Source of the DNA: Polymorphobacter multimanifer
GTDB lineage: Bacteria; Pseudomonadota; Alphaproteobacteria; Sphingomonadales; Sphingomonadaceae
NCBI RefSeq assembly: GCF_014205635.1
Contig: NZ_JACIIV010000007.1
Span: 123,052-163,732 of the forward strand
Direction: 5' to 3'
Length of the DNA stretch: 40,681 bases
The notes below the pieces were generated by a model, which worked only from the letters and a program-made list of their open reading frames with translations, had not been told where the DNA came from and made no database searches. Made by a program: the position numbers and the translations under genes. Positions 1-40,681 of the stretch are shown one piece after another; positions within the stretch are counted from its first letter, which is position 1, and each line of letters begins with the position of its first letter.

Positions 1-3000
1 GAAGACGTTGTTGCCGTTCAGCACCAGATTGCCGAGCGTGACATGGCTGATCGAGCCAGCGCCACCGACCTGGCCGTTGACCGTGAAGGTGCCGCCATTG
101 GACGCGATCTTGCCGCCGTTTGTGGTTTCGATCCGGTTGGCAATGACCAGTCCGCTCACCCCCGAAGCAAGCGTGGCGTTGTCGTTGATGGTGATCTCGC
201 CGACGCCGGCGGCGGTGTTGGTGCCCAGCGTCACGGTGCCGGCATTGATGCCGAGGCCGTTGAAGACGTTGTTGCCGTTCAGCACCAGATTGCCGAGCGT
301 GACATGGCTGATCGAGCCAGCGCCACCGACCTGGCCGTTGACCGTGAAGGTGCCGCCGTTGGACGCGATCTTGCCGCCGTTGGTCGTCTCGATCCGGTTG
401 GCAATGACCAGACCGCTCACCCCCGCTGCAAGCGTGGCGTTGTCGTTGATGGTGATCTCGCCGATACCGGCTGCGGTGTTGGTCCCCAGCGTCACGGTGC
501 CGGCATTGATGCCGAGGCCGTTGAACTGGTTGTTGCCGTTCAGCACGAGGTTGCCGAGCGTGACATGACTGATCGAGCCAGCGCCACCGACCTGGCCGTT
601 GACCGTGAAGGTGCCGCCGTTGGACGCGATCTTGCCGCCGTTGGTCGTCTCGATCCGGTTGGCAATGACCAGACCGCTCACCCCCGCTGCAAGCGTGGCG
701 TTGTCGTTGATGGTGATCTCACCGACGCCGGCGGCAGTGTTGGTCCCCAGCGTCACGGTGCCGGCGTTGATGCCGAGGCCGTTGAAAACATTGTTGCCAT
801 TCAGCACGAGGTTGCCGAGCGTGATATGGCTGATCGAGCCTGCGCCACCGATCTGGCCGTTCAGCGTGAACGTCCCGCCATTGGAAGCGATGCGGCCACC
901 ATCGGTCGTTTCGATCCGATTGGTGATGATCAGGCCATCGATAACCGTAGCCAGCGTAGCACGGTCGTTGATGGTGATCTCGCCGATGCCCGCTGCGGTG
1001 TTGGTGCCCAGCGTCACGGTGCCGGCGTTGATGCCGAGGCCGTTGAACTGGTTGTTGCCATTGAGCACGAGATTGCCGAGCGTCACATGGCTCAGCGAGC
1101 CGGCACCACCAATGTTGCCATTCAGCGTGAAGGTGAAGCCGTTTGACGCGATCAGGCCGGTATCGGTCGTCTCGATACCGTTGGCGATGGTCACGTTGCC
1201 GCCAGCAGCCAGCGTCGCAAGATTGTTGAGGGCAATGTCGCCAATGCCCGCCGCCGTGTTGCTACCCAGCGTCACGGTGCCGGCATTGATGCCGAGGCCG
1301 TTGAACTGGTTGTTGCCGTTGAGCACCAGATTGCCGAGCGTCACATGGCTCAGCGAACCCGCGCCACCGATGTTGCCGTTCAGCGTGAAAGTAAGGCCGT
1401 TCGAGGCCACCAACCCGGTGTCGGTCGTCTCGATGCCGTTGGCGATCGTCACATTGCCGCCAGCGGCAAGCGTTGCGAGATTGTTGATCGCGATGTCGCC
1501 GATGCCGGCCGCTGTGTTGGAACCCAGCGTCACAGTGCCGGCGTTTATGCCGAGGCCGTTGAAGCCGTTGTCGCCGTTCAGCACGAGATTGCCCAGCGTC
1601 ACATGGCTCAGCGAGCCCGCACCACCAATGTTGCCATTCAGCGTGAAGGTGAAGCCGTTCGATGCCACCAACCCGGTGTCGGTCGTCTCGATGCCATTGG
1701 CGATCGTTACATTGCCGCCAGCCGCAAGCGTTGCGAGATTGTTGATCGCGACGTCGCCGACGCCGGCCGCTGTGTTGCTGCCCAGCGTCACGGTGCCGGC
1801 GTTGATGCCGAGGCCGTTGAACTGGTTGTTGCCGTTCAGCACTAGATTGCCGAGCGTCACATGGCTGAGCGAACCAGCGCCACCGATATTGCCGTTCAGC
1901 GTGAAGGTGAAGCCGTTTGACGCGATCAGGCCATTGGCCGTGGTCTCGATCCCATTGGCGATCACCAGGCCATCGATACCTGCCGCAAGCGTGGCGTTGC
2001 CGTTGAGCGCAATGTCGCCGATGCCGGCGGCGGTGTTGGTCCCCAGCGTCACCGTCCCGGCATTGATTCCGAGGCCGTTGAACTGGTTGTTACCATTGAG
2101 CACGAGGTTGCCCGACGTCACATGGCTCAGCGAACCCGCACCACCGATGTTGCCGTTCAGCGTGAAGGTAAAGCCGTTCGATGCCACCAACCCGGTGTCG
2201 GTCGTCTCGATACCATTGGCGATCGTCACATTGCCGCCAGCTGCGAGCGTTGCGAGATTGTTGAGGGCGATGTCACCGATGCCGGCGGCGGTGTTGCTCC
2301 CCAGCGTCACGGTGCCGGCATTGATGCCGAGGCCGTTGAACTGGTTGTTGCCGTTGAGAACCAGATTGCCGAGCGTCACATGGCTGAGCGAGCCCGCGCC
2401 GCCGATGTTGCCGTTGAGCGTGAAGATGTTGCCATTCGAAGCAAGCAGACCCGTTGCGGTCGTCTCGATGCCATTGGCAATCGTCACGTTGCGGTTCGCG
2501 GCGAGCGTCGTGTTGTTGTTGATTGCAATGTCGCCGATACCGGCCGCCGTGTTGCTGCCCAGCGTCACGGTGCCGGCGTTGATGCCGAGGCCATTGAAGC
2601 CGTTGTCGCCATTGAGCACGAGATTGCCGAGCGTCACATGGCTGAGCGAGCCGGCACCACCGATGTTGCCATTCAGCGTAAAGGTGAAGCCGTTCGATGC
2701 GATCAGGCCGGTATCGGTCGTTTCGATGCCGTTGGCGATCGTCACATTGCCGCCAGCAGCCAATGTCGCGAGATTGTTGATCGCGATGTCGCCTATCCCG
2801 GCCGCCGTGTTGCTCCCCAGCGTCACGGTGCCGGCGTTGATGCCGAGGCCGTTGAAGGCGTTGTCGCCATTGAGCACCAGATTGCCGGACGTCACATGGC
2901 TCAGCGAGCCCGCACCGCCGATGTTGCCATCCAAGGTGAAGGTGAAGCCGTTCGATGCAATCAGGCCGGTATCGGTCGTTTCGATGCCGTTGACGATCAC

Positions 3001-3375
3001 CAGGCCATCGACCCCTGCCGCGAGCGTTGCGTTGTTGTTGATCGCGATGTCACCGATGCCGGCAGCCGTGTTGGTCCCCAGCGTCACGGTGCCGGCATTG
3101 ATGCCGAGGCCGTTGAAGCTGTTGTCACCATTGAGCACGAGATTGCCCAGCGTCACATGGCTGAGCGAACCAGCACCACCGATGTTGCCGTTGAGCGTGA
3201 AGGTGAAGCCGTTCGACGCAATCAGGCCAGTCGCGGTCGTTGCAATGGCGTTGGCAATCGCCAGGCCATCGACACCTGCCGCAAGCGTGGCGTTGTTGTT
3301 GATCGCAATGGCGCCGATGCCGGCCGCGGTGTCGGTCCCCAGCGTCACGGTGCCGGCATTGATGCCGAGGCCGTT
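1..3375 (-). repeat. in-frame tandem array of 258/261-bp units
   Basis: A landmark (plus-strand gaa at the NGL junction) recurs at 1, 262, 523, 784, 1045, 1303, 1561, 1819, 2080, 2338, 2596, 2854, 3115 and 3376. That gives 13 complete intervals of either 261 or 258 bp (87 or 86 codons), all in frame, and the array continues off the left edge. Each unit contains SHVTLGNLVLNGNN, then GINAGTVTLGTNTAAG. The one-codon difference coincides with two versions of a short segment, one reading GLVIAN and the other NVTIAN. Units nearest the left edge are the most alike. Confidence 0.93.
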
Positions 3376-6300
3376 GAAGCTGTTGTCACCATTGAGCACC
3401 AGATTGCCCGAGCCCTGCTTGAGGACATTGCCCGCGCCGGCAATCGTCGTGGCGATCGTCGCCGTCACACCCGGGTCGGTGTAGAGGAAGCTTGTCGTCC
3501 CGACACCGAGGCTGCCGGCGCCGTTCAGAACATAGCCGTCTGCAAGGAACTGCAGGCCCTGGAAGCTGAAGGCGTTGTCGACCGAAACGGTGCCGGCTGC
3601 GCCCTGGAACACGGCAACGCTGTTCGGCTGCCAGCTGGTGTTGAGAGCGCTCGGCGGCCCGCCGGGGGTCGGAACCGACGAAGGATCAATCGGTGAGCCG
3701 GTCCAGTTGGTCGCCGTGGTCGTCCAATTGCCCGAGCCGCCGTCGATGTCGCCATTGCCGACCTGATCGGCGCTGTCCCAATATTGGATGAGCGTGCCCG
3801 GCGAGGTGATGATCAGGTTGATCTGCTGTGCAGCAGCGTTGTTCTGCACGAACCCGGCCAGCGCATTCGGCAGCGGCAGCAGCGTCAAGCCGTTGTCGGT
3901 GAGCGTGCCATAACTGAAGATGTTGTACACACCCAGCCCGAGCGCCCCACCCGCCGACTCCGACACCGTGAGCAGGCCATCGAGAACGAGGTTGCCGGTG
4001 ACGACAACCCGATCATTCAAGGCACCGCCCAGCACGAACGCTTGGCCGAACTCGAACTGGAGGTCGGTGCCCGCCGACAGGTTCAAATCGCCCATCACCG
4101 TCAGGGTGCCCGGCGAACTGCCTGGCGACAGGATCGACGCATTCGCCATGTTGACAGTGCCGACGATCGTGCCCGTGCCGCTCAAGGTGGCGCCATTGCG
4201 CACATTGGTCGTCAGGGCCCCTGCCCCAAGCGTGGCCCCGTCACCGAGGCGCAGCGCGCCATCGTTCACGTTGAGCGTGCCGGTGAAATTGTTGGTCGCG
4301 TTGGTGACGGTGACGATGTTCGTTCCCGCCTTGTCGAGAACGCCGCCACCGCTGATCTGGCCGGCAAGCGTCAGGTCCGAAGACCCGCCGACCACCGCGC
4401 CGAATGCCGGCGAAGCATCGATCTGGAAGGCATTGGCAAGTGTGAGCGCGCCGCCCGACACATTCTGGACGCTGGCGAAGTCGTTCAGCGTCACCGTGCC
4501 GGTGCCGAGGGCGGTGTTGCTGCCGACAAAGACGCCCGCGCCGGTCAGCTCGGTGCCGCCGGCGTAGCTGTTGTCACCGTTGATGAAGACCGTGCCGAAG
4601 TTCTGGCTCACGACGCCGCCCGCACCCGAAATGCTGCCATCGAGCGTGAGCGTGGTCCCCGTCGTCAGCACGCCACCGGTCGTGGTATTGACCAGGCCGA
4701 GGTTGCCGACCAGATCCAGAGTCGTCGTCCCATTGGCAAAGACGATGTCGTTCGACACGGTGATCGCCTGGTTGGCGCCGATGCCGGCAGTGAAGGTCGT
4801 GCCGCCCTGCGTCGTCAGCACGCCGGTGCCGATGGCGCTGCCATTGTCGATCCGCAGCGTGCCCTGGTCGAGGTTGGTGCCACCGGCATAGGTGCTGACA
4901 CCGGTCAGCGTCAGCTGTGCGGCGCCCTGCTTGGTGAGCGCATTGGCGCCCGAGATCACGCCGCTGAAGGTCGAATCGCCGGCAATCGTATCGATGGAAC
5001 CATCGGCATTGAGCGCCACGGTCTTGGCCGAGGTGACGGCCGCGGTCAGCGCCAGTGTGCCGCCATTGTTCTCGAAGCGGATGTCGCCGGCGCCCATGGC
5101 ACCGTCGGACGCAACCGAAACAACGCCGTCGTTGATGACCAGATCGCCGCCGAAGCTGTTGCCGGCATTGCCGAGCACCAGCGTGCCGGTGCCGACCTTG
5201 CGGAGTTCACCTGCGCCGCTCACCACGCCGGTGGCGGTGAGAATCGTGGCGCCGATCACGTCGAGCTCGCCGAAGCTGCCGGCGAGCTCGATCGAACGCG
5301 CCGTGCCGATGTCGGTGGTGGTGCGCAGCTGGCCGTCCGCAAGCGTGAGGCCGCCGGCGGCCGCGCCGAGTGCGCTGTCGGCAGCGATCTGCACGGTGGT
5401 GCCGGTGACGATGGTCCCGCCGGTATAGGTGTTGACGCCGGTCAGCACGAGCGTGGTCGCCAGGTTCGCACCGGGTGTGTTGACGACGAGCAGCGGGCCC
5501 GCGCCCGAAATCACGCCATCGAGGGTGAAGGCGGCAGCACCATTGTTGTCGATGGTGGCCGATGCCAGCAGGTCGACAGCATTGGCGACCACGAGGCCGT
5601 CGATTCCCGCGCGCAAGGTGGTGCCACCGGCGAGCGTCACCGCGCCGATACCGGCTGCGGTGTTGGTGCCGAGCGTCGCGATGCCGGTGTTGACGACCAG
5701 GCCACCCAAGCCGTTGTCGCCATTGAGAACGAGTTCGCCGTTGCCGACCTTGGAGAGGATGCCGCCACCCACGGTGCCGTTCAATGTGAACACATTGCCG
5801 TCATCGTTGATCGTGCCGGTGCCGGTGATCTCGATGTCGTTGGCAAGCGTGCGGGTGCCGCCGGCACCGACCAACTCGGAGCCATCGGCCATGGCGAGCA
5901 GTCCGGTGCCGAGCGCCAGATCATTGTTTGCCGCGATCGATCCCATGTCGAGGGTTGTGCCGCCGCCATAGGTGTTGGAACCGGACAGCCGCAGCTGGCC
6001 GCCGCCGATCTTGTTGAGGGCGCCGCCGCCGATCAAGCCCGTCAGGCCCAGGATGCTGCCGTTCGAATCAAGGATGCCGGCGCCAGTGATGATGACCTGG
6101 TTCGCCAGAATACGATCGCCCATGTGCCCGCGCAGCGTGGTGCCATCGGCCATCGACAAAGCGCCGGCGCCCAGCGCCGCATTGTCCCCGACCATGATCG
6201 TCCCGGCCGTCAACGCCGTGCCACCGGCATAGATGTTTGCGCCGTTGATCACCAAGGTCCCGGCACCGATCTTGCTGATGCTGCCGCCGCCGGAGATTTC

Positions 6301-9300
6301 GCCATCGAGCGTGAAGGCCGACGTCGCAGGACCGAACGGCCCGATGAACGATATGCCCGCGAGCGTGATGGCGTTGCCGATTTCGATACCATCGGCGCCG
6401 ATCAGGGTTGTCGCAGCCGACATGGCAAGCACGCCGGTGCCGAGTGCATTGTTGTTGGCGACAAAGATGGCGCCTGCTTGGAGATTGGTGCCGCCGGTGT
6501 AGCTGTTGTTGCCAGCCAGAACGAGCGCATTGCCGCCGCCCTTCGTCAGCGGGCCTGCGCCATCGATGCTCCCGCTCAGGGCCATGGTTGCAACGCCGGT
6601 CAGCACGCTCGCGCTTCCGAGCAACGTTACATCGTTCGCCAGATCGAGATCGGCTGCACCCGACGCCAGCGTCGTGCCGCTCGACATCACCAGGCTGCCA
6701 GCACCGAGCGCCGTGCTCGAGCCCAGGCGGATCGTGCCGCCCTGCAGCGCAGTGCCGCCGAGATAGCTGTTGAGGCCGGCAAGAACCAGCGTGCCCGACC
6801 CGTCCTTGGCGATGGAACCGACGCCGTCGATCACACCGGCGATCGTGAAGGTGCCAGCGCCGCCATCGACCGATGCGACACCCGCCGTCGAAACGTCATT
6901 GGCAAGCACCAGACCGTCAGTGCCGGCTGCCAGCGTGGCGCCATCGGCAATCGTCAGGCTGCCGGACCCGATCGCGTCGTTGTCGCCGATCTGCAGCGTG
7001 CCGGCATCTAGCGTGGTGCCCCCCGAGTAGAGGTTGGGCGTGCCGAGGATCAGCGTGCCCGCGCCGGCCTTGCCGATCGAACCCGTGCCCGAAATTTCAC
7101 CGCCGAGGGTGAACGTGCCGGCGCCGCTGTCGACCGTCAGTGCGCCATCGGTGACGATGGCGTTGCCGACGACCAAGCCATCGACTCCGGCCTCGATCGC
7201 AGCGTCGCCGCCGGCTTCGAGGGTGATGGCGCCGGAACCCGCGGCCGTGTTCGAGCCGAGGCGCACCGCGCCTTCGCCGAGGCTCAAGCGGGCGAAGCTG
7301 TTGTTGCCGTTCAGCACAAGCGTTCCGGCCTGCGCCTTGTCCATCTCGCCCGCGCCGCTGATCGCGCCATCGAACGTGAGCGTGAAGCCATTGGTGTCGA
7401 TCGTCACCTGATCATTGGCGCCGTTGATCGAAATGCCGTTGGCGATCACAAGGCCTTCGGCACCGGCGCGCAGGCCACCATCGACCGAGAGCTGGACGGC
7501 GCCGAGGCCGAACGCCGTGTTGCTGCCGAGCACGACAAAGCCGCTGTTGATGTCGAGCGTCTGGAAGCTGTTGTTGCCGCTCAGCGCCAGCTCGCCGCCG
7601 TCCAGCGCGAGATTGAACGCACCGGTGATGTTGTTGGCGATCGAGGCAGCGCCGGCCACATTGATGGAGGCATCCTGGGTGAGCCGGATGTCGTCGCCGG
7701 TCAGCGCATAGCCGGTGACCTCGAAATCGATGCCGGTTACATCCTTGGCGCCATCGACCAGGACATCGCCGCCAATCGTGCCGAAAACGGCCCGGGCTTC
7801 GGTCGAGGCGAGGTTGGCGTTGCCGCTGGCAACCGTCCAGTTGGTGGCCGCATCACTCCAGGTACCGCTACCGCCGGCAATGATCCCATCGCCCAAAGGC
7901 GCACCCGCGCCATCCCAGAACAGCGACGTGCCGATGAATGCGCCCATCACCTGGATGGCGTTCGGCGTAAGCGCCGGATCGACCAGCGTGAACTGGAATT
8001 CGGGCTCTGCCGCGAGGACATCGAGGCCATTGTCGACGAGACTGCCAACATAGGTGATGAAGGTGAAAACGCCCGGCACGAAGGTCGGCACCGCCGCGAA
8101 GGTGGCCGTGCCATCGAGCGTGAGGCTGCCGCCGACCTCGATCAGGTCGTTGATGCCGCCACCGACCACGCCCGGCATGGCCAGCTCGATCGACAGGGTG
8201 GAGGCTGCGTCGAGCGTCAGGTCGCCGACGACCGTGAGGGTGCCCGCCGAATTGCCCGGCGACAGATTGCCGCCGTTGACGGTAAGCGAACCCACCGACC
8301 CGTCGCCACCGACCGATGCGCCAGCCGCGACGGTGACCTGGTTCTGGACGGCGCCATTGACGGTCACCGAACCCTGGTCGACGAACACGCCGTTCGTCGC
8401 CGTCACGGTGCCATCGAGCACCAGCGACCCGCTGCCGATCTTGCGCAGGCCGCCAAGGTCGAGCTCGCGATCGGCGTATGCGCCGGTCAGCGTGTAGGTG
8501 AATCCCTGGGTGTCGATCTCGGTCGTGCGGCGCGAGCTGATGTTGTTCGCTGTCGTCAGGCCATCGGCCATGACGCGCAAGCGGCTGGAATTGGTCCCCA
8601 TGACGAGCGCGCCGGTCCCGAGCGCGGTGCTGGTGCCGATATCGAGGCCACCGTTGTTGACCGTGACACCGCCGCTCAGGCCAACGTTGTCGCCATACAG
8701 CCCCAGCGAGCCGGTGCCGGCAGCGAGGAACACGACACCCGTACCGGAAATGTCGCCAAGCAGGTTGATGCTGTTGCCGACCATCGGCAGGTCGAAATTG
8801 ATGTTGGCATTGGCGACGATGTCGTTGCTCAGCGTAACGGTCTGGTTGACCAGCGTGCCAAAACGCACCGTGAAGGTCGATGTGCTGACCGTGCCGGTGC
8901 CGAGCGCCTCGTCGGCGTTTGCATAAAGCCGGCCGCGCTCGAACAGGATATTGCCGGAGAAGCTGTTGTTGGCGGACGACAGGATAAGCCGGCCACTGCC
9001 GACCTTGTGAATGCCGCCGGTGCCAGCGATAGCGCCGCTGATCTCCCTAGAGCCGGTGCCTGAATCGAAGGTCACATCGGCATCGAGCTGCAGGGCATTG
9101 GCAAGCAACGTGCCAGCCGCCAATGGACGGAGCGTCGTGCCGGCCTGCGCGACGGTTAACGTGCCGGTGCCGAACGAGTTCACGACACCATAGCGCAACG
9201 TGCCCTTGTTCAGCGTGATGCCACCCGAAAAGGTGCTGGCAGCATTGTTAAATCCTTGCACACCGCTGCCGTTCTTAACAATACTAATGACACCTTGGTT

Positions 9301-9915
9301 CTGGGTGATGACACCATTGTAAGTTGGACTATTGTCACCCGTCACCGTCAATGTCGCGGCGGTCGACGATTCGTTGAAGATCTGGCCACCATTGACGCCG
9401 GTGATGCCTTTGACGACTTGGCTGAAGCCGCCGAGGTTCATCCGCCCGGTAATGCCGAGGCCAAGCCGCGAATTGCCCGATAGCGTGTTGGTGGCCCCGG
9501 CAATCAGCAGACCGGCATTGAAGTTGGTGTTGCCTGAGTAGGTGTTGGACGTGCCGGTGAGCATCACCGTGTGGAAGCCCAACTTCGAGACCGAGAACAC
9601 ACCGAGGCTATCGCTCATCGCCAGCCCGACCGACAAGGGACTCGAATTGATGCCGGGCTGAAGATTGAGCAGGCCGTTGCTGATTTCTGTGAAGTTCGCG
9701 GTCGGCGCAGGCGTCGTGAGGATCAACGTGCCACCTTTCTCCGCCGTGATGTCGTAGACCTGTGCGCTGGCAGCGGCAGGGACCAGCGCCGTGCCAACCA
9801 GAATCGCCGCAGTGACCGAAAGGCCGAGTGCAGACTTGTGGAGCGACCGGCGAGGCGCGCCAACGATTCCAGAACGCAAAAAAAGCGCAGAACTGCGCGA
9901 ATTCTTTATTGTCAT
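1..9915 (-). CDS. giant autotransporter-type adhesin passenger, partial at its C-terminus
   Basis: The frame starts at ATG 9915 (RBS AGGGGGCG at 9928-9921) and stays open to base 1, at least 3305 codons; the stop lies outside the window. The N-terminus is a long export signal: a basic region, then a hydrophobic run ending in AAASAQ, with cleavage expected after ASA near residue 50. The rest is Gly/Ala/Thr/Asn-rich beta-helix sequence. Many copies of the passenger-associated repeat are visible (GTLVL.GxNxYxGGT...G, TIGR02601/PF12951 style) between about 9300 and 3800. Passenger-end cassettes of the LSPGxSxGTLTV type lie near 8340-8190 and 4200-4060, each followed by a WD...GSGxW...NW module near 7925-7840 and 3795-3705. 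From 3375 leftward the protein is an 86/87-residue tandem array. No beta-barrel is in view, so type V secretion is inferred. Likely role: surface adhesion or aggregation. Confidence 0.85.
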   Translation of the reverse strand, partial: MTIKNSRSSALFLRSGIVGAPRRSLHKSALGLSVTAAILVGTALVPAAASAQVYDITAEKGGTLILTTPAPTANFTEISNGLLNLQPGINSSPLSVGLAMSDSLGVFSVSKLGFHTVMLTGTSNTYSGNTNFNAGLLIAGATNTLSGNSRLGLGITGRMNLGGFSQVVKGITGVNGGQIFNESSTAATLTVTGDNSPTYNGVITQNQGVISIVKNGSGVQGFNNAASTFSGGITLNKGTLRYGVVNSFGTGTLTVAQAGTTLRPLAAGTLLANALQLDADVTFDSGTGSREISGAIAGTGGIHKVGSGRLILSSANNSFSGNILFERGRLYANADEALGTGTVSTSTFTVRFGTLVNQTVTLSNDIVANANINFDLPMVGNSINLLGDISGTGVVFLAAGTGSLGLYGDNVGLSGGVTVNNGGLDIGTSTALGTGALVMGTNSSRLRVMADGLTTANNISSRRTTEIDTQGFTYTLTGAYADRELDLGGLRKIGSGSLVLDGTVTATNGVFVDQGSVTVNGAVQNQVTVAAGASVGGDGSVGSLTVNGGNLSPGNSAGTLTVVGDLTLDAASTLSIELAMPGVVGGGINDLIEVGGSLTLDGTATFAAVPTFVPGVFTFITYVGSLVDNGLDVLAAEPEFQFTLVDPALTPNAIQVMGAFIGTSLFWDGAGAPLGDGIIAGGSGTWSDAATNWTVASGNANLASTEARAVFGTIGGDVLVDGAKDVTGIDFEVTGYALTGDDIRLTQDASINVAGAASIANNITGAFNLALDGGELALSGNNSFQTLDINSGFVVLGSNTAFGLGAVQLSVDGGLRAGAEGLVIANGISINGANDQVTIDTNGFTLTFDGAISGAGEMDKAQAGTLVLNGNNSFARLSLGEGAVRLGSNTAAGSGAITLEAGGDAAIEAGVDGLVVGNAIVTDGALTVDSGAGTFTLGGEISGTGSIGKAGAGTLILGTPNLYSGGTTLDAGTLQIGDNDAIGSGSLTIADGATLAAGTDGLVLANDVSTAGVASVDGGAGTFTIAGVIDGVGSIAKDGSGTLVLAGLNSYLGGTALQGGTIRLGSSTALGAGSLVMSSGTTLASGAADLDLANDVTLLGSASVLTGVATMALSGSIDGAGPLTKGGGNALVLAGNNSYTGGTNLQAGAIFVANNNALGTGVLAMSAATTLIGADGIEIGNAITLAGISFIGPFGPATSAFTLDGEISGGGSISKIGAGTLVINGANIYAGGTALTAGTIMVGDNAALGAGALSMADGTTLRGHMGDRILANQVIITGAGILDSNGSILGLTGLIGGGALNKIGGGQLRLSGSNTYGGGTTLDMGSIAANNDLALGTGLLAMADGSELVGAGGTRTLANDIEITGTGTINDDGNVFTLNGTVGGGILSKVGNGELVLNGDNGLGGLVVNTGIATLGTNTAAGIGAVTLAGGTTLRAGIDGLVVANAVDLLASATIDNNGAAAFTLDGVISGAGPLLVVNTPGANLATTLVLTGVNTYTGGTIVTGTTVQIAADSALGAAAGGLTLADGQLRTTTDIGTARSIELAGSFGELDVIGATILTATGVVSGAGELRKVGTGTLVLGNAGNSFGGDLVINDGVVSVASDGAMGAGDIRFENNGGTLALTAAVTSAKTVALNADGSIDTIAGDSTFSGVISGANALTKQGAAQLTLTGVSTYAGGTNLDQGTLRIDNGSAIGTGVLTTQGGTTFTAGIGANQAITVSNDIVFANGTTTLDLVGNLGLVNTTTGGVLTTGTTLTLDGSISGAGGVVSQNFGTVFINGDNSYAGGTELTGAGVFVGSNTALGTGTVTLNDFASVQNVSGGALTLANAFQIDASPAFGAVVGGSSDLTLAGQISGGGVLDKAGTNIVTVTNATNNFTGTLNVNDGALRLGDGATLGAGALTTNVRNGATLSGTGTIVGTVNMANASILSPGSSPGTLTVMGDLNLSAGTDLQFEFGQAFVLGGALNDRVVVTGNLVLDGLLTVSESAGGALGLGVYNIFSYGTLTDNGLTLLPLPNALAGFVQNNAAAQQINLIITSPGTLIQYWDSADQVGNGDIDGGSGNWTTTATNWTGSPIDPSSVPTPGGPPSALNTSWQPNSVAVFQGAAGTVSVDNAFSFQGLQFLADGYVLNGAGSLGVGTTSFLYTDPGVTATIATTIAGAGNVLKQGSGNLVLNGDNSFNGLGINAGTVTLGTDTAAGIGAIAINNNATLAAGVDGLAIANAIATTATGLIASNGFTFTLNGNIGGAGSLSHVTLGNLVLNGDNSFNGLGINAGTVTLGTNTAAGIGDIAINNNATLAAGVDGLVIVNGIETTDTGLIASNGFTFTLDGNIGGAGSLSHVTSGNLVLNGDNAFNGLGINAGTVTLGSNTAAGIGDIAINNLATLAAGGNVTIANGIETTDTGLIASNGFTFTLNGNIGGAGSLSHVTLGNLVLNGDNGFNGLGINAGTVTLGSNTAAGIGDIAINNNTTLAANRNVTIANGIETTATGLLASNGNIFTLNGNIGGAGSLSHVTLGNLVLNGNNQFNGLGINAGTVTLGSNTAAGIGDIALNNLATLAAGGNVTIANGIETTDTGLVASNGFTFTLNGNIGGAGSLSHVTSGNLVLNGNNQFNGLGINAGTVTLGTNTAAGIGDIALNGNATLAAGIDGLVIANGIETTANGLIASNGFTFTLNGNIGGAGSLSHVTLGNLVLNGNNQFNGLGINAGTVTLGSNTAAGVGDVAINNLATLAAGGNVTIANGIETTDTGLVASNGFTFTLNGNIGGAGSLSHVTLGNLVLNGDNGFNGLGINAGTVTLGSNTAAGIGDIAINNLATLAAGGNVTIANGIETTDTGLVASNGLTFTLNGNIGGAGSLSHVTLGNLVLNGNNQFNGLGINAGTVTLGSNTAAGIGDIALNNLATLAAGGNVTIANGIETTDTGLIASNGFTFTLNGNIGGAGSLSHVTLGNLVLNGNNQFNGLGINAGTVTLGTNTAAGIGEITINDRATLATVIDGLIITNRIETTDGGRIASNGGTFTLNGQIGGAGSISHITLGNLVLNGNNVFNGLGINAGTVTLGTNTAAGVGEITINDNATLAAGVSGLVIANRIETTNGGKIASNGGTFTVNGQVGGAGSISHVTLGNLVLNGNNQFNGLGINAGTVTLGTNTAAGIGEITINDNATLAAGVSGLVIANRIETTNGGKIASNGGTFTVNGQVGGAGSISHVTLGNLVLNGNNVFNGLGINAGTVTLGTNTAAGVGEITINDNATLASGVSGLVIANRIETTNGGKIASNGGTFTVNGQVGGAGSISHVTLGNLVLNGNNVF

Positions 9916-9920
9916 GTAAA

Positions 9921-9928
9921 CGCCCCCT
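9921..9928 (-). promoter_or_regulatory. ribosome binding site of the giant autotransporter
   Basis: On the minus strand AGGGGGCG is followed by TTTAC and the ATG at 9915, a 5-nt gap. It supports this start and the long signal peptide. No convincing sigma-70 promoter was found between der and this gene; TTGATT near 9995 with TATCTC about 16 nt further on is only a weak candidate. Confidence 0.5.
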
Positions 9929-10100
9929 AAAACTATGCTCCAGTCAGACTGGGTAGTTAACGGAAACGAGATACTCTGTGTATGTGCGAAATCAAGGGGT
10001 TTTAGCGTTGCATCCGCGCCCGGAAGACGCGGCAGCGTGCAAATTCGATCCAAAACGGAGTTGGCTGCTTAACGGCTTCGGGGCCACGTCAGAAATTTGC

Positions 10101-10134
10101 AACGGCTGCATTAAGCGAGCAGATGCCAGCCGTT
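10101..10134 (-). terminator. inverted repeat just downstream of der
   Basis: AACGGCTG (10101-10108) and CAGCCGTT (10127-10134) are perfect 8-bp arms with an 18-nt loop, 7 bp past the der stop codon. There is no T-run, so it may be a weak or Rho-assisted terminator or a 3' stabilising hairpin that separates der from the autotransporter gene. Confidence 0.4.
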
Positions 10135-10141
10135 CGCAGGG

Positions 10142-11581
10142 TCAATCCTTGACGTAGGGGTTCTTGCCGCCGCGGAAGCTGAGCCGGATCGGCACGCCTT
10201 CGAAGTCCAGCGACTCGCGCAGACTATTGACCAGATAGCGCCCATAGCTTGCCGGCAACATGTCGGTTCGATTGCCGAACACCAGGAACGTCGGCGGCCG
10301 CGCCGCCACTTGCGTCACATATCGCAGCTTGATCCGCGTCCCCGAAGGGGCGGGCGGCGGGTTTTTCGCCACCACATCCTCGAACCAGCGGTTGAGCGCC
10401 GATGTCGGCACCCGGCGGGACCAGCGCGTCCGCGCCTCCCCTGCCACTTTCATCAGCAAGTCGAGCCCCTTGCCCGTTGCCCCCGAGATTGCCACCAGCG
10501 GCACGTTGCGGATCTGGCTCAGCCCGTCGTCGAGCGCCTTGCGCACCCCCTGGAACAGCCGGCTCTGATCCTCCGCCACATCCCATTTGTTGAGCGCTAT
10601 CACCAGTGCGCGGCCTTCCGAAAGCGCCAGATCGGCAATTCGCAGGTCCTGCGCTTCCAGCCCCAGCGTCGCATCGAGCAGCAGCACCACCACTTCGGCC
10701 ATGTCGATCGCCAGCCGCGTGTCGGCGGTGGCGGCCTTCTCCAGCCGGTCCTGCACCCGCGCGCGCTTGCGCATGCCGGCAGTGTCGACCAGCCGCACCT
10801 TCTCCCCCTGCCACTCCCAGTCGATGGCGATCGAATCGCGCGTGATCCCCGCCTCGGGGCCCACGACCAGCCGCGCCTCGCCGATCAGCGTGTTGATGAG
10901 GGTCGATTTGCCGGCATTCGGCCGTCCGACCACTGCCAGCTTGAGTGGCCCCGCCGGCGGTTCCACCCAATCGGCTTCCAGCTCGACGCCATCCGCAGAG
11001 AACCGCTTCTCGGCCTCCACCACCACCGGCACCACCGGCCCATCGGGCTCGATATAGGGCAGCAGCACCTCGAAGAGATCGGCCATGCCTTCGCCATGCT
11101 CAGCAGAAATCGCCACCGGCGCCCCCAGCCCCAGCGCATGGCCCTCGGCCAGCCCGGCTTCGGCACTGCGCCCCTCGGCCTTGTTGCCGATCAGGATGAG
11201 CGGCGTGCCGCGCTTGCGCAGCCATTGCGCGAAATGCCGGTCGAGCGGGGTCACACCGGCGCGCGCATCATAAACCAGCAGCGCCACATCGGCCGCACTC
11301 ACCGCGGCATCGGTCTGCGCGCGCATCCGGCCCGAGAGGCTCGCGGCATCGGCATCCTCGAAGCCGGCGGTGTCGATCACCGTGAATTCGAGGTCGTGGA
11401 GGGCCGCACGCCCCTCGCGCCGGTCGCGCGTCACCCCGGGCGTATCGTCGACGATCGCCAGCTTGCGCCCGACCAGCCGGTTGAACAGCGTCGATTTGCC
11501 GACATTGGGCCGGCCGACGATCGCCACCCGGGCGGCACCATCGGCGAGCGCTGCCATGGCCTTGCGGGGACGCCTGGCCAT
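10142..11581 (-). CDS. der: ribosome biogenesis GTPase Der (EngA)
   Basis: 479 residues with the tandem GTPase architecture unique to Der, which acts in maturation of the 50S ribosomal subunit. G1 loops are GRPNVGKS (23-30) and GRPNAGKS (219-226). DTAG is present in both domains, with base-recognition motifs NKAE (133-136) and NKWD (331-334). The C-terminal KH-like domain ends in the typical RLSFRGGKNPY region. The ATG at 11581 lies 16 bp after the bamB stop. The order tetratricopeptide protein, bamB, der is the same as in Escherichia coli, which indicates one transcript. NKAE in place of NKxD in the first domain is, as far as I recall, common in this class. Confidence 0.97.
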   Translation of the reverse strand: MARRPRKAMAALADGAARVAIVGRPNVGKSTLFNRLVGRKLAIVDDTPGVTRDRREGRAALHDLEFTVIDTAGFEDADAASLSGRMRAQTDAAVSAADVALLVYDARAGVTPLDRHFAQWLRKRGTPLILIGNKAEGRSAEAGLAEGHALGLGAPVAISAEHGEGMADLFEVLLPYIEPDGPVVPVVVEAEKRFSADGVELEADWVEPPAGPLKLAVVGRPNAGKSTLINTLIGEARLVVGPEAGITRDSIAIDWEWQGEKVRLVDTAGMRKRARVQDRLEKAATADTRLAIDMAEVVVLLLDATLGLEAQDLRIADLALSEGRALVIALNKWDVAEDQSRLFQGVRKALDDGLSQIRNVPLVAISGATGKGLDLLMKVAGEARTRWSRRVPTSALNRWFEDVVAKNPPPAPSGTRIKLRYVTQVAARPPTFLVFGNRTDMLPASYGRYLVNSLRESLDFEGVPIRLSFRGGKNPYVKD

Positions 11582-11597
11582 TGTCAGCGCTCTCTTT

Positions 11598-12926
11598 TCA
11601 TCGCCACGCCGTCAGCTTGCCGTCGTCGGTCAGCACATAGGCAAGTCCGCCCGCCAGCACCGGCGGCAGATAGGCGGCCGCCGAAAGCTTGCCGCGCGCC
11701 AGCACCTTGCCCTCATAGGGATCGACCGTGACGATGGCTTTTTCCGAGCTCACCATCAGCAGCTTTTCCGAGCCCAGCACCGGCCCCGACCAGACGATCG
11801 GCCCGGTCTTCTTCTTCATGTTCTTCCAGCGCTCGAGCTCGGTCACCCAGCGCACCTTGCCCTCGCTGCGCGTCAGGCACAGCAGCTCGCCTTCCAGCGT
11901 GACGGCATAGATGAACTCGCCCGCCAGCCAGGGCGTCGAGATGCCGGCGAAATTGCGTTCCCACACCCGCTGGCCGGTCGCCATTTCCAGTGCTGCCATG
12001 CGGCCACCATGGCCGATGGCGAATACCCGCCCGCGGTCGATCACCGGCGAGGCGTCAATGTCCGACAGCGCCGACATCGCCGTGGCGCGCCCGGTGCGCG
12101 CCAGCGCGTCGGACCAGACGGTGCGGCCATTCTCGGCACGCAGCGCGGTCAGTTCACCCGAAGAAAATCCGACAACCACCGTCTCCTGCGAAATCGCCGG
12201 TGCGCCCGTGCCGAGCAGCCCGGCGACTTCCACCGTGCCGGTCACGCTCCACGATTGCTCGCCGGTCTCGGCCGAAAGTGCAAAAAGCTGGTTGTCCTGG
12301 CTCAGCACGAAGACCCGATTGCCCTCGACGGTCGGCGCACCGCGCAGCGGCGCCGGCAAGGTGCGGCGCCAGAGCTCGACGCCCTGCTGTGCATCATAGG
12401 CCACAACGATGCCAAAGCCGGTGGTGGCAAACACACGGCCATTGTCGGCGCTCACGCCGCCGCCAAAAGCAATATTCTGCGCCTGACCTTCAAGCTCGAT
12501 CTGAGCGGACCAGGCCGGAGCACCGGTGCGCGCATCAAAGGCTGCCACCCGGCCCATCGTGTCGATGGTGAACACGCGGCCATCATGGATCACCGGTGAC
12601 GCGTTGAGCCGCCGCGTCTTGGTGCTGCCCGAGCCGATCGACGCCGACCAGACCTGCTGCAGCTCGCCCGACCAGGTGAGATGGCCGTTGAGCTTCGACG
12701 GCGTGCCGCCCGGCTGGCCCCAATCGGCATTGGGCGATTCCAGCGGCAGGACCACCGTGACGCCCTGAAGCTCCGCCTCGGCCTCGGCCTTGCTTTCATA
12801 GGTGAGCACCGGGATGCGCTCGCCAACGGTGGTGATCTTCTTCTTGCCGCCCTTGAAGACCCCGCAGCCGGACACGCCCAGTGCCAGCACGGTGATGAGG
12901 GCAATCGCTGCACGCCGCGTCTGCAT
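11598..12926 (-). CDS. bamB: outer membrane protein assembly factor BamB (PQQ-type beta-propeller lipoprotein)
   Basis: 442 residues. The signal ends in a lipobox (VSGC, Cys21), so the mature protein is an outer-membrane-anchored periplasmic lipoprotein. The body shows repeated propeller blades of the type G.V...D..TG...W (for example RVFTIDTMGRVAAFDARTG and NRVFVLSQDNQLFALSAETG), as in BamB and other PQQ-like eight-bladed propellers. BamB supports the BamA complex that folds outer membrane barrels, including those of autotransporters. The start ATG is 3 bp after the TAG of the upstream gene and the stop is 16 bp before der, consistent with one operon. Confidence 0.93.
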   Translation of the reverse strand: MQTRRAAIALITVLALGVSGCGVFKGGKKKITTVGERIPVLTYESKAEAEAELQGVTVVLPLESPNADWGQPGGTPSKLNGHLTWSGELQQVWSASIGSGSTKTRRLNASPVIHDGRVFTIDTMGRVAAFDARTGAPAWSAQIELEGQAQNIAFGGGVSADNGRVFATTGFGIVVAYDAQQGVELWRRTLPAPLRGAPTVEGNRVFVLSQDNQLFALSAETGEQSWSVTGTVEVAGLLGTGAPAISQETVVVGFSSGELTALRAENGRTVWSDALARTGRATAMSALSDIDASPVIDRGRVFAIGHGGRMAALEMATGQRVWERNFAGISTPWLAGEFIYAVTLEGELLCLTRSEGKVRWVTELERWKNMKKKTGPIVWSGPVLGSEKLLMVSSEKAIVTVDPYEGKVLARGKLSAAAYLPPVLAGGLAYVLTDDGKLTAWR

Positions 12927-12929
12927 GGC

Positions 12930-13703
12930 CTAGTTCGCCTCTGGCTGAGCGGGAGTTTCGGTGGGGGTTGCCGGCTGGTCGAGGCCCGGATTCAGGCCAA
13001 GTGCCGCTTCATCGATGCCGAGCCCCTGTGCCAGCTGCGCCGCACGGTTGCGCAGGCTCGGCGGCAGCGCATCGTCCTTGACGATCGCGATGAGCAGCGG
13101 CTTCGCCGGCTCGGGCGTGCCGGCCTTGATGTGCGCAAGCGCTGTCATCTCGCCCGCCAACCCGAACCAGGGGTTGCCCGGCACCGCCAGCGGCTTGAGC
13201 ATCGCCACGACCTGTGGCGGTGTCATCGCGTCGAAGCGCAGCCGTGCCAGCCGCACGCGAGCGGCATCGCGCAGCACCGGTTCCAGATCGGCATCGTCCA
13301 CCAGCGCCTGCAGCATGGTGGCGGCCTTTTCGTTTTCGCCCACCGCCATCTGGTCGGCGGCCTGCATGAAACGCGCCAGCGGCGCATAGGCGCCGGGGCC
13401 CTCGGCAGCGAGCTTCTCCAGCACCGGGCGCGCTGCGGCATTGTCACCGACGCTGATCTTGTCGAGCGCCGTCGCGAATTCCTCGCCGGCGATCCCGGCG
13501 TTCTTCACCTGCTGGTCCTGCCACCAGAGCCAGCCGCCAAGCGCGCCCAGCAACAGCACCACGGCGCCGACCAGGGCAATGCCCCAGCGCTTCCAGAAGC
13601 TGGTCAGCTGGTCACGGCGAACCCCCTCGTCCACTTCGCGCAGGAAGGGATCTTCAGGGGTCGTGCTGTTCTTGCCGATGGTGTTGCTGGGGGGCAGGGC
13701 CAA
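12930..13703 (-). CDS. YfgM-like membrane-anchored tetratricopeptide protein
   Basis: 257 residues with a TTG start at 13703, chosen because GGAG lies 9 nt upstream and no ATG occurs before the membrane segment. A short cytoplasmic part contains FLREVDEGVRRDQL. One transmembrane helix follows (about 41-63, GIALVGAVVLLLGALGGWLWW), then an Ala-rich helical periplasmic domain resembling the TPR-like domain of YfgM (PF09976). In E. coli YfgM is an ancillary SecYEG partner that works with the chaperone PpiD and is encoded just before bamB and der, as here. The C-terminal tail is Pro/Thr/Glu-rich. Confidence 0.85.
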   Translation of the reverse strand: MALPPSNTIGKNSTTPEDPFLREVDEGVRRDQLTSFWKRWGIALVGAVVLLLGALGGWLWWQDQQVKNAGIAGEEFATALDKISVGDNAAARPVLEKLAAEGPGAYAPLARFMQAADQMAVGENEKAATMLQALVDDADLEPVLRDAARVRLARLRFDAMTPPQVVAMLKPLAVPGNPWFGLAGEMTALAHIKAGTPEPAKPLLIAIVKDDALPPSLRNRAAQLAQGLGIDEAALGLNPGLDQPATPTETPAQPEAN

Positions 13704-13776
13704 GGGGTTTGGGCTCCGGATACGGCCAATGGGGACCTGGCAGATGGATCAAGCCGGGTGAATGCCCGATGACGCC

Positions 13777-14628
13777 TCAGGAATAAAGCTGTTTCTCGGT
13801 GGGGAACCGCCGGGTGCGCACCTCATCGGCATAGCGCGCGGCCGCAGCATCGATCCGCTCGGCCAGATTGTCGAAGCGCGCCACGAAGCGCGGCACCCGC
13901 TCGAACATCCCCAGCATGTCGTCCACCACGAGCACCTGGCCATCGCAGGCCACCGATGCGCCGATGCCGATGGTGGGGCAACTGACAGCCTCGGTGATCG
14001 CGCGGCCGAGGCTTTCCACCACGCCTTCGACCACCAGCGCGAACGCCCCGGCAGCTGCCACGGCGCGCGCATCGGCAAGAATCTTGGCGGCCTCCGCCTC
14101 GCTGCGGCCGCGCGCACCATAGCCGCCGAGCGAATTGACTGCCTGCGGGGTGAGCCCGACATGCGCCATAACCGGGATGCCGCGCGCCGCCAGGAAGCCC
14201 ACGGTGGGCGCCATCGCCTCGCCGCCTTCGAGCTTCACTGCAGCGGCCCCGGTTTCCTTCATCACCCGCGCCGCGGTGGCGAACGCCTGCTCGGGCGAGG
14301 CCTCATAGCTGCCGAACGGCAGGTCGATGACGACAACCGAGCGGTAGCTGCCGCGCACCACGGCGGCGCCATGCGCGATCATCATCTCGAGCGTCACCTT
14401 CACCGTGGTGTCGAGGCCATAGATCACCTGCCCCAGCGAATCGCCGACCAGCAGCAGGTCGCAATGCTTGTCGAGCAGCTGCGCCATGCGTGCGGTATAG
14501 GCGGTGAGCATCACGATCGGCTCGCCACCCTTGCGCTTCTGGATCGCCGGCACGGTCAGGCGCCGTACCGGTTCGGGCAGCGGGTGCGCGCGGCTCGTGC
14601 TGGTATCGAGGGTGAAGGTGGTCGACAT
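13777..14628 (-). CDS. panB: 3-methyl-2-oxobutanoate hydroxymethyltransferase (ketopantoate synthase)
   Basis: 283 residues. It transfers a hydroxymethyl group from methylene-tetrahydrofolate to 2-ketoisovalerate, the first committed step of pantothenate/CoA synthesis. Family motifs seen: MLTAYTA (40-46), VGDSLG (61-66, metal and substrate binding), KLEGG (132-136), AHVGLTPQ (155-162), VEGV (200-203, with the catalytic Glu) and GIGAS (221-225). The start ATG at 14628 shares a base with the TGA of the upstream acyltransferase (TGATG), and AAGGAC sits about 9 nt before it; longer in-frame extensions are therefore rejected. panC is not in the window. Confidence 0.96.
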
Positions 14629-15872
14629 CAGGCAGGTCCTTGCGCGGGCGCCGGGCGGCGCGCTGGCCGCTTGCCGTTGAAGATGAAGCGAAGTGCGGGC
14701 ACCGGCTTGATGATGAAGGCGTGCAGGCTGAGCGTGAACAGCGGCACCAGCACCAGGATGCCGGCATAGGTGCCATGGATGGAGAGCCCGAGCGGCTGCA
14801 GCAACAGCGCCACCGCGAACACCGTGCCGAGATGGAATATATAGAAGGAAAAGGCCGCATCGACCGCAAAGCTGAGCACCGGGCTGGGCTTGTTGAACCA
14901 GCGCTCGAAGGCCCACATCAGCGCGCTGATGATGAACAGGATGAGCATTCCGCGCATCGTCCAATAGACCGTCCGCTCGAGGGCGCGCGGCAGCAGATCC
15001 CCCCAGAGGTTGATCGCGGCATAGCCGCCCCCGGCGATGAGCAGCCCGGAGATGCTGAGCCGGTGCAAGGCCGCGAACAGCCGCCGGTCGAGCATCGCCA
15101 GCCCGCCGAGCGCGAAATACGGAAGGTAGTTCATCGTCGCCAGTGCAATCCAGGCGAAGGGCGTGTCGGCGACCACGGGCTTCAGCACCACATCATGCGC
15201 GGCACGCAGCGCCACCACGGCCGCGGCGACGAGCAGCGCCAGCGCCCAGAGCGTCCAGCCGGTGGTGCGGGCGTTGAACCAGTCGAGGCCTGCCCTTGCC
15301 GGTTTCGAAATGGCCAGCGTCACCAGCAGCGGCGTCAGCACCGCATAGATGCACATCGAGATCAGGAACCACATGTGCGCATGCCACTCGAGCTTGCCGT
15401 TCGGCGGCGGCAGGCCTTCGAAATCGAACAGAAATCGCGTCAGGCTCACCGGCTCGTTGTGCCAGCAATAGTTGAGCCAGTTGGTGAGCGGCACGACGAT
15501 TATCAGCGACGCCAGGAGGGGCACCACCAGCAGTTGCACGCGGCTGCGCATATAGTCGCCGCCCTTGGCACGCTGATAGACCATCACCGTGAAGAAGCCG
15601 CCGATGAGGAAGAAGGTGGCCATGCGGAACAGGTCGCTCGCTTCGCGCACCGTCTCGAACAGAAGGTCGGGATTATAGTCGATTGCCGAGCCATGCACGA
15701 AAACGCCGAAGAACATGGCGAAAGCCCGCAGTGCATCGAGGTGGAACATGCGCCCGCCGCTTGCGCCGATTGCGGCTGCAGGGGCGGCACCGGCCAGCAC
15801 CGGGCCTGCCGCATCGGCTGCAGCACTGGTCCCCGCCATCGCCGCCGCACCTTGGATTGCTTCGTCCGCCAC
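14628..15872 (-). CDS. acyltransferase family 3 membrane protein (OpgC-like), copy 1
   Basis: 414 residues with a GTG start at 15872 preceded by AGGG at suitable spacing. About ten hydrophobic segments and the signature [20 protein letters not shown] near residue 42 place it in acyltransferase family 3 (PF01757). The layout resembles OpgC/MdoC, which succinylates periplasmic glucans, but the substrate cannot be read from sequence; O-acylation of a surface polysaccharide or lipid is equally possible. The N-terminal 40 residues are Ala-rich and probably cytoplasmic; the C-terminus is basic and Pro-rich. It is a paralogue of the adjacent upstream gene and is translationally coupled to panB. Confidence 0.85.
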
Positions 15873-15924
15873 GGCCTTGCCCTAGCTGTCGCAGGCTGCG
15901 CTGTCGAGCGCAGGCGCGGCGTTC

Positions 15925-17157
15925 TCAACCAAAGCCGGCGCGCGCGCCATGGCTTCCCCGCGGGGCCGTGCGCTTGCCGCGAAACAGCAGGTCGAGCACC
16001 GGCACCCGGCCTACCACCAGCGCATGCACCGCCACGCCGAGCGGTGGCACGACCAGCACCAGCAGCACGAACAATCCGAAGATCCCGATGCTGTCGGCAG
16101 CATCACGGCCGATTAGCAGCGCCAGCAGGAAGATGAGCGCAATATGGATCAGATAGAAGGTGAGCGCGGAATCGACGAACATCCGCAGCAGTGGCGTTTC
16201 GCGGTCGAGCCAGTGGCGGCAGAGTTGCACCAGGCCAGCAAAACCGAACACCACCATGCCGCTGCGGCTCGGCCAGAACAGCGCGCGCCTGAGCAGGCCG
16301 GGCCAGCCGTCCCCGAACTGCAGCGCCAGCGTGAAGATGCCGGCGCACAACAGCAGCCCGCCGAGCAGATGGCGCACCGACACCGTCTCGAAGGCATCGA
16401 ACAGCCAGCGATACCGGAAGGCCAGCGCTCCGAAGCCGAACCAGGGGGCATAGTGGAACAGCATCGACACCAGCCAGCCGAAGGCATCGCTTTCCAGGTC
16501 CGGCCCGAACAGCGCCAGATACGCCGATCGGCTGAGCATCATCAGCAGGGCGATCACTGCAACATGGCCCCACAGGCCCAGCCGCTGCGTAAACGGCCGC
16601 AGCGCCTCGATCGGCACCGCCACGACCGGGGTCCGCAGCACCGCCATCAACGGCGGCAGCAGCAGCGTGAAGCCGATCAGCACCACCAGAAACCACAGGT
16701 GCAGCAGCGGGCCGACGGGATCCGGCAACGATTCGAGCCAGCCCGGATCCGTGAGCCAGGCGACAACGCCGATCGGGCCATGATGCCAGATCGCCATCAG
16801 CCAGAGGGTGAAGGGCACGACAACCACCGTGCCCGCCGCCAATGGCCAAAGCAACGCCGGCAGGCGCGCCGACAGGAACTGCCCGGCACTCCGACGCGAC
16901 AGGACCAGCGCGCCGAAAAATCCGGAAATCAGGAAGAAAGCCTTCATCCTGAACAGACCACTCACAAATGTAATGGCATCGAAGACTGCATTCGACCCGA
17001 TCATCGTCGCGTGCGTCACAACGCCGCAACTCATCAGCACAACACGCACAGCATCAAGATGAATCATGCGGCCACGGCCGGCTTCGAATACCACTTTCCA
17101 ACCCCACGCAACTGAAACGGAACCAAACAGGGACTTCCAGCCGTTTGCGACAAACAC
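15925..17157 (-). CDS. acyltransferase family 3 membrane protein, copy 2
   Basis: Up to 410 residues, reading from GTG at 17157; an internal ATG at 17067 (MIHLDAVRVV) is an alternative, and neither has a strong ribosome binding site. It shares the layout of copy 1: RMIHLDAVR...GVVTHA near residue 30, FRMKAFFLISGFF after about 40 more residues, HLWFL in the middle, FYLIH.. and PV.DLLFRGKR at the end. The two genes are therefore tandem paralogues, though clearly diverged. Family: acyltransferase 3 (PF01757), integral inner-membrane O-acyltransferase. It starts 64 bp downstream of the YffB-like gene. Confidence 0.82.
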   Translation of the reverse strand: MFVANGWKSLFGSVSVAWGWKVVFEAGRGRMIHLDAVRVVLMSCGVVTHATMIGSNAVFDAITFVSGLFRMKAFFLISGFFGALVLSRRSAGQFLSARLPALLWPLAAGTVVVVPFTLWLMAIWHHGPIGVVAWLTDPGWLESLPDPVGPLLHLWFLVVLIGFTLLLPPLMAVLRTPVVAVPIEALRPFTQRLGLWGHVAVIALLMMLSRSAYLALFGPDLESDAFGWLVSMLFHYAPWFGFGALAFRYRWLFDAFETVSVRHLLGGLLLCAGIFTLALQFGDGWPGLLRRALFWPSRSGMVVFGFAGLVQLCRHWLDRETPLLRMFVDSALTFYLIHIALIFLLALLIGRDAADSIGIFGLFVLLVLVVPPLGVAVHALVVGRVPVLDLLFRGKRTAPRGSHGARAGFG

Positions 17158-17221
17158 GCGAGTTGGTCAATATTGTGCAAGTCGCCGCGCACGACTGGCC
17201 GCAGCGAAATGTCAGCTTGCC

Positions 17222-17581
17222 TCAATCGGCCAGCGCGGCCGCCCAGTTTTCGGGCTTGAAGCTGACCTGCAGCACGGGCCTGCCGCCGCCGCTCGTGCCG
17301 CACAGCACCGGCCGCTTGATCATCGCGGGTGCCGTGCGCATCAATGCCAGCGCGCGTCCGGCGTCGAGGCCGGTCCGCTCCGCTTCGGGCAGCGCGCGAA
17401 AGCTGGTGCCGGCGCGGTTGAGCAGCACCTCCCAGCCAAGTGCCGTCACCCAGTCATCCAGCGCCTCCGGCACGCCATCCTTCCGGAAATCATGGAAGCG
17501 CGCCTCGATGCCCGCGGCAGCCAGCCAAGTCCGCGCCTTCTTCACCGTGTCGCAATTCGGGATGCCGTGCAGCGTCAGCAT
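17222..17581 (-). CDS. ArsC/Spx-family protein, YffB-like
   Basis: 119 residues. The N-terminus LHGIPNCDTVKKARTWL carries the single Cys (Cys10) and thioredoxin-like fold typical of the ArsC/Spx/MgsR family (PF03960), YffB branch; the C-terminal half has IKRPVL, also typical. Family members resemble glutathione-dependent arsenate reductases, but YffB proteins lack a settled role and arsenate reduction should not be assumed. The start ATG at 17581 overlaps the serB stop within ATGCTGA, so translation is coupled to serB. Confidence 0.88.
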   Translation of the reverse strand: MLTLHGIPNCDTVKKARTWLAAAGIEARFHDFRKDGVPEALDDWVTALGWEVLLNRAGTSFRALPEAERTGLDAGRALALMRTAPAMIKRPVLCGTSGGGRPVLQVSFKPENWAAALAD

Positions 17582-18441
17582 GCCGCCCATTCCGCCCGGC
17601 TCAGCCCCTGCGCGCGCAGCAGCACGGTCAGATCGCCAAAACGCACCGCGCTGTCCGCGGCGGCAGCGGCCCTGGGTTTGGCATGATAGGCAATGCCCAG
17701 CCCTGCCGCCTCGATCATGGGAATGTCGTTGGCGCCGTCCCCCACCGCAAGTGCCAGCGCCGGATCGATGCCGGCACCCAGCAAGGCGGCGCGCTTGGTG
17801 GCGGCATCGACGATCGGCGCTGCGACCGTTCCGGTCAACCGGCCGTCCTCGACAAGCAGCACATTCGCCTGCTGCGAGGCAAAGCCGATCTCGGCGGCAA
17901 CAGGCGCCGTGAACGCCGTGAACCCGCCCGACACCAGCAGCGTGCGTGCCCCCCAGCCGCGCATCGTCCGCACCAGCGCCGCAGCGCCCGGCATCAGCCG
18001 CACCCGCTCGCGCCGGCATTCCTCGAGCGTTTCCACCGGCATCCCCGCCAGCAGCGCCACCCGCGCCCGCAGCGCCTCGGCAAAATCCAGTTGCCCAAGC
18101 ATCGCCGCCTCGGTGATCGCCGCCACCTGCGGCTTCAGCCCGGCATAATCGGCGAGTTCGTCGATGCACTCGCACTGGATCATTGTCGAATCCATGTCCG
18201 CCACCAGCAGCATCCGGCGCCGCCCGGCAGCCGCGGATTGCAGCACGACATCCACCGCCGGGAACGCCGCTTCCAGCGCGCCTCGCAAGCCTTGGCCACC
18301 CGCCATCCGCAGATCGAGCGCATCGCCGGCGTCGATCCAGTCCCATCCCTGCGGCTCGCCGCCCTGCGTGCGCACCACATCGCTTGCCAGCGCCGCATCG
18401 GCAGCCGACAACCTGCCCTCCGCCACGAGTGTCACCAGCAT
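17575..18441 (-). CDS. serB: phosphoserine phosphatase
   Basis: 288 residues from ATG 18441. Haloacid dehalogenase fold with DMDST (82-86, nucleophile Asp82 and acid Asp84), SGGF (171-174) and GDGANDIPM (234-242). It hydrolyses O-phosphoserine to serine, the last step of serine synthesis. The N-terminal 75 residues form a shortened regulatory-type domain, as in other alphaproteobacterial SerB. An in-frame ATG at 18459 would add six residues (MGRDSD). Either start overlaps divergent miaA, so the serB promoter must lie inside miaA. Confidence 0.93.
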   Translation of the reverse strand: MLVTLVAEGRLSAADAALASDVVRTQGGEPQGWDWIDAGDALDLRMAGGQGLRGALEAAFPAVDVVLQSAAAGRRRMLLVADMDSTMIQCECIDELADYAGLKPQVAAITEAAMLGQLDFAEALRARVALLAGMPVETLEECRRERVRLMPGAAALVRTMRGWGARTLLVSGGFTAFTAPVAAEIGFASQQANVLLVEDGRLTGTVAAPIVDAATKRAALLGAGIDPALALAVGDGANDIPMIEAAGLGIAYHAKPRAAAAADSAVRFGDLTVLLRAQGLSRAEWAAC

Positions 18442-19348
18442 GTCAGAATCGCGTCCCATGGTCGCCGTGCTAGGCGGCCCCACCGCCAGCGGCAAGTCCG
18501 GCCTGGCGCTGGCCATTGCCGAGGCGCGCCCCATCACCATCATCAATGCCGATGCCAGCCAGCTTTACGCCGATCTGCGCCTGCTCAGCGCCCGCCCCTC
18601 GGCGGCCGAGGAGGCGCTGGTCCCCCACAAGCTGTTCGGCATCCTCGACGGCGCCGAGGCGGCCACCGCCGCGCATTACGCCACCCTCGCCCGCACCGCG
18701 ATCGCCGAGACGCTCGCCGAAGGCCGGCTGCCGCTGCTGGTGGGCGGCACCGGCCTCTATATCGAAGCCCTGCTCCACGGCCTCGCTCCCCTGCCCCCGA
18801 TCGATTCCGCCATTCGCGAGGCCGTGCGTGCCCTGCCCGCCGCCGATGCCGCCGCCGCCCTCGCCCATGAAGACCCGGCAATGGCCGCCCGCCTCCGCCC
18901 GTCCGACACCACCCGCCTCCACCGCGCGCTCGAAGTGATCCGCGCCACCGGCCGCTCGCTGCTTGCCTGGCAGGCCGCGCGCGAAGGCGGCATCGCCGAG
19001 ACCCATGATGTCCGCGGCATCGTCCTGCTGCCACCCCGCGCCGCGCTGCACATCGCCGCGGAACACCGGCTCGATGCGATGCTCGCCGGCGGCGCGCTCG
19101 AAGAAGTGGCCGCCCTGATCGCCCGCCAGCTGCCGCCGGACCGGCCGGTTCTCAAGGCATTGGGCGTGGCGTCACTGGCGGCGCACCTCGCCGGCATGAT
19201 CGACCTCGGCGAGGCGCGCGCACGAACCTTGTTCGCCACGCGACAATATCAGAAGCGCCAATCCACCTGGATGCGCGGTCGGCAATCGGGCTGGCTGCAC
19301 CTCGAAACGGCAGATCGGCAAGCGGCAAGAAACGCAGTGAAATTGTAA
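18440..19348 (+). CDS. miaA: tRNA dimethylallyltransferase
   Basis: 302 residues from ATG 18440. It adds a dimethylallyl group to A37 of tRNAs reading UNN codons. P-loop GGPTASGKS (12-20), then INADASQLYADL, GGTGLYIEALL and the C-terminal TRQYQKRQSTW, all standard MiaA motifs. A second ATG at 18458 (MVAVLGGP) could also serve. No clear Shine-Dalgarno sequence precedes either start. The gene is head-to-head with serB with no intergenic DNA. Confidence 0.96.
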   Translation: MSESRPMVAVLGGPTASGKSGLALAIAEARPITIINADASQLYADLRLLSARPSAAEEALVPHKLFGILDGAEAATAAHYATLARTAIAETLAEGRLPLLVGGTGLYIEALLHGLAPLPPIDSAIREAVRALPAADAAAALAHEDPAMAARLRPSDTTRLHRALEVIRATGRSLLAWQAAREGGIAETHDVRGIVLLPPRAALHIAAEHRLDAMLAGGALEEVAALIARQLPPDRPVLKALGVASLAAHLAGMIDLGEARARTLFATRQYQKRQSTWMRGRQSGWLHLETADRQAARNAVKL

Positions 19349-19442
19349 AGTTAAAAAATCGCAAATTAACCATAGGTTTTGTTTACACGTCCAATAGTAC
19401 TGCTAGTAACCAATCGTTAACCCTCGACGATTGGACACCCTG

Positions 19443-20204
19443 ATGCGCCAGATTTCCCTTGCCACCGCCTTCCTCGCCACTGCTGCAATGGCTTCTCCCT
19501 CGCTTGCCGTGACCAACCTCATCAAGAACGGCAGCTTCGAGCAGGGTCCTGCCGGCGCGGACGGCTTTGTGGGCTGGACGCTCATCAACACGCCGGACGG
19601 TGTGCCGTCGCAGGACCAGCGCGCATCGGTGATCAACTACAACAGCACCGCGCAATATCCGACGAGCGCCTTTGGCGAGTCGGTGGCTCCGGACAACACA
19701 GCCTCGGCCAGCCCCGATGCCGTCGGCACCAAGGCCGCCTATTTCGTCGGTGACTTCTCGCTCAACGAGACCATCGCGCAGTTGACCTACCTCAACCCCG
19801 GCAACTACCGCGTCGGCTTCAGCTATTATCTCACCGAGAACGGCCTCGCCAATGTCGGCAACAGCACATTCCAGGCGACAATCCTCGATATTCCGGTTGC
19901 CTCGACGATTATCGATGCCAATTCGCCGTCGCGCGTCTGGCAATATGCCAGCGGTGTCGGCCAGATCACCGCCGCTGGCCACTACAACACCTCGTTCGTC
20001 TTCAACTCGAACCAGTTCCCCTCCAAGGACATCGTGATCGACCGCGTCTTCGCCATCCGGACCACCGACATGGCCGATGTCATCATCCCCCCCACGCCGT
20101 CGTTCGTTCCCGAGCCAACAACCTGGGCGATGCTCGTTCTTGGCTTCGGCCTCGTGGGCACCAGCCTTCGCCGCCGGGCCACCTTGCAGACCGTGGTCGC
20201 CTGA
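19443..20204 (+). CDS. PEP-CTERM sorting-domain exported protein
   Basis: 253 residues from ATG 19443 (an in-frame TTG at 19431 is less likely). A signal peptide with cleavage near SLA (about residue 22) is followed by NLIKNGSFEQGP, an opening typical of beta-sandwich domains in PEP-CTERM proteins. The tail is PEPTTWAMLVLGFGLVG followed by LRRR: the PEPxxWA sorting signal, a membrane segment and a basic end. Family knowledge: such proteins are sorted by exosortase and often relate to exopolysaccharide or biofilm. No exosortase gene is in the window. It stands alone, with an AT-rich leader at 19349-19442 and a strong terminator behind it. Confidence 0.9.
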   Translation: MRQISLATAFLATAAMASPSLAVTNLIKNGSFEQGPAGADGFVGWTLINTPDGVPSQDQRASVINYNSTAQYPTSAFGESVAPDNTASASPDAVGTKAAYFVGDFSLNETIAQLTYLNPGNYRVGFSYYLTENGLANVGNSTFQATILDIPVASTIIDANSPSRVWQYASGVGQITAAGHYNTSFVFNSNQFPSKDIVIDRVFAIRTTDMADVIIPPTPSFVPEPTTWAMLVLGFGLVGTSLRRRATLQTVVA

Positions 20205-20240
20205 TCTCCCTGTTCCAGGCAAGACCATCGGCATGAAGAG

Positions 20241-20270
20241 CAGCGGGCGCCCATCGCCCGCTGTTTTTTT
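20241..20270 (+). terminator. Rho-independent terminator after the PEP-CTERM gene
   Basis: A perfect 9-bp GC-rich stem (CAGCGGGCG at 20241-20249, CGCCCGCTG at 20255-20263) with a 5-nt loop is followed directly by seven T (20264-20270). It lies 36 bp after the stop codon and isolates this gene from ilvB. Confidence 0.93.
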
Positions 20271-20314
20271 GCCTGAAACCCGGCAGACTTGTTCTTTTAT
20301 TGCGTGAATATGGG

Positions 20315-20343
20315 TTGACAGCGCAACTTGTGGTGCTTAGGTC
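20315..20343 (+). promoter_or_regulatory. candidate promoter of the ilvBNC operon
   Basis: A consensus TTGACA (20315-20320) is separated by exactly 17 nt from TAGGTC (20338-20343), about 45 nt before the ilvB ATG. The -10 box is weak. No leader peptide rich in Leu/Ile/Val was found between here and ilvB, so classical attenuation is not evident. Confidence 0.5.
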
Positions 20344-20388
20344 GCCGCTCTCCCGGCAATTGCCAGTAGCCCGAGTTCGAGCGTCGTC

Positions 20389-22160
20389 ATGTCAGCCATC
20401 CAGCCAGCCGATACAAGCCGTGAAATGACGGGCGCCGAAATCGTCGTGCAGGCGCTCATCGACCAGGGCGTCGACACTATCTTCGGCTATCCCGGCGGCG
20501 CCGTGCTCCCCATCTACGACGCGCTCTTCGCGGAAGGTCGGATCAAGCACATCCTCGTCCGCCACGAGCAGGCCGCCGTCCACGCCGCCGAAGGCTATGC
20601 CCGTTCCTCGGGCAAGGTCGGCGTGGTGCTCGTCACTTCGGGCCCCGGCGCCACCAATGCCGTTACCGGCATCACCGATGCGATGATGGACTCGATTCCG
20701 CTGGTGGTCATCACCGGCCAGGTGCCCACCCATCTCATCGGCACCGATGCCTTTCAGGAGTGCGACACGGTAGGCATCACCCGCCATTGCTCGAAGCACA
20801 ATTACCTCATCAAGGAGACGGCGCGCCTCGCTTCGGCGCTGCACGAGGCCTTTTACATCGCGCGCTCGGGCCGCCCCGGCCCGGTGGTGATCGACATTCC
20901 CAAGGATGTGCAGATCATGCGTGGCCCCTATGCCGCCCCCACCGCCGCCGGCCACAAGACCTACAAGCCGCAGACGAAGGGGGACCAGACTGCCATCGAA
21001 ACCGCCGTCGAGATGCTCGCCGCCGCCGAGCGGCCGATTCTCTACACCGGCGGCGGTGTCATCAACTCCGGCCCGCATGCCACCACGCTGCTGCGCGCGC
21101 TCGCAGCACTCACCGGCGCTCCCGTCACCTCGACGCTGATGGGCCTCGGCACGATGGAGCACCGGCACAAGCAGTTCCTCGGCATGCTCGGCATGCATGG
21201 GTCCTACGAAGCAAACATGGCGATGAACCGCTGCGACCTGATGCTCTGCATCGGCGCCCGCTTCGATGATCGCGTGACCGGCCGGCTCGATGCCTTTTCG
21301 CCGCATTCGAAGAAGATCCACATCGATATCGACCGCTCGTCGATCAACAAGACCGTGCGTGTCGATCTCGGCATCGTCGGCGATGTCGGCAGCGTCTTGG
21401 AAGACATGCTGGCGCTGTGGAAAGCCCGCGGCCACGCCGCACAGGACCTCGAACCCTGGTGGGCGGACATTGCCGGCTGGCGTGCGCGCGATTGCTTCGG
21501 GTTCAAGCAGCAAGGCCCTGCCCTGCTGCCGCAAAAGGCCATCCAGCGGCTGTGGGAAAAAACCCGCGATCAGGCGCCGATCATCTCCACCGAAGTCGGC
21601 CAGCATCAGATGTGGGCCGCCCAGCACTTCGGCTTCGACGCCCCCAACAAATGGCTCACCTCGGGTGGGCTGGGCACGATGGGCTATGGCCTGCCCGCCG
21701 CGATCGGCGCCCAGCTCGCCAACCCGGGCGCGCTCGTCATCGACATTGCCGGCGAAGCCAGCATCCAGATGAACATCCAGGAGCTCGGCACCGCCACCCA
21801 GTACCGGCTGCCGGTGAAGATCTTCATCATCAATAACGAATACATGGGCATGGTCCGCCAGTGGCAGGAATTGAACCACGGCGGCCGCTACAGCGAATCC
21901 TATTCGGACAGCCTGCCCGATTTCGTCAAGCTCGCCGAAGCCTATGGCTGGAAAGGCATCACCATCAACGGCCCCGACGATCTCGACGCCGGGATCGATG
22001 CGATGCTCGCCCATGATGGCCCGGTCGTCGTCGATTGCCGTGTCACCAAGCTCGCCAACTGCTTCCCGATGATCCCGAGCGGGGCTGCCCACACCGACAT
22101 GATGCTCGAAGGCGAAGCCCCGCCCACTTCGGAGCCTGATGAAGACGCGAAGGCGCTGGT

Positions 22161-22164
<4 letters not shown>
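20389..22164 (+). CDS. ilvB: acetolactate synthase large (catalytic) subunit
   Basis: 591 residues. ThDP- and FAD-dependent condensation of pyruvate with pyruvate or 2-ketobutyrate, the first common step of Val/Leu/Ile synthesis. Seen: ALIDQGVDTIFGYPGGAVLP, RHEQAAVHAAEGYAR (catalytic Glu), TSGPGATN, GRPGPVVIDIPKDVQ, RFDDRVTGR, and the ThDP/Mg region AGEASIQMNIQEL...INNEYMGMVRQWQ. In that region the residue that is Asp in the usual GD(G/A)S motif reads Glu. Start ATG 20389 has a weak ribosome site; ATG 20425 (MTGAEIVVQ) is a possible shorter start. It heads the operon with ilvN and ilvC. Confidence 0.96.
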
Positions 22165-24012
<1,848 letters not shown>

Positions 24013-24014
24013 GA

Positions 24015-24046
24015 GCCTCCGGCGGGCAGGGGGCGGCGCCCCCTGC
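24015..24046. repeat. intergenic palindromic element, GCCTCCGGCGG type, copy 1
   Basis: GCCTCCGGCGG is followed by a near-perfect palindrome (GCAGGGGGCG at 24026-24035, CGCCCCCTGC at 24037-24046) and then ACCCC, immediately after the ilvC stop. The same arrangement occurs at 38095-38124. It could act as a bidirectional terminator between convergent genes. Confidence 0.7.
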
Positions 24047-24081
24047 ACCCCTGACTTGGCGCCAACACCAACCTCTCCGTC

Positions 24082-24102
24082 GCCCCGGGCTTGTCCCGGG
24101 GC
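24082..24102. repeat. CCCGGG-CTTGT-CCCGGG palindrome between ilvC and tspO
   Basis: Perfect 8-bp arms GCCCCGGG (24082-24089) and CCCGGGGC (24095-24102) enclose CTTGT. Palindromes of this kind recur between genes in alphaproteobacterial genomes (from memory). There is no T-run; a terminator role for the convergent genes is plausible. Confidence 0.6.
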
Positions 24103-24129
24103 CCAAGGACAGGCTTCCCCTCAGCCTCC

Positions 24130-24600
24130 TCACCGCGGGTTGAGGTCGACAACTTTCCAGTTCAGCGACGCCGCAAACGCCACCCAGCCGAGATAGGGCA
24201 GGATCAGCAGCGCTGCGAGCTGGTCGATCGGCCATAGCCCGATCACCATCGCCAGCACCGAGGCCCAGAGGAACGGCACTTCGATAAGCGCCCAATCGGG
24301 CCGTTGCAGCTTGAAGAACAACGGGCTCCAGAGCAGGTGGAAAAGGCCGTTCACCCCGAACAGGATCAGCACATCGGCCTGCTGCGCCGGGGTGCCGGCG
24401 TTCCAGGCGCGCACGGCGGCCCAGGCGGCGAGTCCGAGGATGATCGTCCACCCCGGCCCGAAGGCCCAGCCGGGTGGTTGCCATGATGGCTTGCGGAGCT
24501 TGGCATACCAGTCCGCGCGCGGCGTCATCAGCCCGCCGATCAGGCATAGCGCGACCATCCAGGCGATGGCGGCGATCAAGGGCAGGTTGAGATCGGCCAC
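24130..24600 (-). CDS. tspO: TspO/MBR-family tryptophan-rich sensory protein
   Basis: 156 residues from GTG 24600, chosen over an upstream GTG at 24642 because AGGCG lies about 6 nt before it and the length then fits the family. Five hydrophobic helices and the conserved LRKPSWQPPGWAFGPGWTI, N..FHLLWSPLFF and PYLGWVAFAASLNW motifs identify TspO, an outer-membrane or membrane porphyrin/cholesterol-binding protein. In Rhodobacter it tunes pigment gene expression. It is convergent with ilvC. Confidence 0.93.
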   Translation of the reverse strand: MADLNLPLIAAIAWMVALCLIGGLMTPRADWYAKLRKPSWQPPGWAFGPGWTIILGLAAWAAVRAWNAGTPAQQADVLILFGVNGLFHLLWSPLFFKLQRPDWALIEVPFLWASVLAMVIGLWPIDQLAALLILPYLGWVAFAASLNWKVVDLNPR

Positions 24601-24677
24601 GGACGCGCCTCGCTTTCGTCGGCCACTATGCCGGACGCCCACTCAACATGATAGGGCAGCGCGCCTCACCAGCGACC

Positions 24678-25172
24678 TCATGCCTCGCGCTGCCCCTTCG
24701 GCGTGCGAGGGCGGCGCTGCGCCAGCAGGCCGGCGCGCACGCGCACGCTGGTGAGCGCGATGCGGATTTCGAAGAGGAACAGCCCGAGCCCGCCGGCGAG
24801 CAGCACGATTGCGCCAAGAAAAAGCCAGATCACCGCCTGCGCCCAGCCGAGATCGGCGATTTCGCCGACGAACAGGATGGCGATGACGATGCACACCAGA
24901 AACGCCGACGCCGTGCACAGCGCGATCGAGATGTTGACCGCCCCCATCCGCCGATCGAGGATCGCGAGATCGTCAAGCGCCACCAGCCGCCGCTCGTCGC
25001 CCCCCGCCTGCGTCGCCCCCATCAGCTCGGCCTCGAGCGCGCGGGCGCGGTCGACGACCCGCGCCAGCCGCGAGATCAGCACGTTGAGAATGGCACCGAT
25101 GGCAGTGAGCAGGAACACCGGGGTGACGGCCAGCTGGATATTCTGGGCGATGCCCGCGATCGGCTCGCCCAT
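24678..25172 (-). CDS. DUF2721 family membrane protein
   Basis: 164 residues starting at ATG 25172, which overlaps the stop of the Rieske gene (TGATG). Three predicted membrane segments are visible: VTPVFLLTAIGAILNVL near 16-32, ISIALCTASAFLVCIVIAILF in the middle, and VIWLFLGAIVLLAGGLGLFLF near the end. A soluble loop between the first two contains ARVVDRARALEAEL. This fits DUF2721 (PF11026), whose function is unknown. The overlap suggests co-translation with the oxygenase. Confidence 0.8.
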   Translation of the reverse strand: MGEPIAGIAQNIQLAVTPVFLLTAIGAILNVLISRLARVVDRARALEAELMGATQAGGDERRLVALDDLAILDRRMGAVNISIALCTASAFLVCIVIAILFVGEIADLGWAQAVIWLFLGAIVLLAGGLGLFLFEIRIALTSVRVRAGLLAQRRPRTPKGQREA

Positions 25173-26332
25173 CAAGCGATCAAGCCATCGATCGTGGCGG
25201 CGAAGCGCGCAATGCCCTGCTCGAGCCCGCCCAGCGTGACATGCGCCACCGCGCCCGACGCCAGACCCTGCTGGCCGAGGGAAGCGGCACGGAAATCCTC
25301 GCCCGCAAAGACTTGTCTGTCGAGCAAGGCCCAGCTCTTCGCCCAATGCGCTTCCTCCTCCGGCGTGGCCGGCGGGCGCGGGATGAGCATGAAGTCCTCG
25401 ACCAGCGTGCAATCGACCGCTTGCGGCATCAGCACCATGATGTTGAGATAGTCAGGCGAGGCGACGATCACGCAAGCGGGCACAAGCTGATAGGCGAAGG
25501 TCACCGCGCGGCGCACCTGCGCCATGTCCTCGAAATCACACCCTCCGAGCGCCGCCAGCCGCCCGACCGCCGAGCGTGCGTGCGGGCCGATGGTGTCCCC
25601 GGTCGTCACCCCATCCTGGAAGAAGCGGCCGATCGACCCCGAGTGCAGCCGCGCCACATGATAGCTCTCCAGAAACGCATCCATGATGAGCTTCCAGTTC
25701 GCCGCCACCTTGTGCGTGGCGCGGGCGTAAAGATGCTGGCCGGCAAACCCGAGCGCATCGAAATCCGCCGCCAGATCGCCGGCGGCATGACCGAAATCAT
25801 AGTCGCGGGTCCGGTCGAGCCCGGCCCAGATCAGCCCGCCCGCCTCCATGCTCGGCAACGGCACCAGTCCATGCGCCGCCTTGTCGAGCCCCGGAAAGGT
25901 CTCGCTGCGCGGCACCCCCTTCAGGCTGCCGTCCATCGCATAGGACCAGGCATGATAGGGGCAGGTCATCAGCCCCTTCACCCCCTCGCACCCCTCCACC
26001 AGCCGCGTGCCGCGGTGCCGGCAGACATTGAGGAACACGCGCGCCACCCCCTGCCTGTCGCGCGCCAGCAGCAGTGGCAGGCCGAAGCCATCGTGCGGCA
26101 CCGCCATCCCCGGCTCGGGCAGCAGCGCGGAAGGAGCGAGCACCACCGGATGCGCGCGGAACAGCCGGTCGATCTCGCGCGCATATCGGTCCGTGCAAGT
26201 ATAGGCACTCGCCGGCACCATCGTCAGCATCGCCGGTGCTGCGACCCCGGCGGCGGCGGGCATCGCGGCCGCCAGCCGGGTCTGGCCCGGCGTGGGGCGG
26301 GCAATGGGGGCGTAAACGTCCATGCCAGCCAT
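25172..26332 (-). CDS. Rieske 2Fe-2S aromatic-ring-hydroxylating oxygenase, alpha subunit type
   Basis: 386 residues. Rieske cluster ligands CRH (Cys104, His106) and CPYH (Cys124, His127). The catalytic domain has [19 protein letters not shown] with mononuclear-iron ligands His225 and His230. The family hydroxylates or demethylates aromatic, amine or other substrates and needs a reductase, which is not encoded nearby. The substrate cannot be named. ATG 26332 has AAAGG six nt upstream; ATG 26323 is an alternative. The first 40 residues are Ala/Pro-rich and unlike the Rieske core. Confidence 0.9.
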
Positions 26333-26400
26333 CCTAGACCTTTCGGGCGTGCCCGCAAATGCCGTCTGGCGGTGCGCAATTCGCCCGCTACAGTCCCTGC

Positions 26401-27711
26401 ATGACCCTCGACACCCCCGAAATACCCTCCGACTGGCGCCGGCACCTCCCGCAATCGGTTCGCCCCTATACCGAAGCTGCCCCGCTCGCGGCCCTGGCGC
26501 TGGGCATTTCCTCGGGCTTCCCCTTCGCCATGATCGGCGCCACCCTCACCACGAGACTGGCGCAGGACGGCATCGACAAAAAGGCCGTCACCGCGTTCAG
26601 CCTCGCGTTTCTGGTGTATAATTTCAAATGGTTATGGGCCTGGATGGTCGATGGCGTCCGCCTTCCCCTCCTCGGCCACCTTGGCCAGCGCGTCTCCTGG
26701 CTCATCTTCTCCGGCTTCCTCGCCATCGCCGCCGTCACCAACCTCGCCCTCGCCGACCCGGCCGCCAGCCTCTTCTACACCGCCATCGCCGCCGTGCTCG
26801 TGGGTGCGGCAGGCGCCACCTTCGACATCGTCATCGACGCCTATCGCATTGAATTGCTTGAGCCTCGCCAGCTCGGCGTCGGCTCGGGGATGAGCCAATA
26901 TGGCTGGCGCATCGGCAGCGTGGCAGCCGGCGCCCTGGCGCTGGTGCTAGCCTCGCGGGTGGGGTGGAGCATCGCCTATCTCGCCTGCGCCGGCTTCGCA
27001 CTTCCCGCCATGATCACCGGGCTCATCATGAAGGAGCCGCCGCGCCGGCTGATCGTGCAGGCCAAGCGCGGAATAACCGAGGTCTGGCAATCGGTTATCG
27101 GCCCCATCGCCGAGTTTTTCCAGCGCGCGGGTGCGGGGCTGGTGCTGTTGTTCATCCTCCTTCACAAGATCGGCGACACGCTGGCCAACCTCACCTTCCG
27201 GCTGCTGTTCGATGATCTGGGCTACACCAACGACGAAATCGCCATATACGATGTCGGCATGGGCTTCTGGGCCTATCTGATCGGCATCTTCATTGGCGGA
27301 ATCCTCTACACGCGCATGGGGTTGCGCCGTTCGGTGCTGCTCAGCCTGGTGCTGATGGGCGTCTCCAACCTGAGCTTCGCCGGGCTGGCGGCGGCGGGGC
27401 ACAACAATTGGGCCATGGCTGCAGCGATCGGCTTCGAGAACATTGCCAGCGGCATCGGTGGCGTGTGCCTCGTCGCCTATTTCTCGGTGCTGTGCGACCT
27501 CCGCTTCACCGCCAGCCAATATGCGATGATCTCGGCCGCCACCTCGATCGTGGGCCGCTTCCTCACCGGCACCACCGCCGGCGGCCTCATCGAAACAATG
27601 GGTTACGTCAACTTTTACCTGCTCACCACGCTGGCCGCACTGCCGGGCATCCTGCTGTTCCTCTGGCTGATGCGCACCGGGCTGGTCGAGGAACCTCCCA
27701 CCAGCCTGTAA
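26401..27711 (+). CDS. AmpG-like major facilitator transporter
   Basis: 436 residues from ATG 26401; an ATG at 26359 would add 14. Twelve hydrophobic segments. [15 protein letters not shown] near the N-terminus, [33 protein letters not shown] and SQYGWRIGS are characteristic of the PAT/AmpG branch, which imports anhydro-muropeptides for cell-wall recycling. The gene lies divergent from the Rieske gene (68 bp between starts). No amp regulator or beta-lactamase lies nearby, so a link to resistance should not be inferred. Confidence 0.85.
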
Positions 27712-27761
27712 CAATTCTCCGCTAGGGGCTGCGCAGGGGCAAACCAACGGAGCCGCATGCC

Positions 27762-28607
27762 ATGGGCCTTCCTTTCAGCCGGCCGACCGCCGTGCCATCG
27801 CAACTGCTGGCGCAAGCCCCCGCCATCCACAGGGTGGGGCAACTCGATGTGCGGCTGGCGGTTTCAGAGGCGGAAGTGGCAGCCGCACAGGCGCTGCGCT
27901 ACCAGATTTTCTATGACGAGATGGGCGCCCTCCCCAGCGCGCGCATGGCGGCGGTGCGGCGCGACATCGACGATTATGACGCGATTTGCGACCATTTGCT
28001 GGTCGTTGATCACGGCCTTGATGGCAGCCCGCAGGTGGTCGGCACCTATCGCCTGCTCCGCCAGTCGGTGGCGCAGGCACACCGCGGTTTCTACTCCGCA
28101 AGCGAGTATGATCTGGCGCCGCTTATCGCCAATTCCGGCCCGGCGAGCCAGTTGCTCGAGCTGGGGCGCAGCTGCGTGGCGCCGGCCTGGCGCAACAACA
28201 CCACCATCACCCTGCTCTGGCGCGGCATCGCCACCTATCTGCAACGCCACAGCATCGGCCATATGTTCGGCTGCGCCTCGCTGCACGGTGCCGAGCCGTT
28301 GCTCCACGCCGCCGAGCTGAGCTATCTCTATCACCATCATCTGGCCCCGCCCGAGCTGCGCGCTACCGCCCATGCCGGCAACCATGTGCCGATGAACCAG
28401 CTCGATCCCACCGCCATCGACAGTCGCGCCGCCGCCCGCGCGCTGCCGCCGCTCATCAAGGGCTATCTGCGGGTCGGTGCAATGGTGGGCAATGGCGGGT
28501 TTGTCGATGCCCAGTTCAATACCGTCGATGTGTTCGTGGTGATGCCCGTCGATCGCATCACCAGCCGTTATGCGGGGAAATTTGTCGGCGTGGGCGACGC
28601 GGAGTAA
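27762..28607 (+). CDS. GNAT-fold N-acyltransferase, OlsB-like
   Basis: 281 residues. Start ATG 27762 with GGAG about 8 nt upstream. LRYQIFYDEMGA, DDYDAICDHLLVVD, VGTYRLLR, LELGRSCVAPAWRNNTTITLLWRGI and GYLRVGAMVGNGGFVD...FNTVDVFVVMPV match the acyl-ACP-dependent acyltransferases that form lyso-ornithine lipid (OlsB; PF13444). Ornithine lipids are phosphate-free membrane lipids. The second enzyme, OlsA, is not adjacent, so the assignment rests on sequence alone. The downstream DsbA-like gene follows after 10 bp. Confidence 0.8.
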   Translation: MGLPFSRPTAVPSQLLAQAPAIHRVGQLDVRLAVSEAEVAAAQALRYQIFYDEMGALPSARMAAVRRDIDDYDAICDHLLVVDHGLDGSPQVVGTYRLLRQSVAQAHRGFYSASEYDLAPLIANSGPASQLLELGRSCVAPAWRNNTTITLLWRGIATYLQRHSIGHMFGCASLHGAEPLLHAAELSYLYHHHLAPPELRATAHAGNHVPMNQLDPTAIDSRAAARALPPLIKGYLRVGAMVGNGGFVDAQFNTVDVFVVMPVDRITSRYAGKFVGVGDAE

Positions 28608-28617
28608 GATCGCCGCC

Positions 28618-29268
28618 ATGCGCTTGAGAATCGACTTCGTTTCCGATGTGATGTGCCCCTGGTGCGTGGTGGGGCTGAAGTCGCTCGAAACCGCCCTTGC
28701 CGATGCCGCCGACGTGGTGACGTCCGAGCTCCACTTCCAGCCGTTCGAGCTCAACCCCGGCATGGCGCCCGAGGGCGAGAACACCGCCGAGCATATCGCC
28801 CGCAAATACGGGTCGGACCAGGCACGCACCGCTGCAAGCCGCGGCGCACTCAGACAGGCGGCCGAAGCCGCCGGCTTCACGATCAATTCCGGGCCCGACA
28901 GCCGCATCTGGAACAGCTTCGATTGCCACCGCCTGCTGCATTGGGCGGGGCTGGCGTCTCCCGCCGCCCAGCGCGCGCTCAAGCTGGCCCTGTTCACGGC
29001 GCATTTCACCCAAGGCGCGCTGATGAACGAGAGCGAGACGCTGGTGGCGGCAGCCGCTGCGGCCGGGCTTGATGGCGGAGCAGCGCGCGAAGTCCTGGCT
29101 TCGGGGCGCTACGCCGAAGAGGTGCGCAGCGCCCAGGCGCAGTGGCGCGCGGCGGACATCAACGCCGTGCCCGCTATCGTCTTCAATGGCCAGTATCTGG
29201 TGCTCGGTGCGCAGCCGCCTGAAACCTTCGAGGCGGTGATCCGCAAGATTGCCGCAAAGGCTGCCTGA
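28618..29268 (+). CDS. DsbA-family oxidoreductase, FrnE-like
   Basis: 216 residues from ATG 28618. The thioredoxin-like active site CPWC is at 13-16 (FVSDVMCPWCVVG), and the cis-Pro loop is INAVPAIVFNGQYLVLGAQPPE. There is no signal peptide, so it is cytoplasmic, as for FrnE (PF01323), a disulfide isomerase linked to oxidative stress tolerance. It follows the OlsB-like gene closely and is probably co-transcribed with it. Confidence 0.9.
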   Translation: MRLRIDFVSDVMCPWCVVGLKSLETALADAADVVTSELHFQPFELNPGMAPEGENTAEHIARKYGSDQARTAASRGALRQAAEAAGFTINSGPDSRIWNSFDCHRLLHWAGLASPAAQRALKLALFTAHFTQGALMNESETLVAAAAAAGLDGGAAREVLASGRYAEEVRSAQAQWRAADINAVPAIVFNGQYLVLGAQPPETFEAVIRKIAAKAA

Positions 29269-29367
29269 CCGGCTTTTGCCGGCCTGCCCTTGCATCTGCG
29301 ACAATTTCAGGCTTTGCCGATGCACCGCCAAGCGCCTAGCGGAGAGGCGCACTATCAGGACAGACAC

Positions 29368-30993
29368 ATGACCCGCAAATCGGCAATCGTCATCGGCTCC
29401 GGCATCGGCGGCATTTCCTGCGCGATGCGGCTGCAGAGCCTCGGCTTCGACACGCAGATTGTCGAAAAGCTCGATGCACCGGGCGGCCGCGCCTATGTGC
29501 GCCGGGTCGATGGCTTCACCTTCGACATGGGGCCGACGGTGCTCACCGTGCCGCACTTCATCGAGGAGCTTTTCAGCCTTGAGCGCGACCATGCGATGCT
29601 CGGCGAGCCCGATTTTCCGGCGCATGTGCTCGACGAGAACAGTCGCATCCGCGAGGGCAACAGCGGCGGCCCCAATACCAGCAAATATCTGGACGTGATG
29701 CCGATCCTGCCGTTTTACCGCATCTATTTCGATGACGGCACTTTCTTCGATTATGATGGCGATCCGGTGAGCACCCGCGAGCAGATCAAGCGCCTCGCCC
29801 CCGAAGATCTGGAAGGGTACGAGGCGTTTCACGAGCAGGCGCGCGCCATCTTCAAGCGCGGCTTCCTCGAGCTCGGCTACACCTATTTCGGCAGCCTGGG
29901 CTCGATGCTCGGCGTGGTGCCCGATCTGCTCAAGCTGGGCGCGGTGCAGCCGCTGTTCAGCCTGATCAGCAAGTATTTCAAGTCCGACAAGATGCGCCAG
30001 GTGTTCAGCTTCGAGCCGCTGCTGGTGGGCGGCAACCCGCTCAAGGTGCCCGCCATTTATGCGATGATCCATTTCGTCGAGAAGACCTGGGGAATCCATT
30101 ATGCCAAGGGCGGCACCGGGGCGCTGGTGGCGGCGATGGTGAAGAAATACGAGGAAATGGGCGGCAAGCTCCACCTCAATGCCGAAGTGGGGCAGATCGA
30201 TGTCGAGAAGCGTGCCGGCAAGCGCGTTGCCACCGGGGTGACGCTCCGCGATGGTCGCACCATGACGGCGGATATCGTGGTGTCGAACGCCGATTATGCG
30301 ACCACTTATCTCAAGATGGTCGACAAGAAATATCGGACGATCAATCGCGACGCGCTGGTGAAATTCCGCAAGCAGTCGATGTCGCTGATGGTCATCTACT
30401 TCGGTTACGAGAAGCGCGACAATGATCCCGAGCTGCGCCACCACAACATCATCCTCGGCCCCCGCTACGAAGCGCTGCTCACCGAGATTTTCGACACCAA
30501 GGTGATGAGCAAGGATTTTTCGCAGTATCTGCACATCCCCACGCTCACCGATCCGAGCATGGCACCCGACGGCCATCATGCCGCCTACACGCTGATCCCG
30601 GTGCCCAACAACCAGTCCGACATCGACTGGTCGGTGGAGGGCGACCGGCTGTGCGACCGGGTGATGACCTTCCTCGAAGAACGCAATTACATTCCCGACC
30701 TCAAGGCGCGGCTGAAGCACAAGAGCTTCGTGACGCCCGACTATTTCGAGCAGGTGCTGGGCTCCCATGTCGGCAATGGCTTCGGTGTCGAGCCGGTGCT
30801 TACCCAGACCGCGTTCTTCCGCCCGCACAACAAGTCCGAGGATATCAGCAACCTCTATCTCGTCGGCCAGGGCACCCAGCCCGGCGGCGGCACGCCGTCG
30901 GTGATGATGTCTGCCAAGATGACGGTGCGCGAGATTGCCCGCGATCTGGCAATCGACGCGAGCATCGTCAACGGAGTGCCGCAGGCGGCGTAA
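29368..30993 (+). CDS. crtI: CrtI-type phytoene desaturase
   Basis: 541 residues from ATG 29368, with AGGA 8 nt upstream. N-terminal FAD-binding GSGIGG (10-15), [26 protein letters not shown], and the C-terminal bacterial desaturase signature [18 protein letters not shown]. It introduces double bonds into phytoene toward lycopene or a related carotene. The protein is somewhat longer than typical CrtI (about 490-510), with insertions in the middle. crtB, crtY and crtZ are not adjacent. Its stop is 1 bp from that of the convergent fcl gene. Confidence 0.93.
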
Positions 30994-30994
30994 G

Positions 30995-31939
30995 TCAGCG
31001 CCGCCGCTGGCCCGCCAGATAGGCCTGATACGCGGTTTCGAGCCCCTCGCGCAGGCCGATGCGGGGTTTCCAGCCGAGGCCCAGCAAGCGCGCCGAGTCC
31101 ATCAGCTTGCGCGGGCTGCCGTCCGGACGGCTGGTGTCGAACACGAGCTTGCCCTTGAAGCCGACGACATCGCAGATCGTCTGCGCCACTTCGGCGATAG
31201 TCAGCTCCTGACCGGTGCCGACGTTGATGTGATCATGCTCCGAGTAATTCCGGAGGAGAAACACCAGCGCATCGGCGAGATCGTCGACATGCATGAACTC
31301 GCGCAGGGGCGTGCCGGTGCCCCACACGGTCATCGTTTCGGCGGCGGAATCGCGAGCATCGACGGCCTTGCGGATGAGGGCCGGAATGACGTGGCTCGAT
31401 TCGAGATCGTAATTGTCGCCGGGTCCGTAGAGATTGGTCGGCATGGCGCTGATCATGTCGAGCCCATGCTGCTGGCGATAGGCCTGGGCAAGCATGATGC
31501 CGGCGATCTTGGCGATGGCATACCATTGGTTGGTCGGCTCGAGCGGGCCGGTGAGCAGGGCATCTTCGCGCATCGGCTGCGGGGCCAACCGCGGATAGAT
31601 GCACGACGAGCCAAGATAGAGCAGCTTTTCTACCGGCACGGCCGCACACGCGGTCATGATGTTGGTGCCGATCTGCAGGTTGTTGGAGAGAAAATCGACC
31701 GGCTTCGACGAGTTGGCGGCGATGCCGCCGACAGTTGCGGCGGCGATGATAACGACTTGCGGGCGGTTGGCGGCTACCCAGCCCTCGACCTCTGCCTGTC
31801 GCATCAGATCGACTTCCGTGCGGCTGGTGGTGAGCGGCGTGTGGCCGTCACGTTCCAGCCTGCGCACCAGCGCGCTGCCGACCATGCCGAGATGTCCGGC
31901 AACCCAGATGCGTTTTCCGTCGAGATCAAACATCGCCAC
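30995..31939 (-). CDS. fcl: GDP-L-fucose synthase
   Basis: 314 residues from GTG 31939, which has AGGAG 7 nt upstream; ATG 31933 (MFDLDGKR) with AAGG is nearly as good. Short-chain dehydrogenase fold with GHLGMVG (15-21), SSCIYP (111-116) and the catalytic Tyr140/Lys144 of YAIAK. It epimerises and reduces GDP-4-keto-6-deoxymannose to GDP-L-fucose for surface polysaccharide. Its usual partner gmd (GDP-mannose dehydratase) is not in the window. It lies 42 bp downstream of the LplT-like transporter on the same strand. Confidence 0.93.
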   Translation of the reverse strand: MAMFDLDGKRIWVAGHLGMVGSALVRRLERDGHTPLTTSRTEVDLMRQAEVEGWVAANRPQVVIIAAATVGGIAANSSKPVDFLSNNLQIGTNIMTACAAVPVEKLLYLGSSCIYPRLAPQPMREDALLTGPLEPTNQWYAIAKIAGIMLAQAYRQQHGLDMISAMPTNLYGPGDNYDLESSHVIPALIRKAVDARDSAAETMTVWGTGTPLREFMHVDDLADALVFLLRNYSEHDHINVGTGQELTIAEVAQTICDVVGFKGKLVFDTSRPDGSPRKLMDSARLLGLGWKPRIGLREGLETAYQAYLAGQRRR

Positions 31940-31981
31940 GCCTTAGCTCCTGGCCGGGGCGGTGAAAAGAGGCGGCAGCGT

Positions 31982-33262
31982 TCAGGGGAGTTGCCGCAGC
32001 AGCGGGATGAGCAGCAGGCCGGTGAGCCCGGCTGCGGCGAGCGCCAGCGGCACCGGCGCGCCGCCGCCGAGCACCGAGCCGATGATGAGCACGCCGCCCA
32101 CCTGGAAGATGGCATTGACGATGTTGTTGGCTGCGATGGTGCGGGCCCTGGCCTGGGGCCGCGTTGCGGTTTGCAGGATGCCGTAGAGTGGCACCGAAAA
32201 GACGCCGCCCGCCAGCGCCATCGCCAGCAGATCGAACATCAGACGCCAGCCTGCCGGGCGTGACAGCAGGCCGGAAATGCTGCCGGCCGGCGCTCCGGAA
32301 AAGGCGCTTTCGGCAAAATACAGGTCGAGTGCCGCCAGCGCCATCACCAGCACGGCAGGGGCGGCCAGCCGCGCCGAGATGCGGCCGCGCAGCAGCCGCG
32401 CCACGCCGGCCGAACCGACCGCGATGCCGACAGAGAAGGCTGCGAGGAAGAAGGTGGCCAGCGCCTCGTTGCCACCGAGATAGTTGCGCGCCAGCGGCAC
32501 GAACTGGCTCGTGTAAATGGCGCCCAATGCCCAGAACCAGCTGATTGCCAGTGTGGCGATGGAGAGCGGCCGGCTGGAAAAGGCATGGCCGAGTGCTGTC
32601 CGGGTGCTGGTGAGGGGGTTCCAGTCGATGCGCCCCCGCTCGCCGGCGGGTGGTGCCGGTGGAATGAAGCGCGCCGAGAGCAACCCGGCGACCGCGATAC
32701 CGATCGCCACCGGCCCGGCGAGACCGGTGGGCAGCAGGCCGCCGGCGATCTGGCCCAGCAGGATCGCCACGAAGGTGGCCCCCTCCACCAGCCCGGTGCC
32801 GAGGAGCAGCTCCCGCTCGGCGAGGTGCTGCGGAAGGATGGCGTATTTCACCGGGCCGAAGATGGTCGAGTGCAGACCCATGAGCGCCAGCACGCCCAGG
32901 CAGAGTGCCTCCGAATCGAGCGCCAGCGCCAGCGTTCCAAGGCCCATGAAGGCGATTTCGGCAACCTTCACCCAGACGGCGATCAGCGCCTTGTCGAGCC
33001 GATCGGCCAGGTCGCCGGCGAGGCCGGAGAAGAGGATATAGGGCGCGATGAAGACGCCGGCCGCTACAGTGGCCAGCGCCGCAGCCCCCGCCGGATCATC
33101 GGCGCGCAGCCGGAAAGTGACCGCGAAGATGAAGGCGGTCTTGAACAGATTGTCGTTGAACGCCCCCAGGAACTGGGTGACGAACAGCGGGCCGAAGCGG
33201 CGGGCAGCGATGAGGGCGAGCATTCGAGGCCGAACATGCGGCGACACGGCGCTGGCGTCCAT
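31982..33262 (-). CDS. LplT-like major facilitator transporter
   Basis: 426 residues with twelve hydrophobic segments. RFGPLFVTQFLGAFNDNLFKTAF, SGLAGDLADRLDKA and GLHSTIFGPVKYAILPQHL are typical of LplT, the lysophospholipid flippase that in many bacteria is fused or adjacent to the acyltransferase/ligase Aas. Here neither is adjacent, so substrate is uncertain. ATG 33262 has no clear ribosome site; ATG 33223 (MLALIAARRFG) is an alternative. It is divergent from the J-domain gene with 58 bp between starts. Confidence 0.85.
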   Translation of the reverse strand: MDASAVSPHVRPRMLALIAARRFGPLFVTQFLGAFNDNLFKTAFIFAVTFRLRADDPAGAAALATVAAGVFIAPYILFSGLAGDLADRLDKALIAVWVKVAEIAFMGLGTLALALDSEALCLGVLALMGLHSTIFGPVKYAILPQHLAERELLLGTGLVEGATFVAILLGQIAGGLLPTGLAGPVAIGIAVAGLLSARFIPPAPPAGERGRIDWNPLTSTRTALGHAFSSRPLSIATLAISWFWALGAIYTSQFVPLARNYLGGNEALATFFLAAFSVGIAVGSAGVARLLRGRISARLAAPAVLVMALAALDLYFAESAFSGAPAGSISGLLSRPAGWRLMFDLLAMALAGGVFSVPLYGILQTATRPQARARTIAANNIVNAIFQVGGVLIIGSVLGGGAPVPLALAAAGLTGLLLIPLLRQLP

Positions 33263-33320
33263 GGTGAATCATGGGGTGCGGCGGCTGGCCATGATGGCCC
33301 CTGTGGCGTATCCATGGGGG

Positions 33321-33857
33321 ATGACGCGGCATCGGCGATCAGACGATTGGGGTTTCCCGCGGTGGCGGGATTATGGCAGCGGCGCCAGTGCGCCGGCGCA
33401 GGTGCGGCTGTGCGACCGCGAGGGGTGCGGCAATGTGGGAGACCGCCCCGCGCCCAAATCCCCCAACCGGCCGGAGCGCTGGTATTTCTGCGAAAAGCAT
33501 GCCGCCGAGTATAATGCCGGCTGGGACTATTTCGCCGGGTTGAGCGACGAGGAAGCTGCGACGCGGGCCAAGGAGGAAGAGGGCCAGCGCCATTACAAGC
33601 GTGCAAGCCATTGGGATTGGGGCGGCCCCGGTGATGGCTCGCGCAGCCGGGCGGAGCTCGATGCGCTGCATGCGCTGGGGCTCGATGCCGATGCCGACAT
33701 GGATGCCGCCAAGGCAGCATGGCGGACGGCGGCCAAGGCGAGCCACCCCGATATTGCCGGCAATGATCCGGAAGCGGCAACGCGCTTCCGCACCGTGCAG
33801 GCGGCGTGGGAAGTGCTTAGCGCTGCCGACGCTGCTCGTAACGCTGCCCGCGAATGA
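33321..33857 (+). CDS. J-domain protein with an N-terminal Cys cluster
   Basis: 178 residues from ATG 33321 (in-frame ATGs at 33288 and 33291 are possible). The C-terminus is a J-domain, LDALHALGLDADADMDAA to the end, with the HPD tripeptide at 142-144 (SHPDIAGND), which stimulates DnaK-type chaperones. The N-terminal half has C31-x4-C36 and C57-x2-H60, spaced like a small metal site. This is not classic DnaJ. The client is unknown. Its stop overlaps the start of the next gene (ATGA), so the two are translationally coupled. Confidence 0.85.
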   Translation: MTRHRRSDDWGFPRWRDYGSGASAPAQVRLCDREGCGNVGDRPAPKSPNRPERWYFCEKHAAEYNAGWDYFAGLSDEEAATRAKEEEGQRHYKRASHWDWGGPGDGSRSRAELDALHALGLDADADMDAAKAAWRTAAKASHPDIAGNDPEAATRFRTVQAAWEVLSAADAARNAARE

Positions 33858-34927
33858 GGATTTTGCTGGCGCTGCTGCTGGTCGCCGGGTCTGCTGGTGC
33901 CGCCGAGCGCCCGCGCTTTCGGGAGACCGGGCGGGTGGTGGGCAGCCTGCCGACCGGGCCTGCCAATGCGATCACCGATGTGGCGGGGGTGCGGGTCGGG
34001 CATGTGACGCTGATCGAGGGGACGAGGGTGCGCACCGGCGTGACTGCGATCCTGCCGCATGCCGGCAACCTGTTCCAGGACAAGGTGCCTGCCGGCTTCT
34101 TCCGCGCCAATGGCTTCGGCAAGCTGGCGGGATCGACGCAGATCGAGGAGCTGGGCGAGATCGAGGCGCCGATCATCCTCACCAACACGCTGAATGTGGC
34201 CGAGGGGATGGCGGGGTCGGTCGAGTGGACGCTGGCGCAGCCGGGGAATGGCGAAGTGCGCTCGGTGAATGCCGTGGTGGGGGAGACCAATGACGGGTTT
34301 CTGAATGATATTCGCGGCCGGCATGTGACCATTGGCGATGTGCGTCGTGCCATCGAGACAGCGAAGGCCGGACCGGTTGCGGAGGGGAATGTGGGGGCTG
34401 GCACCGGGACGCGGCTGTTTGGCTGGAAGGGTGGCATCGGGACTTCCTCGCGGTTGGTGGACGGGTTCACGATCGGGGTGCTGATCCAGGGAAATTTCGG
34501 CGGGAAGCCGGTGATTTTGGGTCGGCCGGTGGCGGCGGCACCCGAGCAGGCGGGGTTGGCGGCGGCGGTGAGCGATGGCTCGATCATCATGATCGTGGCG
34601 ACCGATGCTCCCTTGTCTGACCGCAATCTGCAGCGGCTGGCGCGGCGGGCGGTCGTGGGGTTGGCGCGGACTGGCAGCACGATGGACAATGGCTCGGGGG
34701 ATTATGTGATCGCCTTTTCCACCCATGCCGGGGTGCGGCGGACCGAGGCGCGGCGCGCTGCCGTGACGGCCTATCCCGAGCTGGCCAATGCCGCGATGAC
34801 GCCACTTTTTGCGGGTGTGGCGGAGGCGACCGAAGAGGCGATCTACAATGCGATGACGGGTGCTGCGGCGATGGATGGCAATGGCAATCGGCTGGAATCG
34901 CTGCCGATCTCGCTTTTGCCGAACTAG
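33854..34927 (+). CDS. P1-family (DmpA/BapA type, S58) aminopeptidase
   Basis: 357 residues. A short signal peptide (LLALLLVAGSAGAAE, cleavage near residue 17) suggests periplasmic location. TDVAGVRVGHVTL, NTLNVAEGMAGSVEWTL, VVGETNDGFLND, QGNFGG (212-217) and SDGSIIMIVATDAPL are DmpA motifs. The precursor of this N-terminal-nucleophile family cleaves itself before a Ser; here Gly242-Ser243 is the expected site. Activity may be on D-amino-acid or beta-peptides; which one is not readable. Its TAG overlaps the NUDIX gene stop. Confidence 0.92.
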   Translation: MRILLALLLVAGSAGAAERPRFRETGRVVGSLPTGPANAITDVAGVRVGHVTLIEGTRVRTGVTAILPHAGNLFQDKVPAGFFRANGFGKLAGSTQIEELGEIEAPIILTNTLNVAEGMAGSVEWTLAQPGNGEVRSVNAVVGETNDGFLNDIRGRHVTIGDVRRAIETAKAGPVAEGNVGAGTGTRLFGWKGGIGTSSRLVDGFTIGVLIQGNFGGKPVILGRPVAAAPEQAGLAAAVSDGSIIMIVATDAPLSDRNLQRLARRAVVGLARTGSTMDNGSGDYVIAFSTHAGVRRTEARRAAVTAYPELANAAMTPLFAGVAEATEEAIYNAMTGAAAMDGNGNRLESLPISLLPN

Positions 34928-35421
34928 GCCAGGCCGAGCGCCAGCAGCAGCCGGCAATCGATGACCAGTCCTGCCGCACGCTTTTCGGCGAGAAAGGCCG
35001 GCAGCGCCGCCAGGGGCACGACATGCGGGGTGATGTTCTCGCCATCAACGCCACCGCCGGGGCCGATGCGGCGCAGGCCATGGGCGCGGAACATTGTGAA
35101 CATTTCCGACGACATGCCCGGTGAAGTGGCGAAGTCTCCGAGGTTCTCGAAGTCGTCGGCAGTATATCCGGTCTCTTCCTCGAGTTCGCGGCGGGCGGCA
35201 TCGGCGGCGGTGTCGGTCGCCGATGTGTCCCCGATCAGTCCGGCGGGGAGTTCGATCGTGTGAGCGCCGTGCGAACGGCGCAATTGTTCGACCAGTATGA
35301 TCTCGCGATCATCGGTAATGGCGAGGATGACGGCAGCGCCGATGCGGGAAACGCGGGACGCATATTCCCAACTGCCATCGCAATGGACTTCCAGATATTT
35401 GCCCTGCCATTGCAGCGTCAT
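34924..35421 (-). CDS. NUDIX hydrolase, ADP-ribose pyrophosphatase-like
   Basis: 165 residues. The NUDIX box reads GDTSATDTAADAAR then RELEEETGY, fitting G-x5-E-x7-REUxEExGU except that Asp replaces the first Glu. PAGLIGD before it and the SPGMSSEMFTMFRA segment 10-15 residues after the box resemble the ADP-ribose pyrophosphatase branch (NudF), which hydrolyses ADP-ribose or other nucleoside diphosphate-X compounds. ATG at 35421. It is convergent with the peptidase gene and shares stop-codon bases. Confidence 0.9.
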   Translation of the reverse strand: MTLQWQGKYLEVHCDGSWEYASRVSRIGAAVILAITDDREIILVEQLRRSHGAHTIELPAGLIGDTSATDTAADAARRELEEETGYTADDFENLGDFATSPGMSSEMFTMFRAHGLRRIGPGGGVDGENITPHVVPLAALPAFLAEKRAAGLVIDCRLLLALGLA

Positions 35422-35487
35422 GGGCGGCCTTTCGGGTGCAGCGAAGATGACGAAGTTTACACGAAAGCGACTTTTTTGAAGCCTTGT

Positions 35488-35507
35488 TTTACCGCGATTG
35501 CGGTAAA
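35488..35507. promoter_or_regulatory. perfect hairpin TTTACCGC-GATT-GCGGTAAA
   Basis: Perfect 8-bp arms (35488-35495 and 35500-35507) around GATT lie 66 bp upstream of the NUDIX start, in a 265-bp gap (35422-35686) that otherwise holds no supported gene. It could be an operator for the NUDIX gene or a terminator for the small-protein genes to the right. Confidence 0.4.
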
Positions 35508-35686
35508 TCTATCTTTAATTCAGCAGCTTAGCCATTGAGGCCCAAATAGGCAAGGGCGGAATGTTGTGCGGTCCGGTCGTTGTGCCGGCGCCCATGGCTG
35601 CAGCCGCTCGATGCGGCGGAAAGGGGGCGTCAGGGGGTCGTCCGGGGGCGAAAAGGGGACATTTCAGGCGTGTCGAAGGGCGTGAT

Positions 35687-35992
35687 TCAGTATTGCATGC
35701 CCGGCACATCGCCCGTGCCCAAGACTTCGTCCTGTTCAGGATCGTCGTGCGGGGTGCCGAGGGCGGCGGCGATCATCCGTTGCCAGATGACCACGTCCCC
35801 GACCGCAGCCATGTCTCCATCGGGGGCGCGGAGCGTGCGCAGAACGGCGAGGGCATCATCGATATGCTCGCGCCATGAGGCGTCGACCTGCTGTGATGCC
35901 GATTCGAGCGTGCCCTCGGCGTTGATGCTCAGCCGCTGCCCCGCGAGCACCCGGGCCACCCGCTCGACGGCGGCAACATGCGAAATGTCCAT
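35687..35992 (-). CDS. hypothetical protein, 101 residues
   Basis: It starts at ATG 35992 (AGGG 8 nt upstream), overlapping the TGA of the gene before it (TGATG). The sequence begins MDISHVAAVERVARVLAGQRLS; it has helical, acidic character with ASWREHIDDALAVLRTLRAPD and VVIWQRMIAAAL, and no membrane segment or signal. I recognise no domain. Coupling to the two small genes upstream suggests a common, unknown role. Confidence 0.7.
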   Translation of the reverse strand: MDISHVAAVERVARVLAGQRLSINAEGTLESASQQVDASWREHIDDALAVLRTLRAPDGDMAAVGDVVIWQRMIAAALGTPHDDPEQDEVLGTGDVPGMQY

Positions 35993-36363
35993 CACTCGCC
36001 CTTTCCGCGGTGGTCCTCACGGGTCATCGCCTGCTTGAAATCGGCATTGTCCTGACCGGTTTTCTGGCTGGGATGATCCTTGTAGCTGCTGTCGCTGTTC
36101 GTTTCGGTGCGCCGGGCAGCATGGTGATCGCTGTTGCTGCTGTTCTCGTCTGCAGCCTGGCCGCCGCCATAATAGCCGGGCTCGGTCTGGCCGCCCTGAT
36201 CCTTGTCCGCAACCGGGTCGGTGGTCTGCCGGGCGTTGGCATAGGCGCCGCCGCCGGACTGGCCGCCGGCGAAGCTGCCGCCATATTGATCGGGCCCCTT
36301 GCCCTTGCGCACGCCGAGGATGTTGGTCTTGTCGTCGGCGCTGTCATCTTGCTTGTCAGTCAT
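35992..36363 (-). CDS. hypothetical hydrophilic protein, 123 residues
   Basis: A low-complexity, very hydrophilic product rich in Gly, Asp, Gln, Ser and Lys (for example GGSFAGGQSGGGAYANA and DHHAARRTETNSDSSYKD), probably disordered. There is no Cys or hydrophobic segment. It sits 9 bp after the DESFPASDPP gene and overlaps the next start. Stress-related hydrophilins have similar composition; that comparison is inference only. Confidence 0.65.
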   Translation of the reverse strand: MTDKQDDSADDKTNILGVRKGKGPDQYGGSFAGGQSGGGAYANARQTTDPVADKDQGGQTEPGYYGGGQAADENSSNSDHHAARRTETNSDSSYKDHPSQKTGQDNADFKQAMTREDHRGKGE

Positions 36364-36372
36364 CGGTCGTCC

Positions 36373-36585
36373 TTAGCCTACGCCCTGGCCGGGGGGATCG
36401 CTGGCGGGAAAACTTTCGTCACCGCTCTGGTCGATCTCGTCCCACCCTTCCTCAGGCGGGTCTTCCATGTTCTCGGGGCCGGCGGGGCGGACACGGTTGA
36501 TGCTGTCCACCTTGTCGGCAAGCGGGCGGCCGGTGACCGGATCGGTCTTGCCCGGTGTGGTATCGGGGGTGTCGGGGTTAGCCAT
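36373..36585 (-). CDS. small acidic protein with DESFPASDPP motif, 70 residues
   Basis: It begins at ATG 36585 with GGAG 8 nt upstream, which fixes the start; longer in-frame readings toward 36771 overlap the GNAT gene. It is acidic and Pro-rich; the C-terminus has WDEIDQSGDESFPASDPPG. I recall DESFPASDPP-type endings in many short alphaproteobacterial proteins with no known function. It leads the run of three small genes on this strand. Confidence 0.75.
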   Translation of the reverse strand: MANPDTPDTTPGKTDPVTGRPLADKVDSINRVRPAGPENMEDPPEEGWDEIDQSGDESFPASDPPGQGVG

Positions 36586-36613
36586 GCGCGTTCTCCGGAT
36601 AGTCTCATCGGAA

Positions 36614-37144
36614 TCAAGCGCCGGCGGTGAAAGCGGTTCCCTGTTCGTGGCAATCGAGAAGCATGGCGCAGCGATGCTGCATGGGGAAGCCGTCGCGCGC
36701 CTGTTGCGCCAGCCGCGCGCGGAGGGTGGGCGGGATAGCGTCGTCCACCAGCACGAACCCCAGCCGGGCATAAAAGGGGGCGTTCCACGGCAGGGTGCGA
36801 TCGGTGGTGAGCAGCACCCGGCCCCAGCCTAGCGCGCGCGCATGGGCGATGGCGGTGCGCATCAGCGCGGCGCCCAGCCCGCGCTGCTGGGCGCGCGGGG
36901 CGACCGAAAGCTCGCGGACATAAAGCCCCTCGGGGCACGCCTCCCCGAACACGAAGCCTGCAGGCACGCCGTCCTGCTCGGCGATCCAGAGCAGGCCGGC
37001 CCGGTGGGCGCGGGCGAAGGTCTCGGGTCGGTTGGGCCAGGCATCGGCAAAGCCATCGACATGGGTGCCGCGGAACAGCATGGCGGCGGCCGCCTCGATG
37101 GCGGGCAGCAACGGGATGTCGGCATGGATGGCGGGTCGGATCAT
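36614..37144 (-). CDS. GNAT-family N-acetyltransferase
   Basis: 176 residues from ATG 37144. MIRPAIHADIPLLPAIE is a typical GNAT opening; LYVRELSVAPRAQQRGLGAALM carries the acetyl-CoA pyrophosphate loop (Q/RxxGxG/A), and NAPFYARLGFVLV is the closing motif. The acceptor cannot be predicted. It is divergent from the deacetylase gene and 28 bp upstream of the first small-protein gene, so the four may share a transcript. Confidence 0.9.
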   Translation of the reverse strand: MIRPAIHADIPLLPAIEAAAAMLFRGTHVDGFADAWPNRPETFARAHRAGLLWIAEQDGVPAGFVFGEACPEGLYVRELSVAPRAQQRGLGAALMRTAIAHARALGWGRVLLTTDRTLPWNAPFYARLGFVLVDDAIPPTLRARLAQQARDGFPMQHRCAMLLDCHEQGTAFTAGA

Positions 37145-37219
37145 TGCACGACTCTAGCATGAGGCATGACATTGCGTGGCGCAGCCCTTAGCTTGTCCGG
37201 ACAAATCGGGAGGGACTGG

Positions 37220-38086
37220 GTGGAACGCGAGCGGATGGAATGGCCCGATGGGGCGGTGTGCGCACTGTCGATCGTGGTGAATGTGGAGGAAGGCTCGGAA
37301 ATGACCGTGGCGCGCGGCGACCGGGGCATGGAGCCGGTCGACGAGCTCGGCATCCACATCAAATCGCCGATCCGCAACTATGGGAATGAATCCAATTATC
37401 TCTACGGCATCAAGGCCGGCGCGCCGCGCGTGGTCGATCTGCTCGACCGCCATGGCTTCGAAGCGAGCTGGACGGCAGCGGCGATGAGCCTGGAAAACCA
37501 CCCCGAGCTCGCCGCCGCCATCCGCGAGCGCGGCGACGAGCCGGTGAGCCATGGCTGGCGCTGGGTCCACCAGTTCAAGATGGACGAAGCCACCGAGCGG
37601 GAGTTCATCGCGAAAGCCACGGCGAGCCTCGAGGCTTCGTGCGGGGCGCGGCCGTTCGGCTGGCTCTCGCGCTATTTCCACACCGACAACACCCGCCGGC
37701 TGCTGATCGAGGCGGGTTATGATTATCACATGGACGATTATTCGGGCGATGTGCCCTTCCTCGACCGCGCCACCGTGCCCGAGCGACCGATGGTGATCAT
37801 GCCCTATCAGCTCGACACCAACGACATGAAGATGTGGACCGACCCCGCCTATACCCCGCGCGCGTGGCTCGACTATGCCCGCGACAGCTTCGACTGGATC
37901 TATGCCGAAGGCCTCGCCGGCCACCCGCGGATGATGAGCCTCGGCCTGCACCTGCGCATCATCGGCCGCCCCGGCCGCATCGGCGCGCTGGCGGCGTTCC
38001 TCGAGCATGTCGCGCGGCATGACCGGGTGTGGGTGACAACGCGCGGAGCGATTGCGCGGCATGCGCGGGGGGTGCTGGGGGGCTAG
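37220..38086 (+). CDS. polysaccharide deacetylase-fold protein, PuuE-like
   Basis: 288 residues from GTG 37220, chosen because GGGAGG lies 6 nt upstream; ATG 37166 in the same frame would add 18. The NodB-type barrel is of the PuuE branch: VVNVEEGSE near the start in place of TFDDG, VSHGWRWVHQ for the His motif, SRYFHTDNTRRLLIEAGYDYHMDDYS, and LGLHLRIIGRPGRI near the end. PuuE proteins include a cofactor-independent allantoinase, but no purine catabolism gene is nearby, so the substrate is open. Confidence 0.85.
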   Translation: MERERMEWPDGAVCALSIVVNVEEGSEMTVARGDRGMEPVDELGIHIKSPIRNYGNESNYLYGIKAGAPRVVDLLDRHGFEASWTAAAMSLENHPELAAAIRERGDEPVSHGWRWVHQFKMDEATEREFIAKATASLEASCGARPFGWLSRYFHTDNTRRLLIEAGYDYHMDDYSGDVPFLDRATVPERPMVIMPYQLDTNDMKMWTDPAYTPRAWLDYARDSFDWIYAEGLAGHPRMMSLGLHLRIIGRPGRIGALAAFLEHVARHDRVWVTTRGAIARHARGVLGG

Positions 38087-38094
38087 GCAGGGGT

Positions 38095-38124
38095 GCCTCC
38101 GGCGGCTGGGGCCTCGGGCCCCAG
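38095..38124. repeat. intergenic palindromic element, GCCTCCGGCGG type, copy 2
   Basis: GCCTCCGGCGG (38095-38105) is followed by a perfect hairpin (CTGGGGCC 38106-38113, loop TCG, GGCCCCAG 38117-38124) and ACCCCTTTT. It is laid out exactly as the copy after ilvC and likewise sits directly after a gene stop, on the boundary with the compositionally different right end. It may terminate transcription of the deacetylase gene. Confidence 0.7.
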
Positions 38125-38569
38125 ACCCCTTTTGTGGGTGGTCGTGTGCATTGACGGGTCCGGGTTTTGGGAAGGCTGATTGGGCCGTAGCCTGATAGAC
38201 GTGAATGACTGGAATCGGGTATCAAATGGTCATTCAAAATTCTTAAGCCGAGCGGCAGCTTGTGGGCCGTCAGCCGAAGGACTGGTTCTGATCGGCAGGA
38301 AATGGAAAGCAGCCGTTTGTCAGCTAGCTAACAGGGTGGAGTGACCCACGCGTGGCTCTTCAGGCTACCCTCTGAGCTCCTCAGCCGCATCGGTCCGTTT
38401 ATGTCGGTGACCGATAGGGTATACTATCATTGATCACCGACAAACTGACCGCCGACATATCGTTGCTTCTGCGGGGCGGCTGTGATCTCGTCACGATGAG
38501 TGCGTCGGGCTCCAGATTGCAGTCCGACCGTTCCCGGTGTATGTTCTTGAATCGTTCTAGGGAAGCGAC
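38125..38569. other. gene-free segment at the left end of the atypical region
   Basis: No convincing gene. It contains GAATGAC (38203-38209) with GTCATTC (38229-38235), a perfect 10-bp palindrome CCACGCGTGG (38346-38355), and the nested palindrome described separately. Composition is nearer 50-55 % G+C than the DNA to its left. Short open frames on both strands show no family likeness. Confidence 0.5.
38401..38458 (+). promoter_or_regulatory. nested palindrome around a TATACT box: candidate promoter and operator of the three-Cys/TcmP unit
   Basis: GTCGGTGA (38403-38410) pairs with TCACCGAC (38434-38441). Inside is GATAG...CTATC (38413-38428), which contains TATACT (38420-38425), a good -10 box. 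A third half-site CCGACAT (38452-38458) matches ATGTCGG (38401-38407). The -35 region is weak. This looks like a repressor-covered promoter about 145 bp before the three-Cys gene. No repressor gene is visible in the window. Confidence 0.5.
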
Positions 38570-38782
38570 ATGGCTGATGGAAGTGCAATCGAGTGGACGG
38601 ATGCCACGTGGAACCCTGTAACGGGGTGCACAAAGATCACAGCGGGCTGTGACAATTGCTATGCCGAACGTTTCGCCGAACGCTGGCGAGGCATTCCGGG
38701 CCATCCTTTCGAACATGGTTTTGACCTACACTTAGGCCAGACCGGCTCGATCAACCGCTCCGTTGGAAACGTAGCCGGATGA
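38570..38782 (+). CDS. N-terminal fragment of the three-Cys-motif protein
   Basis: 70 residues as read: the intact three-Cys motif (20, 27, 30) and 54 family residues, followed by 16 out-of-frame residues. Its TGA (38780-38782) overlaps the ATG at 38779 of the second part (ATGA), so reinitiation on the second part is conceivable. Confidence 0.5.
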
Positions 38783-39306
38783 TATTCGTCAATTCCATGA
38801 GCGATCTTTTCCATAAGGAAGTGCCGTTCCCGTTCGTCGAGTCCGTGTTCGACACGATGGAGGAGGCCCATTGGCACGTGTTTCAGGTGCTGACGAAGCG
38901 GAGTTCCAGGATGCGCGACTATCTGCAAACGCGTTATGCGGATCGACAGCCCCCTGACCATATCTGGCTAGGAGTGTCCGTTGAGGATGCGAAGGGCGCC
39001 ACGCGCATTAACCACCTTCGCGAAGCTCCGGCCGGTGTTCGCTTTCTCTCTGTTGAGCCGCTGATCGGTCCAGTTGGGCCAGTCGATCTGTCAGGCGTAC
39101 ATTGGGTCATCGCCGGCGGTGAGAGCGGCCCGGGAGCGCGTATCCTCAACATCGATTGGGCGCGCGACATTCGTGACCAATGCGCGCGGCAAGGCGTGGC
39201 GTTCTTCTTCAAGCAATGGGGCGGGATCAGACCGAAGAGTGGTGGTCGCGAACTTGATGGTCGCGAATGGAACCAGTTTCCCTCGAACAAGCATGCGTTG
39301 GGCTAA
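38779..39306 (+). CDS. C-terminal part of the three-Cys-motif protein
   Basis: 175 residues beginning at an internal conserved Met ([14 protein letters not shown]). It keeps [51 protein letters not shown] and FFFKQWGG, all characteristic of DUF5131. It has lost the Cys motif unless joined to the first part by frameshifting or complementation. Confidence 0.55.
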
Positions 39307-40466
39307 TGGCAATCGACGCCGCGCACTACGAGGGTCGCGAACAGGCGTTCGTTAAACACACGTTCTTAGACAAATACCTGCCCGCACTCATCGGAAAAAT
39401 TTGTTCGAGGTACGACGAATTTGTTTATGTCGACGGATTTGCCGGACCTTGGAAGTCCGCGGCGGGTGAAAATTTCGAGGACACGTCGTTCGGCATCGCG
39501 CTCAATCACATGACCAGTCAGCGCCTGCTGTATTTATCCCGCGGGCGCAATGTGCGCATGCGGGCGTACCTCGTCGAAAAAGACCCTGCATCCTTTGCAC
39601 AGCTTCGACAAGCTGCAGCGCGCTACCCAAAGATCGAGGTCACTCCCCTCCAAGGTAAGATGGAAGACCATGCGGCAGCCATCGCTGCCTCTATCCCTCA
39701 GCAATCGTTCTCATTCACGTTGATAGACCCAAAAGGGTTTCCCGCGATCAGTTCGATGATGCCGCTCTTGCAGCGGCAGAACGCCGAAGCGCTCGTCAAC
39801 TTCATGTTCGATTTCGCAAACCGCTTCGGGGGCACTGATCTCATCCCCACTTTAGAGGCGTGGCTTTCGACGGGCGCAGCAGATGATTGGCGCGAGCAGA
39901 TCAGAGCGGTGAGCGGTGAGCAACGTGAGCAGCTTTACGAGGAGTTGGCAGTAGAGGCCCTTAGACGAACGCCAGGCTATGTCTACGCTCCCGTCATTAC
40001 GGTCGATAAGGTCTTGCACAACCGCGCCTTATACAAACTCATTTTTCTGACCCGGCATTCGGAGGGGCTGAAGGTGTACCGCGATAGCGAGCGCCGCGCC
40101 CTTGACGCCCAAGCTGCCACGCGGTCGGCATCGAAAGCGAAGAGGAGAGAAACTGGCACGTTGATGGGCGATTTGTTCGCAGACGGTTCTGACGCCGTGC
40201 CCAACGACCGCAGTACCCAGGTTATTCGACGAAGTCAGGAAGAGGCATCCCGCCGCCTCCAAGCAATGTTAGCGAACGCCGATTCTGGCTTTCGGACATT
40301 GAAAGAGTGCTGGCCGCTGATACTTGCGGAGCTTTCGGTTACTCACTCTTGGCTGGGCAGACAGATAAACGATTGGCGTAAGGCAGGGCAGATTTCAGCT
40401 CCAAGTTGGCCGAGCGAAAGAACACAAATTCCTAGCGATGAGCAAAAGTTAAGATGGAACGCGTGA
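39306..40466 (+). CDS. tcmP: three-Cys-motif partner protein TcmP
   Basis: 386 residues from ATG 39306 (TAATG overlap with the preceding stop). FVKHTFLDKYLPALI opens the family (TIGR04474). YVDGFAGPW (41-49) looks like methyltransferase motif I, Glu91 in YLVEKDP like motif II, and TLIDPKGFPAI (DPKG 141-144) like a motif IV; LVNFMFDFANRF (163-174) is family-typical. A SAM-dependent modification role is inferred, not shown. TcmP is named for its constant neighbour, the three-Cys protein, as found here. The C-terminal third contains a Lys/Arg/Ser-rich linker and a helix-turn-helix-like end (TLKECWPLILAEL...LGRQINDWRKAGQI). Composition near 50 % G+C suggests transfer. Confidence 0.88.
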   Translation: MAIDAAHYEGREQAFVKHTFLDKYLPALIGKICSRYDEFVYVDGFAGPWKSAAGENFEDTSFGIALNHMTSQRLLYLSRGRNVRMRAYLVEKDPASFAQLRQAAARYPKIEVTPLQGKMEDHAAAIAASIPQQSFSFTLIDPKGFPAISSMMPLLQRQNAEALVNFMFDFANRFGGTDLIPTLEAWLSTGAADDWREQIRAVSGEQREQLYEELAVEALRRTPGYVYAPVITVDKVLHNRALYKLIFLTRHSEGLKVYRDSERRALDAQAATRSASKAKRRETGTLMGDLFADGSDAVPNDRSTQVIRRSQEEASRRLQAMLANADSGFRTLKECWPLILAELSVTHSWLGRQINDWRKAGQISAPSWPSERTQIPSDEQKLRWNA

Positions 40467-40512
40467 CTAGGCTGGCGCTTAGCCAAACGGCAGCTCACAG
40501 GTGCTACTGCAT

Positions 40513-40540
40513 GCGCTCTAAATGGCCGATAAGAGAGCGC
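40513..40540 (+). terminator. inverted repeat downstream of tcmP
   Basis: GCGCTCT (40513-40519) and AGAGCGC (40534-40540) form a perfect 7-bp stem with a 14-nt loop, about 45 bp after the tcmP stop. There is no T-run, so the terminator role is uncertain. Confidence 0.3.
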
Positions 40541-40575
40541 GAAGCCGACATTCTCAAGCCCAATCCAATTTGACT

Positions 40576-40681
40576 GCAATTGGGGTGATTCTGTTGAAAA
40601 ACCCTGCTTGATCGATGGTTGATGGCGTGATTCACTCTGCTTGAGGCGAGCGGAGACGGTCTCATGATGGGTGAGCGAACG
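40576..40681 (+). mobile_element. probable left end of an IS1182-type insertion sequence, cut by the window edge
   Basis: GGTGATTCTGTTGAAAAAC (from about 40583) resembles ends of IS1182-group elements as I remember them, and 70 bp later a reading frame with GGAG and ATGATG begins MMGERT, as in their transposases. Only six codons are in view, so the call is tentative; the exact terminal base cannot be fixed without the other end. Confidence 0.35.
40664..40681 (+). CDS. start of a putative transposase, six codons in view
   Basis: ATG ATG GGT GAG CGA ACG (MMGERT) with GGAG at 40652-40655, 8 nt upstream. The frame runs off the right edge. The opening agrees with IS1182-family transposases from memory, but six residues cannot prove it. 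Confidence 0.3.

Follow-up and report, generated by a model that had tools for sequence, protein, structure and literature searches.

The window, a stretch of 40,681 nucleotides from Polymorphobacter multimanifer (contig NZ_JACIIV010000007.1), ends on the plus strand with two genes, DUF5131 (split in this copy) followed by TcmP. Our likeliest, though tentative, reading of the pair is a mobile two-gene system for defence, whose enzymes, both SAM-dependent, would act successively or jointly on nucleic acid, most likely DNA. The analysis itself shows which families the genes belong to, their predicted folds, the residues that never vary, the near-obligate tie of TcmP to DUF5131 and the mobile setting; we infer the cluster, SAM binding, the substrate, the order of steps and the defence outcome. 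To our knowledge no activity is known for the DUF5131-TcmP pair, and no study of its reaction or biochemistry was found in the open-licence literature, which is no proof of absence. The pair is already listed as a phage defence candidate. New here are the relation of TcmP to RlmJ with a kept Lys-Asp pair and a lost DPPY motif, the borderline lyase-like fold of DUF5131, the one-way dependence of TcmP on DUF5131 and the split copy. Together with the one-way dependence, the relations in fold and the retained Lys-Asp pair make a family of 'function unknown' experimentally approachable.

The gene pair and its borders

The DUF5131 gene is present as two pieces in different frames. The N-terminal piece (38570-38782, plus strand, 70 codons) matches positions 2-51 of PF07505 (4.5e-18, 66.1 bits), carries the C-x6-C-x2-C motif described in the first-pass annotation, with cysteines at residues 20, 27 and 30, and ends with a TGA stop at 38780-38782. 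The C-terminal piece (38779-39306, plus strand, 175 aa) opens at 38779, matches positions 72-243 (3.8e-68, 230.1 bits) and carries FVNSMSD, GGESG and FFFKQWG. Taken separately, both pieces score over the curated cut-off of 28.9 bits and the family assignment holds, although not the idea of one intact gene: no single uninterrupted PF07505 reading frame is present in the local DUF5131, and a whole-genome search returned two overlapping matches at this place, one with an internal TGA. TcmP (39306-40466, plus strand, 386 aa) is intact and is coupled to the second DUF5131 piece by the TAATG overlap noted earlier (stop 39304-39306, ATG 39306-39308). It matches TIGR04474 (8.5e-34, 117.7 bits, cut-off 53), has no match in Pfam and contains YVDGFAGPW, the acidic residue 91 (E91) and DPKG, all as first described. 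Its C-terminal part (residues 302-385; 40209-40463, plus strand) would be winged-helix-like, as judged from predicted secondary structure. The tetracenomycin methyltransferase likewise called TcmP is only a namesake of this three-Cys-motif partner.

An uninterrupted DUF5131 frame was identified in three relatives: L006 (Sphingomonas sp. 28-66-16, DNA 88% alike over 1.1 kb), L100 (DNA similarity 81% over 2.3 kb, from 38263 to 40551) and L003. Against L006, 45 of 47 and 164 of 175 residues of the two pieces are conserved, with dN of 0.028 and 0.033 and dS of 0.55 and 0.44; against L006 and L100 together, dN is 0.009-0.050 and dS 0.44-0.79. Both pieces are under purifying selection, and these values rule out a long-dead pseudogene. 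Because both pieces are conserved and close relatives are uninterrupted, the split is either recent or a sequencing error. The single frame of the three relatives also speaks against a programmed frameshift. A second split DUF5131, flanked by two TcmP genes, was identified on a Pseudomonas aeruginosa plasmid (NZ_CP124633.1; L124, 10391-11166); its split lies elsewhere in the gene, after about 180 residues, a further argument against programmed frameshifting. The two pieces may also form a two-piece protein coupled via the ATGA overlap, although many intact relatives also have a Met at the place of the overlap (19 of the 54 motif-bearing rows among 57). The local copy matters only as a member of its family, and its split makes it a poor subject for bench work.

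The module is preceded by a non-coding leader (38263-38569, plus strand) that aligns with L100 and L006. Since similarity to L100 begins at 38263, the mobile unit takes in this leader of about 300 bases. Within it lies an inverted repeat with 14-base arms (38402-38442), which, from the three sequences compared, may be an operator or an RNA stem; the L100 leader has a comparable repeat and L006 a weaker one, with one position changed on both arms. The 'palindromic promoter' proposed earlier is therefore retained as a palindrome, whereas no sigma-70-like promoter was found in the leader (0 against 1.1 expected in shuffles). The G+C content is 0.565 over 38263-40466 against 0.654 upstream, and the lowest value for an equal-length stretch elsewhere in the window is 0.610 (steps of 50), in agreement with the low-G+C island first described. 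The contig ends with the window, 215 bases past TcmP, so the right junction is out of view. The last 95 bases or so (40587-40681) recur at five other sites of the genome in copies of 92-109 bases, all of them at contig ends, which is how an insertion sequence would show. The adjacent IS of the first-pass annotation is thus probably represented by this repeat, which behaves like an IS end, but no transposase was seen. To the left of the module is an allantoinase PuuE-like gene, with a score under that model's cut-off. Directly after this gene stands a REP-like palindromic repeat (38094-38138), many copies of which, of about 35-70 bases and often in inverted pairs about 90 bases apart, occur in this genome and in several of the genus. 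In an empty-site comparison, the PuuE-like gene was matched over a long stretch in 6 of the 23 other genomes of the genus and module DNA in 2 of them, as a long stretch in only one.

Predicted folds and conserved residues

For the AlphaFold2 model of TcmP (37 sequences, pLDDT 91.4), all six top PDB matches are E. coli RlmJ (E 1.4e-5 to 3.2e-5; TM, normalised by query length, 0.34-0.41), and profile comparison with RlmJ gave 95.5 and 96.1% against 0.0 and 0.6% for controls. The class I methyltransferase fold suggested for TcmP is supported by both results and is predicted to be RlmJ-like. A sequence search of the PDB with the TcmP alignment gave four matches, at E 0.5 or worse. In the profile alignment, Lys17 and Asp141 of TcmP fall on RlmJ's Lys and on the Asp of its DPPY motif, and this pair is invariant in 38/38 and 37/37 TcmP rows. 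The two RlmJ residues are K18 and D164 in E. coli, where their mutation to Ala abolishes activity (PMC3814359). The DPPY motif itself occurs in none of the TcmP rows (0/38 and 0/37; 75 rows of two alignments, with overlapping rows). Residue 91 is Glu or Asp in 38/38 and is aligned with the motif-II Glu that holds the SAM ribose; the residues of the window TcmP in conserved places are K17, D43, G47, E91 and D141. A related long TcmP reached 19.5 bits with PF22560 (GMT-wHTH), under the cut-off of 27. Mean column identity is 17% for TcmP against 52% for DUF5131.

The three cysteines and GGE of DUF5131 are invariant in 57/57 rows. The AlphaFold2 model was made for L003, the closest intact relative (57 sequences, pLDDT 90.8), and its six best PDB matches are all spore photoproduct lyase, a radical SAM enzyme of DNA repair (probability 0.97-1.00, E 1.3e-3 to 1.2e-2, TM 0.44-0.48, rmsd 5.7-10.4). 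No PDB match reached E 0.001 or better, and unrelated TIM barrels rank after the lyase. The lyase fold put forward in the first-pass annotation is therefore supported at a borderline level. A sequence search of the PDB with the DUF5131 alignment gave no match. With hhalign, the comparison to the lyase family gave 0.7%, a weak test in which two of the seven lyase frames had no Cys motif and were possibly wrong frames, and the Cys motif was the only stretch aligned. Full-length DUF5131 proteins match TIGR04471, a radical SAM model, with E down to 2.8e-28 over positions 11-196 of 220, the best score being 98.9 bits against a cut-off of 355; the C-terminal piece of the window matches it at 1.3e-14, also under the cut-off. 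The suggestion of a radical-SAM-like enzyme is consistent with this match. A single-protein scan of genome contigs identified five relatives. In the host's order the open frames of paired DUF5131 genes span 243-298 aa (27 places, without the window's own genome), and many unpaired ones are longer. The DUF5131 protein of Gordonia phage Jablanski (L130, 7079-7828) scored 23.0 bits with Pfam GP88, against a cut-off of 24.4, and the phage families DUF5131 and GP88 may be related.

Pairing, carriers and neighbouring genes

The family is widespread: of 296 genomes in the host's order, 29 have a TcmP above the cut-off, as do 24 of 398 in a phylum survey; DUF5131 was identified in 47 and 40, respectively. 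Weaker TIGR04474 matches (17 further genomes in the order, 30 in the phylum) were excluded; the only one examined, L038, is RlmJ. DUF5131 is adjacent by position in 28 of the 29 and in all 24 TcmP genomes, or in 50 of 51, two genomes (the window's own included) being common to both surveys; the exception (G123, in the order) has TcmP and DUF5131 each at a contig end. When neighbourhoods were read with profiles built for this analysis, both genes stood side by side in 59 of 60 loci (own genome left out), the remaining one ending at a contig edge. Gene order in the 59 pairs was DUF5131 first in 34, TcmP first in 10, convergent in 15 and divergent in none, with a second TcmP in 5. Two TcmP genes beside one DUF5131 were identified in L077, L104, L108, L112 and L124, and in L258 and L261; usually one is long and one short, or they differ otherwise, and the long ones often have DQxx instead of DPxG. 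Distances among TcmPs follow those among their partner DUF5131s (Mantel r 0.39, a value that none of 999 permutations reached), a correlation to which host kinship contributes. The dependence is one-way: TcmP is nearly always paired and DUF5131 is often found without TcmP.

The mobile setting first proposed is supported by pairs on plasmids and prophages, in some cases adjoining defence genes. Two TcmP queries matched 29 and 60 of 72,556 plasmid records. Among 50,697 phage records, the DUF5131 piece matched 157, the window TcmP 4 and a short TcmP 5. On viral contigs, for whose scan the TcmP alignment was too diverse, TcmP was detectable at 33 of the best 80 of at least 595 DUF5131 loci. Some plasmid-borne pairs have conjugation or integrative-element genes nearby, and a pair on a Phaeobacter plasmid has a dGTPase gene directly beside it. 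Two Gordonia phages, Jablanski and BaxterFox, have a convergent pair between integrase and immunity repressor. In the BaxterFox record (L259, 32212-32961) the plus-strand DUF5131 is annotated as two small opposite-strand genes, probably a misannotation. Stand-alone phage DUF5131 genes were read in six neighbourhoods, hand-picked from the 157 records: three have recombination genes (RecE/RecT, or Erf with exonuclease VIII and SSB), five have a gene for a DNA methyltransferase or 'methylase', which in one case sits at the very edge of the stretch read, and none has a TcmP within about 4.5 kb. These recombination and methyltransferase neighbours point to DNA. An ASCH-domain gene lies near DUF5131 in PhiCh1 (L279) and adjoins it in vB_MseS-P1 (L281), that is, in two of the six phages.

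On Sinorhizobium meliloti pSymA the order is DUF5131, a long TcmP, a short convergent TcmP and last a helicase of 845 aa, which PDC-S28 matches at E 0; in Sinorhizobium the family thus adjoins an hna-like helicase. A table of putative transcriptional units in PMC12445080 lists SMa2243 TcmP straight after SMa2245 hna, a phage-defence helicase. The pSymA locus is presumably this SMa2243/SMa2245 locus.

PADLOC-DB 2.0.0 (2023) already models DUF5131 as PDC-M30B and PDC-M41B and a TcmP-like partner as PDC-M41A, and the pair is not the undescribed system it was first taken for. PDC-M41B matches the C-terminal DUF5131 piece at 3.4e-70 and the N-terminal piece at 6.9e-21, and PDC-M30B matches the two at 4.4e-68 and 7.2e-21. 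PDC-M41A matches TcmP weakly and in part (2.1e-4, residues 21-145), and PDC-M30A has no match in the window TcmP. According to PMC10855318, PDC candidates were identified by 'guilt-by-embedding', and in a panel of 100 P. aeruginosa strains 32 were predicted to carry PDC-M30; of these 32, 68.8% were phage resistant, a correlation only.

Neighbours of the pair were scanned in 48 loci (250 proteins of at least 80 aa within three ORFs, in two halves of 125) and compared with 125 control proteins taken at set positions in other parts of those genomes. PADLOC families at 1e-8 numbered 139 and 24 in the two halves against 20 in the control, and component names at E 1e-30 or better, among the matches listed, at least 11 and 4 against 2. 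Fisher's test of at least 15/250 against 2/125 gave p 0.04, the counts being names and not proteins and taken among the matches listed, and the excess is suggestive only. The signal sits in the first half, all of one order, and comprises GajB of Gabija, DarG, a TIR effector, type I and IIG restriction, a reverse transcriptase system and SoFic; the enrichment near defence genes anticipated earlier is therefore clear in that order but barely above control beyond it. Housekeeping genes are also common among neighbours, and of ten chosen neighbours scanned singly, five were without a PADLOC match at 1e-5. Deaminase-type neighbours comprise dCTPase in 2 and dCMP_cyt_deam_1 in 2 of 125.

Possible functions and likeness to known systems

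In the favoured reading, DUF5131 would bind a 4Fe-4S cluster via C-x6-C-x2-C, cleave SAM to a radical and take hydrogen from a base. TcmP would hold SAM in an RlmJ-like pocket, its Lys17-Asp141 pair would activate an amino group, and long forms would grip nucleic acid with the C-terminal winged-helix-like domain. The altered base would then hinder incoming phages or plasmids. For the local copy to be functional, its split would have to be bypassed or be a sequencing error. The hna-like neighbourhood, the slot in a prophage and the listing in PADLOC make defence the likeliest purpose, but none of them is an activity test. Against this reading count the borderline lyase E-values, the hhalign result of 0.7%, the non-canonical Cys spacing and the lost DPPY, as well as the 4 against 2 strong PADLOC names beyond the one order, the housekeeping neighbours and the local split. 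In a bolder and unlikely form of it, an RlmJ-like TcmP (DPPY lost, Lys-Asp kept) and a lyase-fold DUF5131 would together place a base modification on invading DNA, or place it and remove it again, an immunity chemistry that would be new. If true, defence would here be carried out by two SAM enzymes and no nuclease, with the fast-evolving TcmP choosing or marking the target.

Carriage on mobile elements also fits self-protection, in which the pair would modify or repair the DNA of its carrier element against restriction or damage. This is a rather doubtful alternative, yet one with which the plasmid records (29 and 60 for the two TcmP queries), the phages, the stand-alone DUF5131 genes in phage replication and recombination clusters and the lyase-like fold agree. 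Many pairs are chromosomal, however, and some adjoin defence genes, and both the integrase-repressor slot and the hna-like neighbourhood fit defence better. The one-way dependence likewise fits two explanations, a two-step reaction whose second step relies on the first or a harmful enzyme kept in check by an antidote. Under the latter, TcmP would mark nucleic acid harmfully and DUF5131 would reverse the mark, and infection or loss of the element would upset the balance. That TcmP is practically never without DUF5131 and the converse is frequent (29 against 47 genomes in the order, 24 against 40 in the phylum) is expected of a harmful gene and its antidote, and the nearest fold of DUF5131 is that of a lesion-reversing enzyme. 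A TcmP that relies on what DUF5131 produces would show the same dependence, though. Moreover, 15 of 59 pairs are convergent, an arrangement unusual for toxin-antitoxin pairs, and a conserved DUF5131 beside a diverse TcmP (52% against 17%) is the reverse of expectation, which leaves an antidote unlikely. Viperins are radical SAM defence enzymes of the small-molecule kind, and a viperin-like pair that makes or destroys a nucleotide or other metabolite instead of acting on a polymer would suit the adjoining dGTPase gene of the Phaeobacter plasmid and the deaminase-type neighbours (dCTPase and dCMP_cyt_deam_1, 2 each of 125), but is improbable, given that the nearest folds act on DNA or RNA and that long TcmPs have a winged-helix-like end.

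The proposed two-enzyme system acting on nucleic acid can be placed beside several known systems. With PDC-M41 and PDC-M30 of PADLOC it shares the strong matches of the DUF5131 pieces to the B models and the adjacency of the genes; it differs in the local split and in the partial and weak match of TcmP (2.1e-4). TcmP belongs with TIGR04474 (117.7 bits against 53), although most members are distant from the window sequence (17% mean column identity). DUF5131 aligns with the radical SAM mobile pair protein A of TIGR04471 over 11-196 of 220, but is far under its cut-off (98.9 against 355) and has a different partner gene. It has the three conserved cysteines of the radical SAM superfamily (57/57 rows) in the unusual spacing C-x6-C-x2-C. 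Spore photoproduct lyase gave the six best PDB matches of its model, with borderline E-values, whereas the lyase motif is CX3CX2C and hhalign gave 0.7%. Finally, TcmP shares with RlmJ, the 23S rRNA m6A2030 methyltransferase, the predicted fold, the Lys-Asp pair and the acidic motif II residue, and differs from it in being without DPPY and without a Pfam match and in having an extra C-terminal domain and a partner gene.
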